This document shows, one piece after another, positions 1 through 64,000 of a stretch of DNA of 64,000 nt. The notes below the pieces were generated by a model. It saw nothing but the letters and a program-made list of their open reading frames with translations. It searched no databases and was not told where the DNA came from. The position numbers and the translations under genes are program-made. Source of the DNA: Endozoicomonas sp. 4G. GTDB lineage: Bacteria; Pseudomonadota; Gammaproteobacteria; Pseudomonadales; Endozoicomonadaceae. The stretch's first letter is position 1. The number at the start of each line of letters is the position of its first letter. The stretch is taken from the NCBI RefSeq assembly GCF_023822025.1, contig NZ_CP082909.1:2904001-2968000 (forward strand), given 5' to 3'.

Positions 1-125
1 TAAAGTTATCGACAGTAAACACTGATGAGTAAAAACACATAATTTCTTGTCACCTAAATTCTCCAAATAGCAATAGTAGCAAGCAAAAAACAGGTATCCA
101 AACTTTAACCTTCAATTCAGAATCG

Positions 126-545
126 CTAATCATCGTCGCAACCAAACCCGATATATCCTACGATATTCCAACTATCCCTATTTTTGTAAATAGTACTACC
201 ATCCCAACCTATAAAACCAACTTCATTCCAGCTAGCTGCGTTTTCATAAATAATTTTTCTGAAAATACTAATGTATCCTATCACTTCTTCTTGATGTGGG
301 GTTTCGTAGAAAATTTTTAAAAAAATACCATAACCCAATTTATTTGTTAGTTCAAAAGCAAAATTTTTTAGTCTGTCAAGGTAAACATTGTTCAGTAATC
401 TATCAGAAAGTTTGTAAATAGTCCGGCCATCTGAACCAATATAACCAATGGTCTTCCAGCTATTGGAACTCTCATATACCAGACATGAAGCAACCCCTAA
501 ATTCGATAAGCCTGTAATAAAAAGGGCACATATAAAACTCTTCAC
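126..545 (-). CDS. small secreted repeat protein, possible lipoprotein
   Basis: 139 residues, not assigned to a known family. The GTG start at 545 is supported by a clear AAGAGGT ribosome binding site a few bases upstream. A hydrophobic signal segment (residues 1-20) ends in VASC, which fits a lipobox with Cys21, so a lipoprotein is possible. The mature part repeats a short beta-like unit of the form W-x-x-[IV]-G-[YF]-I-G-x-D-G-x-[ST]-I-Y-K, seen near residues 30-45 and 110-135, with a weaker unit between (EVIGYISIFRKIIYE). The pattern resembles the so-called 4-fold beta-flower repeats. That comparison is from memory of the motif, and the function is unknown. The gene lies alone downstream of glpK on the same strand and is more AT-rich than the core genes. 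Confidence 0.6.
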   Translation of the reverse strand: MKSFICALFITGLSNLGVASCLVYESSNSWKTIGYIGSDGRTIYKLSDRLLNNVYLDRLKNFAFELTNKLGYGIFLKIFYETPHQEEVIGYISIFRKIIYENAASWNEVGFIGWDGSTIYKNRDSWNIVGYIGFGCDDD

Positions 546-850
546 AGATTAAACCTCTTATATCTGGTATTAATGTTTACTGAGTTATGATCATTTCTGC
601 TGTTTGAGGACATGGAAAGGCAGCGTACCCTAATCAGTAGCATTCCTGCAAGTTTGCAACTGACAATAAGAGATATGCCATGAACAATGTTAAAGCTACA
701 GCCTATTGATAGAAAATCTAAAAGTAGACTGGATGGACAAGAATTCAAGAGTGAACCTGTGATCCCAAAGTTTCTCGCCAGAATATGCAAAACCAACTGG
801 TCAGGTCCTTATCAGGAATAAATTTCCTGATAAGGGTGCCCAATAATTGA
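546..850. other. AT-rich intergenic region between glpK and the repeat protein
   Basis: No convincing gene. An 84-codon minus-strand frame here has no recognisable domain and is treated as chance. The only clear structure is a hairpin at 807-835. Confidence 0.5.
807..835 (-). terminator. hairpin just after glpK, candidate terminator
   Basis: CCTTATCAGGAA (807-818) pairs perfectly with TTCCTGATAAGG (824-835) around a 5-base loop, 16 bases past the glpK stop. No T-run follows on the minus strand, so intrinsic termination is not certain. Confidence 0.45.
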
Positions 851-1987
<1,137 letters not shown>

Positions 1988-2015
1988 TTATCGTTCAGCT
2001 CTGCTGAAACGACCA

Positions 2016-2837
2016 TTAACCGACTTTCCCCTGCTGCCAGTAGGCTTCCATTTCATCCAGTGTTAACTGCTGAAACTCACAACCTGCTTCAGCCGCCCTG
2101 ACTTCCATGGCCCGGAATCGCTGTTCAAACTTGTCACTGGCTTTGCGCAATGACATATCCGGATCAACGGACAGATGTCGTGCGAGATTGACACAGGCAA
2201 ACAACAAATCACCGGTTTCTTCTGCAACCCGGTCTTGACCCTGCCCTTCGTTCACAGCTTCCCGTATTTCTTCAATTTCTTCCTGAACCTTGTCAAACAC
2301 CGGCCCGAGCTCTGGCCAGTCAAAACCCACCTTGGCGGCCGCTTTTTGCAGCTTGAACGCTCTGGTTAACGATGGCAAAGCGGCCGGTAATTTTGACGGC
2401 ATGGCAGACGTTGAGCGTTTCTCACCCTTTGCCAGTTTCTCTTTGTGTTTAATAGCCTGCCAGCTTTCGATCACTTGATCGGAGGTCGTGTCATCATCCG
2501 GCGACTTTCGGGACGCCAGCGTTCCATCAGGAAAAACATGGGGATGACGACGCACCATTTTTTCCACCAGCCCGGCAACAACCTGATGGAAATCGAAGTG
2601 CCCTGCTTCCTCTGCCATTCTTGAATGAAACACCACCTGAAACAGCAGATCTCCCAGTTCTTCACGAAGGTTGTCAAAATCTTCGCTGGCAATAGCCTCC
2701 AGAACTTCACAGGTTTCTTCCAGTGTATAAGGGGCTATCGTCGTAAAATCCTGCTCAAGATCCCAGGGACAGCCCGCTTCAGGGTCCCGCAGTCGGCTCA
2801 TAAGGTAGAGCAGGTCATTCAGGCTGTTCTGGCTCAT
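2016..2837 (-). CDS. mazG: nucleoside triphosphate pyrophosphohydrolase MazG
   Basis: Hydrolyses nucleoside triphosphates to monophosphates and pyrophosphate. In E. coli it also lowers (p)ppGpp under starvation. 273 residues, normal for the family (about 263 in E. coli). It has two MazG domains: residues about 25-100 with the metal-binding helices EETCEVLEAI and EELGDLLFQVVFH, and about 165-245 with EEIEEIREAV and EETGDLLFACVNL. The start ATG overlaps the relA stop by four bases (ATGA), so the two are translationally coupled. relA-mazG is a conserved gammaproteobacterial pair. Confidence 0.96.
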   Translation of the reverse strand: MSQNSLNDLLYLMSRLRDPEAGCPWDLEQDFTTIAPYTLEETCEVLEAIASEDFDNLREELGDLLFQVVFHSRMAEEAGHFDFHQVVAGLVEKMVRRHPHVFPDGTLASRKSPDDDTTSDQVIESWQAIKHKEKLAKGEKRSTSAMPSKLPAALPSLTRAFKLQKAAAKVGFDWPELGPVFDKVQEEIEEIREAVNEGQGQDRVAEETGDLLFACVNLARHLSVDPDMSLRKASDKFEQRFRAMEVRAAEAGCEFQQLTLDEMEAYWQQGKVG

Positions 2838-5080
2838 TTCCCTTCCTTGCGATGACGCGCGACTTCGATCACGTTGGGCAACTGATTCACCTTGGCCAGC
2901 ACTTTGCTTAGTTGCTGTAAACTCTGCACTTCAACCGTCAGCAGCATATTGGCTATGTTTTCTTCCTTATGGGTTCGGGTCTGTACCGAGAGAACATTGA
3001 CCCGTTCGTTAGCCAGAACAATGGTAATATCACGCAACAGCCCCGATCGATCATAAGCGGTAATGATCATTTCCACCGGGTACATGTATTCCGGAGAATA
3101 GCCCCAGTTCACTTCTATCAGCCTTTCCGATTCCTGCTCCTGTAGATTCAGGGCGTTATTGCAGTCCTGCCGGTGAATCGTTACACCACGGCCAATCGTG
3201 ATGTAACCTATGATGGGGTCACCCGGCAACGGTTGGCAGCAACCCGCCATCTGGGTCAGCAGATTACCCACCCCGTCAATGGTGATGGTACTGTCGGAAA
3301 CCTTTTCCTGGGGCGCACGGGTGCGTATCTCAAACGCTTTTTCTGCTTCCGGCTCCAACTCCCTTTGCGCCAGGGCGACCGCCTGGGTAACGCGATAATC
3401 ACCAGCGCCAATGGCTGCGTACATATCGTCCATTGCCCTGAAAGGCGTCTGCGGCAGAAGGTCGTTGAAATTAACCCCGGTGAGAGCCAGACGTTTGAGT
3501 TCAGCGTTGAGCTGATGGCTGCCATCAATAATATTGGAGTCGCGGTCCTGCTTTTTCAGCCAGTTGGTGATCTTTGCTCTCGCCCGGTTAGTCGTCACAT
3601 AACCCAGGTCAGGGTTAAGCCAGTCGCGGCTGGGCTGAGCATTGGGTGCGGTCAGAATTTCTACCTGATCACCGGTTTTAAGCGTGTGATTCAGAGGCAC
3701 GATACGGCCTCCTACCTTAGCGCCACGGCATTTCAAACCCACTTCTGAATGAATTCTGAACGCAAAATCGATGGGGGTAGCCCCCAAAGACAGATCGACC
3801 ACATGGCCCGCTTTTGTGAACACATAAATACGGTCCGGCTCAACATCAGAACGCCATTCTTCAGCAATACTACCCAGATCACCCAGTTCTTCATGCCACT
3901 CCATGACATTACGCAGCCAGTTCAGCTTTTCTTCGTAACTGTCACTCTTGGCATTAACGTCGGTGCCCTTATACTTCCAGTGGGCACAAACGCCTAATTC
4001 AGCCTCTTCATGCATGGCTTCGGTGCGAATCTGTACTTCAAGGGTTTTGCCTTCTGGTCCGAACACAGCGGTGTGCAGGGAGCGATAACCATTTTCCTTG
4101 GGCGTTGCGATGTAATCATCAAACTCCTGGGGAATATGGTTAAAAAGCGAGTGCACCACCCCCAGGGCGGCATAACAATCCCTGACTTCTTTGGTGATCA
4201 CCCGAAAAGCACGGATGTCATAAAGATCCCGAAAGTCCAGCCCCTTGCGTTTCATTTTCCGCCAGATGCTAAAGATGTGCTTGGCACGACCATAAACATT
4301 AGCCTCTATCTGGGCCTCGTCCAACGCTTGCTTGAGTCGATCGACAACATGGTCAATGTATTGCTGGCGATCGGTTCGCTTCTCGTCCAGCAGGCGGGCA
4401 ATGCGTTTGTAATCCTGGGGGTTCAGGTAGCGGAAAGAAAGGTCTTCCAGTTCCCATTTGATATAACCGATACCAAGACGGTGAGCCAGAGGTGCATAGA
4501 TTTCAAAGACTTCCCGGGCTACACGACGACGTTTGTCTTTATCGGCATCTCGCAGAGCTCTGATGGCACAGGTACGCTCCGCCAGCTTGATCAGAGCCAC
4601 CCGCACATCGTCAATAATGGACACCAGCATCTTACGGACTTTTTCCAGTTGGTCCTGACTCTGGTTCAGCACCTGAGTCCTGGCCGGATTAAGGAGTTCA
4701 CTGATGGCCGCCATGCCCTGAACATCTTTAATCAGACGAACCACCGTCTTACCAAACTCTTCTTCCACCTGTTTCATGGACAGTTTGCGCTCACGCACAG
4801 CACGGTAAAGAGCAGCGGCCACCAGCGTTTCGGTATCCAGTTTCAGTTCTGCAAGGATCTCAACCATCTCAAGGCCGGTACGAAAACAGCCCATGCCGGC
4901 AGGCCAGACAGTGTCGGCCTGCTGGCGAGCCTGTTCCTCAGCCCAACGACTGAGTTCACAGGCAGCCCTGAGGCGCTCTGCTCCGGTAACAGCAAAGCTT
5001 TCTTGCATACGCGCCAGCCAGGCATCCAGATCGATGGAGCCATCAAAGCGAACGGGGTGATCTTCTCTAACCTTTACCAT
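2834..5080 (-). CDS. relA: (p)ppGpp synthetase I RelA
   Basis: Ribosome-associated stringent-response enzyme that transfers pyrophosphate from ATP to GDP or GTP when uncharged tRNA enters the A site. ATG 5080 gives MVKVREDHPVRFDG and 748 residues, matching E. coli RelA (744). A longer frame opens with TTG at 5137 and adds 19 unconserved residues. Order: degenerate hydrolase domain (about 40-200, lacking the HD-type HDVIEDT signature of SpoT), synthetase domain with EFDDYIATPKENGYRSLHT and EVQIRTEAMHEEAELGVCAHWKYK, TGS domain (VFTKAGHVVDLSLGATPIDFAF), then zinc-finger and ACT regions (MAGCCQPLPGDPI; a terminal ACT near YDRSGLLRDIT). Synthetase-only activity is inferred from the degenerate hydrolase. 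Confidence 0.96.
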   Translation of the reverse strand: MVKVREDHPVRFDGSIDLDAWLARMQESFAVTGAERLRAACELSRWAEEQARQQADTVWPAGMGCFRTGLEMVEILAELKLDTETLVAAALYRAVRERKLSMKQVEEEFGKTVVRLIKDVQGMAAISELLNPARTQVLNQSQDQLEKVRKMLVSIIDDVRVALIKLAERTCAIRALRDADKDKRRRVAREVFEIYAPLAHRLGIGYIKWELEDLSFRYLNPQDYKRIARLLDEKRTDRQQYIDHVVDRLKQALDEAQIEANVYGRAKHIFSIWRKMKRKGLDFRDLYDIRAFRVITKEVRDCYAALGVVHSLFNHIPQEFDDYIATPKENGYRSLHTAVFGPEGKTLEVQIRTEAMHEEAELGVCAHWKYKGTDVNAKSDSYEEKLNWLRNVMEWHEELGDLGSIAEEWRSDVEPDRIYVFTKAGHVVDLSLGATPIDFAFRIHSEVGLKCRGAKVGGRIVPLNHTLKTGDQVEILTAPNAQPSRDWLNPDLGYVTTNRARAKITNWLKKQDRDSNIIDGSHQLNAELKRLALTGVNFNDLLPQTPFRAMDDMYAAIGAGDYRVTQAVALAQRELEPEAEKAFEIRTRAPQEKVSDSTITIDGVGNLLTQMAGCCQPLPGDPIIGYITIGRGVTIHRQDCNNALNLQEQESERLIEVNWGYSPEYMYPVEMIITAYDRSGLLRDITIVLANERVNVLSVQTRTHKEENIANMLLTVEVQSLQQLSKVLAKVNQLPNVIEVARHRKEGK

Positions 5081-5556
5081 GCAGGTTTTCCACTTATTAC
5101 TTTGGAGACACCGCCAGACTGAAGGGCTTTGCCTCAAGACTCACAGCTACAAAGACGAAACTGACTCAATGACCGAAACAGTCTCAGCTGGCCATGACAC
5201 TGGGTTCACATTTTAAAAATATATTATCTGTGCTTCTTTACCGGGAAAGCCTGTCACTCCCTGAGGCTGGAGAAGCTTTTCGAGGTTAACAATACTGTAT
5301 TTTCATAAAAAAGCTGCGCAAACAATACATAACCACGCAAATTATACCTACAGCACTGTGAAATTTAAGCACTGTAAAGCAATGAATATGTAAATATTTT
5401 TGATCGATTAGAGATCGCATCGGTGTAGTTGAGCAGACAGGTGCAAAACCAAAAACGAATGGATAGACGACACAGAAAACTTCCAAAACGAACGTATAAA
5501 TTTTATGATGCCCTCAGCATAAATGATAATAATTCAGTCTGTACCACTCTTACTCT
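5081..5556. other. divergent intergenic region between relA and barA
   Basis: 476 bases that must carry the promoters of both outward-reading genes. It is AT-rich, most strongly at 5290-5420. I found no motif strong enough to name as a promoter or operator and no supported gene; a 66-codon minus-strand frame has no domain. Confidence 0.5.
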
Positions 5557-8331
5557 ATGAAAACATCTTTCCAGACTGTTCAGCGCAGAATTCTTGTTCT
5601 GATACTGCTGCCAGGTGCTCTCCTCTCTGTTCTTATGTGCAGCCTCTACCTCTGGACACATTTAACGATGCTGGACCAACAGCTAACCACCAAAGCCAGG
5701 GATATGACTCACCGAATGGCGACACTTGTAGTTTATTTAATGGACAACGGTGGGATACAGAGCACCCGTGATCTGGCCATTAATACTCTTGCGGATATCG
5801 ATATCAGGGCCGTCAGCCTGCTGGACCAAAAGGGTGGGGAACTCGTTCATGCCGGCCCCGACCTGCTTCCTGTCGGCAAGGGCCAATCGCTTCCCGGCGC
5901 TCTGTCCTTTTTCACCACACGGGACACACTGAGAGCAATTACCCCCGTGGTTCGAGCCAATGGTGATTCATCTGAAACCATTGGCTGGCTCCAGATTGAA
6001 TTCGCTTATTCAGAAACACGCATACAAAAACACAGAGCCATGCTGCTGGCCATGATCGTACTGGCTCTGGTCATTGGCATTTACCTGTCTCTGTGCATGA
6101 AACTGTCCCGCTCCCTGATCAATCCCATACAAGCCATCACCGATGCCGTGGATAACATCGAGCCAAAAGACCGGGATAGCCGACTGGCAGCCGATCCGGG
6201 GAGTATCTACGTTGCGCTGGAGTTAGCCATCAACAAGCTGCTGGAGCGGCTGACTTATTCACGAGAAGCACTGCAAAGAAGCGCTGACCTGTCCACCAAT
6301 GAGTTACAGGAAACCTTGGAAACCATAGAAATCCAGAACGTTGAGTTGGACCTGGCCCGGAAAGAAGCACTTGAGGCCTGTAAGAGTAAAAGTGAGTTTC
6401 TGGCCAATATGAGCCACGAAATCCGAACCCCTCTGAATGGCATATCCGGCTATACCGCTCTGCTGCTGGAAACCGAACTTAAATCTCAGCAACGAGAGTA
6501 CTTGTCCACCATTGAGAAGTCTGCCCAAGGTCTGATGACCATGCTGAATGATATTCTCGACTTCTCCAGAATCGAGGCGGGCAAGCTTGAGCTGGATAAT
6601 CAACAACTGAGTATCCGGGAAGTAATCGACGATGTTCTGGCGATTATGGCCCCTGCCGCGCAGCAAAAATCTTTGGAACTGGTCAGCTTTATTTATGAAG
6701 ATACCCCTGAAGAAATTATTGGTGACAAACAGCGACTCTCCCAGATTCTGACCAACCTCGTGAGTAACGCCGTCAAGTTTACCAATTACGGCAGTGTTGC
6801 CATTCGAGTCATGCTGGAGCAAGTGGACGACGCTGGCATCCATACACTTAAGTTCACTGTCACAGATACTGGCTCAGGCCTGACGGCTGAACAACACTCC
6901 CTTATTTTCAAAGCCTTCTCACAGGCTGATTCCAGTAGAACACGACAGGCTGGAGGTACTGGCCTGGGACTCTCTATCAGTAAAAGCCTGGTGGAACAGA
7001 TGCAGGGGGAAATCGGACTCGATTCTGACCTTGGCAGAGGCTCTACTTTCTGGTTTACCCTTCGAACCCAACCGGTAAAAGACGAGAACGTACTGTTTAA
7101 GCCGCAACCCATACCCGGCTGCCATCACCTGTTACTTTATGAGCCTCAGGAACTCTCAAGACTTGCCATTGGTCATCAGATACAAAGTCTGGGTTTAAAA
7201 GTCACTTCGTTTCACTCTCTGGTCGAACTGCAGGCTTACGTTGAAACTCATCACAACCATGATCTGCTTTTGTTGAGTCAGGGTGATGATTCCCTGAAGC
7301 GCACCCTTAGCATCGCTGAAAACTATCGCCAACAAAGCCCTCGCCAACAAAGCCCTCGCCAACAAAGCCCGGTTCTGATTCTTACCATGGCCGGTAGCAG
7401 CAACCACCCTGAAACTCTGCCCACAGGAATTCACTGCCTCCTTAAACCCGTAGCCAGAAGCAAGCTCTTGCTGGCCATTCAAGGCATGACTTCGAAAACT
7501 CTCCTTGAAACCGATGTTATGCAACCCACCAAAGCGGTGTTTGAGAAACAACTGAATATCCTGATCGTGGATGATAACCCGGTCAATCTTAAGTTACTGG
7601 AAACCATTCTGTTAACAATGGATCAGTCTGTAACCACTGCCAACAATGGCTTTGAGGCTATTGAGTGCTGCCATCATAAACGCTTCGACCTGATACTCAT
7701 GGACGTTCAGATGCCTGACATTGACGGTCTGGAAACAACCCGTCGAATCAGAAAGATCAACAATATCTACCAACGCATTCCTATTATTGCTGTGACTGCT
7801 CACGCACTGCTCGAGGAACGCAAGCAGATTCTGCAAAGCGGAATGGACGATTATACGACCAAGCCGGTCAATACCCGGCAACTGGTCTCAACCATCAGTC
7901 ACTGGACAGGTAACCCGGTGCAGGCTCCGGATGAACCAACCGAAGAACAGGTTCCCGGTCAGCTAAAAACCAACGCCTCACCGATCGACAAAGAGAGGAG
8001 CATACAGCTGGCTGCCGGCAACCAGCAGCTGGCCAGGGAAATGCTGGACATGCTACTTGCCGGTTTGCCCGATGATTTGCAGACCATCGAAGAGAGCTTC
8101 CAAAACAGTCTCCACGAACCGCTACTGGAGCGGGTTCACCGACTGCACGGCGCCTGCCGGTATTGTGCAGCACCCAAACTTCTGGATGCCTGCCTGACAC
8201 TGGAAACCAGCCTGAAACAGACCGTTCAGCTCAATTCACCCGATATCGTTCAGGGTGTTGAGGCAGTGATCAAGGCCATTAAAGAGCTTCTGGAATGGCA
8301 GCGGTCAAAGGAAGCAGAAGCCATTGCCTGA
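5557..8331 (+). CDS. barA: BarA/GacS-type hybrid sensor histidine kinase
   Basis: Inner-membrane sensor of the BarA-UvrY (GacS-GacA) system, which controls CsrA-sequestering small RNAs. 924 residues, as in the family. Order: transmembrane segment about 11-32; periplasmic sensor about 33-158; second transmembrane segment about 161-182; HAMP about 183-235; coiled coil about 245-278; HisKA with phospho-His287 in FLANMSHEIRTPLNG; HATPase with the glycine box GGTGLGLSISKSLV; degenerate receiver-like region about 515-650; receiver beginning ILIVDDN near residue 668 with phospho-Asp716 in LILMDVQMPD; HPt with His864 in HRLHGACRYC. It reads away from relA. A short tandem repeat expands the linker near residue 590-605. 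Confidence 0.95.
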   Translation: MKTSFQTVQRRILVLILLPGALLSVLMCSLYLWTHLTMLDQQLTTKARDMTHRMATLVVYLMDNGGIQSTRDLAINTLADIDIRAVSLLDQKGGELVHAGPDLLPVGKGQSLPGALSFFTTRDTLRAITPVVRANGDSSETIGWLQIEFAYSETRIQKHRAMLLAMIVLALVIGIYLSLCMKLSRSLINPIQAITDAVDNIEPKDRDSRLAADPGSIYVALELAINKLLERLTYSREALQRSADLSTNELQETLETIEIQNVELDLARKEALEACKSKSEFLANMSHEIRTPLNGISGYTALLLETELKSQQREYLSTIEKSAQGLMTMLNDILDFSRIEAGKLELDNQQLSIREVIDDVLAIMAPAAQQKSLELVSFIYEDTPEEIIGDKQRLSQILTNLVSNAVKFTNYGSVAIRVMLEQVDDAGIHTLKFTVTDTGSGLTAEQHSLIFKAFSQADSSRTRQAGGTGLGLSISKSLVEQMQGEIGLDSDLGRGSTFWFTLRTQPVKDENVLFKPQPIPGCHHLLLYEPQELSRLAIGHQIQSLGLKVTSFHSLVELQAYVETHHNHDLLLLSQGDDSLKRTLSIAENYRQQSPRQQSPRQQSPVLILTMAGSSNHPETLPTGIHCLLKPVARSKLLLAIQGMTSKTLLETDVMQPTKAVFEKQLNILIVDDNPVNLKLLETILLTMDQSVTTANNGFEAIECCHHKRFDLILMDVQMPDIDGLETTRRIRKINNIYQRIPIIAVTAHALLEERKQILQSGMDDYTTKPVNTRQLVSTISHWTGNPVQAPDEPTEEQVPGQLKTNASPIDKERSIQLAAGNQQLAREMLDMLLAGLPDDLQTIEESFQNSLHEPLLERVHRLHGACRYCAAPKLLDACLTLETSLKQTVQLNSPDIVQGVEAVIKAIKELLEWQRSKEAEAIA
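7328..7370 (+). repeat. 15 bp tandem repeat inside barA
   Basis: The unit CGCCAACAAAGCCCT occurs almost three times in a row (7328, 7343, 7358) and encodes (R)QQSP repeats. A multiple of three keeps the frame. It lies in the degenerate receiver region, where length change should be tolerated. Confidence 0.85.
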
Positions 8332-8353
8332 AACAAGGTAAGAGATAAAAGAA

Positions 8354-8728
8354 TCAGCCCTCAAGGACAACAAACGCGAGAGCATATTCGATTTCATCAG
8401 AGAGACTCAGATGAATCGCTTTTATCCCTCTCTCCTTTTGAAGTTCCAGGGCATACCCCAAAAAACGTAGATGAGGCGCACCCTGCTCATCACTGAATGT
8501 CTCAAGGTGCTGAAAGGAAACTTTACCGATGCCGGTTCCCAGAGCCTTGGCAGCCGCTTCCTTGGCGGCAAAGCGTTTCGCCAGCCAGGCGGCTTGCTGA
8601 GGATGAGACTGAAAGATTTCCAGCTCGGAATCCGTAAGAATACGACGGGCAAAAGCCTCGGCCCGCCGCTCCAGGATTTTCTTGAATCGCGCAATAGAGG
8701 CGATATCCGTGCCGATGCCTGCAATCAT
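8354..8728 (-). CDS. acpS: holo-[acyl-carrier-protein] synthase
   Basis: Transfers 4'-phosphopantetheine from CoA to apo-ACP, the step that activates fatty-acid synthesis. 124 residues, normal for trimeric AcpS. The metal site is visible as Asp8 in IGTDIASI and the Glu of [18 protein letters not shown] 8728 overlaps the pdxJ stop by four bases. It is the last gene of the long minus-strand block and converges on barA with only 22 bases between. Confidence 0.96.
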
Positions 8729-9471
8729 TTATGGAGAGCAGCTCTCAGCATTAAGGTCTTCATCTCTTTTACAGCGGTTTTTAAACCGGTAAAAAATGCA
8801 CGACCAATAATAGAATGCCCAATATTCAATTCATTGATGCCATTGATAGCAGCAACAGGCTCCACATTCTGATAGTTCAAACCATGCCCGGCGTTCACTA
8901 TTAACCCTTTAGACAGGGCAAACTCAGTGGCTTGTTTGAGTCTCTCCAGCTCTGCCTGCATAGCTTCAGGTGTTTCTGCTTCAGCGTAGGCACCGGTATG
9001 CAATTCAATAACAGGAGCACCCGCCCGGGCAGAAGCCTCAATCTGCCCCAGATCCGGATCAATGAAAAGAGAAACTTCAATACCCGCCTTTGCCATTCGA
9101 GAGCAGGCTGAAGAGATGGAAGACATCTGTCCAACAATATCCAGCCCCCCTTCTGTGGTCAGCTCTTCGCGCTTCTCGGGGACCAGGCAAACCGCGTGCG
9201 GCAGAACCTCTTCAGCGATGACTAACATTTCTTCTGTGGCGGCCATCTCCAGGTTCATACGAGTCTGAAGCACATTGCGAATCAGTCTGACATCCCGATC
9301 CTGGATATGACGGCGATCTTCACGCAAATGCAGAGTAATGCCATCAGCGCCCGCCTGCTCGGCCTCAATAACGGCCTGAACCGGATCAGGGTAAGTGCCT
9401 CCCCGGGCCTGACGGATGGTGGCGATATGATCAATGTTCACACCCAGCAGGATGCGATTGTGAGGAATCAT
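8725..9471 (-). CDS. pdxJ: pyridoxine 5'-phosphate synthase
   Basis: Condenses 3-amino-2-oxopropyl phosphate with deoxyxylulose 5-phosphate in vitamin B6 synthesis. 248 residues, usual size. Family signatures are [15 protein letters not shown], the phosphate-binding [14 protein letters not shown], a Glu-bearing [10 protein letters not shown] strand and [12 protein letters not shown] near the carboxy end. Four-base overlaps with recO upstream and acpS downstream put it in one operon. Confidence 0.97.
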
Positions 9472-10181
9472 AAGACAAACTTCTCCCTGGTACGGAAAAA
9501 TTCCCGACTTTTCAGCGGCTTCTCTCCCACCAGGGGAGCCAGTGCCAGACGGGTTAATCGTTTATAGCCCGGAAAATACTGAACATTATCAAAACGTCTT
9601 GCTGCCAGAGACAGCAGCAGTTCCCCGGAAAAATAGCGGGGCCGGTCTTTTTCCCTGAGTGTCAGAACAGGTAAAAAACCCACTCCGGCTCTGAATTCAT
9701 AGAGCAGATCAGGTTGTATCTGCGCCCCTGATGCGGCATCAGAAATCAACGATGGCGCGTAGCCGGTCATTTCCAGCAATTCCATCTCAAACACTCTCAA
9801 CAGAGGTTGCAGAGGCACCCCTGTAGTCAGTTGCTCCAATACGACACTGTACAATTCGAACAGCCCTTCTACGAGCTGCCCGGGCAGTACTGAGCGCATC
9901 AGCAACTCATTCAGATAAAAACCACAGTAGAGCGACTGACCCTGCAAATGAATAGCATCAGCGGTTTCAAAACTGTTGAGGGTTTTCAGTTCTGACCGCC
10001 CCCGCCAGCTGAGAAAAAGCCGGGTAAAGGGCTGGATAGCCCAGGAGCGGGATTTTGCCTGACGAACACCTCTGATCACCATGGCAACACGTCCATGGTC
10101 TTTTACCAGACATTCAGCAATAACAGAACGTTCCTTGTAGGGCCTGCTGTGCAGCATCCAGGCTGCGCTCAGTTCATTCAT
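9468..10181 (-). CDS. recO: DNA repair protein RecO
   Basis: Works with RecR and RecF to load RecA on gapped DNA. 237 residues. An amino-terminal OB fold ([25 protein letters not shown] begins it) is followed by the helical carboxy region. No zinc-finger cysteines are seen, as in E. coli RecO. The start codon shares one base with the era stop, and its stop overlaps the pdxJ start. Confidence 0.94.
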
Positions 10182-11122
10182 CAGTCGAAGTCGTAGCCCA
10201 GGCTTTTCAGGGCCCTGTCGTCGTCAGACCAGCCTCCCTTGACCTTAACCCAGAGATTCAACATGACTTTGCTGTCGAACATTTTTTCCATATCAATCCG
10301 GGCTTCCTGACCAATCTGCCGCAGCCTGGCCCCTTTGTCACCAATAACAATCGCCTTCTGGCTGGTACGTTCCACCAGGATCAGACCACTGATCACCAGC
10401 AGTGGGCCTTTCGGACGCATCTCCTGCTTGAACTCTTCGATCTCAACGGTCATTTCGTAGGGCAGTTCGTCACCCAGCTGACGCATGATTTTTTCACGAA
10501 TCAACTCAGCGGCCATAAAACGGGAACTGCGATCAGTGATCTGGTCTTCCGGGAAAAAGTGAATGCTCTCAGGCATCTGATCATCAATCAACTTTTCCAA
10601 GTCTTTGAGGTTATGACCGTGCAGAGCCGACACCGGAATAATGGCTTTAAAGTTCGCCTTATCAGAAACTTCCTGCAAAAACTGCATCAGCTCTTCTTTG
10701 CGGTCTTTTAAACGGTCGACCTTGTTCAGCACCAGAATCACCGGGCACCTGGCATGACTCAGCTTGGTGAGTACCAGCTGATCTTCTTCAGTCCAGGTCA
10801 GACGGTCGACAACAAACACGACGGCATCAACACCGGTCAGCGCACTGCTGGCAGCACGGTTCATATAACGGTTAATGGCTTTCTTTTCCACTTTGTGCAT
10901 ACCGGGCGTATCCACAAAAATGGTCTGCACATTGTCTTCTGTCTTGATACCAAGAACCTGGTGTCGTGTGGTCTGGGGACGACGGGAAGTAATGGACAAC
11001 TTCTGCCCCAAAATATGGTTAAGAAGCGTTGATTTACCGACATTGGGACGTCCGACAATGGCCACATAACCACATCGTTGACCTTCAGACACTGTTTCAG
11101 ATCCGGTCACGGCTGTGTTCAT
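10181..11122 (-). CDS. era: GTPase Era
   Basis: Essential GTPase that binds the 3' end of 16S rRNA during 30S maturation. 313 residues (301 in E. coli). G1 [10 protein letters not shown]3 DTPGMH and G4 NKVD are in order, then the KH domain ([25 protein letters not shown]) near residues 255-285. ATG 11122 overlaps the rnc stop, and the rnc-era-recO order is conserved in gammaproteobacteria. Confidence 0.97.
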
Positions 11123-11808
11123 CGATTATCTACTCGCAGTTTTTCCAATGCAAAACGGGCAGCCTGTTGCTCTGCTCCTCGACGGCTGGGTCCCTGACCT
11201 TCACTGGTGATACCCAGACTTTCCAGTTCACAGGTGACAGTAAACACCTGATCATGGGCATCGCCTTCAATATTCAGAACCCGATATTTTGGCAGAGGAT
11301 TCTGACGAGCCTGCAGGAACTCCTGCAAACGGGTCTTAGGATCCTTATTCTGCTGATCGGTTACGGAGAGCCCTGCCAATCGATCAGTAAACCAGCTGCG
11401 AATACGCTCACGGCAAGTTTCCATGCCGGCGTCCAGGTAGATGGCACCAATAATCGCCTCTACCGCGTCTGCCAGAATGGATTCGCGACGGTAACCGCCA
11501 CTCTTCAACTCACCCGAACCCAGTCGCAGAGAGTCTCCCAATTGAAATTCACGGCCTATTTCAGCCAGGGTAACCCCTCGTACCATGCGGGCACGCAATC
11601 GACTGAGCTGACCTTCCCTGGCATCAGGAAAGCGCTCAAACAAAGCTTCTGCGATGACAAAGTTGACGATGGAATCCCCGAGAAATTCGAGTCGCTCATT
11701 ATTGCGGCTGCCGCAACTTCTGTGGGTCAGAGCCAGCTCAAGCTGGCTGCGATCAGAAAATGTATAGCCCAGCCGACGTTCCAGCCGGGCAAGTTCACCA
11801 GTCTTCAC
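11119..11808 (-). CDS. rnc: ribonuclease III
   Basis: Cuts double-stranded RNA, including the 30S rRNA precursor. 229 residues. Catalytic-domain signature [20 protein letters not shown] with the metal-binding acidic residues, [18 protein letters not shown] as the second acidic cluster, and a dsRNA-binding domain from about residue 155. The start is GTG at 11808, inside a four-base GTGA overlap with the upstream gene's stop. Confidence 0.97.
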
Positions 11809-12182
11809 TGAGATTTAGCGTTCCAGTTATGTTCAAAAGTTAATAGGAGATCAGCGTTGTGTATCAGGTGTACACGACGCTCATAATTGATTGCAATCGC
11901 TACTGGCTGACCTTTATCCCGAAGAACACTCAACTCCTCCCCGGCCAGTTGGATCCGGTTGGTCTGCAGCCCTTTATCGAGCCACTCCCTTACCTGCGGT
12001 GCACTCGCTTCACTAATATCGGGTCTGGTATCCAGAGACGTCAGCACTTTCTTGATGGCGTAATCATCCAAGTAAATGGGTACCACCTTAAGAGCCAACA
12101 TGATTATAAAACCACCAACCAGTATAGCTACCAGCCAGCCCAAAGTACTTAGTCCTTTTTGTCTGTTTTTTGCAACGCTCAT
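11805..12182 (-). CDS. DUF4845 family membrane protein
   Basis: 125 residues. One transmembrane segment (about 13-33, [20 protein letters not shown]) is followed by a small periplasmic domain. This matches the DUF4845 family, which is regularly found between lepB and rnc in Pseudomonas and relatives. Function unknown; coupling to rnc by a four-base overlap suggests co-expression with the export and RNA-processing genes. Confidence 0.88.
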
Positions 12183-12273
12183 GTCCCCTCCACTGGGTTA
12201 TTATTGTTCGCTTTTTTAAACTCCGGCTTAACCCTGCCTACCAGCAGCAGGCAGATTCAAACCGGGAGAATAA

Positions 12274-13092
12274 TTAATCTATTGTGCCATTATTCTTGAA
12301 ACTGGGCAGCTGAGTCCACCTTGGCCAGTGCATCCAGATATAAACGGCCTTACCAACAATATTTTTCTCGGGTACGGTCCCCCAGTAACGGCTATCGTTA
12401 CTGCGATCGCGGTTGTCACCCATCATGAAATACTGTCCCTCCGGGATAATCCAGACCCCTTCAGCCCGCAGACTTCTCAGCCCCAAATCCTTGCGAATCT
12501 CAAAGTTTTTGCCATCAATGGTCTCTTCAAACAACTGGTAAGCTCCACTCGCATCGCTCAGTTGTGCGATGTACTTCTCAGGAACGGGCTTGCCATTGAT
12601 GGTGAGCTGCTTGTTTATATAGCGAATTTCATCACCCGGTATGCCGATAACACGCTTGATGAAATTAATATTCGGATTGTCAGGTTCTTTGAAAACCATC
12701 ACATCGCCACGCTGGGGCTCATTGATGGAGACAATCTTGGTACCAATGACGGGCAGGCGAAGCCCATAATCAAACTTGTTCACCAGAATGAAGTCGCCAA
12801 CCTCAAGGGTTGGGATCATGGAGCCGGAAGGAATCTGAAAGGGCTCAAAGAGAAAAGACCGCACCACCAGCACCAGGGCCAGAACCGGGAAAATCGATTT
12901 GCAGGTCTCAACAATACCGGGCTCTCTCTCCAGCTTGCCCAGAGTCTCCTGGTCCGGCTCAGAACCGGTACTGTCTTTTAAGCCTTTGATCGCCGCCTTT
13001 CTTTTGGGCAACAGAACCAGTCTGTCAAACAGCGCAACCAGACCTGTAATAAAAACCGCCAGCACCAGCAGCAGTGGAAAATTAATATCCAT
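12274..13092 (-). CDS. lepB: signal peptidase I
   Basis: Inner-membrane Ser/Lys protease that removes Sec and Tat signal peptides. 272 residues. An amino-terminal membrane segment, a basic loop and a second membrane segment near 68-84 precede the catalytic domain. The nucleophile Ser lies in QIPSGSMIPTLEVGD, the general-base Lys in NFIKRVIGIPGD, and box E is MGDNRDRSNDSR. Lies between lepA and DUF4845 as expected. Confidence 0.97.
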   Translation of the reverse strand: MDINFPLLLVLAVFITGLVALFDRLVLLPKRKAAIKGLKDSTGSEPDQETLGKLEREPGIVETCKSIFPVLALVLVVRSFLFEPFQIPSGSMIPTLEVGDFILVNKFDYGLRLPVIGTKIVSINEPQRGDVMVFKEPDNPNINFIKRVIGIPGDEIRYINKQLTINGKPVPEKYIAQLSDASGAYQLFEETIDGKNFEIRKDLGLRSLRAEGVWIIPEGQYFMMGDNRDRSNDSRYWGTVPEKNIVGKAVYIWMHWPRWTQLPSFKNNGTID

Positions 13093-13157
13093 GGTTATTT
13101 GTTCTCAGATACCTGATCTCTTTTTATCAAAATTAACGTTTCTCGCTTAAAGGTGAC

Positions 13158-14957
13158 TTATTTATCGACCTTAAGTACCGCAAGAAAAGCTTCCTGAGGA
13201 ATTTCAACCCGCCCCACCTGCTTCATCCGCTTCTTGCCGGCTTTCTGCTTCTCAAGCAGCTTCCGCTTACGAGAAGCATCACCGCCGTAACATTTTGCCG
13301 TCACGTTTTTGCGCAGTGCCTTGACAGTGGTCCGTGCACAAATCTGACCACCTACCGCAGCCTGAATAGCTACATCAAACATTTGGCGCGGGATGATCTC
13401 TTTCATCTTTTCAGCCAGTGAACGACCTCTGGAAACCGCATGATCTCTATGGGCAATCAAAGCCAAAGCATCAACTTTTTCGCCATTGATCAGGATATCC
13501 AGCTTCACCATATTGGCCGCTTCAAAACGATCAAAACTATAGTCTAAAGAAGCAAAACCGCGACTGACAGACTTCAGACGATCAAAAAAATCCAGAACCA
13601 CTTCGTTCATAGGCATATCATAGGTTATGGCTACCTGACTGCCAGTAAACTGCATATCTTTCTGAACTCCCCTGCGCTCAACACACAGCGAGATCACGTT
13701 ACCCAGGTAATCCTGAGGGACCAGGATGTTTGCCTGAACGATGGGCTCCCTGATTTCCTGAATACCGGCGGGGTCTGGCAGCTTCGATGGGTTATCCACC
13801 TCAACCAGGTCACCGTTTTTCAGCTCAACTTCGTAGATAACTGTCGGCGCAGTGGTAATCAGATCCAGATTGTATTCACGTTCGAGACGCTCCTGAATGA
13901 TTTCCATGTGCAGCATACCGAGGAAGCCACAACGGAAACCAAAACCCAGGGCATCACTGCTTTCCGGCTCGTAGAACAGGGAGGCATCGTTAAGGCTCAG
14001 TTTTTCCAGAGCTTCACGAAAGGACTCAAAGTCGTCCGAGCTGACCGGGAAAAGACCCGCATAAACCTGGGGTTTGACCTTCTGGAAGCCTGGTAGTTCC
14101 GGAACATCCGGTGTTTTTGCCAGCGTCAGGGTATCTCCGACAGGAGCGCCATGTATGTCCTTGATACCGGCAATAACGTAGCCCACCTCTCCCGCTTTCA
14201 GTGCTCCGGTAGCCTCCATTTTTGGTGAGAAGATACCGATATTATCTACGCCGTGGGTCTGGCCGGTGGATTTGACAAGCACCTTGTCGCCTTTCTTCAA
14301 AGTGCCGTTCTTAACACGCACCAGTGAGACAATGCCCAGATAATTATCAAACCAGGAATCAATAATCAGAGCCTGCAATTCACCGTTGATATCGCCTTCC
14401 GGAGCAGGGATGTTCTGAACCAGACGCTCAAGTACATCGTCAATACCCAGGCCACTCTTGGCAGAGCAGCGCACGGCGTCCAGGGCATCAATACCGATAA
14501 TTTCCTCGATCTCCTGCGCTACACGCTCAGGCTCTGCCTGAGGCAGATCCATTTTGTTGAGTACGGGCATCACTTCCAGCCCCTGCTCAATGGCGGTGTA
14601 GCAGTTCGCCACAGACTGCGCTTCCACGCCCTGGGCAGCATCCACTACCAGCAGTGCACCTTCGCAGGCAGAAAGAGAGCGTGAAACTTCATAGGAAAAG
14701 TCTACGTGGCCGGGCGTATCGATGAAGTTCAGTTGGTAGGTAATACCGTCTTTAGCGGTATAGTCCAGGGTAACGCTCTGGGCCTTGATGGTAATACCAC
14801 GTTCACGCTCAAGCTCCATGGAATCAAGAACCTGAGCTTGCATTTCACGGTCACTCAATCCTCCACAGGTCTGGATAAAGCGATCTGCCAGCGTCGACTT
14901 ACCGTGGTCGATATGGGCAATAATGGAGAAATTCCTGATATGACTTAAGTCGCTCAC
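13158..14957 (-). CDS. lepA: elongation factor 4 (LepA)
   Basis: Ribosome-dependent GTPase that acts on stalled or initiating ribosomes. GTG 14957 gives [20 protein letters not shown] and 599 residues, exactly the E. coli length. A TTG at 14999 would add 14 unconserved residues. G1 is [10 protein letters not shown]3 DTPGHVDF and G4 NKMD. The LepA-specific carboxy domain ends with [20 protein letters not shown]. Same order (degP-lepA-lepB) as in Pseudomonas. Confidence 0.97.
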
Positions 14958-15135
14958 GATTGCATCACTACAAAAAATTTGTCCCCGCTCAGAGTTCAAT
15001 CTCTTTCACGAGGACAGTTGTTCAGCTTGCAGGGTCTTCGCGAACCTGAAACAAAGCCGCGAAGCTGCTGTATATTCAGGCGGATTCTACAGCATCTGAA
15101 GATACAGATCACCCCTGAAGACTTGAAAGCTGATA

Positions 15136-16557
15136 TCAGTCAGTCAGCCGGAAGGTAATAAAGGCGGATTGCCCACCACGAACCACTCTCATGGAAACCG
15201 AGCGATCCTCGGGAAGGTCAGCTACCACTTTGTCGAAATCCTTAACAGATTCAAGACGGATGTTGTTCAGGTTTGTGATAATGTCGCCCTGACGAAGACC
15301 AATGGATCGACCCACACCTGTCACCTCACCAGTCACCACGACGCCTTTAATCTCCTCGTCAAGACGCAACTTGTTGCGATTGTCGTCATTCAGGCCTTCA
15401 ACCTGGATGCCCAGGCGGTTCTTTTTCATATTCGGACCCAGAGGACGCTCTGAATGCGGCCCCTGCTCATCGGGCAGCTCACCCACTTCGACGCTGACGG
15501 TTTGTCTCTTGCCTTCACGAATCAGTTCCAGAGTCGCTTTGTCGCCGGGCTCGATAACACCGATAGCCATGGGTAGAGCACTGGACCTCATGATCTCGCG
15601 ACCATCGACACGGGTAATGATATCGCCGGGATGCAGCTTGACGTTGTCAGCAGGACCACCGGGGACAACCTGAGTGATCAGGGCCCCCATTGGCTTTTTA
15701 AGACCAAAGGACTCTGCCAGGTCACGATCCACCTCTTGAATAGCCACGCCGAGCCAGCCACGAGTGACGTAACCTTTTTCTTTAAGTTGTTCCACAGCCC
15801 ATTGAACATGGTCAGAAGGAATGGCGAAAGACAATCCCATGAAACCACCGGAGCGGGTAAATATCTGGGAATTGATACCAATGACTTCGCCCTTCATGTT
15901 AAACAGCGGCCCACCGGAATTACCAGGATTGATGGGCACATCTGACTGGATGAATGGAACGTAGGCATCGCTGGGCAGACTTCTGTCAAGAGCACTGACA
16001 ATACCTTTGGTGATGGAGTACTCAAAGTTAAACGGAGAACCGATAGCGGCTACCCACTGACCCGGCTTAACATCATCAGAGTCACCCATCTTGACTACAG
16101 GCAAATTGCCCTCACTCTCGATTTTAAGTAACGCCAGGTCAGAGCGTTTGTCGGCACCAATCAGCTCAGCCACTTTTTCACTGCGATCATGCAGTCTGAC
16201 AATGATTTTTTCTGCGCCTTCCACCACATGATTGTTGGTGAGAATATAACCATCCTTAGAGATGATAAATCCGGAACCCAGGGACATTGGCCGCGGCTTA
16301 CCTGAAGGAGCTTCAGGCATGGGCAAACCAAAGTAGCGACGGAATATCTCGGGCAGTTCTTCACCACCGGGACCATAAATCTGTGCACGACTCTGTTTTG
16401 GTGTCGATAGGGTACTGATATTAACGACAGCAGGGGAGGCTTCTTCAAATAATCGGGTAAAATTCGGTAACTCCCTGGCCTGAACCATTTGTACCGAAAG
16501 CAGTGAAAGACTCAGAAAATAAATAAAGTTCCTGAAGAGAAGGTTGACCCTGTTCAT
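15136..16557 (-). CDS. mucD: periplasmic serine protease/chaperone, DegP/MucD type
   Basis: Degrades or holds misfolded periplasmic proteins and restrains sigma-E activation. 473 residues. Signal peptide 1-27 (cleavage near VQA). Trypsin-like domain with His in TNNHVVEGAE, Asp in SDLALLK and Ser in NPGNSGGPLF. Two PDZ domains follow, about 265-355 and about 375-470. Sits below rseC as mucD does in Pseudomonas, 72 bases downstream, so it may also have its own promoter. Confidence 0.95.
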   Translation of the reverse strand: MNRVNLLFRNFIYFLSLSLLSVQMVQARELPNFTRLFEEASPAVVNISTLSTPKQSRAQIYGPGGEELPEIFRRYFGLPMPEAPSGKPRPMSLGSGFIISKDGYILTNNHVVEGAEKIIVRLHDRSEKVAELIGADKRSDLALLKIESEGNLPVVKMGDSDDVKPGQWVAAIGSPFNFEYSITKGIVSALDRSLPSDAYVPFIQSDVPINPGNSGGPLFNMKGEVIGINSQIFTRSGGFMGLSFAIPSDHVQWAVEQLKEKGYVTRGWLGVAIQEVDRDLAESFGLKKPMGALITQVVPGGPADNVKLHPGDIITRVDGREIMRSSALPMAIGVIEPGDKATLELIREGKRQTVSVEVGELPDEQGPHSERPLGPNMKKNRLGIQVEGLNDDNRNKLRLDEEIKGVVVTGEVTGVGRSIGLRQGDIITNLNNIRLESVKDFDKVVADLPEDRSVSMRVVRGGQSAFITFRLTD

Positions 16558-16629
16558 GAACCTGACTTCTCCTTACATCCTGTGGTTAGAAACCCAGAAT
16601 GGGCGGTTGTGGATGAATGGTTATAATGT

Positions 16630-17109
16630 TTATGCGGACCAGGACTGACTGTTTGTTATGAGTTCATGTCCGACCACTTTGCGGGGTAGTACCCTTATTA
16701 CTCTAACGCGACACATGTCGCTGGTTGACCGGCTCAGCCTGCGCACAGGAATAAACCCGACAGCAAGGCCCGCCATAGCAGACAAGGCAGTAAAAAAATC
16801 ATTCCAGCCAACAGCAGTGGCCAGCCAGAGCGATCCCATCATGCCAGACAGCGGCAATAGATAAACCAGAAGCGAGGCTCTCATCAGGGCACTTTCCGGT
16901 ATGCCTATGACGACCCGATCACTCTCTTCAATGAAGAAATCATTGGTCGCCCGGATATACGACTGTTGCTTACTGGCTCGATACTTCTCCAGCAAATTCT
17001 GGCCACACCCATTACGTGCAGTGCAGCTTGAACAGGTGCTTTTGCGAGTGGTTTCTACCCAGACAGCTCCCTGCTCAACAGCCACAACTCTACCTTCTTC
17101 CTCAATCAT
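16630..17109 (-). CDS. rseC: sigma-E factor regulatory protein RseC/MucC
   Basis: 159 residues. A short cytoplasmic region with a Cys cluster (CSSCTARNGCGQ), likely able to bind a metal or Fe-S centre, then two adjacent transmembrane helices about 80-100 and 103-125. In other gammaproteobacteria RseC has a minor role in sigma-E control or SoxR reduction. Start overlaps the rseB stop by four bases. Confidence 0.93.
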   Translation of the reverse strand: MIEEEGRVVAVEQGAVWVETTRKSTCSSCTARNGCGQNLLEKYRASKQQSYIRATNDFFIEESDRVVIGIPESALMRASLLVYLLPLSGMMGSLWLATAVGWNDFFTALSAMAGLAVGFIPVRRLSRSTSDMCRVRVIRVLPRKVVGHELITNSQSWSA

Positions 17110-18194
17110 TTATCTGCCTTCTGGCTCTGCTCCCTGGGGCGAACTGAAACGGCTATTCTCTCCGCCGCACCCAGCGGAATTTCACCCAGGACAGTGGCAT
17201 GAAAGTACTTTTCACCGTTACGAAAGACTTTGGATACTGCCGCCATGGAACCGATCTGTTCGGTAGCCTGACTCAATACCCGGGTTTCGTCCGGCTCAAC
17301 AAATACTGAAAAACTGGCCAGCCCATCAGAAAAATTTAAAATATCGACCTTCTGATTACTGACGACTGAGCTTCTCTTGCTGTGACCACGAGGTGAAAAA
17401 CCTTCGGGTATCCAGCCTGCTTCCCAGCCCCATTCGGCCTTTTCAGGGACAGATTTGCTGTTCAGTTTCACCACATTCTTATCCGCTGACTCAGGCAGCT
17501 TCCGCTTTAATCGCGCCAACTCTTTCGAGGTCAACTCTCCTGGAAACTCAAGACTGGTGAACTGCATTCTCTCAATGATCCTGCCTTCACTGTCCACCAT
17601 CACGGATTTGAGCAGCAGGCCGGTTCGGCGATCCAACCACAATTGATAGCCGTAACGGAAACGATCCGTTGGCACTACCAATAGCTGAACCGCTTCCCGT
17701 CCCGCAATCCGATCCAGAGCGGCAGGCTTCAGTTTGTAATGTTTGCCAAAATTACCGGAAGTAAAACGCCCCACCATAGGAACCAGAGACTCATGTTCAA
17801 ACCTTGCAGGTTCCTTCCCAGCGCTGGCAAAAGTAATTTTGCTGCCCTGGCGAATCATTTCTCTGGGCGATCCATCGAGGTAAATAATACTTTCCAGTTC
17901 TTCTGACTTATCACCTACTTTCTGAAGCGTATGCGTGACTGCCAGGGTTTCTAGATTAGCACCCTGTTGGTAAACAAAGTGTCCACGATAGGTAAGATTT
18001 TGAGTGGCCTGAACCATGGTTTCCAACCATTTTTCAGGCGTGTCGGCAGGTTTGGATGACTGCCCGGCAAGCTCTTGTGACTGCCGGGCAGATTTTGATG
18101 ACGGGTCGACAGGAAAAGCGTGAGCCCCCAGTGCTGGCAATAAAACCAGTAACAATGGCAGTAAGCGCTCCCTGTTCAATCGAATTCCTTTCAT
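17106..18194 (-). CDS. rseB: sigma-E regulator RseB/MucB
   Basis: Periplasmic protein that binds RseA, protects it from DegS and senses lipoprotein or lipopolysaccharide signals. ATG 18194 (MKGIRLNRERLLPLL) gives 362 residues, a signal peptide to about residue 27, and a 4-base gap to the rseA stop. An upstream TTG at 18212 would overlap rseA and is less likely. MucB_RseB amino domain about 50-230 (LTYRGHFVYQQGANLETLAVTH), then the smaller carboxy domain. Confidence 0.93.
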   Translation of the reverse strand: MKGIRLNRERLLPLLLVLLPALGAHAFPVDPSSKSARQSQELAGQSSKPADTPEKWLETMVQATQNLTYRGHFVYQQGANLETLAVTHTLQKVGDKSEELESIIYLDGSPREMIRQGSKITFASAGKEPARFEHESLVPMVGRFTSGNFGKHYKLKPAALDRIAGREAVQLLVVPTDRFRYGYQLWLDRRTGLLLKSVMVDSEGRIIERMQFTSLEFPGELTSKELARLKRKLPESADKNVVKLNSKSVPEKAEWGWEAGWIPEGFSPRGHSKRSSVVSNQKVDILNFSDGLASFSVFVEPDETRVLSQATEQIGSMAAVSKVFRNGEKYFHATVLGEIPLGAAERIAVSVRPREQSQKADK

Positions 18195-18198
18195 AGAC

Positions 18199-18879
18199 TC
18201 ATTGTGATTCAAAAGTGGTCAAGCGTGCAAAAGGGAGAATTCCCTGTCCTGAGTTCATGGCACTCATTTCAGCGTGCTGAAGTGCGTAAGCCCTGAAACG
18301 TTCTTTGATGGCCCTGTCGGCTACGCTCTGTGCCTGAGCGAGCTGCTCCGGAGTAATAGTGTTATGCTGACGAGAACTGTATCCCGCCTGAATACCAGCA
18401 GCACCATAACCATTCTGAGCAACCTGAACAGGCTGAGACAATGTCGTCTGATCAGTTAGCGATGTCACCAGAGGCGGAGCTTCCCGAGAGGCATGGTAAC
18501 TTTCTACACCTAACAACACAGCCGCTGCAACAGAAGCAGCGACCGCCACTCGCCCGGCTTTAGACCACCAATGATCAACAACCTTCAAAACCCCATGACT
18601 GGAAACAGAGGCTCCTTCCGCAATGGAATGAGGTGCTTCAGCTTCCAACTGCTTCCGGATACCCGTCGACAGGTCGACATTCATAAATTCGTTGGTTTCG
18701 CGACGTAACGCATCACCCACCATCTGGTATCTGCGGGCTTTGCTCCGTAGGTCTTCATCGCCATCGATATTATCGAGCACTCGACGAAGTTCAAACTCCT
18801 CGGCCTCACCATCCATTGTTGCGGACAGTGACTCATGTAACCTTTCCCGGGCATGATTGTGAGATGCTTTCTCACTCAT
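18199..18879 (-). CDS. rseA: anti-sigma-E factor RseA/MucA
   Basis: Inner-membrane anti-sigma factor that holds sigma E until cut by DegS and RseP. ATG 18879 (MSEKASHNHARERLHES) has GAGGT upstream and gives 226 residues. The longer frame from TTG 18987 is unconserved. Cytoplasmic domain 1-105 with ESLSATMDGEAEEFELRRVL, one transmembrane helix about 109-127, then a periplasmic tail of about 100 residues. 152 bases separate it from rpoE. Confidence 0.92.
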   Translation of the reverse strand: MSEKASHNHARERLHESLSATMDGEAEEFELRRVLDNIDGDEDLRSKARRYQMVGDALRRETNEFMNVDLSTGIRKQLEAEAPHSIAEGASVSSHGVLKVVDHWWSKAGRVAVAASVAAAVLLGVESYHASREAPPLVTSLTDQTTLSQPVQVAQNGYGAAGIQAGYSSRQHNTITPEQLAQAQSVADRAIKERFRAYALQHAEMSAMNSGQGILPFARLTTFESQ

Positions 18880-19031
18880 AGGCATACCTCTGGTCATCCA
18901 GTCTGGCTGATACCCAGTGCGTAAAGTATCAGCGGTTTCAGTCAACTTACCAAGAGAACAGTTCCCTGGGGAAGTCATTCTCTTCAATTTATGGCTCTAA
19001 ATGGCTCATGGCTGTAATAGCCTGCTGTCTG

Positions 19032-19616
19032 TCAGCCTCGACTCAAAAGCGGTTCGACTTCCTTATCAATCGCCTCTCTGGCCCGGAAGATTCTTGATCT
19101 TACGGTACCCACAGGGCAATCCATAACATTGGCAATTTCGTCGTAACTGAGACCATCAAACTCTCTCAGCATTACAGCAGTTCGTAACTCATCGGGTAAA
19201 CGTCGGATCACATCATGAATCACCTGCTCAATCTCATCCCGGTAAAGATTACGCTCAGGGGTATCGACCACCCGCAGTGACGCGGCACTATCCAGAAAAT
19301 CGGCATCATGAACATCAATGTCAGACTCAGGGATTTTTCGCCCCTTGGAAACCAGATAGTTCTTGGCAGTATTGACGGCAATCCGATACAACCAGGTATA
19401 AAAGGAACTGTCGCCGCGAAACTTGTCTATGGCCCGGTAAGCCTTAACAAAAGCTTCCTGAGCTACATCCTGCACTTCCTGATAGTCAGAGATATAACTG
19501 CCCACCAACCCCAGCAACCGATGCTGATATTTGAGCACCAGCATATCAAAAGCCGCTTTATCACCTTTCTGTACACGCTTAACGAGCTGCTGATCCGCCT
19601 GCGGATGTTCTACCAT
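19032..19616 (-). CDS. rpoE: RNA polymerase sigma factor RpoE/AlgU
   Basis: Extracytoplasmic-function sigma factor for envelope stress. 194 residues. Region 2 contains YQEVQDVAQEAFVKAYRA and FYTWLYRIAVNTAKNYL; region 4 contains LPDELRTAVMLREFDGLSYDEIA and the recognition helix before GTVRSRIFRARE. First gene of the rpoE-rseABC-mucD cluster, with a candidate autoregulated promoter at 19751-19778. Confidence 0.97.
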   Translation of the reverse strand: MVEHPQADQQLVKRVQKGDKAAFDMLVLKYQHRLLGLVGSYISDYQEVQDVAQEAFVKAYRAIDKFRGDSSFYTWLYRIAVNTAKNYLVSKGRKIPESDIDVHDADFLDSAASLRVVDTPERNLYRDEIEQVIHDVIRRLPDELRTAVMLREFDGLSYDEIANVMDCPVGTVRSRIFRAREAIDKEVEPLLSRG

Positions 19617-19750
19617 AGGGGGGATCCCCCACTATTGCAAAAAAAACACGGGCGAGCATGTGAGGGAGGAACGGATGCTATGGCCTGCTGACCAAATTCT
19701 CCCCCCTTCCACAGAAAGATTTCTTCGCTTCTAACTCTATCTTCTTTTAT

Positions 19751-19778
19751 AGTGACCATGTTTCGGCCAAAAAGTTCC
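19751..19778 (-). promoter_or_regulatory. sigma-E type promoter of the rpoE cluster
   Basis: Minus strand reads GGAACTT (19778-19772), 16 bases, then TCACT (19755-19751). This matches the sigma-E consensus (GGAACTT, 15-16 bases, TCtgA/TCAAA) and sits about 135 bases before the rpoE start, as expected for autoregulation. Confidence 0.75.
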
Positions 19779-20255
19779 CGAACTCATTTAAAAAATCTCA
19801 CAGTATCGGCTGAAAACTGATTCGGATCATCAAAGCGTACTATAGTGCTCACTACAATTTCTATATACTAGATGACGATTTTTCAGTGTTTTATAACGCC
19901 ATACTTTGAGCCTGTTTTTATGTAATCATTAGCAAAGACAACAGTACAAACCTCTGGGAGCGTAATGACTTTCACCGTAAAGATGACTCATATTCTCCGT
20001 ACAGGCCATCGGCAACCTGTAATATAGCTTTAGATAGAAGTGAGTTTAACCATCATGGTGCCGGGTTCCAGTTTTACCTGTAAAACGACCATATCCACTC
20101 CTTACCCGGCCCCGGCACAGTTTAGCCTGAACACCTGACAACCAGTGGATAATACCCCTGCCCGTGTTCATAATATTTTTCAGACCGGAGCCTGTCTGTG
20201 GCAGACTCCTGATACAGACCCCTCAGTCTGTTATTAGAAGGATCAGAGAATACAC
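19779..20255. other. divergent intergenic region between rpoE and nadB
   Basis: 477 bases, AT-rich near 19850-19930. It must hold the nadB promoter; the nadB ribosome binding site AGAAGGA lies near 20237. I see no gene and no promoter good enough to name. Confidence 0.5.
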
Positions 20256-21884
20256 ATGCATCCAACACTTGACTATGACGTAGTAATCATTGGCAGTGGC
20301 GCAGCAGGGCTGACACTGGCACTCCATCTGAACAACCAGCTGCGAATCGCCATTCTCAGCAAGGGCGAGTTAATGGCCGGCTCTTCAGCTGGCGCCCAGG
20401 GTGGTGTCGCAGCGGTTCTGGACACACAGCAGGACAGCCTGGACAAACACATACAAGATACACTCGCGGCGGGTGCGGGACTCTGCCGGGAGTCTACTGT
20501 CAGACATGTTGTAGAACAGGGTAATGCCAGCATTCAGTGGCTGATTGACCAGGGTGTTCCCTTTACCCTTGAACAGGAAAACAAAAAGAATTTTGACTTT
20601 CACCTGACTCGGGAAGGCGGCCATAGCGCCAGAAGAATCATTCATGCCGCCGATGCGACCGGCAGGGCCATTTCAGAAACCCTGATCGCCAAAGCCAGAA
20701 AGCAGACCAACATTGACCTTTATGAACATCATCTGGCCATCGATGTCGTTTCTACCAACAAACTGGGACTGGATGAACAAAGATGCGTGGGCGTCTATGT
20801 ACTAGATATCCTTTCAGACCAGGTAAAACTGTTCCGTGGACGTGCACAGGCTATTGCCAGCGGCGGTGCCAGCAAAGCCTATCTTTTTACCAGCAATAGC
20901 GATGGTGCCAGCGGAGATGGTATTGCCATGGCCTGGCGAGCAGGCTGTCGGGTTGCCAATCTGGAGTTCAACCAATTCCATCCTACCTGCCTGTTCCATC
21001 CCAAGGCCAAGTCTTTCCTGATATCAGAAGCAGTCCGGGGAGAAGGTGGTTTGCTGGTGCGCTCTGACGGCACCCGTTTCATGGACGACTACGACCACCG
21101 TGGTGAACTCGCCCCCCGGGATATTGTTGCCAGGGCCATAGATCATGAAATGAAGAAGCTGGGAGCAGACTGCCTGTTTCTGGATATCAGTCACAAGCCA
21201 CGGGACTTCATCACGTCGCACTTCCCGAATATTTATGAGCGGTGCCTGGAATACGGGATTGATATGACCCGCGAACCACTCCCTATTGTTCCGGCAGCCC
21301 ACTATACCTGCGGTGGTGTTTTGGTCAACCAGAGCGGTCAAACCGATCTCCCCGGGCTTTACGCCATCGGAGAATGCTCATTTACCGGCCTGCATGGTGC
21401 CAACCGTCTGGCCAGCAACTCACTGCTGGAATGCTTTGTCAGTGCCAGAAGCTGCGCTGAAGACATCAACCGCACCATTGCTGACCAACCACCCTGCCCT
21501 GACATTCCAGAATGGGACGACAGCCTGGTTAGCGACTCTGATGAAAATGTTGTCATCTCACACAACTGGGATGAACTCAGACGCTTCATGTGGGACTACG
21601 TAGGTATTGTCAGAACCACTAAACGCCTGCTAAGAGCCAGAAACCGCTCCAAACTTCTACAGCATGAAATCCATGATTTTTACAGCAACTTCAAGGTCAG
21701 CAATGACTTGATTGAATTGAGAAACCTGTCTCAGGTGGCAGAACTGATTATCGATTGTGCCCTCTCCCGGCAGGAGTCCCGAGGGCTGCATTTCAATCTG
21801 GACTTTCCATTCACACTGGAGCACAGCAGGGAAACCATTCTGATACCGGAAAACTTTGTACCGGAAAGCGCCATCACGTTTTGA
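20256..21884 (+). CDS. nadB: L-aspartate oxidase
   Basis: FAD enzyme that oxidises L-aspartate to iminoaspartate, the first step of NAD synthesis. 542 residues (540 in E. coli). FAD-binding GSGAAGLTLALHL at about residue 12, SSAGAQGGVAAVL, the active-site region RRIIHAADATGRA, and HGANRLASNSLLE before the helical carboxy domain. Divergent from rpoE, as in Pseudomonas. In relatives ygfX, sdhE and ygfZ lie next to it; here they are 9 kb away. Confidence 0.97.
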   Translation: MHPTLDYDVVIIGSGAAGLTLALHLNNQLRIAILSKGELMAGSSAGAQGGVAAVLDTQQDSLDKHIQDTLAAGAGLCRESTVRHVVEQGNASIQWLIDQGVPFTLEQENKKNFDFHLTREGGHSARRIIHAADATGRAISETLIAKARKQTNIDLYEHHLAIDVVSTNKLGLDEQRCVGVYVLDILSDQVKLFRGRAQAIASGGASKAYLFTSNSDGASGDGIAMAWRAGCRVANLEFNQFHPTCLFHPKAKSFLISEAVRGEGGLLVRSDGTRFMDDYDHRGELAPRDIVARAIDHEMKKLGADCLFLDISHKPRDFITSHFPNIYERCLEYGIDMTREPLPIVPAAHYTCGGVLVNQSGQTDLPGLYAIGECSFTGLHGANRLASNSLLECFVSARSCAEDINRTIADQPPCPDIPEWDDSLVSDSDENVVISHNWDELRRFMWDYVGIVRTTKRLLRARNRSKLLQHEIHDFYSNFKVSNDLIELRNLSQVAELIIDCALSRQESRGLHFNLDFPFTLEHSRETILIPENFVPESAITF

Positions 21885-21899
21885 TTTGTCCAAAGTGAC

Positions 21900-21928
21900 G
21901 GAATCCACGGATCTAAGTTGTGGACTCC
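21900..21928 (+). terminator. hairpin after nadB, candidate terminator
   Basis: GGAATCCAC (21900-21908) pairs with GTGGACTCC (21920-21928), with one mismatch and an 11-base loop, 15 bases after the nadB stop. No T-run follows. Confidence 0.35.
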
Positions 21929-21935
21929 AGCTGTC

Positions 21936-22147
21936 CTAGGAGCCTGACCGAGAATAGTGCCCGTAGCGAGGACGGCAGAAAATTGAGGATGAAAATTCGG
22001 TTTTGTGAGGAGAATAGCGAGCTATTTGACGAACAAAAGCGGATTTTCAGACCAATTTGCTGCCGCCGCACGACTGCATGGATGCAGGAGCTAGAGCAAC
22101 GCAGGAGCAGTTGCCGGTAGGGCAGCTATTCTCGGTCAGGCTCCTAG
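21936..22147. mobile_element. MITE copy 1, 212 bp, with CTAG ends
   Basis: Begins CTAGGAGCCTGACCGAGAAT and ends with the exact reverse complement of at least 22 bases, giving perfect terminal inverted repeats. The inside carries no transposase. A second copy in the same orientation lies at 26145-26357 and differs by a few substitutions and one inserted base. CTAG at both ends fits a target-site duplication. It is inserted in the 3' end of the MFS gene. Confidence 0.85.
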
Positions 22148-23413
22148 GGCTGGTGCATGATTTCTTCGCTGTTCTGAGGATATCAGCAAAGCCCCCAGAC
22201 AACCTGCCAGGCCACCGATCATCAGATACAATGCAGGAGCGGCCTGCAACTGCGTAACTCGAATCAAACCCATTGAGATAACCGGGCCAAAGCCAGCAAA
22301 AACCGTGGCCGCTACATTGTAAACACAAGCCATTCCGGTAAAACGAATGCCTGTTGGAAAGGCCGATACCAGTAGCAAAAGGGAAATACCATCGATACTC
22401 CCCCAAAGGATGGCTCCTGTGAGAGCCGTCACCAACAGATTCGCGTTGCCAGAAGCGTACCAATGAAAAAGTGGCCAGGCCGTCACAAAAATCAGAAAGG
22501 ATGATCCCAGCATCAGGTAGCGCCTGTCCAGACGATCAGACAGCCAGCCCATAAGCAGGCACACAGGCACTCCGGCAAACATGCTGAGCCCGTTGGCCAA
22601 TGCCACCTCCCGGGCCGAATAGTCGAGCAATCGTGTCAGATAGCCAGGGATAAACAAAACCAACACTGTCACAGCGATCAACACTGGCATAACCAGCAGC
22701 AACCCGGTAAAAATTTGTGACCTGTATTGTGTTAACAGGGTGCGCAAAGGCAGTTTCTCGACTTCACCACGCGCCACCAGCACTCTGAAAGCTTCCGGCT
22801 CAACAAAACGTCTTCTGACGATATAACTGACAGCCCCTAGAGATCCTCCCAGTAAGAAGGGCACCCGCCAACCCCAATCAACCATCTGCTCCATCGTCAA
22901 CAGATGTATCAGAACCCCATGCAGGCTGACCCCCAGCAGAGTTCCGGCCAGAGTCGCCGCCCCCAGGATACTGACAGCAAAGCCCTGTGTTCGGGCAGGG
23001 ACGATTTCATAGAGATAAGTAAAAGCACCAGACAACTCACCGGCAAATGAAAACCCCTGAAAAAACCGGAAAACAGCCAGCAGAACCGGTGCCAGCAGAC
23101 CCCACTGAGCGTAACCGGGTAGCAAGCCAATCAATAATGTTGAGACAGCCATTAGCAGAATGGTGACTGTAAAACTGGCTTTACGGCTATAGCGATCCCC
23201 CCAGTGACTGAAGGCAATAGCGCCAAGCGGTCTGGAAATATACCCAAATGCAAATGTGACAAAGGTATTGATGAGTGAACTGGTGGTATCAGAGGCAGGA
23301 AAGAAAACCAGAGAAATGTAAGCCGCCATGTGCGCATAAACGGTGAAGTCGTAGGCTTCGAGGAGTCCACCCAGGGATGTAATCGCTACTACTTTTCTTT
23401 GGGGCAAAGCCAT
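22136..23413 (-). CDS. MFS transporter, metabolite:H+ symporter type
   Basis: 425 residues with about 12 membrane helices. Opens with ITSLGGLLEAYDFTVYAHMA and has the MFS loop motif GDRYSRKAS between helices 2 and 3, plus a second copy (GWLSDRLDRRYLM) mid-protein. This resembles the ProP/ShiA/KgtP group, whose substrates are organic acids or osmolytes; the substrate here is unknown. The last residues and stop (LGA, TGA) are written by the terminal repeat of MITE copy 1. Without the MITE the frame would run on as GQLESTT before a TAG, so only the tail is altered. The LuxR-type gene lies just upstream on the same strand. Confidence 0.85.
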   Translation of the reverse strand: MALPQRKVVAITSLGGLLEAYDFTVYAHMAAYISLVFFPASDTTSSLINTFVTFAFGYISRPLGAIAFSHWGDRYSRKASFTVTILLMAVSTLLIGLLPGYAQWGLLAPVLLAVFRFFQGFSFAGELSGAFTYLYEIVPARTQGFAVSILGAATLAGTLLGVSLHGVLIHLLTMEQMVDWGWRVPFLLGGSLGAVSYIVRRRFVEPEAFRVLVARGEVEKLPLRTLLTQYRSQIFTGLLLVMPVLIAVTVLVLFIPGYLTRLLDYSAREVALANGLSMFAGVPVCLLMGWLSDRLDRRYLMLGSSFLIFVTAWPLFHWYASGNANLLVTALTGAILWGSIDGISLLLLVSAFPTGIRFTGMACVYNVAATVFAGFGPVISMGLIRVTQLQAAPALYLMIGGLAGCLGALLISSEQRRNHAPALGA

Positions 23414-23517
23414 GGCTACCTCTTGGAAAAATCAATCAATAAATAACTGAGTCCGATCGCAACGTGCCTACAAAATAAGATCAGATAAAACTCTATCCGT
23501 TCCCGGTGCAAGATTGA

Positions 23518-24360
23518 TCAGTTCGTCATGATCATAGACAGCTGCCTGAGACGTAAGGTGGGAGGAAGGAAGTCGTGACAACCCACTGAAATAGCCGCCT
23601 CTATCAACTGGGTGATAGAGTGCACACCAAACTTTTTCTTCAAATGCTCAATGTGTGACCGGATGGTGTTTTCAGACAGCGACAGAATGCCTGCAATCTG
23701 CTTAATCTGTTGATTACAAATCAGGAAAAACAATACCTCTGACTCCCTGGGGCTCAGGCTCGGCATCGCCCCTATCCGGAATGAGGACTGACCCCTGGCC
23801 CGACCATCCAGCTTCATCAGGCAGCGGATATTCATGGCCGCTTTCATCCATGACTGTGTCACTGAATAGCCGTGACTCAGCACCCCATCTACCTGTTGCA
23901 GACTGTTGTAATGAGGTTTCTTCCTGGAAACGTAGGCAAACCAGCCACTCCCCCCCGGATGCACGTTCAGGACAGTAATTTCTTTTTTTTCCCTGATACA
24001 AATGTTGTTCTGCTCAACAATCTGTTCAGAACAACGAGCGAATATAGGCGCTGGAATGTCTGTAAACCGCTTGCCACAGATTTTATAGTGTTGTGGAAGA
24101 CCGTACAGCCAGAGAGAGTGCTCATTCATATAAAACGCTCTGGCGTGGCAATCGTGCACACCCCAGGCCTGAACCCGGTCGTGTGTCATAAAGTGCATAA
24201 AGTCACTGGAGAGCTCTGGCACAGAGGGTACACTATCAATACAGGTCATCTTGTTATCGCAATCGGTATGACTAAATTCACCAAGTTTGCTCCTGCCCAC
24301 CACGGCCAAATATCCCAGTCCATTCTTATAACTCAAGGCAAACTTAACCCAAATGTTCAT
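23518..24360 (-). CDS. LuxR-family regulator with PAS-like sensor region
   Basis: 280 residues from ATG 24360, preceded by GGAAATAAGG; a longer TTG start at 24387 is less likely. Residues about 65-150 look like a PAS fold (YMNEHSLWLYGLPQHYKICGKRF). The carboxy HTH is clear: LSPRESEVLFFLI, then IAGILSLSENTIRSHIEHLKKKFG. It lies 105 bases upstream of the MFS gene on the same strand, so control of that transporter is a reasonable guess. Ligand unknown. Confidence 0.8.
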   Translation of the reverse strand: MNIWVKFALSYKNGLGYLAVVGRSKLGEFSHTDCDNKMTCIDSVPSVPELSSDFMHFMTHDRVQAWGVHDCHARAFYMNEHSLWLYGLPQHYKICGKRFTDIPAPIFARCSEQIVEQNNICIREKKEITVLNVHPGGSGWFAYVSRKKPHYNSLQQVDGVLSHGYSVTQSWMKAAMNIRCLMKLDGRARGQSSFRIGAMPSLSPRESEVLFFLICNQQIKQIAGILSLSENTIRSHIEHLKKKFGVHSITQLIEAAISVGCHDFLPPTLRLRQLSMIMTN

Positions 24361-24464
24361 GACCTTATTTCCGGTCACCCCGCACAATGAAAATGATGCA
24401 TTCGGGCATTTTCACGGCAAAGAATGAACAAGCATAGACCAATATTGACCATATTGAATAAACT

Positions 24465-24496
24465 ACCACCACCAAGTCTAAAGACTTGGTGGTGGT
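24465..24496 (-). other. end hairpin of the IS605 element beside tnpB
   Basis: ACCACCACCAAGTC (24465-24478) pairs perfectly with its complement at 24483-24496 around TAAA. It includes the tnpB stop codon. In this family the sequence here forms the transposition end and the 3' part of the guide (omega) RNA, and may also terminate transcription. Confidence 0.7.
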
Positions 24497-25710
24497 TTTA
24501 CAGAGCAAGCTCTGTGTAGGCCGGTTTCCGACCCCAACTCATTTAACGCCCAGATTAAATTAACCCGTGCGGCAGCAATATCCCGATCTTCATTGCAACC
24601 ACAGACTTCGCATTGATGCACCCGTTCTTTCAGTGTCTTTTTCTTCACTGACCAGCATACAGGGCAACGCTGCGAGGGTTTAAGTTTCCTTGTAGGTGTC
24701 TCTATGAATAGCCCACCAGTTTCCTTCACTTTGTAGGCGATCATAGCCAGCAAGGTCGCTGGCGCAGTGTCTAAAATCTCACGGTTTAAACCTGCTTTCT
24801 GTTTTACGTTTTTCCCGGGCTTCTCTGATGTACCTTTTGCACTGCCGGTCATATTCTTGACCTGCAATTTCTCAGTCGCTACAAGAGCGTATTGCGAGGC
24901 TACTTGAGCCGATAATTGATGATGTTCATGGTTGCGCCGGTTAGCTGCTTTCCGGTGATGAGTGGACAGCTTCTTGCAGGCTTTCTTCCATCGGTTCGAG
25001 CCTTTTTTCTTTCTGCTGACCGCTTGCTTCAGAGCCTTTAGTTTTTCTCTTTCCTGCTGAAACCAACGGGGATTATCAACCTGATAACCGTCGGATTCTG
25101 TTGCAACGCTGAGAAGCTTGTTTACTCCCCAGTCAAGGCCGCAAGCCTTACCACTAGTCGGTTCTCTTAATACACCATTGCATTCCATCGTGAGGCTGAT
25201 AAGCCACTCTCCCCGACGATGCAAAAGCTCCATGCTTTTAATCTTGCCTGCAACTCTGGCTTTGCCGCGACAACGTATGTGACCAACACCCGTCAGTCTC
25301 AATCGTCCATGCTTCCAATCCTCTCCAGGAGTGAACCGCCAACCATCACCGTGCGAGCTAAAGCCGATGCCCGGATAACGCTTGTGGGATTTGAAGCGGG
25401 GGAACCCTGGTTCTTTTTCACCTGAGTTGACACGACGAAAGAAGACTGAGAAAGCTTTATCCAGTCGTCTTAGAGTGACCTGAAGGCTGCTGTAATTGAG
25501 TGTTGCAAACTCCGGTATTTCTTCACGAATCACCTTGATCTGCGGTTGCTGGTCTTTGTTCTTAATGGATATACGGCACTTCCGGTATGCCTCTATTCGC
25601 TCCTGAAGTGCTGCATTATAAAACTCACAATGCAACCGCAAAGCGTGATTCAGGGCTTCGGCCTGCTGCTTTGTGGGATATAGTTTGTAAGTTGCTTTGC
25701 GTAGTTCCAT
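24478..25710 (-). CDS. tnpB: RNA-guided nuclease TnpB
   Basis: 410 residues from ATG 25710 (MELRKATYKLYPTKQQ); a TTG at 25725 is less likely. TnpB cuts DNA next to its own transposon end with an omega RNA and helps the element persist. The RuvC site looks complete: Asp193 in GLDWGV, Glu280 in VATEKLQV, Asp377 in DRDIAAARV. A zinc-ribbon CPVC...CEVC (349-370) lies in the last RuvC insertion. Nothing suggests decay, so it is likely active or recently so. Confidence 0.92.
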   Translation of the reverse strand: MELRKATYKLYPTKQQAEALNHALRLHCEFYNAALQERIEAYRKCRISIKNKDQQPQIKVIREEIPEFATLNYSSLQVTLRRLDKAFSVFFRRVNSGEKEPGFPRFKSHKRYPGIGFSSHGDGWRFTPGEDWKHGRLRLTGVGHIRCRGKARVAGKIKSMELLHRRGEWLISLTMECNGVLREPTSGKACGLDWGVNKLLSVATESDGYQVDNPRWFQQEREKLKALKQAVSRKKKGSNRWKKACKKLSTHHRKAANRRNHEHHQLSAQVASQYALVATEKLQVKNMTGSAKGTSEKPGKNVKQKAGLNREILDTAPATLLAMIAYKVKETGGLFIETPTRKLKPSQRCPVCWSVKKKTLKERVHQCEVCGCNEDRDIAAARVNLIWALNELGSETGLHRACSVKPPPSL

Positions 25711-25734
25711 ATCTCTATTATACAATTAGTTACT

Positions 25735-26148
25735 ATGACTACATCAAGTATTAAAACCCTAAATCACTGCACTTATGCACTTTCATACCATTTGGTTCTT
25801 GTTACCAGGTACCGCCGCAGAGTATTGTCTGATGCAATGGTTAAACGCTTCAAAGAAATGGCAAAAGTGCGTTGTGAGGCTTGGGGAGGGGAGTTGATAG
25901 AGTGTGAGTCGGACAACTGTGATCATGTTCATTTATTGATAGAACTGCCGCCAACTGCTGCACTGTCGGATTTTGTTAATGCTTTGAAGACGGGAACAAG
26001 CCGGATCTTACGAAAAGAGTTCGGTGAACAGTTGTCGAGGTTTTATACAAAGCCCGTTTTATGGTCGAGGTCTTATTTTGTGAGCATTACAGGTGGTGCA
26101 AATATCGACACCGTCAAGAATTACGTTGCGTCCCAGGGGCAAGGCTAG
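25735..26148 (+). CDS. tnpA: Y1 HUH transposase TnpA (IS200/IS605)
   Basis: 137 residues. Single-strand DNA transposase with the HUH motif in DHVHLLIEL and the catalytic Tyr in TVKNYVASQ near the end. The TAG stop lies in the CTAG that begins MITE copy 2. If CTAG is the duplicated target, the same stop existed before the insertion and the protein is intact. Confidence 0.9.
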   Translation: MTTSSIKTLNHCTYALSYHLVLVTRYRRRVLSDAMVKRFKEMAKVRCEAWGGELIECESDNCDHVHLLIELPPTAALSDFVNALKTGTSRILRKEFGEQLSRFYTKPVLWSRSYFVSITGGANIDTVKNYVASQGQG

Positions 26149-26357
26149 GAGCCTGACCGAGAATAGCGCCCGTATCGAGGACGGCAGAAAATTGAGGATA
26201 AAAATTCGGTTTTGTGAGGAGAATAGCTAGCTATTTGACGAACAAAAGCGGATTTTCAGACCAATTTGCTGTCGCCGCACGACTGCATGGATGCAGGAGC
26301 TAGAGCAACGCAGGAGCAGTTGCCGCGTAGGGTAGCTATTCTCGGTCAGGCTCCTAG
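26145..26357. mobile_element. MITE copy 2, 213 bp
   Basis: Same terminal repeats and inner sequence as copy 1 at 21936, in the same orientation, with CTAG at both ends. Inserted between the tnpA stop and the end hairpin of the IS605 element, so it is younger than that element. Confidence 0.85.
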
Positions 26358-26376
26358 CGCCTTGCTCGCTATCCCC

Positions 26377-26407
26377 CTCCACCCTATTGCTTCGCAAAAG
26401 GATGGAG
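26377..26407 (+). other. imperfect hairpin, likely left end of the IS605 element
   Basis: CTCCA...TGGAG closes a stem of 13 positions with two mismatches and a short CTTCG loop. Mismatched subterminal hairpins are what Y1 transposases bind. It lies on the tnpA side, beyond the MITE. Confidence 0.5.
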
Positions 26408-26423
26408 AACCCCGCGATTAACG

Positions 26424-26453
26424 TTGGACAGATAAAAATAGAGTGTCTAAGCT
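26424..26453 (+). repeat. upstream repeat of the paralogue family, copy 1
   Basis: TTGGACAGATAAAAATAGAG followed by TGTCTAAGCT. The same block stands before paralogues 2 and 4 (27618, 30407). In those two, GGACAG and CTGTCT form a small inverted repeat. It marks a duplicated 5' region and may be regulatory. Confidence 0.5.
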
Positions 26454-26505
26454 CCCAGCTAATCCGAACATTTAAACAAGATGTTGTGGCTCCCAATAAC
26501 CTTTT

Positions 26506-27540
26506 ATGCGCTTTGCATCCTTTATAAAGATTCTTTCAAGCCTGCTTTTAGCCTTGGCATTGTCTTTTTGTCCTGCTCTTTGTGCAGCGAATGATGAGAC
26601 CGGGGCAGATAGCCTGTTGCCCTACGATTCTCAGGAGCATACGGTCACGGACTACATAAAGTCATCAGGAGCCCGCGTTAAAGTCACAAAATTCATGAAA
26701 GGTTACTCCCTGACCACCTCTAAAAAAATATCCGTCTCCGTAAACCCCCTTGGCAAGTCCATGCGGGGGAGTCAGCCAATACACAAAATTGAGTCAAAAG
26801 TCCGCTTTCAAAGTGAAGAATCTGATTTTCTTTACTACACACTCAGAGGGGCTTTATTACAAGAGAGTTTATTCCATCTGGTTTTAATTACAGACCCGGA
26901 AGATTCCTCAAAATTGTACCTTGGTTACTACAAAGAGGATGAAAACAGTGTTATTGATACCAATGTTTCAAGTTCAACGGATGCGCTCATCTATTTGCAG
27001 GACGTTTTAAATAAGACTCATTTGACGTCCCATAGTACCATCAGGTCGCGGCGCCTGGTGTCAAAAGAGCATGAGCTTAAGCCCTTCAAATCTATCCTGA
27101 CTCTGGAAAAAGAGTTAGATTATTCAATCGAAGTCGTCTGGAAATCAAGAGCTGCCGTAACGTCGGTTGCCACGCCTGACACCTCAGCAGCCATTCCCGA
27201 AAATGTCGGCACACAGATTGTTGTCAAAGATAAAGAGGGCATAAGTCTGGCGGCATTAAATCTTGACCTTGAGCCAAGTTACTTTTCGTTCAGTGATAAA
27301 AACGGATATTTGCTGGAGTACAAGATTGATGGGACCGGGATTCATCGGCTCACTAAAATTCATACCGACACTGAATATAAAGACGGAGGTAAAACTGTTT
27401 CCCGCTCAGGACCTGACACTAGCTTCATTATCATAGCTGCCGTGATGATTGTTGGGGTTGGGTTAGCCTTCGCTACTTTGTACGCATTAGCAGACTGCTG
27501 GGCAGATCGTTTAGAGAGAAGACTTTACGAAAACCCATGA
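26506..27540 (+). CDS. paralogue 1 of a four-gene membrane-anchored secreted family
   Basis: 344 residues, no family recognised. Signal peptide 1-27 (hydrophobic LSSLLLALALSF, cleavage near CAA). Two conserved blocks follow: one beginning SLTTSKKISVSVNPLGKSMR and containing FLYYTLRG and LYLGYY (about 65-160), and one with TLEKELDYSIEVVWKSR through LDLEPSYFSFSDKNGYLLEY (about 200-290). A single transmembrane helix lies near 302-325, followed by a short basic tail. This predicts a type I membrane protein with most of its mass outside the cytoplasm. First of four tandem copies on the plus strand, which differ by loss or gain of whole segments. Confidence 0.75.
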   Translation: MRFASFIKILSSLLLALALSFCPALCAANDETGADSLLPYDSQEHTVTDYIKSSGARVKVTKFMKGYSLTTSKKISVSVNPLGKSMRGSQPIHKIESKVRFQSEESDFLYYTLRGALLQESLFHLVLITDPEDSSKLYLGYYKEDENSVIDTNVSSSTDALIYLQDVLNKTHLTSHSTIRSRRLVSKEHELKPFKSILTLEKELDYSIEVVWKSRAAVTSVATPDTSAAIPENVGTQIVVKDKEGISLAALNLDLEPSYFSFSDKNGYLLEYKIDGTGIHRLTKIHTDTEYKDGGKTVSRSGPDTSFIIIAAVMIVGVGLAFATLYALADCWADRLERRLYENP

Positions 27541-27617
27541 GTTTGATACCCGTGCAAGAGATCACATTTTAAAAAAATAACCACGAGTATTATTTATGCA
27601 ATCTACGAGCTCTTTAA

Positions 27618-27647
27618 TTGGACAGGTAAAAATATGCTGTCTAAGCT
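27618..27647 (+). repeat. upstream repeat of the paralogue family, copy 2
   Basis: TTGGACAGGTAAAAATATGC then TGTCTAAGCT, the same block as at 26424 and 30407. GGACAG and CTGTCT can pair. Confidence 0.5.
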
Positions 27648-27736
27648 TTCTGCTGGTCTGAACATACGGATCTGCTATGTCCGGCGAATAAATTTTTCTT
27701 TTGGTTTTAACCTCTTCAAGTGGTTTACATAGATTT

Positions 27737-29122
27737 ATGAAGATACTTTCAAGCCTGCTTTTGGCCTTGGTGCTCCCTTTTTGCTGTTCTCTTTGGGCTG
27801 AGAATGATCAGATCAGAGCAGATAGTCTGTTGCCATACGATCCTCAGGAGTACGACGCTCTTGAAGAAGGTGGTGTTGTTTCTGAAAGGAATAGAAGGGA
27901 AGCGCGAAGAGGCAGCAGCTCCTCAGGGGGCGGTTCGAAAGGAAGCGGTTCAAAAGGAAGTGCCAACAAATGGGGCGGTCACAGGTGGGGCGGTAACAAA
28001 GGAGGCGGTCATAGAGGAAGCGTTCGTAAGGTGACAAACTACATAAAATCATTAGCATCAGGCGCCAGAGTCAAACTCACAAAATTCATGAAAGGCTACT
28101 CCCTGACCACCTCTAAAAAAATATCCGTCTCTGTAAACCCGCTTGGCAGATCCCTGCGAGGGACTCAGCCAATCAACAAAATCGAGTCAAAAGTCCGATT
28201 TCAAAGTAAAGAGTCTGGTTTCCTTTACTACACACTCAGGGGATATTTATTAAGGGAGGCTTTGTTCCATCTGGTTTTAATTGGAGACCCGGAAGATTCC
28301 TCAAGATTGTATCTTGGTTACTATGAAGAGGATGAAGACAGTGTTATTGATACAGCCATTTCCAGATCAACGGCTCCGCCTGTCTATTTGCAGGATGTTT
28401 TAAATAAATCTGACACGCCGGTTCCCAATGGTGCTAACACCAATAGCACGGCTCTGCCACCTCAGTCTTCAAACGACACATTTATAAATGCTAATTTAAC
28501 TTCCCATAATACCACCGGGTCACAGGGTTTGATGCCAAAAAGAGGTGAGCGTAAGCCCTTCAAACCCATTCTAAGTTTGGAAAAAGATCAGGATTATTCA
28601 ATCGAAGTCGCCTGGAAATCAAAGTCTGAAATAACGTCGGTTGCCATGTCTGACACCAGTACAATGACGTATGCAACCATTAACCCTTCACCGACCCAGT
28701 CTTTATCACCACACTCTTCATCAATAGCCTCTTCGACGAGACAAATACTGCCAGACGCCTCAGCGGCCATTCCTGAAAATGTCGGCACACAGATTATTAT
28801 CAAAGATAAAGCAGGGATGACTCTGGCAACATTAAATCTTGACCTGGAGCCGAGTTACTTTTCGTTCAGTGATGAAAACGGATATTTGCTGGAGTACAGA
28901 ATTGATGGAAGCGAGATTCATCAGCTCACTAAAATTCATACCGAAACTGAATATGAGTACGGAGGTAGAAATGTTCCCCCCACTAAAAGTGATGACCTTA
29001 CCAATTCTATAATCATGGTTGCAACGATACCTTTTGGGACTGCAGTAGTCTTATTGGGTATGGTGGCATTAGTAGTTTATTGTCCGTATCATCGATCGCC
29101 GAAAGGTTACGAAAACCCCTGA
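27737..29122 (+). CDS. paralogue 2, longest member, with a basic Gly-rich insertion
   Basis: 461 residues from ATG 27737 (MKILSSLLLALVLPFC); an upstream TTG at 27701 is less likely. Same signal peptide, two conserved blocks and carboxy transmembrane helix as paralogue 1. Unique features are a Ser/Gly/Lys/Arg-rich stretch at about residues 50-100 (RREARRGSSSSGGGSKG, then GGHRWGGNKGGGHRG) and a Ser/Thr/Pro-rich linker before the second block. Function unknown. The basic stretch could bind nucleic acid, polysaccharide or a membrane surface, which is inference only. Confidence 0.72.
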   Translation: MKILSSLLLALVLPFCCSLWAENDQIRADSLLPYDPQEYDALEEGGVVSERNRREARRGSSSSGGGSKGSGSKGSANKWGGHRWGGNKGGGHRGSVRKVTNYIKSLASGARVKLTKFMKGYSLTTSKKISVSVNPLGRSLRGTQPINKIESKVRFQSKESGFLYYTLRGYLLREALFHLVLIGDPEDSSRLYLGYYEEDEDSVIDTAISRSTAPPVYLQDVLNKSDTPVPNGANTNSTALPPQSSNDTFINANLTSHNTTGSQGLMPKRGERKPFKPILSLEKDQDYSIEVAWKSKSEITSVAMSDTSTMTYATINPSPTQSLSPHSSSIASSTRQILPDASAAIPENVGTQIIIKDKAGMTLATLNLDLEPSYFSFSDENGYLLEYRIDGSEIHQLTKIHTETEYEYGGRNVPPTKSDDLTNSIIMVATIPFGTAVVLLGMVALVVYCPYHRSPKGYENP

Positions 29123-29278
29123 GTTTTTTTATAAACTTCTCTTTTTTCCAGTTGCAAAATCTATGGCAGCTTCCACTGCAATAGCCTTTTCAACGACAAT
29201 TAACAGATAGTTTGGTGCAGGGAAGCACCGGTATTCACCAACACTAAGTGCAACCTGAAATAAACACGAGTACCATTC

Positions 29279-30352
29279 ATGCAATACACAAGTAATTTAA
29301 TAAAACTTTCAACCCTGCTTTTCGCCTTAGTACTCCCTTTTTGTTCTTCTCTTTGGGCTGAGAATGTCTCCTTGACCACCTCTAAAAAAATATCTGTCTC
29401 CGTGAACCCGCTGGGTAAATCCATGCGAGGGAGTCAATCAATAAACAAAATTGAGTCAAAAGTCCGATTTCAAGGTAAAGAGTCTGATTTTCTTTATTAC
29501 ACACTCAGGGGCGATTCATTACGGGAGGCTTTGTTCCATCTGGTTTTAATTGAAGACCCGGGCGACTCCTCAAAATTGTATCTTGGTTACTATGAAGAGG
29601 ATGAAGACAGTGTTATTGATACAGCTGTTTTCAGCGCAACGGCTGCGCCCACTTATTTGCATGACGTTTTAAATAAGACTGACACGACAGTTTCCAATGC
29701 TAATGCCACCGGGTCGCCGGATTTGATACCCAAAAGACGCAAGCTTAAGCTCTTCAAACCCATTCTAAGTTTGGAAAAAGAGCAGGATTATTCAATCGAA
29801 TTCGTCTGGAAATCAAAGTCTGAAATAACCTCTGTTGCCATGTCCGACACCAGTACAATGACGTATGCAACCATCAACCCTTCACCAACCCGGTCTTTAT
29901 CACCAGAGTCTTCATCAATAGCCGCTTCGACCAGACAAATACCGCCAGACGCCTCAGCGGCCATTCCTGAAAGTGTCGGCACACAGATTATTGTCAAAGA
30001 TAAAGAGGGGATAACTCTGGCAACATTAAATCTTGACCTGGAGCCGAGTTACTTTTCGTTCAGTGATGAAAACGGATATTTACTAGAGTACAGAATTGAT
30101 GTAGGCGGGATTCATCAGCTCACTAAAACTCATAATGAAGCTGAACATGAGAACGAAGACAAAATAGGTTCCTCTCAAGAAGAATATGACACTAACGGTC
30201 GTATAATCGTAATCTTAGTTTCCGTGATAGTTTCTGTGTGTGTGCTCACCCACATCACCGTATCAATGGCAGAATATTATGAGAAGAATCGGATGACGAG
30301 GCTTAACGGAAACCGGAGCTCACATATGATGAGAGTGATCATTATCAATTAG
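29279..30352 (+). CDS. paralogue 3 of the membrane-anchored secreted family
   Basis: 357 residues. The signal peptide (MQYTSNLIKLSTLLFALVLP) joins directly to SLTTSKKISVSVNPLGKSMR, so the variable segment between signal and first block in paralogues 1 and 2 is missing. The DNA around the start matches a site further upstream of paralogue 2 (ATGCAATCTACGAG), which indicates a deletion that fused the old leader to the gene. Both conserved blocks are present, then a transmembrane helix and a basic tail near 318-357. Confidence 0.72.
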   Translation: MQYTSNLIKLSTLLFALVLPFCSSLWAENVSLTTSKKISVSVNPLGKSMRGSQSINKIESKVRFQGKESDFLYYTLRGDSLREALFHLVLIEDPGDSSKLYLGYYEEDEDSVIDTAVFSATAAPTYLHDVLNKTDTTVSNANATGSPDLIPKRRKLKLFKPILSLEKEQDYSIEFVWKSKSEITSVAMSDTSTMTYATINPSPTRSLSPESSSIAASTRQIPPDASAAIPESVGTQIIVKDKEGITLATLNLDLEPSYFSFSDENGYLLEYRIDVGGIHQLTKTHNEAEHENEDKIGSSQEEYDTNGRIIVILVSVIVSVCVLTHITVSMAEYYEKNRMTRLNGNRSSHMMRVIIIN

Positions 30353-30406
30353 ATGCACAAAGCAATAGCTTTGCCGCATCATGAGTTGATCATGGGAGTG
30401 CTCTGA

Positions 30407-30436
30407 TTGGACAGCTAGAAATATGCTGTCTAAGCT
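30407..30436 (+). repeat. upstream repeat of the paralogue family, copy 3
   Basis: TTGGACAGCTAGAAATATGC then TGTCTAAGCT, before paralogue 4. Same block as at 26424 and 27618. Confidence 0.5.
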
Positions 30437-30528
30437 TTCCGCTAGTCCGAGCACCCGAACAAGCTGTTGTGTCCGGGAGATAACTTCTTCTTTTGGTTTT
30501 TAACTTCTTCAGGTGGTTTGCATCGTTT

Positions 30529-30954
30529 ATGAAGATACTTTCAAGCCTGCTTTTCGCCCTGATGCTCCCTTTTTGCTCTTCTCTTTGGGCTGAGAATGTC
30601 ACCCTGACAACCCCTAAAAAAATATCTTTCTCCATAAACCCGCTGGGTAAGCCCTTGCGATCCAGGGATGAAAACGGATCTTTGCTGGAGTACAGAATGG
30701 ATGAGGACGGGATTCATCAGCTCACTAAAACTTATAATGAAACTGAACATGAGAACGAAGATACAATGGTTCCCTCTCAAGAAGAGTCTGACACTACCAA
30801 TTCTACAGCCGCAATCGTAGGTTGCACGGTAGTTTTTATGTGTGTGCTCACCTGCGTCGCTATATACACAGTAGCAGAACCTTATAAGAGGTATCGGATA
30901 GCAAGGCTTAACAGAAACCCGAGCTTATACATCAGAATAATCATTACCCATTAG
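30529..30954 (+). CDS. paralogue 4, internally deleted short member
   Basis: 141 residues from ATG 30529 (MKILSSLLFALMLPFC). It keeps the signal peptide and the first few residues of block 1 (LTTPKKISFSINPLGKPLR), then jumps to the end of block 2 (DENGSLLEYRMDEDGIHQL) and the carboxy transmembrane helix. About 200 residues of ectodomain are missing but the frame is kept. Either a decayed copy or a minimal membrane protein; the open frame and its standard upstream repeat leave both possible. Confidence 0.65.
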   Translation: MKILSSLLFALMLPFCSSLWAENVTLTTPKKISFSINPLGKPLRSRDENGSLLEYRMDEDGIHQLTKTYNETEHENEDTMVPSQEESDTTNSTAAIVGCTVVFMCVLTCVAIYTVAEPYKRYRIARLNRNPSLYIRIIITH

Positions 30955-30990
30955 GTGCGAAAGCTAAAGACCGTGCCAACCACCCTTCGT

Positions 30991-31033
30991 CCGTTCACCC
31001 TGAGCGGAGTCGAAGGGCGCTCAGGGTGAACGG
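30991..31033. terminator. perfect 15 bp palindromic hairpin between convergent genes
   Basis: CCGTTCACCCTGAGC (30991-31005) pairs exactly with GCTCAGGGTGAACGG (31019-31033) around 13 bases. It lies between paralogue 4 and ygfX, which converge. The sequence resembles the CCCTTCGACTCCGCTCAGGG type of palindrome seen dispersed in many bacterial genomes, so it may be a repeat element that also terminates transcription. Confidence 0.6.
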
Positions 31034-31039
31034 AACCCG

Positions 31040-31483
31040 TCACTTTCTACCTTTAGCCATCAACAATAAACGCAACCTCAAAGCGTGCAGCGATTCAGGG
31101 CGATCGGAGTCTTTGAAAAAATTCACCGAGTAATTTCGTTCATCCTCCCCACGAAATCTCAGGCATATCAACCAGGGCAATACCAGCCATTCTCCCTTAG
31201 GCATACCAGGCTGCCAACCTTTACAGGTCTTGATGAACCATCGATCTTTATACCAGCGTATAGCCAGCACACTGCCATCAAGGCTCTTTTTTAGCCGCAG
31301 CAGATAATAATGAATGGCAGAGGCAGTCAGACCTGTAAACAATAACAAGGTATACAGAAAATCAAGAGAGGTGAAAAACAATGCCAGGCTGGCAAACAGA
31401 TAACAGAGGGCAGCCAGTATTAAGTGGCGAACAGACCGACCTGCCCGCACTTCAATCATCGGATTATTGGGCGCCGCAGGCAT
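31040..31483 (-). CDS. ygfX: YgfX/CptA family membrane protein
   Basis: 147 residues. Two close transmembrane helices (about 20-55), then a soluble domain with W-rich motifs (LAIRWYKDRWFIKTCKG, EWLVLPWLICLRFRG). This is the YgfX layout. Its first 20 bases overlap the sdhE 3' end, as in E. coli. YgfX was reported as an inhibitor of MreB and FtsZ, but the toxin label is disputed. The start could also be ATG 31459. Confidence 0.85.
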   Translation of the reverse strand: MPAAPNNPMIEVRAGRSVRHLILAALCYLFASLALFFTSLDFLYTLLLFTGLTASAIHYYLLRLKKSLDGSVLAIRWYKDRWFIKTCKGWQPGMPKGEWLVLPWLICLRFRGEDERNYSVNFFKDSDRPESLHALRLRLLLMAKGRK

Positions 31484-31766
31484 CCTTCAAACCGCTATCC
31501 AAACCACTATCCAAACCACTACGGGCAAACTGCAGAACCTTATCCACCATGCTCGCCAGCCCGGGATCCTGAGGACGCCCCTCGCCCATAAACCAGGCAA
31601 ACAGATCCGGATCTTCACAATCAATCAATGTCAGATAGACCGACTGATCCTGCGCAGACAGTTTTTTAAAAGCCTGGTTGGTAAAGGGCTCAAGCAAGAC
31701 ATCCAGCTCCAGCATACCGCGTCGACTGTGCCACTGCAGGCGTCTGAAGTCATCAGCGCTCAACAT
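31464..31766 (-). CDS. sdhE: succinate dehydrogenase assembly factor SdhE
   Basis: 100 residues. Promotes covalent FAD attachment to SdhA and FrdA. The family RGxxE motif is present as RRGMLELD, then DPDLFAWFMGEG. The carboxy end is lengthened by a 12-base tandem repeat giving SGLDSGLDSGLK, which also shifts the overlap with ygfX. Divergent from ygfZ, which also belongs to flavin/Fe-S maturation. Confidence 0.92.
   Translation of the reverse strand: MLSADDFRRLQWHSRRGMLELDVLLEPFTNQAFKKLSAQDQSVYLTLIDCEDPDLFAWFMGEGRPQDPGLASMVDKVLQFARSGLDSGLDSGLKDACGAQ
31489..31524. repeat. 12 bp tandem repeat at the sdhE 3' end
   Basis: AAACCGCTATCC, AAACCACTATCC, AAACCACTACGG in a row. Encodes repeated SGLD in SdhE. 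Confidence 0.7.
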
Positions 31767-32002
31767 TATCCAAATACTCCCTTGATTAAACAGAAAGTCT
31801 TGTTACAAGACCCGAGGGAAACTGCCTGAAAGCAGACAGCGACGAGCATTATACGGTTTAGTTAACGCCCTGAATACTCTATATTATGCCCACCAGCATT
31901 ATGACGACCAACGTCGACCCGCCCTTGCCTGTATCCATTGCCAGCCAGCAGGGATACTGAAATCAGAGCACAGTTCAGAACGAAACATTGTAGGAATGGA
32001 TC

Positions 32003-33058
32003 ATGACTAACGATCGAGAAGAAAGATGCCAACGGTTTTTTACTGAGCGGGGCGCTCGCTATGAAAACGGCAAACTGCTTGACTTCGGTGAAGACTCTTC
32101 AACCCCTGAACCGGAAAGCCCGACATTATCGGTGCTGGATCAAAAAGCCCTGTTACAGGTTTCTGGCCCGGACAGCCTGAAGTTTCTCCAGGGACAGCTC
32201 ACCTGCAATCTTGATACCCTTTCGACGGAGCAGTTTTCAGGGGGGGCGGCCTGCACTCCCAAAGGCAGAATGTTCACCAGCTTCACACTGCTCAAAGCCA
32301 GTGAAGAGCAATTCATGATGGCCATGCATCGGGGATTGATTGAGAGCACCCAGACTTCCCTTGGCAAATACGCTGTGTTTTATAAAACTGAACTGACCCC
32401 CGACCAAAACTACATTTGCCTGGGACTCTCTGGAAAGGCTGTTGAAGAGAAGATTGCCAGTCTGTTTAATGACGTTCCCAATGACAACAGCGCCCTGAAT
32501 ATTGATCAGCAGGGTTGGCTTCTGAACCTCTCCGGGGCAGTCAATCGTTTTGAACTCTGGATTACCCTTGAGCATCTGGCAACACTCTGGGATAAACTCA
32601 CAAAGCAATTCACGCCCGCAGGGCATCAGCACTGGCAGCTGCTGGATTGCCTCGCCGTTGAGCCTAACCTGTCACCGGAGATTGCAAATAATTACATTCC
32701 ACAGCATCTTAATCTGTCCTCACTAAAAAGTGTCAGCTTCAGAAAAGGCTGCTACACCGGCCAGGAAATTGTTGCCCGCATGCAAAACCTCGGACAACTA
32801 AAAAGTCGTTGCTATCGCCTCAGCTCAGACCAGCCGCTGACACTTGTACCTGATACACGCCTGTTCAATAGTGCAGGCAAAGCGATAGGTGAAGTGATTG
32901 CGAGTGTACAAACCCAGCAGACAACTGAAGTACTGGCAGTGATTCGTGTTGAATCTGCTGAAGACAATGATGTTCGACTGGACGGAGAGGAAGGACTAAA
33001 ACTCAATTGCCAGCCACTGCCCTATAAAATAGATCCCAAACAGGAGCTGCAATTTTAA
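32003..33058 (+). CDS. ygfZ: tRNA-modifying protein YgfZ (folate-binding, Fe-S maintenance)
   Basis: 351 residues. Homologous to the T-protein of the glycine cleavage system. Helps keep Fe-S enzymes such as MiaB working with folate. The signature KGCYTGQEIVARM with its conserved Cys is complete (about residues 250-262), after an amino-terminal folate-binding domain with LQGQLTCNLDTL. ATG 32003 has TAGGA upstream. Divergent from sdhE as in other gammaproteobacteria. Confidence 0.94.
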   Translation: MTNDREERCQRFFTERGARYENGKLLDFGEDSSTPEPESPTLSVLDQKALLQVSGPDSLKFLQGQLTCNLDTLSTEQFSGGAACTPKGRMFTSFTLLKASEEQFMMAMHRGLIESTQTSLGKYAVFYKTELTPDQNYICLGLSGKAVEEKIASLFNDVPNDNSALNIDQQGWLLNLSGAVNRFELWITLEHLATLWDKLTKQFTPAGHQHWQLLDCLAVEPNLSPEIANNYIPQHLNLSSLKSVSFRKGCYTGQEIVARMQNLGQLKSRCYRLSSDQPLTLVPDTRLFNSAGKAIGEVIASVQTQQTTEVLAVIRVESAEDNDVRLDGEEGLKLNCQPLPYKIDPKQELQF

Positions 33059-33123
33059 AGGGCCAACAGCCAGACGAGAATCTTCATACACGACCCCTGT
33101 CGGGCTGCCTGCACTACCGCAGG

Positions 33124-36100
33124 TCAGGCTCCCAGTTCTGACTGAAGGTTCTCGAGAATCCGCTCCGCCTCTTCAAAGTCATAGAATCGAATGCACTTCT
33201 GCAACCCTTCCAGCGTCTGTTTATCCACCTTGTCGGCCAGTCCACCCACCAGTTCAGAAACAGACTCAGAGGCTGACACATCCCCTTCCTGAAGCTGCGT
33301 GATCATGGAACTCATAAGGTAGGACAGGCGCTCAATCTCGACCATACCTTCGCCTACGATTTCTTCTTCCGGATGCTTGTCAACCAGCTGTTCAAGACCG
33401 TCCATCACCTCATTAAAGGCCTGTTCAAAACTATCTATCAACGCTTTTGAGGGCAAATCGCTCCGGGCTCTCAAGGCAGCTTCTAATCGAGCCGCGGTAA
33501 TATGCAGTTGTTCTGCTCCAAGAGTACCTCCGGCGCCCTTGACACCATGAACAACAAAACTGGCACCTTCCCAATCCCGCTTATCCAGACAGTCAAACAG
33601 CTTCTGCAAGTCGTCCTTCTGATCCAGATAAAAGTTGACCAGCAACTGGCGGTATAAACCGATATTCCCACTCACCCGGTTCAGGCCATTGTGGAGATGA
33701 ATGCCTGCCAATCTCTCCAGCTCGTCTGTGAACTCTTTCTGCTCAGACTCTCCGGTTACCTCAGAAGTTAATGGCACACTTTCTTTGGAGACCTGAAGCC
33801 AGTGAGCGACCATTTCTTGCAGCTCAGCAGGATTCAACGGTTTGGATATATGATCATTCATACCCGCCTGCAAACAACGTTCACGATCGCCAGTCATAGC
33901 ATGGGCCGTCATGGCAATAATCGGCAGGTCGTTATTACCAATGTTTTGTCGTATTATTTTGGTCGCCTGGTAGCCATCCATCTGGGGCATCTGGATATCC
34001 ATAAAGACCAGGTCAAAGGCTTTGGATTCAAGAATATCGACGGCCTCCTGACCATTATCAGCCAGCGTTACCGTCAGTCCTGTACCTTCCAGCAATTCAA
34101 GGGCGACCTGCTGATTAATTGCATTATCTTCTACCAGCAGAATCTCACCATTGAGCGTCTGCTTTCTGGCAACACTGTCGACCTTCTTACTGCCATCACC
34201 CGAGCTTTTGTAATTCAGGGTGCGCAGCATGGTTTCCACCAACACAGGGCTGCTGGCCGGCTTGATCAGGAAAGCATCCACCTTGCCAGAAGCCCTGGCC
34301 ATCACCTCTTCACGACCGTAGGCCGAAATCATGATCAATATCGGTACAGAAGCAAGGTTCAGCGCCCTGATCTGCTCTGCCAGTTCAATACCATCGGTCT
34401 CAGGCATGCGCCAGTCCAGCAGCGTAACAGCCACCGGATTGTCCGACGAGTCAAGATTGTGCTCCCTCAGGATATTCAGAGCCGTGACACTGTCCCCGGC
34501 TTCCAAAGCTTCACAACCAAAACCAGCGAGCTGGCTGACCAGAACCTGTCGAGCTTCCTCAGTGTCATCGACGACCAACACCCGGGTACCCACCAGCGAC
34601 TGGTCAGTAAGCCCGAAGGACTCACCCAGACCCAGCTCAACGTCAAAACGGAAGGTACTGCCCCGATCAATTTCAGACTCTACCTCGATATCACCGCTCA
34701 TCATATTGACCAGACTTCGACAGATAGCCAAACCCAGACCCGTACCACCAAACTTGCGGGTAGTAGAGCCATCAATCTGAGAAAACGACTCAAACAGTCT
34801 AGCCTGATGCTCACGACTGATACCTATGCCCGTATCGCGAACCTCAAAACAGATTCTGGCTGTTTTTGAATTAAGCGACATCAGGCTTGCTATTATTCTG
34901 ACCGTCCCGTGATGGGTGAACTTCACGGCATTATGAATCAGGTTAATCAATACCTGCCCAAGGCGAAGAGGGTCACCTTTAAGGCGGCGTGGAATCTCCG
35001 GGGCAATGTCATAACTGAGCGCAATCCCCTTCTCTTCTGCCTTTACATTGGTGATGTCATAAACATTGTCAAAAACATCCCCCAGGTCAAAATCAATGGT
35101 CTCCATATTGAGCTTTCCGGCTTCAATTCTGGAAAAATCAAGAATGTCGTTAATGATGCCTAACAGGGCATGGGCAGAAGACTGGATCTTATCGACATAA
35201 TCCTGCTGCTTGTTGGACATTTCTGTCTGCAGCACCAGGTGGCTCAGACCAATAATGGCATTCATTGGCGTGCGGATTTCATGGCTCATATTGGCCAGGA
35301 AGTTACTTTTCGCCAGGTTGGCCTGATCGGCCGCCTCTTTGGCTTTATGCAGCGTTTCCTCAGCATGTTTACGATCGGTGATGTCACGCCCGGTGGCAGA
35401 AAGGTAACCTTCACCTTCGTATTCCATATAGTTGGCCGTCACTTCAACCGGGAAAACCCTGCCGTCATGGGTTTTACGCAGAGTCTCATAAGTCATTGCC
35501 TTGCTGATGGTCAGCCGATCCCAGAGCCGCTCCCAGGAAGTCTCAGTAACCGCCGGATTGATGTCCATGATACTGAGCTCCATCATCTGATCGGTGGTAT
35601 AACCCAGGGCACGACAAGCAGACTCATTGACGTATTTATGGCTGCCATCATGGCGAAACCAGTGAATATGGTCAGAGGCCTGATCCAGGGTGAAGCAGGC
35701 CATGGAAAGTTCACGCTCACGCTCTTTCTGCTCAGTAATATCAACCAGGGTACCTACTGCACGAAGTGGGTGGCCTCGACTGTCCCGGAAAACGACCTTA
35801 CCTTTATTTCTGACCGTTGCGTAACTGCCATCTTTGCGCCTGATACGGTATTCATAGACGAAGGCTTCATCCGAGTGAGCAAACTGGTCGTTAAAGAAGT
35901 CAATGGTAGCAATCTTGTCATCCGGGTGAATAAGACGACGCCAGACGCCCAAAGTATTGGTTAGCTCGCCAGTCTCATAACCCAGCATACGTTGATACCG
36001 GGGACTGAAATAGATACATTCGTTGACGATATCCCAGTCCCAGAGACCATCGGAAGCGGCATCCATTGCCAGCTGATAACGCTCTTCACTGGATCTCAGG

Positions 36101-39054
36101 GCATCTTCAGACAGTTGTCGTGAACGGGCAACAGCCACCAGCTCACTGGCCCTGCGCAGGAGATCCACCTCATCACTCAGCAGTTCGTCTTCGGTCTGAC
36201 GATTAAGGAATACAACCCCACCCGTCTCTTCACCGAATAACGTCATGGCAAAATGAATACCTGTTATCACCCCGTCCTTACTGAGACTCTGCAAATAGTC
36301 ACTTTTGCCGGGCTGCTTATCATCAACATTCAGCGTAAGCGCAGCGATACCTTCTGCAGCTATACCTTCTCCTGAAGGCTGACTTTTCTGTTTGATGATA
36401 TCCCGGAGCAGCTCACTCAAGTGATCCATTTTCAGCGAGTTACTGTTGGACCAGCCATGCTCAATAGCGGCATGACCATTCGTCTTCGAATAAACCAAAG
36501 CCAAATCGTAACTCAGAAAGACCGCCAGCTTACGAAGGAAATACTGAACAGCCTCTCCAAGCGGTTTGTTAATGAGCTTTCTGGAAATATTGCTGAGCAA
36601 ACGATCCAGGTCTGAACGGGCTTTCAACTCTTCTTCGGCACGCTCCCTTTCACCGATTTCCAGAGTCAGCCTGCGATTCCAGTAAATAATCAGGATCAGC
36701 GTGACAAGAACCAGCAACAGACCAATGAACAACTCTTTATTAGGCTGCCAGCTCAACTCGGTAATAGAGACCCAGCGACTGTTAATTTGTGCCTTCTCTG
36801 TCTCAGTCAGACTGTCAACAGTTTTCTGCAAAATGGAACCCAGCATGGGCCAGTCGTTACGACTGCCAAGGGCATATTCATACTCAAAACCGGCCTCACC
36901 TACCACGCGGATATTGGTGACCTTGAGCCGGTCAAGCTCAAAACTGGCTGCCGCAATATCGGCAATCACCGCATCCAGGGCACCACTGGAAACCAGGTTA
37001 ATACCGCTGCTGAGACTGGCGATGGGCCGGAAATCAATGTCGCCGTTTTTGGCCCTGAAATAATCAAGGGCAGCACTACCGGCTATATAACCGACCGTGC
37101 GCCCTTCCAGATCCCGAATATCTTCGATGGTGTTATCCGAGGTTCTGGCCAGAATCACCGAAGGCACTTTGAACAATGGACTGGTAAAGTCCAGATAGCG
37201 ACTGCGCTCATCTGTCTTCTGTACCATACCGAGCACATCGGTTTCATGACGATAGGCACGACCCAGAGATTCGGTCCAGACTTTGGAGGGGTTAAGGCGG
37301 AATGTGAAACCCAGGCGATCCTCAAGAAGACGAATATAATCAACGGCGATGCCCTGATAACTCCCGTCTTCGTCCTGGAAAAGAAATGGCGGATGGTCGG
37401 TCTGCACATCAATCTCAATAATACGATTCCGATCCAGCCAGCGACGCTCCGCCTCGGTCAGATCGACGCTGGTAACGCCTTTTCCGAAATACCGGTTGTC
37501 GCTGTTAACAATCCAGCGTTCTTCAATCTTCCGGTACTCTTCAGGCGAGATATCTCCCAGCCCTCTATTAACCAGCGCAATCAGATCCTCACTGTTATCC
37601 AGGGCCACCCCGGCACCAATCGCTTCATTCATGTTGAAGTATTTGCTGCTGCTGAGTTCGCCGATCAGGCCCAGGGCACCCAAGGTAGACTCAACCACCA
37701 CAGGTTCTCCCATGAAGGCATCGATATCACCTTTGAACAGGCTCTGAATCAGATCAGTGGTATTATTACCAGTGACCAGCTTGACGCCCGGAAGCCATTT
37801 ATTAACAAACTCTTCATGACTGGAACTAGCAATCACCCCCAGCTTTTTGCCTTCCAGCTCAGAATCCAGGTCATTCAGTGGATGGCTGCTGCGATAGTAA
37901 ATTCTTGAATTGAGGCCATAGAAGGGATTGGACATGACCATCCACTCACTGCGGGCCCTGGAGGGAGAAATACTGCCCAGGATATCGGCCTTGCCACTTT
38001 TCAACGCCTGAATAATTTCAGCCCGGTCCCCCATTCTAAAGCGAATGGGCGTAGAGGTTTTTTCAGACCATGTCTGCCAGATGTCGACGTACATACCGGC
38101 CGGTTTGCCTAATGCATTCACAAAAGACAGAGGGGCTGAAGCCGCTTCCAGGGCAATGACCAGCCTGCCCGAAGTATTACGATCGTAGCCAAGCCAGCGT
38201 TCGAATACCAGGCGCCTGCGATCTTCAGGTATCATTTCCATACCACTCTCGATAAGAGACCCCAGGGCAGAACGACTGTTATTGATTCCGGCTACCAGCG
38301 AAACCGTACTATCAATAGAAGATTCATGGAGGGAGTAATCGGAGCTGACGCCCCGACTTGCCAGATAATATCCCAGTACATCAGCATTACCGGCAAACAG
38401 CGCTACCTTTCTGGAGGCAATGTCATCAATCATCAAACGCTGACTGTCATACTCTTTCAGGTTGGCGTCAGGCAACCCTTTAACGACCTTATCCTTCAGA
38501 TAGCCCCTGCCCAGAATAGCAACCTGATGCTCCGACAACAGCTCATCAATGGGCTTGGAAGCAATATCGTTGCGGATAAACAACCCCCTGCGACTCTGGA
38601 GAATCTCACGGGGCAGAATGCCCTGTTCGGTGGCTTCATCCGCCTCCCCAAGCAGAGCAATGACATCAATCTCGTCGTTTTTAAGTCGATCAATCGCCTG
38701 CTGCTGTGTCATGGGATAGAACTGGACAGGTACGCCCACCTGTTCAGACCACTCCCGCCAGAGATCGAGTATCAGGCCGTCGGGTTCACCGGCATCATTG
38801 GTGAAAGCCCAGGGCAGGGAATTCGGCGTATAGGCAATCTTGAGGGGTTTGTAATAGCCTGAGTCCGCCCCTGTCCTGTTTTCTGCTGACCAGCCGGGCA
38901 ACGACAAAGCGCAGAAAAAAAGCAGGCTTACACAGCAAAAAATCAGGCCACGTTTTCTTTTTATTGTGAAAATAGACTGATCTTCGGAGGCCTCCAGGCT
39001 GGCCACCAGTTCAGGACTGTTTTCACGCTCAAGGCTGTTTAGAGCGTATGACAT
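33124..39054 (-). CDS. BvgS-like hybrid histidine kinase with three periplasmic binding domains
   Basis: 1976 residues, membrane sensor of unknown signal. Order: amino-terminal membrane segment about 36-55; three tandem type-3 solute-binding (Venus-flytrap) domains at about 70-290, 295-515 and 543-765, each starting with an I-A/D-x-[TE] strand and proline-rich pocket (IAYTPNSLPWAF, IALEAASAPLSF, IDVQTDHPPFLF); transmembrane helix 775-793; GAF-like region about 815-980; PAS about 988-1110 and 1118-1230; HisKA with His1258 (FLANMSHEIRTPMN); HATPase (GGTGLGLAICRS); receiver 1 with Asp1547; receiver 2 with Asp1686; HPt with His1836 (FVVHGVKGAGG). All phosphorelay residues are present. No response-regulator gene lies beside it, so its partner is elsewhere. 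Ends 66 bases from the convergent ygfZ. Confidence 0.93.
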   Translation of the reverse strand: MSYALNSLERENSPELVASLEASEDQSIFTIKRKRGLIFCCVSLLFFCALSLPGWSAENRTGADSGYYKPLKIAYTPNSLPWAFTNDAGEPDGLILDLWREWSEQVGVPVQFYPMTQQQAIDRLKNDEIDVIALLGEADEATEQGILPREILQSRRGLFIRNDIASKPIDELLSEHQVAILGRGYLKDKVVKGLPDANLKEYDSQRLMIDDIASRKVALFAGNADVLGYYLASRGVSSDYSLHESSIDSTVSLVAGINNSRSALGSLIESGMEMIPEDRRRLVFERWLGYDRNTSGRLVIALEAASAPLSFVNALGKPAGMYVDIWQTWSEKTSTPIRFRMGDRAEIIQALKSGKADILGSISPSRARSEWMVMSNPFYGLNSRIYYRSSHPLNDLDSELEGKKLGVIASSSHEEFVNKWLPGVKLVTGNNTTDLIQSLFKGDIDAFMGEPVVVESTLGALGLIGELSSSKYFNMNEAIGAGVALDNSEDLIALVNRGLGDISPEEYRKIEERWIVNSDNRYFGKGVTSVDLTEAERRWLDRNRIIEIDVQTDHPPFLFQDEDGSYQGIAVDYIRLLEDRLGFTFRLNPSKVWTESLGRAYRHETDVLGMVQKTDERSRYLDFTSPLFKVPSVILARTSDNTIEDIRDLEGRTVGYIAGSAALDYFRAKNGDIDFRPIASLSSGINLVSSGALDAVIADIAAASFELDRLKVTNIRVVGEAGFEYEYALGSRNDWPMLGSILQKTVDSLTETEKAQINSRWVSITELSWQPNKELFIGLLLVLVTLILIIYWNRRLTLEIGERERAEEELKARSDLDRLLSNISRKLINKPLGEAVQYFLRKLAVFLSYDLALVYSKTNGHAAIEHGWSNSNSLKMDHLSELLRDIIKQKSQPSGEGIAAEGIAALTLNVDDKQPGKSDYLQSLSKDGVITGIHFAMTLFGEETGGVVFLNRQTEDELLSDEVDLLRRASELVAVARSRQLSEDALRSSEERYQLAMDAASDGLWDWDIVNECIYFSPRYQRMLGYETGELTNTLGVWRRLIHPDDKIATIDFFNDQFAHSDEAFVYEYRIRRKDGSYATVRNKGKVVFRDSRGHPLRAVGTLVDITEQKERERELSMACFTLDQASDHIHWFRHDGSHKYVNESACRALGYTTDQMMELSIMDINPAVTETSWERLWDRLTISKAMTYETLRKTHDGRVFPVEVTANYMEYEGEGYLSATGRDITDRKHAEETLHKAKEAADQANLAKSNFLANMSHEIRTPMNAIIGLSHLVLQTEMSNKQQDYVDKIQSSAHALLGIINDILDFSRIEAGKLNMETIDFDLGDVFDNVYDITNVKAEEKGIALSYDIAPEIPRRLKGDPLRLGQVLINLIHNAVKFTHHGTVRIIASLMSLNSKTARICFEVRDTGIGISREHQARLFESFSQIDGSTTRKFGGTGLGLAICRSLVNMMSGDIEVESEIDRGSTFRFDVELGLGESFGLTDQSLVGTRVLVVDDTEEARQVLVSQLAGFGCEALEAGDSVTALNILREHNLDSSDNPVAVTLLDWRMPETDGIELAEQIRALNLASVPILIMISAYGREEVMARASGKVDAFLIKPASSPVLVETMLRTLNYKSSGDGSKKVDSVARKQTLNGEILLVEDNAINQQVALELLEGTGLTVTLADNGQEAVDILESKAFDLVFMDIQMPQMDGYQATKIIRQNIGNNDLPIIAMTAHAMTGDRERCLQAGMNDHISKPLNPAELQEMVAHWLQVSKESVPLTSEVTGESEQKEFTDELERLAGIHLHNGLNRVSGNIGLYRQLLVNFYLDQKDDLQKLFDCLDKRDWEGASFVVHGVKGAGGTLGAEQLHITAARLEAALRARSDLPSKALIDSFEQAFNEVMDGLEQLVDKHPEEEIVGEGMVEIERLSYLMSSMITQLQEGDVSASESVSELVGGLADKVDKQTLEGLQKCIRFYDFEEAERILENLQSELGA

Positions 39055-39187
39055 AAGAGTTCGTTCTAGATCGTACAGGGCTTAGCCCGAACATTTTACC
39101 TGGAATCGCAAGGCATGCTACTGAGGGAAATACGCATTTTCACTCACAGGCTAAAATGAGTAAAGGCACTCCCATTCCGGATCAATT

Positions 39188-39472
39188 ATGGATATCGAAA
39201 AACAATCCCAAAAAACCCTTGATGAAAGCAAGAGCAGTATTCTTGAAGCTCAGAACCTGATGGACAAGATGGCTACCCTGCGTGGCAAGCTGAACATCAA
39301 GGAAGGCGCTGGTCGGCGCTACCTGCAAAGAATCAAGCCTGATGAAGCCAGCCTGAAAACTGCCGAGAAAGAAATTGCCCGCCAATACACAGGAACCAGC
39401 AACAACCCTGAACGGAAGAAAAAGAAACACAAAAACCTGATGAATGCCCTGCACAGAAACGGCAGGGCCTGA
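39188..39472 (+). CDS. small charged hypothetical protein
   Basis: 94 residues, not recognised. Helical and charged, likely coiled coil at 5-35, with a Lys/Arg-rich end (NPERKKKKHKNLMNALHRNG). ATG 39188, 47 bases before recC on the same strand, so it may be co-transcribed with recCBD. A nucleic-acid role is only a guess from the basic tail. Confidence 0.55.
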   Translation: MDIEKQSQKTLDESKSSILEAQNLMDKMATLRGKLNIKEGAGRRYLQRIKPDEASLKTAEKEIARQYTGTSNNPERKKKKHKNLMNALHRNGRA

Positions 39473-39519
39473 TTCAGTGTTGACATACCCCGTCAGAACA
39501 TGAAGAGTTAGAGTCATTA

Positions 39520-42500
39520 TTGAAACAGACTGATTTTCCTTTCGTGTTCACCATTTATCACTCAAACCAGCTAGACCTGCTCAAAGACCTGCTGATTGAC
39601 CGAATACAACGGGACCCACTGCCCAACCCACTGGCCGATGAGCAAATTCTTGTTCAGAGCCCCGGCATGGCTCAGTGGCTTCGGCAGGAACTGGCACAAT
39701 CCATGGGCATTGCGGCGTCGCTCAGCTTTCCGCTGCCAGCCAGTTTCCTCTGGGAGATGTTCGTCAAGGTGCTGCCGGATGTCCCAAAACGTTCAGCGTT
39801 TAACAAAGAAGCCATGACCTGGAAGCTGATGTCATTGCTGCCGGACATGCTCAATGAAGAGGCGTTCAAACCCCTCAGACACTACCTGGCTGATGACAGC
39901 GACACCGTGCGCTGTTACCAGCTGGCAGGCAAAGTCGCCGACCTTTTTGACCAATACCTGGTCTACCGCCCGGAATGGGTTGCTGACTGGGAACAGGGAA
40001 AAGATGCCACAGCCAGAGATCAGCTCTGGCAGCCTGTGCTCTGGCGAGCTTTGGTCGCCAAAACATCCGAAGCCGGACAACCTCACTGGCACCGGGCCAA
40101 TATGCACCACAGTTTTCTCAGTGCCTTGGAGAATGGCGTTTATAAAGAACGCCTGCCCCGCAGACTGTTTGTTTTCGGGATTTCTGCACTCCCCCCACAT
40201 TTTGTCGAAACCCTGAAAGCCCTGGGTCAGCAAACCGATGTCCATCTCATGGTCTGCAACCCCTGCCAATACTATTGGGGAGACGAGAAAGACCCCAAAT
40301 ACCTGGCCAGACTGGCAGCCCGGCTGTTTAGCAAACAGGCTGACCATTCGTTGGCAAAGACCGATAAAGGCACTCCGGAACAGAATGACCTGTTCGAGTC
40401 GCTGGTTGATGAGCAAAGCAACGCCCTGTTAGCCTCCATGGGCAAGCTGGGCAGAGATTACATGCATCAGCTTCATGATCTGGACGCCTCAGAGATCGTT
40501 GCCTTTGTCGAAGGTCAGGAAGACTCCCTGCTGCACCGGATTCAAAAAGATATTCTGGACCTGACCGACCGAAGTCTGGAGAATCCTGTCACTATTGCTC
40601 CAGACGACCAATCCCTGGCTTTCCATAACTGCCACAGTGCACTGAGAGAAGTGGAAGTGCTCCATGACCAGCTGCTCAGGCTGTTTGAACGGAACCCTGA
40701 TCTCACCCCCAGGGATGTTGTCGTCATGCTACCCGATGTCGATCAGTACAGCCCCTGGATTCAGGCTGTTTTCGGTGGCCTGCCGGATCATCAAAAGGAT
40801 CCACGGTATATTCCCTTTGCTATTTCAGATCGCAGTGCCCGCCAGGAATTTCCATTGCTGAAAGGCTTGCTGGAACTGCTGGATCTGGACAATCAACGCT
40901 GTGGTGCCCAGGAAATGCTGGAGCTGCTGGAAATCCCAGCGATTCAGAGACGCTTCCAGATTGATGAAAAGGGCTTTGAACTCCTGCGTCGATGGATCCA
41001 TGAGTCAGGCATTCGCTGGGGATTGAGCCCTGAACACCAGAGTGGTTTTGGCGTCCCCCCAAGAGAAAGTAACTCCTGGCTCTTTGGCCTCAAGCGTATG
41101 CTGCTGGGTTATGCCCTGCCTGAAGACACCGGACTTTTCTCAGGCATACTGCCACTGGACTCTGCACAGGGGATGAATGCCGTTCTGAGCGGCCAGCTGG
41201 CGGTTTTTGTTGAAGAAGCCTCTGAACTGATTCGGCAACTCAACGAATCTCGCACCATTGAAAGCTGGACACTCTTTATTAACCAGATACTGGAAAAGTT
41301 CTTTGAGCCCGATGAAGAGGATGAGTACGCACTGAAACTGGTCAGAAGTTCACTGGAACATCTGACAGAGCAGATTCGGGATGCAGGCTATAGCGACCCG
41401 TTATCCCGCCCCGTGTTACTGGATTACCTGACAGAGCGACTCACCAGCGAACGGAGCAGCCAGAAATTCCTTTCAGGCCGTGTCAATTTCTGCACCCTGA
41501 TGCCCATGCGATCCATCCCTTTCAAAGTGGTGTGTCTGCTGGGCATGAATGACGGTGCCTATCCAAGAAGCATTCCCCCTGCCGGTTTTGACTTGATGAC
41601 AGAGAGCCCCCGACGGGGTGATCGCTCTCGTCGTGAAGACGACCGTTACCTGTTTCTGGAAGCTTTGCTGTCGGCCAGGGAGACTTTTTACATCAGCTAC
41701 ACCGGTCGCAATATCAAGGACAACAGTGAACGTATACCTTCGGTGCTGGTGACGGAACTGCAAGAATATTGCAGCCAGTTTTTCCCCGGCCAGTTTTTCC
41801 CCGATAATAAGGCGTTTCAGAAGCTGATCACAGAACACCGACTGCAACCATTCAGTCAGGAAAACTTCATCCCGGACAGTGGCCTGTTCAGTTATGCCAG
41901 AGAATGGCTACCCGCTGCCAGTATCCGGACTGAATCATCAGCCCCTTTTCTGGCGTCATCACTCAGTGCCCGGGAACTGCCGGAAGAACTTGAAGTTCCG
42001 GAGTTATTAAGGTTCTTCCGTAATCCCAGCCAATATTTCTGCAACCGCCGATTAAAGGTCTTTTTCGAACAACAAGAAACCCTGTTGGCCGACACTGAAC
42101 CGTTTGCCCTGGATCCGCTGGACACCTACGGGCTCAAAGTTTCCATGCTGGATACCCTGTTGGTAGAGAACAGACCGGACAGCCTCCGGGAAAAATTAAA
42201 CGCCACCGGCACACTACCCCATGGCGCCTTTGGTGAGCTGCTTCTGGAAGATCAGCAGAATGCCGTCACACCTCTGGTAGAAAAGCTAAGAGATGCCGGA
42301 CTTGTCCCCCTGGATGATGTTGAGGTCAATCTGTCAGTAGCCGGTATCAAGGTCACTGGCTGGCTGAAACAGCATTATTCATTTGCAGGCCAGAACTCCG
42401 GACTGCTGCGCTACCGGGCGGCCAACCTTAAAGCCAAGGACAAACTCTTTGCCTGGATTGAACATCTTCTGCATTCTGCCTCTCTGGAAAGTCATTCAGA

Positions 42501-42876
42501 AACCGGTGGTCATACCCGACTGATGGGACTGGATGGCGAGATCGTATTTACTGCCATCCCTGCACAACAGGCCAGGGCTTACCTTGACGATCTGGTGTCT
42601 CTCTACCGGCAAGGGCAAACCCGACCAATTCCTTTTTTCCCAAAGACTTCACAGGCGTGGCTGGAAAAAGTGGACGACGATGAAAAAGCACGCAAAGCGG
42701 CTGAAACGGCCTTTTATGGCGGCTTTAAAGTTCACGGGGAAGTGGAGGACGCTTACATTCACCGGAGTTTTCCTGAACTGGAACCTGTCTTTGACGAATT
42801 TACCGACCTGAGTCGTCTTATTCTTGAGCCCATGACCAAAATAATGGAAGTGGTTTCAGAAGGAGGCCAAAAATGA
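39520..42876 (+). CDS. recC: exodeoxyribonuclease V subunit RecC
   Basis: Chi-recognising subunit of RecBCD. 1118 residues (1122 in E. coli). TTG start at 39520 with AAGAGTTAGAG upstream; the FTIYHSNQLDLL that follows matches the family amino end. Strong conserved blocks are ILVQSPGMAQWL, FPLPASFLWEMFV, CTLMPMRSIPFKVVCLLGMN and GDRSRREDDRYLFLEAL. The stop overlaps the recB ATG by four bases. Confidence 0.96.
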   Translation: MKQTDFPFVFTIYHSNQLDLLKDLLIDRIQRDPLPNPLADEQILVQSPGMAQWLRQELAQSMGIAASLSFPLPASFLWEMFVKVLPDVPKRSAFNKEAMTWKLMSLLPDMLNEEAFKPLRHYLADDSDTVRCYQLAGKVADLFDQYLVYRPEWVADWEQGKDATARDQLWQPVLWRALVAKTSEAGQPHWHRANMHHSFLSALENGVYKERLPRRLFVFGISALPPHFVETLKALGQQTDVHLMVCNPCQYYWGDEKDPKYLARLAARLFSKQADHSLAKTDKGTPEQNDLFESLVDEQSNALLASMGKLGRDYMHQLHDLDASEIVAFVEGQEDSLLHRIQKDILDLTDRSLENPVTIAPDDQSLAFHNCHSALREVEVLHDQLLRLFERNPDLTPRDVVVMLPDVDQYSPWIQAVFGGLPDHQKDPRYIPFAISDRSARQEFPLLKGLLELLDLDNQRCGAQEMLELLEIPAIQRRFQIDEKGFELLRRWIHESGIRWGLSPEHQSGFGVPPRESNSWLFGLKRMLLGYALPEDTGLFSGILPLDSAQGMNAVLSGQLAVFVEEASELIRQLNESRTIESWTLFINQILEKFFEPDEEDEYALKLVRSSLEHLTEQIRDAGYSDPLSRPVLLDYLTERLTSERSSQKFLSGRVNFCTLMPMRSIPFKVVCLLGMNDGAYPRSIPPAGFDLMTESPRRGDRSRREDDRYLFLEALLSARETFYISYTGRNIKDNSERIPSVLVTELQEYCSQFFPGQFFPDNKAFQKLITEHRLQPFSQENFIPDSGLFSYAREWLPAASIRTESSAPFLASSLSARELPEELEVPELLRFFRNPSQYFCNRRLKVFFEQQETLLADTEPFALDPLDTYGLKVSMLDTLLVENRPDSLREKLNATGTLPHGAFGELLLEDQQNAVTPLVEKLRDAGLVPLDDVEVNLSVAGIKVTGWLKQHYSFAGQNSGLLRYRAANLKAKDKLFAWIEHLLHSASLESHSETGGHTRLMGLDGEIVFTAIPAQQARAYLDDLVSLYRQGQTRPIPFFPKTSQAWLEKVDDDEKARKAAETAFYGGFKVHGEVEDAYIHRSFPELEPVFDEFTDLSRLILEPMTKIMEVVSEGGQK

Positions 42877-45800
42877 CGGCTACTACCAGTACCACCACAA
42901 CTAGTACCACAACAACAAACAAGCAGCCTGTGGCCAATAAGCCCCTGCAACTGAATGCAGAAACCTTCCCCTTGCACGGAAACCGCCTGATCGAAGCCAG
43001 CGCCGGCACCGGCAAAACCTACACCATTGCCAACCTTTTTCTCAGGTTGGTTCTTGGCCATGGACCTGAGCACAATCAGGCAATATCGGCCCACTGCCAA
43101 CCCCTGACCGTTGATCAGATTCTGGTGGTGACCTTTACCGCAGCCGCCACTGAGGAACTGAGAGATCGCATTCGTGCCCGACTTCACCAGGCCAGGGAAG
43201 CCTTTGAAAAAGGCCTGAAGGATGATGCATTTATTGCAACGCTGATGAACGACCTTGATCGTCATACCGAAAGAGCACGACTGCTGCTGGCTGCAGAACG
43301 TCAGATGGATGAAGCCGCGGTATTCACCATACACGGCTTCTGTCAGAGAATGCTGAAACAGCACGCCTTTGAAAGCGGCACGTTGTTTACCAATGAGTTG
43401 ATTACCGACGAATCCCGATTGCTGGAACAGTCAGCCGCCGACTTCTGGCGCACCGAACTTTATCCGCTGGACAAGCCTCTGGCACGACTGGCCCGATCAG
43501 TCTGGAAAACCCCCGATGATCTGCTCAACGCCCTTCGCGGGCTACTGGGTAAGCCGGGTCTGCAAGTCAAAACCGGCACAATGCCTGGCACCCTTGAAGG
43601 TTTTAACCGACAGTATGTTGAACCTGCCCTGGCCATCAGAAATCTTTGGCGTGACGATCGCGGCGACATAGAAGACCAACTGCTCTCCTGTGGCCTTAAA
43701 AAAAACAGCAAACCGTTCAAGCGAATAGCCGAGATGGCGGCGTTTGCCAACAGTGACGCCCTCTTCCCGAAGCTTGGCAAGCACGAGAGCTGGGAAATCT
43801 ATGGCAGGGAGATTCTGGAAAAAGCCCTTTCCAAACAGGGCAAACTGCCCACACACAGGGTTTTTGCCCTTATTGAAGACTTGCTGAATCAACCCGTCAG
43901 CATTCAGGATGCTTTCAAAAGCATGATGCTCTCCAGGGCACTGTCCAGCATTGCCCAGAGAAGCCTCTCAATCAAAAACCAGAAGCATCAGATGTCGTTT
44001 AACGATCTTCTGACTCGTCTCCATCAGGCACTTCATCGGGATCATGGCGAACAGTTGGCCAACACACTGCGAGCCCAGTTCCCAGTGGCTATGATCGATG
44101 AGTTTCAGGATACTGACCCACTGCAATACGCCATTTTCAGTCGGATCTACCCAGATCACTCAAGCCCCAACCGTGATGCCGGACTGTTTATGATCGGCGA
44201 CCCAAAACAGGCTATCTATGCCTTCAGGGGAGCCGACATTTTCACTTATATGCAAGCCAGACGACAGGTCTCGGCTCACTACTCCCTGGATACCAACTGG
44301 CGCTCCAGCAGCAATATGGTGCACAGTGTCAACCGGATATTTGAGCAGTGTCTCCAAACAACTGCTGACCAAAGTCGTCCCCCTTTTATTTACCAGGACA
44401 TTCCCTTTTTATCCGTCAAGCCTTCACCAAAAGCTGACCATCATCGTCTATTGGAAGCAAACGCCGAGATTCCGGCTTTAACGATCTGGTGGCAGGATAA
44501 TGAAAGTGCCGCGGTGGGCAAAACCGACTATGAGCAGACCATGACCCTGACGACAGCCAGTGAAGTCAACCGATTGCTGAGTCAGGCTCAGGCCGCTATT
44601 CATTCAGATGAACACCAGCAGCCTTTAAAAGCCGGAGATATTGCCATCCTGGTGAGAACTGGCCGACAGGGTCTGATGATCAGGGAAGCTCTGGCAAAAC
44701 AGGGGATTCCCAGCGTTTATCTGAGCAGCAGTGATTCCGTATTTGCCGCCAATGAGGCGGTGGATGTGCTAAGAATTCTCACCGCCTGTCTCAATCCGGG
44801 CCATGATAGAACCTTGAGATCCGCCCTGGCCACGCCACTGTTGAATCTGACGGCTAAGGCTCTGGACGCACTGAACGAGGATGAGCTGGCCTGGGAACAG
44901 GCCGTCGAAGAGTTTTCAGGCTATCACCAGATCTGGATGAAACAGGGTGTTCTGCCCATGCTCAGAGTACTGGTGCAAAAGCGTAAACTGGCAGAACAGT
45001 TGTTAGCAAAAGACCATGGCGAACGACGTCTGACAGACCTGCTGCATGTGGGTGAACTGCTGGCTGCAGCCAGTCTTGAGCTGGAAAGCCCCCACGCTCT
45101 GCAGCGATGGCTGTCTGAACACATTCGCACACCGGATACTCATGCCGATGAACAGCAACTGCATCTTGAAAGCGAACGCAACCGGGTGCAGATTGTCACC
45201 ATCCATAAATCCAAGGGACTGGAATACCCCGTCGTATTTTTGCCCTATATCTGTAGTTTCAGGGAAGCAGAAGAACCGGTTTATCATGACAGCGAACACA
45301 CGACTTTAGACCTGTCGGGTGATGATCAGGCCCTGGTTAAAGCCGATGAAGAAAGACTGGCTGAGGACATTCGACTGCTTTATGTTGCGCTGACTCGTTC
45401 TGTCCATCGTTGCTACGTGGGTATGGCTCCTGTGAAAAGTGGCTCCGGACGAAAAGGTGACCTGACCGACTTGCACAGAACCGCCATTGGCTGGTTGTTA
45501 AATGGCCCTGACCCGCTGGATTATGGGACGTTGGAGCAACAACTGAAACACCTGGCCGGAAGCCTCCCGGCCATTGATTTCCAGCCCGTTGAAGACCTTC
45601 AGCTGCCTTTGTATCAGAGCGAAGCTGAAGAAGACCGTCGTCTGGTCGCGGCCGAGTTCCGGGGTGAAGTCCAGAAAGACTGGTGGGTGACCAGCTACTC
45701 GGCATTGTCCAGAACCTCACACTCTCATCATAAAGAGCCGGGGCACCCGACGGTTCAGGAACCTGATGCTTCACTGGAAACCGCTGGTCTGGACATCGAA

Positions 45801-46634
45801 GTGGTGAGTGAAGCGGAAGAAGCGGTTACCAGTGAACTGCAACCCGAGGCGGAAAAACTGGATATTTTTACTTTTCCCAAAGGTGCTCGCCCCGGAACCT
45901 TTCTGCACGCTCTGTTCGAAAACCTCGAAGACCTGACCGCAAATACGTTGAACTCATTACCCTGCAATTTATCCGACTATGTACTGAAACAATTACAAAC
46001 AGAAGGCTTTGATGAGAAGTGGTGCCCTACCCTCGAAAAGATGCTGGATCACTGTCTGAAAGCACCATTGAACGACACTGGATTAACTTTGGGAGATCTT
46101 CCTAAACACTCCAAAAAAGTGGAGATGGAGTTTTATCTGCCGGTAAGCAGACTCAGAGCCGGGGAATTAAACGCTATCCTGCAATCGGAAGACACATTGT
46201 CGGCCCAGGCTGGTTTACTGGATTTTGTCACCGTGAAAGGCATGTTAAAAGGTTTTATCGATCTGACCTTTGAACATCAGGGCCGCTGGTATGTCCTGGA
46301 CTACAAGTCGAACTGGCTGGGCGACCAGCTCAGCGACTACACTCGGGAAAACATGCGGAACGTTATGATTGAGCACCGGTACGACCTTCAGTATCAGCTC
46401 TACTCACTAGCACTGCACAGACTGCTGAGCAGCCGACTGCCAGATTATGACTTTGAACAGCATTTTGGTGGTGTGTATTACCTGTTTCTCAGGGGCGTCC
46501 GAAAAGATGAACCGCAGCGTCCGGGCATTTTCTATTGTCGCCCGAATAAAACCCTGATTGAAAAGCTGGATCGTCTTTTTTATGGAGACTCACCCTTGAG
46601 TGAAGAAGACTCCACCCTGACTGGAGCCTCCTGA
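42873..46634 (+). CDS. recB: exodeoxyribonuclease V subunit RecB
   Basis: 3'-5' helicase and nuclease subunit. 1253 residues. Walker A IEASAGTGKTYTIANLF near residue 37, DEFQDTDPLQYAIF as motif II, VTIHKSKGLEYPVVFLPYI as motif V, and nuclease residues in GFIDLTFEHQG and VLDYKSNWLG. The first 20 residues are a Thr/Ser run (TATTSTTTTSTTTT) not typical of the family, apparently a codon-repeat expansion. The stop shares a base with the recD start. Confidence 0.97.
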   Translation: MTATTSTTTTSTTTTNKQPVANKPLQLNAETFPLHGNRLIEASAGTGKTYTIANLFLRLVLGHGPEHNQAISAHCQPLTVDQILVVTFTAAATEELRDRIRARLHQAREAFEKGLKDDAFIATLMNDLDRHTERARLLLAAERQMDEAAVFTIHGFCQRMLKQHAFESGTLFTNELITDESRLLEQSAADFWRTELYPLDKPLARLARSVWKTPDDLLNALRGLLGKPGLQVKTGTMPGTLEGFNRQYVEPALAIRNLWRDDRGDIEDQLLSCGLKKNSKPFKRIAEMAAFANSDALFPKLGKHESWEIYGREILEKALSKQGKLPTHRVFALIEDLLNQPVSIQDAFKSMMLSRALSSIAQRSLSIKNQKHQMSFNDLLTRLHQALHRDHGEQLANTLRAQFPVAMIDEFQDTDPLQYAIFSRIYPDHSSPNRDAGLFMIGDPKQAIYAFRGADIFTYMQARRQVSAHYSLDTNWRSSSNMVHSVNRIFEQCLQTTADQSRPPFIYQDIPFLSVKPSPKADHHRLLEANAEIPALTIWWQDNESAAVGKTDYEQTMTLTTASEVNRLLSQAQAAIHSDEHQQPLKAGDIAILVRTGRQGLMIREALAKQGIPSVYLSSSDSVFAANEAVDVLRILTACLNPGHDRTLRSALATPLLNLTAKALDALNEDELAWEQAVEEFSGYHQIWMKQGVLPMLRVLVQKRKLAEQLLAKDHGERRLTDLLHVGELLAAASLELESPHALQRWLSEHIRTPDTHADEQQLHLESERNRVQIVTIHKSKGLEYPVVFLPYICSFREAEEPVYHDSEHTTLDLSGDDQALVKADEERLAEDIRLLYVALTRSVHRCYVGMAPVKSGSGRKGDLTDLHRTAIGWLLNGPDPLDYGTLEQQLKHLAGSLPAIDFQPVEDLQLPLYQSEAEEDRRLVAAEFRGEVQKDWWVTSYSALSRTSHSHHKEPGHPTVQEPDASLETAGLDIEVVSEAEEAVTSELQPEAEKLDIFTFPKGARPGTFLHALFENLEDLTANTLNSLPCNLSDYVLKQLQTEGFDEKWCPTLEKMLDHCLKAPLNDTGLTLGDLPKHSKKVEMEFYLPVSRLRAGELNAILQSEDTLSAQAGLLDFVTVKGMLKGFIDLTFEHQGRWYVLDYKSNWLGDQLSDYTRENMRNVMIEHRYDLQYQLYSLALHRLLSSRLPDYDFEQHFGGVYYLFLRGVRKDEPQRPGIFYCRPNKTLIEKLDRLFYGDSPLSEEDSTLTGAS

Positions 46635-48661
46635 TGATTAATGCCATCAAACATCTTTATCAACAAGGCAAGATTCGCCCGCTGGATTACCAGTTTGCAC
46701 GCTTTATTCACGAAATCGACAGTAACCCCTGGTTGACTCTGGCCGCCGCAATCACCAGTTACGAACTGGGCAAAGGTAATCTCTGCGTAGAGCTGGAGCA
46801 GCTTGGGGAAGGTCAGTTGTTTGACCTCAGTCGGGAAGAAAGCAACCGATTGCGAGGTGTTGCTACTTTTCCAGAGGAAAAGCCATGCCTTGTTGATGCT
46901 GATTTTATTTTTTCTCGCATAGTGCGAACTCATGGACTGGGTGACGGCTCAAAAGCAAGTCCCCTGGTTCTGGACAAACGTCTCTACCTGTATCGATACT
47001 GGCAACATGAGTGCCTGGTGGCCCAACACCTGCTCAAAGCAGGACGACAGGCAGAAGACCTCCAGGAAACCCGAACTATTCTGGATCGACTGTTTCAGAG
47101 AAACTATTCAATGCTTTTTAAGAGTCGCCCTGACACCGACGATTCGAAAGTCCTTGAGGACTATCTGATTAAATGGCTGGATGTAGAATTTCCTGAAGAC
47201 ATTGACTGGCAGGCCTGCACCCAGACACTCGAGTCTGCTACTAAACCTGAAGACCTGAACATTCTGGATGACCTGATCCCACAAAAACATTGCCTGAACT
47301 GGCAGAAAGTGGCAGCGGCCACGGCGGCAACTCAACCTATGGTCATCATCAGCGGTGGACCCGGTACGGGTAAAACGACCACGGTCACACGACTGCTGGC
47401 CATGCTGGTTGAAAAAGGCCTGAAGAGTGGCAGGGTTCCCGACATCCGACTGGTGGCTCCCACCGGTAAAGCCTCTGCCCGACTCACTGAATCAATGGGT
47501 GGCGCTTTGCCCGCCCTTCATTGCAGTGAAGAGGTTCGCAACCTGATTCCCAGTCAGGCGGGCACGATTCATCGGCTTTTAGGCGTTATCCCCAACCGGC
47601 CTGAATTCCGCCACAATGCCAGCAACCCTTTGCATCTCGATATTCTGGTGGTGGATGAAGCGTCCATGGTTGATCTGCCACTGATGCGTCACCTGCTGGA
47701 TGCACTGCCAGATCACGCCCAGATCATTCTGTTAGGCGACAAAGATCAGCTAGCTTCAGTAGACGCTGGCAGTGTGCTGGGTGATATCTGTTCTGCTGCC
47801 GAAGGGGGTTGCTCATCGCAGCAGGCTGCCACACTGGCAAAATTAACGGGCTTTAATCTGAAACCATGGTCAACTCGACAGGGTCAGTTTATCAATGACC
47901 GTTTCTGCCAGCTTCAGAAAAGTTACCGGTTTGATGCCCGATCAGGAATAGGCACACTGGCCAAAACCGTCAACAAAGGCGACGCCAGACAGACAACCAG
48001 AGTCTTTCAACAAAATTTTGATGATATTGCCCTGCACCCTGTCGACGATAAAAGCCATCAGCAACTGCTGTCACTCTGTGCACAAGGCTACACCCCCTAT
48101 CTTCAGGCTATTCATAATCAGCAGGATGCAAAAACAGTTCTGAAAGCCTTTAATCATTTTCGCCTGCTCTGTGCGCTGCGGGAAGGACGCTGGGGAGTAG
48201 AAGGACTGAATGACGGCATTCGCTCAACTCTGGCAAGAAAAAGCCTGATCCCGTCAGAAGGTTTATGGTACCCAGGCCGCCCGGTTCTGATTACCCGCAA
48301 CGCCCACGACCTTGGCCTGTACAACGGTGATATTGGTATTGCTCTTCCTGATAGTAATGGTCGCCTGAAAGTCGTCTTTGAATTACCCGACGGCAGCCTT
48401 AAGCATCTTCTACCCAGTCGTTTGCCGGAGCACCAGACGGTGTTTGCCATGACTATACACAAAAGCCAGGGCTCAGAATTCCCCCATACTGTGATGGCGC
48501 TACCCGAGCAGATGACACCGGTACTCACCCGGGAACTGGTTTACACCGGCATCACCCGGGCTAAAAACAAACTGGATCTGTTTGCACTGCCGCAGATTCT
48601 GGCCAAAGCCATTCAGCAGAAAACCCTGCGTTCATCTGGATTGAAAGATCGACTCATATGA
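46634..48661 (+). CDS. recD: exodeoxyribonuclease V subunit RecD
   Basis: 5'-3' helicase subunit. 675 residues. Walker A ISGGPGTGKTTTVTRLLAML at about 237, DILVVDEASMVDLPLM as motif II, LLGDKDQLASVDAG, and a carboxy TIHKSQGSEFPHTVMALP. Completes a recC-recB-recD operon with overlapping joints. The stop overlaps the ansA ATG by four bases. Confidence 0.96.
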   Translation: MINAIKHLYQQGKIRPLDYQFARFIHEIDSNPWLTLAAAITSYELGKGNLCVELEQLGEGQLFDLSREESNRLRGVATFPEEKPCLVDADFIFSRIVRTHGLGDGSKASPLVLDKRLYLYRYWQHECLVAQHLLKAGRQAEDLQETRTILDRLFQRNYSMLFKSRPDTDDSKVLEDYLIKWLDVEFPEDIDWQACTQTLESATKPEDLNILDDLIPQKHCLNWQKVAAATAATQPMVIISGGPGTGKTTTVTRLLAMLVEKGLKSGRVPDIRLVAPTGKASARLTESMGGALPALHCSEEVRNLIPSQAGTIHRLLGVIPNRPEFRHNASNPLHLDILVVDEASMVDLPLMRHLLDALPDHAQIILLGDKDQLASVDAGSVLGDICSAAEGGCSSQQAATLAKLTGFNLKPWSTRQGQFINDRFCQLQKSYRFDARSGIGTLAKTVNKGDARQTTRVFQQNFDDIALHPVDDKSHQQLLSLCAQGYTPYLQAIHNQQDAKTVLKAFNHFRLLCALREGRWGVEGLNDGIRSTLARKSLIPSEGLWYPGRPVLITRNAHDLGLYNGDIGIALPDSNGRLKVVFELPDGSLKHLLPSRLPEHQTVFAMTIHKSQGSEFPHTVMALPEQMTPVLTRELVYTGITRAKNKLDLFALPQILAKAIQQKTLRSSGLKDRLI

Positions 48662-49671
48662 GCAAAAAAATCTACGTTATTTACACCGGCGGCACCATCG
48701 GCATGAAGCCCACCGATTCGGGCTATGCCCCTTCCGGTAATATGCAGGCACTTTTGGATGAAAAGTTGCCTTCCCATGCCCGCAAGGGTCTTCCTGACTT
48801 TGATCTGGTTGAATATGAGGATCTGATTGATTCCAGTAATATCCGCCCACAAAACTGGCAGCAGATGGCAACGGATATTGCGGATCACTATGAAGACTAC
48901 GATGGTTTTGTCGTTCTGCACGGTACTGATACCATGGCGTTTTCCAGCTCCATGCTGTCATTTATGCTTCGCAATCTCGATAAACCGGTGATCTTCACAG
49001 GCTCCCAGATTCCATTGTGTGAACCCCGCAGTGATGGTCTGGAAAACTTTGTCGGCGCCCTGAGTCTTGCCACTGATGAGCGTATTAATGAAGTATGCCT
49101 GTACTTTAATGGTCGTTTAATGCGCGGTAACCGGGCTCGCAAACAAAATGCCTATCTATTCGATGCCTTTGATTCACCCAACTTTCCATGGCTGGGACGC
49201 GCTGATATCAATATCGAACTTAATGAAGCACTGTTACTAAAGCCTGAAAACAAGCCAGAGTTTCATCTTGAATGCGCTGAAGATACCCAGGTCGGCATTG
49301 TGCAACTGTTTCCCGGTATCACCGCCCAGTGGCTGGAAGCGGCTCTGAATCAACCGCAAAAAGCTTTTATTATGAGAACTTATGGCACAGGGAACGGCCC
49401 CGATGGCGACCCTGCTCTGCTGGACACTCTGAAAAAGGCGACAGATGCGGGCAAGATCATTGTTAACCTGACTCAATGTCACAGAGGTGCGGTTCATCAA
49501 GACAGCTATGCCGCCGGTTCAGCACTGGCCGAAGCGGGGGTGATTGGTGGTCTGGATACGACGACTGAAGCTATGTTCTGTAAGCTTCATCATTTGCTGT
49601 CAAAGGGCTATTCAACCTGGAAGATCAGAGAGCTGGTTGGACATAATATTGCTGGTGAGCTGACGATCTGA
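48658..49671 (+). CDS. ansA: cytoplasmic L-asparaginase I
   Basis: Hydrolyses asparagine to aspartate and ammonia. 337 residues. The two catalytic Thr regions are seen: IYVIYTGGTIGM at the start and VVLHGTDTMAFSSS near residue 85. No signal peptide, so type I (cytoplasmic). Overlap with recD suggests it is read from the recCBD transcript. Confidence 0.95.
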   Translation: MSKKIYVIYTGGTIGMKPTDSGYAPSGNMQALLDEKLPSHARKGLPDFDLVEYEDLIDSSNIRPQNWQQMATDIADHYEDYDGFVVLHGTDTMAFSSSMLSFMLRNLDKPVIFTGSQIPLCEPRSDGLENFVGALSLATDERINEVCLYFNGRLMRGNRARKQNAYLFDAFDSPNFPWLGRADINIELNEALLLKPENKPEFHLECAEDTQVGIVQLFPGITAQWLEAALNQPQKAFIMRTYGTGNGPDGDPALLDTLKKATDAGKIIVNLTQCHRGAVHQDSYAAGSALAEAGVIGGLDTTTEAMFCKLHHLLSKGYSTWKIRELVGHNIAGELTI

Positions 49672-49678
49672 GAATCAG

Positions 49679-49700
49679 ATGAGGACTTTCAAGTCCTCAT
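49679..49700. terminator. hairpin between convergent ansA and ung
   Basis: ATGAGGACTT pairs with AAGTCCTCAT around two bases (in practice a longer loop). Sits in the 39-base gap between the two stops. No T-run on either side. Confidence 0.5.
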
Positions 49701-49710
49701 TCGGTCAATG

Positions 49711-50394
49711 TTAAACAGCTGGCAGCTGCCAGTCGATAGGCTGCAAACCTTTGGAAACCAGGTAATCATTGGTCTGGGAAAAAGGTCGGCTACCAAAAAA
49801 ACCTCGATGTGCTGACAGTGGCGAAGGGTGCACTGCCTGTAGTACAAGATGTTTAGAGCGGTCAATGAACTGTCCCTTGCGCTGGGCATAACTGCCCCAG
49901 AGAATAAACACCAGACCTTCCCTTTTGCTGTTCAGCTCAGCAATCACTTTGTCAGTAAACTGTTCCCAGCCTCGTTTCTGATGAGATGCGGCCTGCTTGT
50001 GCTCAACCGTTAAAACACTGTTGAGTAGCAAAACACCCTGCTCAGCCCAGTGCTCCAGACAACCGTGTTGGGCGGGGGGGATCCCGAGATCGTTTTGCAG
50101 CTCTTTATACATATTTACCAGTGACGGGGGAATCCGCACGTCGGGACGCACTGAGAAACAAAGTCCATGGGCCTGACCCGGACCGTGGTAGGGGTCTTGC
50201 CCCAGGATCACCACCTTGACCTGTTCAAAAGGCGTCAGATCCATAGCCCGAAAATATTCACTGCCTTTTGGGTAAATCGTTTTACCAGCAGCTTTTTCAC
50301 TCATCAGGAAGCTACGCAGAACCTGCATATACTCCTTGTCGAACTCATCCCGCAAATGAGTCTTCCAGGAAGGCTCCAGCCTGATCTCCTGCAT
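49711..50394 (-). CDS. ung: uracil-DNA glycosylase
   Basis: Removes uracil from DNA at the start of base-excision repair. 227 residues. Catalytic Asp in the water-activating loop [18 protein letters not shown] and the His loop [18 protein letters not shown] are complete. Converges on ansA. Confidence 0.97.
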
Positions 50395-50561
50395 AGGATT
50401 TCCCCAGTTCAGCAGAGGTTAAACATAATCGGGCATTATACACATACGGGTTGAACCGGGTTTACAAAAATAGTTTTTACAAAAAAACAGCGTCGTACAC
50501 CCGATGGAAGAAAGGTGTACGATATCTTTGACTTTACAGAACGCTGGTTTTAGTTCAGTGA

Positions 50562-51296
50562 TCATGGCCTGAACATCAAAACAATCTGGCGACGCAGCCT
50601 CGCTTTGATCGGTGCAATATCCAGCAAGCCTTCCTGCACAAGCCCCTCGTACTCAACCTGCGTAATGAAAGAAGCAAACAGTTGAGCATCGGTTTCCGGT
50701 TGTGAGGAGCCTACGCGCTTAAAAAGTGACACCAGACTGTTCAAAAGATAGGTCTGATGTTTGAAGGCGATGGGACGCAGATTGTCATTTCTCAGGCACT
50801 CCAGCTGAAAAGCCCGCTCTGCGATCAGGTAATCCCGATGCTCGGTCAGCTGGTTGGTGACGTAGTTCACCGCCAACTCCAGCATTTGATCGATAAACTG
50901 ATCCCGGGAATCGTCGGAGTCATCCAGCAGGGAAAGCGCCTTCTGTAACTGGTCGTCTGACTCTTGCCAGAATGCCTTGAAGGTTTCTTCCCCCATTTCT
51001 ACAAACAGGGTAAACGTGTCTGTAATAAGGTCAGAAATATCTTTGAAGTAATACGTGGTCGCAGAGAGAGGCACCTGCGCTTCCTTGGCGACCGCTCGGT
51101 GTCTGACACCACGGACGCCATCTCTCACTACGATTCGCAGCGCTGCTTCCAAAATGGTTCGACGGCGTTGCTCACTGTTGGCCCGGCTGGTTTTACGTCC
51201 CTGATATTTCAGAGCTCCATTTCCGAGAGCTGCTCCTTCATTCTGGGCCATCTGCGATAGGGCGCAGTTTCTTTCTTCACTGTACGTTGCTTCCAT
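50562..51296 (-). CDS. TetR-family transcriptional regulator
   Basis: 244 residues, ATG 51296 with AAGG upstream. HTH at about 50-90 (IVVRDGVRGVRHRAVAKEAQVPLSATTYYFKDISDLI) after an unusually long, uncharacteristic 40-residue lead. The ligand-binding part is not informative. Target and ligand unknown. It lies between ung and lysS on the same strand, with no dedicated partner gene. Confidence 0.85.
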   Translation of the reverse strand: MEATYSEERNCALSQMAQNEGAALGNGALKYQGRKTSRANSEQRRRTILEAALRIVVRDGVRGVRHRAVAKEAQVPLSATTYYFKDISDLITDTFTLFVEMGEETFKAFWQESDDQLQKALSLLDDSDDSRDQFIDQMLELAVNYVTNQLTEHRDYLIAERAFQLECLRNDNLRPIAFKHQTYLLNSLVSLFKRVGSSQPETDAQLFASFITQVEYEGLVQEGLLDIAPIKARLRRQIVLMFRP

Positions 51297-51423
51297 GAGG
51301 AAATGCCTTGCAGTTGCCTGTTAGTCTTATGACGTTTCATTGTTCAAGCCTGGTCAATGGCCGCTGAAGACTGGACTGAAGGCCCGGCAGACAGAAGCAC
51401 TGACCACCGGATTCCAACCAGGA

Positions 51424-52917
51424 TTACTGCTGAGGTCGCATATGCGGGAACAACAGTACGTCACGGATAGAAGGTGCATCAGTAAACAGCATGACCAGAC
51501 GGTCTATACCGATACCCTCGCCCGCTGTTGGCGGCAAACCATACTCCAGAGCGTTGATGTAATCTGCATCGAAGTGCATGGCTTCATCGTCACCAGCGTC
51601 TTTTTCTGCGACCTGCTGACGAAAACGCTCAGCCTGATCTTCAGAATCGTTCAACTCAGAGAAACCATTGGCCACTTCACGCCCACCCACGAAAAACTCA
51701 AAGCGGTCAGAAATGAATGGATTGTCATCATTACGACGCGCCAGAGGGGAAACCTCTGTCGGGTATTCGGTAATGAATGTCGGATCCATCAGACGCTGCT
51801 CAACGGTTTCCTCAAATATCTCGATCTGAATCTTGCCCAGACCCCAGGTACCCTTGACCTCGATACCCAGTTTTTCCGCAACCTGAGTGGCTGAATCAAT
51901 CGTATCAATATCAGCCGCCTCAAGATCCGGATTGAAGTGCAGTATAGAATCGAAAACCGACATGCGCACAAATGGCTTGCCGAAATCGATCTTGTTGCCC
52001 TGATAAGTCACTGTCGTGCCACCGCTCACGTCTCTGGCCAGACGCTTAACAAGCGCTTCCGTGTGATCCATCATATCGTTGTAATCTGCGTAAGCCTGGT
52101 AGAACTCAATCATTGTGAATTCAGGGTTGTGACGAGTAGACAGCCCTTCGTTACGGAAGTTCCGATTAATTTCGAATACCCGTTCAAAACCACCCACCAC
52201 CAGACGCTTGAGGTAGAGTTCCGGAGCAATACGCAGGTACATATCAATGTCCAGCGCATTATGGTGAGTTACGAACGGACGTGCCGTGGCCCCTCCTGGA
52301 ATGACCTGTAGCATCGGGGTCTCCACTTCCATATAGTCCTGCTCATGGAAATAGTCACGAATCACCTGAACAATGCGAGAACGGATACGGAATGCTTCAC
52401 GTGACTCTTCACGGGTCATCAGGTCCACATAACGTTGGCGATAACGCATTTCTGTATCGCTCAGACCCTTGTGCTTCTCGGGCAGCGGACGCAGGGATTT
52501 GGTCAGCAGTTCAACCCGCTCCATATCCACATAGAGATCACCCTTACCGGAACGCTGAAGGGTACCTTCAGCACCAATAATGTCGCCCAGGTCCCAGCTC
52601 TTGGCTTCTTTCAGGACTTCTTTTGCCAGCACCTTGCGGTTCACGTAAACCTGGATACGACCGGACATATCCTGTATTTCCATGAATGCGCCACGGTTCA
52701 ACATGATACGGCCAGCAACCTTGACCTTCTTGCCAATTTCCAGCAGTTCTTCCTTGCTGGCATCGGCAAACGCTTTCTGAAGATCCGCAGCCAGCGCATC
52801 ACGACGGAATTTATTTGGAAAAGCGACTCGCTCCGAACGGATAGCATTCAGTTTTTCACGGCGAAGAGCGACCAGCCGGTTCTCTTCCTGGGCATCTAAA
52901 ATCTGTTCTTCAGACAT
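51424..52917 (-). CDS. lysS: lysyl-tRNA synthetase, class II
   Basis: Charges tRNA-Lys. 497 residues (505 in E. coli). OB-fold anticodon domain about 60-145, then class II motif 2 ([20 protein letters not shown]) and motif 3 ([14 protein letters not shown]). Lies 88 bases below prfB, the conserved prfB-lysS operon. Confidence 0.97.
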
Positions 52918-53005
52918 ATTTTCTCCGGTTCACCCGCTTCAGGGCTGGGAGTGAACAGCTGCCTGTCACTCCTCTGTGTAAACTATTCTCTGCTAACGGC
53001 TGACT

Positions 53006-54104
53006 TTACAGGCCTTTCTTGAGGCTGGCCTCAATAAACTTGTCGAGATCCCCGTCAAGTACCGCCTGGGTATTGCGAGTTTCTACGCTGGTTCTCAGGT
53101 CCTTGATCCGGGAATCATCCAGCACGTAAGAACGAATCTGACTGCCCCAGCCAATATCAGACTTGGACTCTTCCAGAGCCTGCGCGTCGGCGCTACGCTT
53201 CTGCATCTCCAGCTCATACAGTTTCGCTTTCAGCTGCTGCATGGCCTTATCCTTGTTCTGGTGCTGGGAACGCTGGTTCTGACACTGCACCACAATACCG
53301 GAAGGCTCGTGAGTAATACGAACCGCAGAGTCGGTGGTGTTTACGTGCTGACCACCGGCACCACTGGAGCGATAAGTATCGATTCGAAGGTCAGCCGGAT
53401 TAATCTCGATCTCGACGTTATCGTCTATCTCCGGAGAGACAAAAACTGATGAGAAAGAAGTATGACGGCGATTGCCGGAATCAAATGGAGACTTACGTAC
53501 CAGACGATGTACGCCTGTTTCTGTTCTCAACCAACCAAAAGCGTATTCACCGGTAAACTGAACCGTAGCCGACTTAATACCCGCCACTTCTCCTGCCGAC
53601 ACTTCAATGATTTCGGTTTTGAAGCCTCGCTGCTCACCCCATCGCAGGTACATCCGCAACAGCATATTGGCCCAGTCCTGGGCCTCGGTGCCACCGGAAC
53701 CTGACTGAATATCCAGGTAAGCATTGTTAGGATCCATCTCTCCGGAAAACATACGACGGAATTCCAGTTCTTCCAGCTTTTCACTCAGTTGGTCCAGCTC
53801 TTCGACAACACCCTCTACGCCATCTTCGTCCTGCTCTTCCACTGACATTTCCAGCAGTTCACTGGCATCTTCCAGACCGGATGTCAGCTGTTCAATGGTA
53901 GAAACAATGCCTTCCAGAAGGGAACGTTCTTTACCCAGGGCCTGGGCACGTTCGGGTTCATTCCAGACGTCCGGGTCCTCAAGCTCCCGCTCTACTTCCT
54001 GCAGACGCTCACTTTTGTGAGCGTAGTCAAAGATACCCCCTAAGCACGTCATTACGCGCCGTCAGATCTTTAATACGCTCCTTGATAGGATTTACTTCAA
54101 GCAT
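53006..54104 (-). CDS. prfB: peptide chain release factor 2, with programmed +1 frameshift
   Basis: Reads UAA and UGA stop codons. The gene is in two frames: ATG 54104 gives [20 protein letters not shown] and LRGYL, then an in-frame TGA; a +1 shift continues into the long frame. The product is 365 residues, as in E. coli. Tripeptide anticodon SPF ([14 protein letters not shown]) and catalytic GGQ ([15 protein letters not shown]) are present. The first part of the gene is repeated downstream in an 803-base duplication, but this copy is complete. Confidence 0.96.
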
Positions 54105-54561
54105 GGCTTATCGCTCAGTCTCGTTTGATGAAAAGTTTCGATGAAAATCAGGAAATATCACTTCAGCTGCTTATACTCCTGAATCAGGAATATTTGCTTC
54201 AGGCAGTAAGAGAAAGGAATGATTTCCACAATAAAAAACAGCCGGTCATTCTACCTGATCGACCCAAGCGTTGGAATGACAGAAAAATGAAAGCCAATTT
54301 TTTTTAGGGCCTGATAAAAATTCCGGGAACATTTTCAACAATAGGCGGTCGAACCCACCACAACAGTAACAAACAACCATGGATGCAACACAAATGATTA
54401 AACAGAAACTGACAGCTCTGGCGCTAACCCTTCCCCTGACTGCTCTGTCTCTCGCCGGTTTTGCCAATGAAGAAGAGCCAAAGCCGGATGAGACTGATAA
54501 AAGCGAATGGGTCATCAACCTTCAGAGCCTGGTTGCTCAAATCGAAGATTCCACTGAAGAA
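53759..54561. repeat. 803 bp tandem duplication, unit A
   Basis: Holds the 5' third of prfB and the first part of the small secreted-protein gene. Repeated next to itself as unit B. I see one substitution between the units (CCAGC versus CCTGC near the start), so the event is recent. The junction shares GA only. Confidence 0.93.
54026..54041 (-). promoter_or_regulatory. prfB: prfB autoregulatory frameshift site
   Basis: Minus strand reads AGGGGGTATCTTTGAC, the canonical RF2 site: a Shine-Dalgarno-like AGGGGG, slippery CTT and UGA followed by C. Low RF2 favours the +1 shift. An identical site lies in the duplicated fragment at about 54829-54844. Confidence 0.95.
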
Positions 54562-54648
54562 GAATTCCAGTTCTTCCAGCTTTTCACTCAGTTGGTCCTG
54601 CTCTTCGACAACACCCTCTACGCCATCTTCGTCCTGCTCTTCCACTGA
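54379..54648 (+). pseudogene. truncated copy of the small secreted-protein gene, fused to prfB antisense
   Basis: Residues 1-61 equal the intact gene at 55182, up to QIEDSTEE. The frame then enters unit B antisense to prfB ([15 protein letters not shown]) and ends in a hydrophobic tail. A by-product of the duplication; its promoter and start are unchanged, so a chimeric protein may be made. Confidence 0.8.
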
Positions 54649-54907
54649 CATTTCCAGCAGTTCACTGGCATCTTCCAGACCGGATGTCAGCTGTTCAATG
54701 GTAGAAACAATGCCTTCCAGAAGGGAACGTTCTTTACCCAGGGCCTGGGCACGTTCGGGTTCATTCCAGACGTCCGGGTCCTCAAGCTCCCGCTCTACTT
54801 CCTGCAGACGCTCACTTTTGTGAGCGTAGTCAAAGATACCCCCTAAGCACGTCATTACGCGCCGTCAGATCTTTAATACGCTCCTTGATAGGATTTACTT
54901 CAAGCAT
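54562..54907 (-). pseudogene. prfB: truncated prfB 5' fragment
   Basis: Has the same ATG (54907), leader and frameshift site as prfB, but is cut after about 115 codons, near LEELEF. It reads on into antisense sequence of the small gene (ending at 54424). It lacks SPF and GGQ, so it cannot act as a release factor. Confidence 0.85.
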
Positions 54908-55364
54908 GGCTTATCGCTCAGTCTCGTTTGATGAAAAGTTTCGATGAAAATCAGGAAATATCACTTCAGCTGCTTATACTCCTGAATCAGGAATATTTGC
55001 TTCAGGCAGTAAGAGAAAGGAATGATTTCCACAATAAAAAACAGCCGGTCATTCTACCTGATCGACCCAAGCGTTGGAATGACAGAAAAATGAAAGCCAA
55101 TTTTTTTTAGGGCCTGATAAAAATTCCGGGAACATTTTCAACAATAGGCGGTCGAACCCACCACAACAGTAACAAACAACCATGGATGCAACACAAATGA
55201 TTAAACAGAAACTGACAGCTCTGGCGCTAACCCTTCCCCTGACTGCTCTGTCTCTCGCCGGTTTTGCCAATGAAGAAGAGCCAAAGCCGGATGAGACTGA
55301 TAAAAGCGAATGGGTCATCAACCTTCAGAGCCTGGTTGCTCAAATCGAAGATTCCACTGAAGAA
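54562..55364. repeat. 803 bp tandem duplication, unit B
   Basis: Second unit, offset by 803 bases from unit A. Carries a cut prfB 5' end and the start of the intact small gene. Confidence 0.93.
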
Positions 55365-55412
55365 GATGATGACGAGCCTTTTACCGACGAAACTTACTTC
55401 CACTTAACTTAA
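55182..55412 (+). CDS. small secreted acidic protein
   Basis: 76 residues from ATG 55182, or 71 from ATG 55197. Signal peptide [20 protein letters not shown], then a short acidic mature part ([29 protein letters not shown]). No family recognised. It reads divergently from prfB, and its 5' part is duplicated at 54379. Confidence 0.6.
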   Translation: MDATQMIKQKLTALALTLPLTALSLAGFANEEEPKPDETDKSEWVINLQSLVAQIEDSTEEDDDEPFTDETYFHLT

Positions 55413-55578
55413 ACCGTTCACGTCTGCTGTAGCCTGACAGTACGCAGACACCAGCGACACGGAAGGTCACACGAGAGGATCTCTGACGTTACCCATTCAT
55501 AAGACTTAAAGAGAATTGGGAAGGCACTCCACTGCCTGAACTCGGGATCCAGGTATCTAATTAAAACAATCAATTATC

Positions 55579-55660
55579 TATAAAGCCCCTACGCCTTCTG
55601 CCATTTAGTTCTTCTAAGTGATTGTTTGGTGGCAGCAGGGGTGGACGTAGAGGCTTTATA
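55579..55660. repeat. inverted repeat before the zinc-finger gene
   Basis: TATAAAGCCCCTACG (55579-55593) and CGTAGAGGCTTTATA (55646-55660) are complementary at 14 of 15 positions, with a 52-base centre that has weaker inner pairing. The right arm ends 19 bases before the start of the next gene. It could be a large operator, a folded leader or a small element remnant. Confidence 0.6.
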
Positions 55661-55679
55661 AATAGGAAGAACATTTCGC

Positions 55680-56408
55680 ATGACTAACGAATTAACGACT
55701 AACGAAACCGACGATACCGCAGTAGCAGCTGCCGCAGGATCTGACCCGGTTTTAAGATACTGCCAACGCTGTGAGAAGCCGACTGAACGATATGCCTGCA
55801 ATACCCGATGCAAGCTGTGCCACAAAAAGCTATCAAGAGTAAAGAACTATCAGCGTATCAACAATGATGGCACACCATTGTTAGACTGCCTGGACACCGC
55901 CGAATTTGAAGGCTACGTCTTTAGAATAATCAACAAGAAGACCGGTCAGTTTTTTGTAGGGTCAGGACTGAATAGATTACCAGGGCAAATCCATATAGTT
56001 ATCCTGCAAGCCAAGCAAAAGCAGAAGACCACCAGCGCAAGTTACGCAATGGTCCGCCAAACACTTAAGCATGGCGATGAGTCAGACCTGACGATCGAAC
56101 AAATCGAGACAGAGCCTTTCACTCTCGAAAACAGAGACGAGGTGGCGATTAAGCTGGAGGTTCTGAAAGAGGACTACCTGCTTCATGTGTGCATGGGAGA
56201 TCCCTTATGCCTGAACAACAAGACAGCTTCGGCCATCTTGGGAGACCCTGCAGACAAGGTTATGCCCGACGCTGATCCTGCCGCCCCTCTGCCTGAACAG
56301 CACGTCCCCCCATCGCTATCTGAGGACATGACAGAACCCTATTCACCGCCTGAGGCAAGGAAGAAGCAGAAGAGCCTAACGCTCTATGGCTCTTCTGAAA
56401 GGCGGTAG
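55680..56408 (+). CDS. zinc-finger protein with a GIY-YIG-like domain
   Basis: 242 residues, family uncertain. A four-Cys cluster CQRCEKPTERYACNTRCKLC (about 28-47) looks like a zinc finger. Residues about 78-180 follow the GIY-YIG pattern: GYVFRIINKKTGQFFVGSG in place of GIY...YIG, a middle helix (SASYAMVRQTLKHG), and KLEVLKEDYLLHV...CLNNK like the Glu-bearing end of that fold. The catalytic Tyr pair is only partly kept, so nuclease activity is doubtful. The carboxy tail is Pro/Glu-rich. Its last 33 bases overlap the dinG end on the other strand. Confidence 0.55.
   Translation: MTNELTTNETDDTAVAAAAGSDPVLRYCQRCEKPTERYACNTRCKLCHKKLSRVKNYQRINNDGTPLLDCLDTAEFEGYVFRIINKKTGQFFVGSGLNRLPGQIHIVILQAKQKQKTTSASYAMVRQTLKHGDESDLTIEQIETEPFTLENRDEVAIKLEVLKEDYLLHVCMGDPLCLNNKTASAILGDPADKVMPDADPAAPLPEQHVPPSLSEDMTEPYSPPEARKKQKSLTLYGSSERR
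56368..56396. terminator. hairpin shared by two convergent gene ends
   Basis: AGAAGAGCC (56368-56376) pairs exactly with GGCTCTTCT (56388-56396) around 11 bases, inside the coding overlap of the zinc-finger gene and dinG. Possible two-way terminator. Confidence 0.45.
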
Positions 56409-58517
56409 AGAATCCAGAATCATACGACCGTATCTGGCTGTGATCACTCTTCGGTCCAACAAGGTGATCTGGCCGATATCCTGTTCGGTTCTCAATAAAC
56501 GACCACAGGCCTGTACCAGCTTGATGGCTGCATCCGGAACCGTTATTTCCATAAATGGATTTCGGCCCTGTGCCTCAAGCCATTCTGACAGTGCCGATTC
56601 CACAGGATCATCAGGCACCGCAAAAGGAATTTTGGCGATGATAACATGCTCACAATACTCACCTGGCAGGTCGATCCCCTCCGCCAGACTGGCAAGACCA
56701 AAGAGTATGCTGTCTTTACCTTCATCAATATTCTTGCGATGCAGTTTCAGCAGTTCTGCCCGCGAATAATCATCCTGTAAAAGAATCTTCCTGCGCCATG
56801 CATCATCCAGACCAAAATGCACATCTTTCATCTGCTTACGTGATGAAAAAAGTACCAGAGTACCTTTTTGTGTGGACATCAGGTCAGGCAACCTTTCAAC
56901 GATTTCTTCCGTATGTTCCTCACTCCGACGAGGATCTGACAACATATCCGGCACCACCAGCTGAGCTGCATGGCTGTGCTGAAAAGGACTGGGAACCACC
57001 ACACACCGTGACTCGGACGGAATCCCGGAGCGCATACGAAAACGATTGAAATTCCCCAGGGCGGTGAGCGTGGCAGAAGTGACAATGGATGCGTAACCCG
57101 GATTCCAGAGCGTCTGCCAGAGCGTTGCCGAAGAAAGAATGGGACTGCTGAAAACCTCCAGTTCCTCACCAAAAGGCCCTTCGCTCCATTTCAGCCAGCG
57201 GGCACTGGGTGGCTCACCTTCAGGGTCTTTCATGGTGTAGGTCAACCAGAGTTGAAACTGGTTCTCCAGACGCATTTGCATCGCGCCAATTTCCGGAAAC
57301 AGTTGCTCTGCCTGCCAACGGTCAATGCCGGGAACCTCTCCATCCATCGCCTCATTCAGTTCTTTGGCGACCTTTTCAATCATCCCACTGCATCGACTGA
57401 AGCTGACTTTAAGCACTTCAGCCTGCTGACGGACGGCTTCGGGCACCTTTCCCTGTGGAAAGCGATAAACTGCAACCGTCGTATCGCCCTGAACTCGAGG
57501 CTCAAAGGTTGCGATCTCCTGTAACAGCGTCCGGGTATGACCGAGGGCATTGACCAGTTCGTCAAACTCAGGCATGAGTTTTTCAAGCCTTTCACCCAAC
57601 TCGCCAGGCAGGGCATTCTGGGACAGGGTTTTCTTCAGGTACTGACTGGCCTTCTCCAGCCAGCTGGCCGTTCCTTTTAACCGGGAATGACAGGCGAAGT
57701 GATCAATGGCCTTGTCTGGCAGATGATGACCTTCATCAAAGACGTAAACCGTATCTTTAGGGTCAGGCAAAATAGCGCCACCACCCAAAGCCAGGTCAGC
57801 CAGTACCAGGTCATGATTGGTAACGACTACGTCGGCCTGCTCAAGATCTGCCCGGGCTTTGAAGAAAGGACACTGATTAAAATAACCGCACCGTCGGCCA
57901 CTGCATTGGGCATGATCTGTGGTGATCATTCGCCATTGTTGATCTTCCAAAGCATCGGGCCAGCTGTCCCGATCACCTTCCCACTTGGAAGCGGAAAAGT
58001 CTTCTAACATATTCTGGTAGAGCTTCAGGGAGGACTCGTCCTGCTTCAGAGTAAAACCGTCCCCGGCAAACATATCCATTAATGAGGCGGTTGACTGCTC
58101 TTCCTGCAACAATCGGTCAAGTTTGCTCAAACAAACGTATCGTCCACGTCCTTTGGCCAGGGTAAAAGAGAACTTAAGTCCGGTTTTCAGGATAATATCG
58201 GGCAGGTCCTTGCCAATAATCTGCTCCTGAAGCGTCACCGTCGCTGTTGAGATCACCAGCCTTTTGTCAGCAGCCTGGGCCATGACGACAGAAGGCAGAA
58301 CGTAACCTACCGTTTTACCAGTACCGGTCCCGGCTTCGACCACAATAACAGAGGGATCAGACGTTCTACGCCCTTCAGCATCAGTCTCAACCTCTCCCAG
58401 GGAACGGGCAACTTCTGCAATCATCTGTTTCTGGCCGGGCCGCGCCTTCAGCTTTTTGCTGGCCAGAAATGTGCTGTACGCTTTCTGGATCTTCTTTTTC
58501 TGTGAATCTTCAAGCAC
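56376..58517 (-). CDS. dinG: ATP-dependent DNA helicase DinG
   Basis: XPD-like 5'-3' helicase that resolves R-loops and D-loops. GTG 58517, with GGGTGAT upstream, gives 713 residues (716 in E. coli); a TTG at 58592 would add 25 unconserved residues. Walker A VVEAGTGTGKTVGYVLP, Fe-S cluster cysteines near residues 110-225 (RGRYVCLSK, CSGRRCGYFNQCPFF), DEGH as motif II (VYVFDEGHHLPD), and QACGRLLRTEQDIG as motif VI. Confidence 0.95.
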   Translation of the reverse strand: MLEDSQKKKIQKAYSTFLASKKLKARPGQKQMIAEVARSLGEVETDAEGRRTSDPSVIVVEAGTGTGKTVGYVLPSVVMAQAADKRLVISTATVTLQEQIIGKDLPDIILKTGLKFSFTLAKGRGRYVCLSKLDRLLQEEQSTASLMDMFAGDGFTLKQDESSLKLYQNMLEDFSASKWEGDRDSWPDALEDQQWRMITTDHAQCSGRRCGYFNQCPFFKARADLEQADVVVTNHDLVLADLALGGGAILPDPKDTVYVFDEGHHLPDKAIDHFACHSRLKGTASWLEKASQYLKKTLSQNALPGELGERLEKLMPEFDELVNALGHTRTLLQEIATFEPRVQGDTTVAVYRFPQGKVPEAVRQQAEVLKVSFSRCSGMIEKVAKELNEAMDGEVPGIDRWQAEQLFPEIGAMQMRLENQFQLWLTYTMKDPEGEPPSARWLKWSEGPFGEELEVFSSPILSSATLWQTLWNPGYASIVTSATLTALGNFNRFRMRSGIPSESRCVVVPSPFQHSHAAQLVVPDMLSDPRRSEEHTEEIVERLPDLMSTQKGTLVLFSSRKQMKDVHFGLDDAWRRKILLQDDYSRAELLKLHRKNIDEGKDSILFGLASLAEGIDLPGEYCEHVIIAKIPFAVPDDPVESALSEWLEAQGRNPFMEITVPDAAIKLVQACGRLLRTEQDIGQITLLDRRVITARYGRMILDSLPPFRRAIER

Positions 58518-58838
58518 TGTGCTGATCACCCACAGGCACGAAGAGATTCCACAATGCTGAAAGCCAGAATAAAACCACCACTGCTTTGCCAAAGCCCATG
58601 TATCTGATCCTCTAAGTAAAATGACATTCTATCTAAAAGCCATCACTCCTGCTCGTAGAATGCTGCAATTATTCTCTGGCCTGAAGGCTGGTTTAGCTTT
58701 CGAATTGGCGCCCATCAGGAAACCTTCCTATATTGATTCAGGATTTTAGATGCTGTTGACCCACTTCGCAGGGCAACGGCTCAGACAATCAGGGAAGTGA
58801 CACCAAAACAACCCCTCAAATACTAAGGTATAAACAAC
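58518..58838. other. intergenic region and leader before serpin 1
   Basis: 321 bases. The 3' third (from 58720) is homologous to the leaders of the other serpin genes; see 58727-58838. The rest shows nothing I can name. Confidence 0.5.
58727..58838 (+). promoter_or_regulatory. conserved leader of serpin 1
   Basis: CCTATATTGA at 58727, 112 bases before the GTG start, then an imperfect hairpin GTTGACC...GGGCAAC (58755-58777) and AAGGTATAAACAAC before the start. The same order and spacing occur before 60431 and 63642. TATATT could be a -10 box. Confidence 0.55.
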
Positions 58839-60209
58839 GTGGTTTTACTCAGAAAATCTTCCGACCCAGTCTGTCGGGACAGAGTCGTTCTGGTGTTGGC
58901 CCTTTTACTCTGCTCGCTGGCTGTACATGCTCAAAATGACATAGTGTCATGTCCCCACTGCGGCTTTCCTTACTATAAAAAAGAATATGCATCCTGCCCA
59001 TCCTGCAAACTGCTTGATCCTGGTCGACCAAAGCAGCAAGCTGCACCTTCGACAAGTCAAACATGCAGCTCTACTGACGATCAGGAAGACTTTACATTCC
59101 ACCCGGCGATCCCCCTTCAACATGACACAGCACCTTCCCAAGCCGTAACAACAGTAAATCCTGATGCACAGATGGATGAATCGCTGAGAAACCTGGAGTT
59201 TGCCGTCAATGTTTTTAGCCGTGCAGCCCCCAATATTCCAGAAAATTTTGTCCTATCCCCTGATAGTTTTTTTCAGACACTGGCATTGTCAGTATTAAAT
59301 GCGGGTGCTGACGGTGCCACCGAGCAATGGCGTCGCATTGGACAGGACACACACGCTTTTGCGCAAAGCTTACTGGCAGCCGGTCAGCTTGAGCCTCAGG
59401 CAATTTACAAAGAGAGACTTAAGCAAATACACGACGATCTTCGTGATAACGTCAACTTGATGAAACTCACACCCATGCATAGCCTGGCCCGGGAGCTCAA
59501 CGGACTCTTTTGCCAATTAACCCATGGTATGGTGCAACGTTTTTGCAATCCCATCGCTTATCCCTTGTCAAGATGCGTAGAACTCATAGCTTCTATTTAC
59601 TTCACAGATCTTCTGGAAAGATCTCGCGGGACCGAACATGAAGCTTTATTTACCTTGCCCGATGGCCAGGCAGCCCTTGTAAACAGAATTATGGATGGAA
59701 AAATTAATCCTTCACAATACACTCATCACAATGATTGGGAAGCATTTGCCTTTCCCTACCTCAAAAATGATGAAGTCATTCTGATTTTCCCCCCGGCAGG
59801 AGTATTGCTTCATACATTAAGGCTAGAAACAATAAGGACATTATTATCATCATTAAACGCCAGAGAATCCTTTCCATCCAGCTCAACCGTGACTTCTGAA
59901 CTTCCACTCCCTGACATTGATACAAACATTGACTTGAGCGAAGCTTTAAGTGGGTCAGCTTCAGGATTAGCTGCGGTTGTTACCAGCGGACTGAGTTCAG
60001 GCACTATGTCAGCTGTACCTGCTCTTATGAGTGCGCTTAGCAAACAAGCTGCCCCGAGCGCAGCTTCAACAGGCGCTGGCTCTAAGAGAACACATGAGGG
60101 AGATACAATACCATCAATGCGATTTGATCGACCCTCTATTTATATGTTGCGTAATAACATAACAGAAAGAATCTTCTATATCGGACAGATACTTACCCCC
60201 CTGAGATAG
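58839..60209 (+). CDS. secreted serpin-like protein with zinc-ribbon amino terminus
   Basis: 456 residues from a GTG start. Signal peptide 1-31 (LVLALLLCSLAVHAQ). Zinc-ribbon-like CPHC (38-41) and CPSC (53-56), then a linker to 115. Residues 118-456 follow the serpin fold: NLEFAVNVF...NFVLSPDSFFQTLALSVLNAGADGATEQ (helix A to helix D entry), NGLFCQLTHGMVQRF and IASIYF (helix F and strand 3A), FTLPDGQ...FPYLKNDEVILIFPPAG (sheet B), VTSELPLPDI and IDLSEAL, then a small-residue hinge (APSAASTGAG), a loop SKRTHEGDTIPS and the terminal RFDRPSIYMLRNNITERIFYIGQILTP. The segment between helix D and F is shorter than usual. Serpins trap serine or cysteine proteases. The hinge departs from EEGTEAAA, so inhibition is unproven. 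Confidence 0.78.
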   Translation: MVLLRKSSDPVCRDRVVLVLALLLCSLAVHAQNDIVSCPHCGFPYYKKEYASCPSCKLLDPGRPKQQAAPSTSQTCSSTDDQEDFTFHPAIPLQHDTAPSQAVTTVNPDAQMDESLRNLEFAVNVFSRAAPNIPENFVLSPDSFFQTLALSVLNAGADGATEQWRRIGQDTHAFAQSLLAAGQLEPQAIYKERLKQIHDDLRDNVNLMKLTPMHSLARELNGLFCQLTHGMVQRFCNPIAYPLSRCVELIASIYFTDLLERSRGTEHEALFTLPDGQAALVNRIMDGKINPSQYTHHNDWEAFAFPYLKNDEVILIFPPAGVLLHTLRLETIRTLLSSLNARESFPSSSTVTSELPLPDIDTNIDLSEALSGSASGLAAVVTSGLSSGTMSAVPALMSALSKQAAPSAASTGAGSKRTHEGDTIPSMRFDRPSIYMLRNNITERIFYIGQILTPLR

Positions 60210-60316
60210 CCGTTCGGAATTGAGTACCGCCCAGTGCACCATTTCGATAAAATTGAAACCGTACTAGTCGAGACAACGATCTTGAAAAACACCTTGAGCA
60301 CTCATCAAAAAACTGT

Positions 60317-60430
60317 CCTATATTGACCTCGGACTTCACGTTCGGTTGACCATCCCCACAGGTCAACGATTCAGTAGGCAAGGAAGCTATTCCAAGAACA
60401 ATCCTTAAATCAAGACAATAAGGTACAGAT
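60317..60430 (+). promoter_or_regulatory. conserved leader of serpin 2
   Basis: CCTATATTGA at 60317, 114 bases before the GTG; hairpin GTTGACC (60345-60351) with GGTCAAC (60361-60367), loop ATCCCCACA; AAGGTACAGAT ribosome binding region. Almost the same sequence as before 63642. Confidence 0.6.
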
Positions 60431-60685
60431 GTGATTTTACCTGGTAAATCTTCCGATTCAGTCTGCCGGTACAAGAGCGCCCTGATGTTAGTCTCTCTGT
60501 TCTGTTTCCTGCTGCAACCCTCACAACTTCTGGCTGTGATTTGTGACCGATGCGGCCTGGATTACGATGATGGCACCTTTTTATCCTGCCCATCACCGTC
60601 GTGTAAAACAGAGGCTGAGGATAATCCCCATCAAAGTGAAACAGCACCTTCTCCAGCGATTCCCGCACTTAATACGACAATGTAA
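60431..60685 (+). pseudogene. serpin 2 amino-terminal fragment
   Basis: 84 residues from GTG: signal peptide (ALMLVSLFCFLLQPSQLLA), a CDRCGLDYDDGTFLSCPSPSC zinc-ribbon unit and the start of the linker (ETAPSPAIPALN), then a stop just before the transposon region. It lacks the whole serpin fold. Confidence 0.7.
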
Positions 60686-60794
60686 GTATTTTATTCAAAT
60701 TCGTGCTCAGGAGTTAGCGGCCAGCAAAAACCCTGCACCCCAGGTACATTAACAAGTACTATTGTCCCCTGAAAACCTTGGCTACATTACTTTT

Positions 60795-62144
60795 CTATGA
60801 AGTGTTAATTTGAACCCTACCAGGCTTTATGCCATATATGAGCGCATCGAACAATTCATCCCAACCTTCGAGCATCCAGGACAGGAATACCCGTGTAATC
60901 ACCTTCCATAGGTACGTTCGGACGCCCCTCGCTCGCTCCTTCAGCGCCTTTTTGAATTCCGGGCTGGCCATTTCCTGGATTTGATCAACCATGAAGGCCA
61001 GGAACGTCAGGTAAGCCAGGTTGGTTGCCAGGTGCTGCTTCCCGTGACCATAGTTGTGTTCAAGGCTGTAGCCTTGGTTTTTCAGGGTGTTAAACGTTTG
61101 GTTCTCGATGTGCCAGCGGCAACGACCTCCTCTCATGACAGCTTCAACGGTATCTTTGGTTAACTCAATATCTGTGACCCAGCACCAGGTGTGGCGTTTG
61201 CCTTCACTGTCTGTCTCCACGTAATCAAGGACATTGACATTTTGGGTCAACTTGGAGGCATTCAGCGGTACATCATTAGCGAAACGAAACCAGTGCCTGG
61301 TTCCTTGCTCTTCATCAATGATTTTATGATAACTGAGCTGTTCCTGGTCACACAGCGCATCCATCGCCTCGATAAGGGATTTGTGGTTGCCATCTTTAGC
61401 CACAATGATGAAGTGCCAGCCATAGCTCTTGATCAACTCAATAGTAGGATTGTCAGCAAAAAGCCCATCCAGGAGTATGACCAGTTTTAAATGAGGGTGC
61501 TCTCTCTTGACGTGCGCCAGGTAGCGCTTGATGGCATTCTGTTCGCAGTCATTCTTGTTGTCGCCGTCCTGTTGAACAATCGCCTCTGGGGCAAAGGGCA
61601 TGACGACTTTTTGATCCGGGTGAACAATACAGCCGCCCAATAAGTTGTGGTAGTAAGCTTCATTGGGTTTCCCCTTGTTTTTTACACAACACTCTTGGCA
61701 TCGGCATTTACCTGAGTAGAAGAGGCCGGTGCCATCAACCGGCATCAGGTACCAGTCTTTCAAGTCACCACACTGGTACTCGAAGGCTTTAAGAAGCTTG
61801 TTACGCTGAATCAGGGAGAATAACTTCTTGAAGGGCTTGCGAAACTGTGCAGGCTCAATGGGATCAAGCACTTCTCTCATGCGTGTATCACAGGGTACTT
61901 TCTGATCTTGGACGTGATACATAGTCGCCAGGTTATGAAGAATAACCGGGTCGGCACGGTCAGAGTCAAAGGTCAGAAGGGAATCGTACTTCTGATGCAT
62001 CATGGCAAAAGCGGATTTTGCAAAGTTGGGAAAGGGAATCCCATTAGGGCAATGGTTAGGCCGGTGATCTGGAATCTCATCAAGGCACTTGCAAACCTGA
62101 TCGATTAGGTTTGCTGCGTTAAGGTGTTTGCTGACTTTGGGCAT
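60795..62144 (-). CDS. DDE transposase, IS4-like
   Basis: 449 residues from ATG 62144 (MPKVSKHLNAANLIDQV). Catalytic residues are visible as Asp in PVDGTGLFYSG, Asp in LVILLDGLFADNP and Glu in CRWHIENQTFNTLKNQGY, the last being the IS4-type R-x3-E block. A Cys cluster (CRCQECC) follows the first Asp. I could not find clear terminal inverted repeats or a target duplication, so the element's ends and exact family remain open. Inserted between serpin 2 fragments. Confidence 0.85.
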   Translation of the reverse strand: MPKVSKHLNAANLIDQVCKCLDEIPDHRPNHCPNGIPFPNFAKSAFAMMHQKYDSLLTFDSDRADPVILHNLATMYHVQDQKVPCDTRMREVLDPIEPAQFRKPFKKLFSLIQRNKLLKAFEYQCGDLKDWYLMPVDGTGLFYSGKCRCQECCVKNKGKPNEAYYHNLLGGCIVHPDQKVVMPFAPEAIVQQDGDNKNDCEQNAIKRYLAHVKREHPHLKLVILLDGLFADNPTIELIKSYGWHFIIVAKDGNHKSLIEAMDALCDQEQLSYHKIIDEEQGTRHWFRFANDVPLNASKLTQNVNVLDYVETDSEGKRHTWCWVTDIELTKDTVEAVMRGGRCRWHIENQTFNTLKNQGYSLEHNYGHGKQHLATNLAYLTFLAFMVDQIQEMASPEFKKALKERARGVRTYLWKVITRVFLSWMLEGWDELFDALIYGIKPGRVQINTS

Positions 62145-62209
62145 GGCTGTGATCACAAAAGTACGACAGTGTTTTCATGCCTTCAATATAGAGCTAAAAA
62201 GTCTGCGAA

Positions 62210-63478
62210 GTGTTTTTTTTTGAGTGCGCTGGAGGCTATGCGGCTCAAAGGCTTAAAAAAACAGCGGGAATTGCTGCACCTTCTCAATCCGCTACACCTG
62301 TAAGTCCTGGTGCACAGGCAGATGAATCGCAGGAAAACCTGGAGTATGCCGTGAATGTATTTGCCCAGGCAGCAACTAATATCCCTGAAAATTTTGTCAT
62401 GCCCCCTGATGCACTTTTTCAGACAGTGGCACTGTTGCTGTTACATGTGGGCGCTGACGGTGCGAACGAGCAATTGAGTCAAATTTATCTGGGAGAGGAT
62501 TGTTCTGAGCAATCCGGTGCAACAGCGTCAGGTGCAACAGCGTCAGGTGCAACAGCGTCAGGTGCAGCAGCCCGTGGACGGCGCACATACTCTGCTACGT
62601 ATGACGTGTTCGCAGCCAGGCCACTTGAGCCTCTGGCAGTTTATAAACAGAGAGTGTTACAAATAATCGACGATATTCGTAGCAATGGCGACTACACCTA
62701 TGCTGAAGGTCCAAAAAGGTTGGCTCAGGAGTTCAACAAACAATTTTTCCAGTTAACTCGTGGCATGATTCGAGATTATTGCAACCGAAACCCTCACCAC
62801 TTAGATGCATCCGTAGAGCTCTTGAGTAGTTTTTACTTAATAGGGCTGTGGAGGAAGTCTGTTGAGACCCACAGGGCCCACGGTGCAAATATATTTTGCT
62901 TACCCAGAGATCAAGCAGACGCTGTACAAAGAATCATGTTCAAAAAAACTAATCAGTCTCAATACGCTCATCTCAATGACTGGCAAGCGTTTACTTTTCC
63001 CTACCAGGAAGATCATGAAATAATTTTGGTACAACCTCCTGAAGGAATACCACCTTATGCATTAAGGACAGAAATATTAAGGGTATTATTATCATCATTA
63101 GACGCCGAAGAATCTTTTCCATCCAGCTCAACCGTAACTTCTGAACTTCCATTCCCTGATGTTGATATAAACACTGACCAGAACGAAGCGTTAAGTCGAT
63201 CAGGTTCAGGCTTACTTGCTGCGGTTACCAGCGACCTGAGTTCAGGTGCTATGCCAGCAGTACCTGTTCGTATGAGTATGTTCAGCAAACAAGCAGCCCC
63301 GAGCGCAGCTTCAACACGCGCTGGCTCCAAGAGAACACATGAGGGAAATACAATACCATCAATTCGCTTTGATCGACCCGTGATTTATATATTGCGTCAT
63401 AAAATAAAAAATAGAATCATCTATATTGGGCAGATACTTTTCCCCGGAGATGACTCTTCGGAATCGAGTACCGACTAG
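62210..63478 (+). pseudogene. serpin 2 carboxy-terminal part, 5' end lost
   Basis: The open frame begins at a GTG next to a 9-T run (62210) and has no signal peptide or zinc ribbon; its first 25 residues match nothing in the other copies. From AAPSQSATPVSPGAQADES on it is closely related to serpin 1 over the whole fold and ends ...RFDRPVIYILRHKIKNRIIYIGQILFPG. A (GATAS) tandem repeat sits in the helix D region. The linker is present both here and in the fragment at 60431, so this is not a clean split of one gene. The 422-codon frame is intact and could still be translated as a cytoplasmic protein. Confidence 0.7.
62516..62570 (+). repeat. 15 bp tandem repeat inside serpin 2
   Basis: GGTGCAACAGCGTCA three times, then a partial fourth (62516, 62531, 62546, 62561). 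Encodes GATAS repeats absent from serpin 1. Confidence 0.85.
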
Positions 63479-63527
63479 CCGGGACAACTATCTTGGAAAA
63501 CACCGTGGGCACTCATCAGAAAACTGT

Positions 63528-63641
63528 CCTATATTGACTCCGAACTTCACGTTCGGTTGATCATCCCCACAGGTCAACGATTCGGTAGACAAGGAAGCTA
63601 TTCCAAAAACAACCCTTAAATCAAGAAAATAAGGTACAGAT
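63528..63641 (+). promoter_or_regulatory. conserved leader of serpin 3
   Basis: CCTATATTGA at 63528, 114 bases before the GTG; hairpin GTTGATC (63556-63562) with GGTCAAC (63572-63578), where a C to T change keeps pairing as U-G; AAGGTACAGAT before the start. Confidence 0.6.
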
Positions 63642-64000
63642 GTGGTTTTACCTGATAAATTTTCCGATTCAGTCTGCTGGTACAAGAGCGCCCTGGTGTT
63701 AGTCTCTCTGCTCTGTTTGCTGTTGCAACCCTCACAACTTCTGGCTGTAACTTGTGATAAATGCGGCCTTTTTTACGATGAAAACGACTACACATCCTGC
63801 CCATGGCAGAACTGTTATTTAGCAGAAGAGTATCGCGTCTCCCTACCTGTAACCTGTGGCGAATGCGGCCTTGCTTACGATCGGGAAGACTTTGCATCCT
63901 GTCCAGCACCGTCGTGTAGTCAGGATGATGAGGATGAGCTCTCGCAACATGGCTCATCACCTTCTCAGGCGTCACCAACAGCAAACCATGACTCAAACTC
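63642..64000 (+). CDS. serpin 3, 5' part, cut by the window end
   Basis: At least 119 residues from GTG. Signal peptide (LVSLLCLLLQPSQLLA), then two zinc-ribbon units in a row (CDKCGLFYDENDYTSCP...NC and CGECGLAYDREDFASCP...SC) where serpins 1 and 2 have one, then the Ser/Gln-rich linker (SSPSQASPTANHDSN). The serpin fold itself would lie beyond 64000; calling it a serpin rests on homology of leader, signal, ribbon and linker. Confidence 0.65.
   Translation, partial: MVLPDKFSDSVCWYKSALVLVSLLCLLLQPSQLLAVTCDKCGLFYDENDYTSCPWQNCYLAEEYRVSLPVTCGECGLAYDREDFASCPAPSCSQDDEDELSQHGSSPSQASPTANHDSN

Follow-up and report, generated by a model that had tools for sequence, protein, structure and literature searches.

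A tandem serpin array in Endozoicomonas sp. 4G includes serpins lacking part of strand s5A

Do the serpin genes that lie in tandem in Endozoicomonas sp. 4G all work as protease traps, or do some of them work in another way? The locus is an array of seven genes, S1 to S7, and the stretch of 64,000 nucleotides analysed here (the window) holds only its left part, with S3 straddling the window end and S4 to S7 lying entirely beyond it. A sequence-only reading of the window had described a tandem array and a third related gene following the first two. The tandem arrangement stands, as does the third gene, S3, which begins at 63642 and continues past the window end; the array is nevertheless larger than was reported, and its typical members, S5-S7, lay outside that reader's view. 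Our answer is that serpins of the S1-S4 type have lost part of strand s5A, next to the protease-trapping loop, and so probably work unlike the known inhibitory serpins.

The genome from which the window comes has ten serpin-family genes in total, all of which, the seven array genes included, score above the curated cut-off of 27 bits against the Pfam profile PF00079 (30.1 to 212.7 bits). S1 scores 41.9 bits (E 1e-10), the frame at 62210-63478 (422 aa) 39.8 bits (E 4.3e-10) and the whole of S3 61.9 bits, so that the profile search proposed as a check on family membership bears it out for both frames first reported; an NCBIfam search of the serpin frames gave nothing above a cut-off. The alignment contains the F-x-R-P type signature of the C-terminal strand, which we take to be a serpin mark, and the Phe that usually follows the Pro is Ser in S1, Val in S2 and Leu in S3 and S4. 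AlphaFold2, run on alignments of nine sequences, returned pLDDT values of about 34 both for the serpin domain of S1 (34.5) and for a typical member serving as control (34.4), and both models were set aside, so the proposed structure test gave no usable view of the fold with its sheets A, B and C. Because of these values, what we say of the consequence of the s5A loss rests on general serpin anatomy, in which a full-length s5A before the loop is a mark of inhibitory members.

Features in and around the left part of the array (positions in the window)
Feature	Position	Strand	Basis or remark
dinG-like helicase gene, left flank of island	56376..58592	-	orthologue in 10/10 genus genomes
S1, zinc-ribbon-like/serpin gene with leader peptide, short-loop type, intact, 456 aa	58839..60209	+	PF00079
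Zinc-ribbon-like motif C-x2-C-x11-C-x2-C of S1	58950..59006	+	pattern scan
S1 loop	60042..60110	+	alignments
S2 5' piece, leader peptide and zinc-ribbon-like motif, severed by IS	60431..60653	+	
Left copy of 9-bp target duplication	60645..60653	+	
IS element, 1,623 bp, inverted ends, DDE transposase inside	60654..62276	-	
DDE transposase of IS	60795-62156	-	PF01609, 30.7 bits (cut-off 23)
Right copy of 9-bp target duplication	62277..62285	+	identical to left copy
S2 3' piece, serpin domain, short-loop type, separated from leader peptide	62277..63478	+	
S3 5' part, leader peptide and two zinc-ribbon-like motifs	63642..64000	+	gene extends to G000:C1:2969120

The array genes encode, in order, a leader peptide, a zinc-ribbon-like segment rich in cysteine (in S4 a reduced one), a polar linker and the serpin domain. 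S1 begins with GTG and a hydrophobic leader (58839-58931) that ends in A-V-H-A; judging from such leaders, which were read by eye, the array proteins would be exported. A two-knuckle motif of CxxC type is found in S1, S3, S5, S6, S7 and the 5' piece of S2, and half of it in S4. The best zinc-ribbon profile for S1, PF14446, reaches 22.7 bits, below its cut-off of 29.1, and the pattern scan produced false matches from the leader peptide in G000_d4677, G002_S7, G003_S4 and G006_single. The array forms a low-GC island with a transporter locus on one side and, on the other, the helicase gene, for which dinG is presumably the right name. Over 300 nt that take in upstream and 5' sequence, gene 2 (60263-60562) and gene 3 (63474-63773) share 89% identity. 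A promoter within the repeated leaders was considered, and an alignment of 13 leaders suggests that one may lie there; an Rfam scan of 55000-64000 yielded no match reaching the gathering score.

The frame at 62210, which had been taken for a gene, is the 3' piece of S2, and 62210 is not a gene start, because the frame takes its start codon and the first codons from the IS. The element that breaks S2 has five further near-full copies and some fragments elsewhere in the genome; its ends were seen in the window copy and in four others, one copy (L099, on the other strand) being left unread.

S1-S4, both reported frames among them, lack about ten residues of strand s5A just before the hinge, while in S5-S7 s5A is full-length and the inhibitory hinge is retained. 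In S1, eight of these residues are missing between the codons at 60042-60044 and 60045-60047 and a further two upstream, and another 20 residues, present in the close relative G003_S1, are absent further upstream still. The claim that both frames align with the serpin fold from end to end must accordingly be narrowed: they belong to the family, but neither covers s5A in full and S1 has the second gap. The s5A loss is common to 9 of 23 array proteins from three species. The loop spans 38 aa in eight of these nine, S1 included, and 35 in the ninth, compared with 46-49 aa in 12 of 14 typical proteins (13 from the arrays of the three species and one dispersed); the pattern misread the remaining two, and the alignment shows their loops to be of full length.

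The hinge differs likewise. The inhibitory motif ExGTEAAAA occupies P17-P9 (PMC8233489) and, in the part of that account drawn on here, is found in almost all hub-like prokaryotic serpins; it is absent from S1-S4. S5-S7 have its E, G, T and three Ala and differ at P13 and P9, thereby sharing the hinge Glu, Gly, Thr and P12-P10 Ala with miropin, siropins and other prokaryotic serpins of Groups S-U (PMC8233489). All 14 typical proteins have the hinge Gly, Thr and P12 Ala, which occur in 4/10, 3/10 and 0/10 members, respectively, of the short-loop clade defined below. Most deleted proteins have a degraded hinge, in several cases with a proline, and some, such as G002_S3, have a near-normal hinge after the gap. 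By contrast, the loop Arg and His (60087-60089 and 60093-60095 in S1) are each conserved in 10 of 10 clade members; the Arg is present in 11 of 14 typical proteins, in which loop identity is 28% against 62% for the body. The Arg falls at P2 when the hinge Thr is counted as P14, and for this reason its assignment to P1 is one that we infer.

In a tree built without the loop columns, the nine deleted proteins, from three species, and one undeleted protein form a clade with a support of 100/100. The undeleted member, G003_S1, nests within this clade with its s5A kept, so a single clean loss does not account for the history. The tree drew on 25 of 56 search hits together with 26 proteins (51 rows), from which seven rows, six distant or fragmentary proteins and G000_d5360, were left out; the unused hits repeated array genes, were fragments or belonged to additional distant members of the family. 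Within the clade the hinge has lost constraint while the loop motif with Arg and His is conserved. Among 346 sliding windows, loop columns 707-714 are the most conserved in the clade relative to the typical proteins, and the hinge window (698-705) is one of five at the opposite extreme. The other four lie in columns 585-595, in another part of the domain, and loss of constraint is therefore not confined to the hinge. Pooled dN/dS values in the clade and the typical proteins are 1.09 and 0.35 for the hinge, 0.66 and 0.93 for the loop and 0.72 and 0.45 for the body, respectively; these pools used 11 of the 14 typical proteins, all 14 entering the conservation alignment and windows. A separate computation covered 17 chosen pairs.

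The island is lineage-specific, the array being present in 3 of 10 genus genomes examined. Serpins had been called sparse in Gammaproteobacteria, which holds for the class as sampled (a hit in 10 of 368 other genomes), though in the organism's own family 19 of 35 other genomes had one. One genus genome, G003, contains a remnant (C32:54761-55175) that matches S1 residues 1-82 and 405-452. A phage origin was rejected, tblastn with S1 giving no hit in the phage collection and none of 38 IMG/VR pattern matches being confirmed, as was a plasmid origin, the 17 plasmid records matched by S7 having 22-27% identity. A pattern scan of the genome collection left 3 of 24 matches confirmed, representing two loci, both from the ISHI1 array. 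Conserpin and neuroserpin led the matches of the typical members in the PDB, which is rich in animal serpins.

Serpins are already known from Endozoicomonas: E. marisrubri 6c, of the same genus, has several serpin genes that are differentially expressed with coral tissue extract and have been proposed to block host proteases (PMC9296628). The portion of that description used here has no tandem array, zinc-ribbon-like segment or s5A-less members. An expanded serpin set in a marine-animal symbiont is seen also in the sponge-associated archaeon Ca. N. ianthellae, with 15 serpin genes, nine of them predicted to be extracellular; according to the sections consulted, these often adjoin subtilisin-like (S08A) proteases (PMC6790972), a pairing absent among the neighbours scanned here. 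For shortened loops, the excerpted literature tells us that alpha-1-antitrypsin becomes a substrate when more than two loop residues are removed, and that silkworm serpin18, with a loop some 7 residues shorter than usual, has a mechanism unlike standard trapping of serine proteases (PMC4493575). Serpin18 resembles S1-S4 in this shortening but is an insect protein that targets a cysteine protease and undergoes digestion itself (PMC4493575), whereas the present clade has lost about ten residues from the strand before the loop and has kept the loop Arg. Our literature searches found no such tandem array, zinc-ribbon-like fusion or short-loop bacterial clade.

The account that we favour, and consider somewhat better than even, is of an island with seven paralogues in which S5-S7 are suicide inhibitors, S1-S4 are short-loop serpins and host proteases are the likeliest targets. 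S5-S7 and their relatives in two other species, with a variable exposed loop and mostly Arg at the probable P1, would trap trypsin-like proteases by the usual suicide mechanism. The loop of S1-S4 would be too short for insertion into sheet A because of the s5A residues lost before the hinge; its fixed Arg-Thr-His would most likely bind a fixed partner instead, a trypsin-like protease or some other, either reversibly or in the manner of a substrate. From the sequences we infer that S1-S4, unable to trap proteases through insertion of the loop, are substrate-like or binding proteins beside true inhibitors. The suggestion that the serpins block proteases of the host or of the cell is plausible for S5-S7, with the hinge kept, but s5A loss makes suicide inhibition unlikely for S1, S2 and S3. 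That every array member, both reported frames included, is an ordinary inhibitor we regard as very improbable: all seven genes pass the Pfam cut-off, but the nine deleted proteins with their mostly degraded hinges already disfavour it.

A more serious competitor, though still an unlikely one, is that S1-S4 are duplicates in decay: selection on them would be relaxed, they would have no function of their own, and only recent duplication and gene conversion within the array would keep them. The IS-broken S2 and the higher body dN/dS of the clade both count against the short-loop account and fit decay. The G003 remnant and the hinge prolines also fit decay. Further points against the short-loop account are the loss of constraint in columns 585-595, the nesting of G003_S1, the P2 position of the Arg and the near-normal hinge of some deleted proteins. 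Yet dN/dS is below 1 in 45 of 45 clade pairs, with 1 reached in 0 to 2.3% of resamples for four bootstrapped pairs; neutral simulation of S1 at three divergences gave means of 4.4 to 7.6 stops, and no more than 0 to 1.3% of the runs lacked them; eight of the nine deleted proteins have an unbroken frame that includes the 5' end, S2 alone being cut; and the loop Arg and His are retained throughout. Conversion is disfavoured as the cause of the loop conservation, since loop dS (0.40) is close to body dS (0.45). Less probable again is a role directed at the cell itself, in which the serpins would shield it from proteases of its own that it exports, or would regulate these, and host proteases would not be the targets. 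Such a reading has been raised, in the part of the source used here, for the archaeal serpins that adjoin the archaeon's secreted proteases (PMC6790972), and the window does contain a gene for a trypsin-fold protease with PDZ domains (DegP/HtrA-like, 15139-16557). This gene, however, is some 42 kb from the array. Proteases of its type are widespread, and the array is confined to its three genomes. None of nine upstream proteins profile-scanned between 33 and 56.4 kb, on the left flank, is a protease, and the variable loops of the typical members would suit changing, external targets.

Beyond the short-loop account favoured above, we tentatively raise, as somewhat less than an even prospect, a bacterial serpin lineage in which the part of s5A required for loop insertion was lost and a fast-changing bait loop fixed as Gly-Ser-x-Arg-Thr-His, turning a metastable one-shot trap into a stable protease- or receptor-binding scaffold beside the canonical serpins of the island. 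Can a serpin give up its conformational trap and nonetheless be maintained by selection? This question of serpin evolution here becomes addressable in bacteria. Neighbouring typical and short-loop paralogues of one family in three related species, together with G003_S1 as a possible intermediate, form a natural test series, and they provide a concrete, expressible set of proteins with which to study how a symbiont of marine animals handles the proteases of its host.

The tandem arrangement proposed in the sequence-only reading holds and extends beyond the window, which covers bases 2904001-2968000 of a genome (G000) assembled as a single 6.0-Mb contig: seven of the ten serpin genes of this genome lie in one array, S1 to S7, and the remaining three are dispersed outside it. 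The Serpin family profile gave 12 rows in G000, 10 of them over the cut-off, and one of the other two is the N-terminal part of S1. Both frames that had been called serpins by eye match Pfam Serpin above its curated cut-off of 27 bits, S1 at 41.9 bits and the 62210 frame at 39.8 bits. Among solved chains, S1 scores best against a conserpin variant, the alignment covering S1 residues 118 to 454 (E 2.2e-7). The 62210 frame is nevertheless no separate gene, since its start lies inside an insertion sequence and the frame is part of S2, which the insertion interrupts. This multi-copy element of 1,623 bp, its ends fixed by comparison with four other genome copies, is flanked on both sides by an identical 9-bp duplication in the window sequence; its transposase matches DDE_Tnp_1 over the cut-off and none of the NCBIfam IS families over its own. 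The third gene of that reading, S3, is present and runs past the window end. The earlier observation is therefore sound, but incomplete and partly mis-parsed.

Coordinates of the array, the insertion and neighbouring or related features (window positions unless a contig or locus is named)
Feature	Position	Strand
Array S1-S7	G000 contig, 2962839-2975873	
S1	58839-60209	
S2 leader peptide, left of the insertion	60431	
Insertion sequence with DDE transposase	60654-62276	
Frame forming part of S2	62210-63478	
S3, start	63642	
Second tandem array	26506-30954	+
242-aa frame	55680-56408	+
Dispersed serpin-domain protein (L051)	G000:C1:5359593-5360672	
Array-gene remnant (L053)	G003:C32:54761-55175	
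YchJ-like stretch (L052)	L052:3651-3826	

Read by eye, the uninterrupted array genes start with a hydrophobic leader without a lipobox, although the listed frames of G002_S5, G003_S4 and G003_S7, from two further genomes of the genus, begin upstream of it. After the leader a pattern scan finds one or two C-x2-C...C-x1-4-C motifs in most array proteins (none in G002_S8, G002_S9, G003_S6 and G003_S7, half of one in S4), followed by a polar linker and then the serpin domain. Because the best profile for the cysteine segment of S1, Prok-RING_1, falls below its cut-off, we name this segment only zinc-ribbon-like. When 13 leaders were aligned (S1-S7 of G000 and six of the nine of G002), S4 and G002_S2 proved to have leaders unlike the others, and the alignment suggests that most array genes may carry their own promoter. 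The dispersed protein L051 (103 bits) is without a leader peptide by eye and is possibly cytoplasmic or exported by another route. The window also holds a second tandem array, of four paralogous frames with leader peptides; its three larger frames share 54-73% identity and match nothing in Pfam over a cut-off.

Two kinds of serpin separate when the 23 array proteins from the three species are aligned with dispersed members. Nine array proteins, four from G000 (S1-S4, with S2 represented by its 3' piece), four from G002 (S1-S4) and one from G003 (S2), are without about ten residues (2 + 8) directly before the hinge, where typical members read like Q-H-C-A-I-E-V-N. We take the deleted stretch to be strand s5A, the lead-in to the reactive loop. 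Measured from the conserved Gly ahead of s5A up to the F-x-R-P strand, eight of the nine span 38 residues and the ninth 35; the figure is 46-49 for 12 of the 14 typical proteins, and the two that the pattern mis-read are full-length in the alignment. With the loop columns left out, a maximum-likelihood tree groups the nine with G003_S1 in one clade (support 100/100). G003_S1 retains s5A and is placed beside S1 and G002_S2, so the tree needs two changes: either s5A was lost twice, or G003_S1 reacquired it through recombination.

The pattern of constraint differs between the clade and typical members. All proteins of the typical set (13 from the arrays plus the product of the dispersed 4677-kb gene) share the hinge Gly, Thr and P12 Ala; their identity over the eight columns that start at the probable P1 Arg is 28%, compared with 62% for the body. 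The hinge of the ten clade members is degraded (Gly 4/10, Thr 3/10, P12 Ala 0/10), and their loop carries a G-S-x-R-T-H motif with Arg and His in all ten; identity over these eight columns is 62%, compared with 53% for the body. Among 346 eight-column windows, that of the loop is the most conserved in the clade relative to the typical set; the five least conserved include the hinge window, the remaining four lying at columns 585-595. Pooled dN/dS values, which are descriptive and built from related pairs, are 1.09 (hinge), 0.66 (loop) and 0.72 (body) in the clade and 0.35, 0.93 and 0.45 in 11 typical members; by this measure the clade loop is constrained about as much as the clade body, not more. 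Gene conversion as the cause is disfavoured because synonymous divergence in the clade is alike across regions (0.37-0.46). In every one of the 45 clade pairs dN/dS is below 1 (median 0.70). When S1 was evolved neutrally in simulation, the mean number of stops was 4.4-7.6 and no more than 1.3% of runs stayed stop-free.

Serpins are sparse in Gammaproteobacteria, as had been stated, with a match in 10 of 368 other genomes from an even sample of the class, yet they are common in the window's family (20 of 36 genomes, its own included). Of 57 genomes covering family and order, the 20 with a match all belong to this family; the order's other families, represented by 21 genomes, gave none. Lower-scoring serpin-domain frames occur elsewhere in the family, one inside a 1059-aa frame (G009). 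Searching 37 family genomes with S1 matched five, all of the same genus, and the array was found in three, G000, G002 and G003; G003 also holds an array-gene remnant matching S1 residues 1-82 and 405-452.

All 10 genus genomes have a dinG-like gene and eight of them a TAXI-type solute-receptor gene (these names, and YchJ and SRAP below, are presumptive, from the sequences). In the seven genomes without the array, 1.6 to 4.5 kb separate these two genes; in G000 the array occupies the space between them. G002 and G003 have dinG followed by a small gene, a YchJ-like gene, the array and then a SRAP-type gene, and no TAXI gene was found there at E <= 1e-100. Five of the seven array-free intervals gave no serpin trace (tblastn, 26 serpin proteins, E <= 0.01), and GC content, calculated in steps of 1,500 bases, is 0.42-0.45 across S3-S7 and 0.46-0.48 over S1, the insertion and S2, below the 0.51-0.54 of the flanks; the array is thus a lineage-specific low-GC island, through gain in this lineage or loss in others. 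A sequence resembling the YchJ-like gene at its 3' end lies between the first two G002 serpin genes and suggests duplication from the island's left edge. The 242-aa frame, between a release-factor gene and the dinG-like gene, has no Pfam match at E 1e-5.

Published work already describes serpins in Endozoicomonas, those of E. marisrubri responding to host extract (PMC9296628), and serine protease inhibitors in Ca. Gorgonimonas (PMC12491435). A silkworm serpin with a short loop (PMC4493575) and an expanded secreted serpin set of a sponge-symbiont archaeon (PMC6790972) are also on record. Among the open-access papers that our searches listed, we saw no description of the array, of a serpin fused to a zinc-ribbon-like segment or of a bacterial clade with short loops; the new element is this clade, with a putative function.

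The sequences of S5-S7 have what an inhibitory serpin would need, so that the proposed blocking of host or own proteases suits these members outside the window and is less fitting for those inside, with s5A shortened. Arg occupies the probable P1 in 11 of 14 typical proteins, suiting trypsin-like targets; since counting the hinge Thr as P14 puts this conserved Arg at P2, the assignment assumes a hinge-to-P1 distance one residue below the usual, as occurs in some serpins. Removal of more than two loop residues turns alpha-1-antitrypsin into a substrate, according to PMC4493575. In S1-S4, where the shortened strand lies beneath the loop, the effect would be the same or stronger, because hinge residues would have to fill the sheet. 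With s5A shortened, S1-S4 would be expected to bind, but not trap, a fixed partner through their Arg loop. The E. marisrubri serpins, which respond to host extract (PMC9296628), offer an analogy that would make host proteases the likeliest targets.
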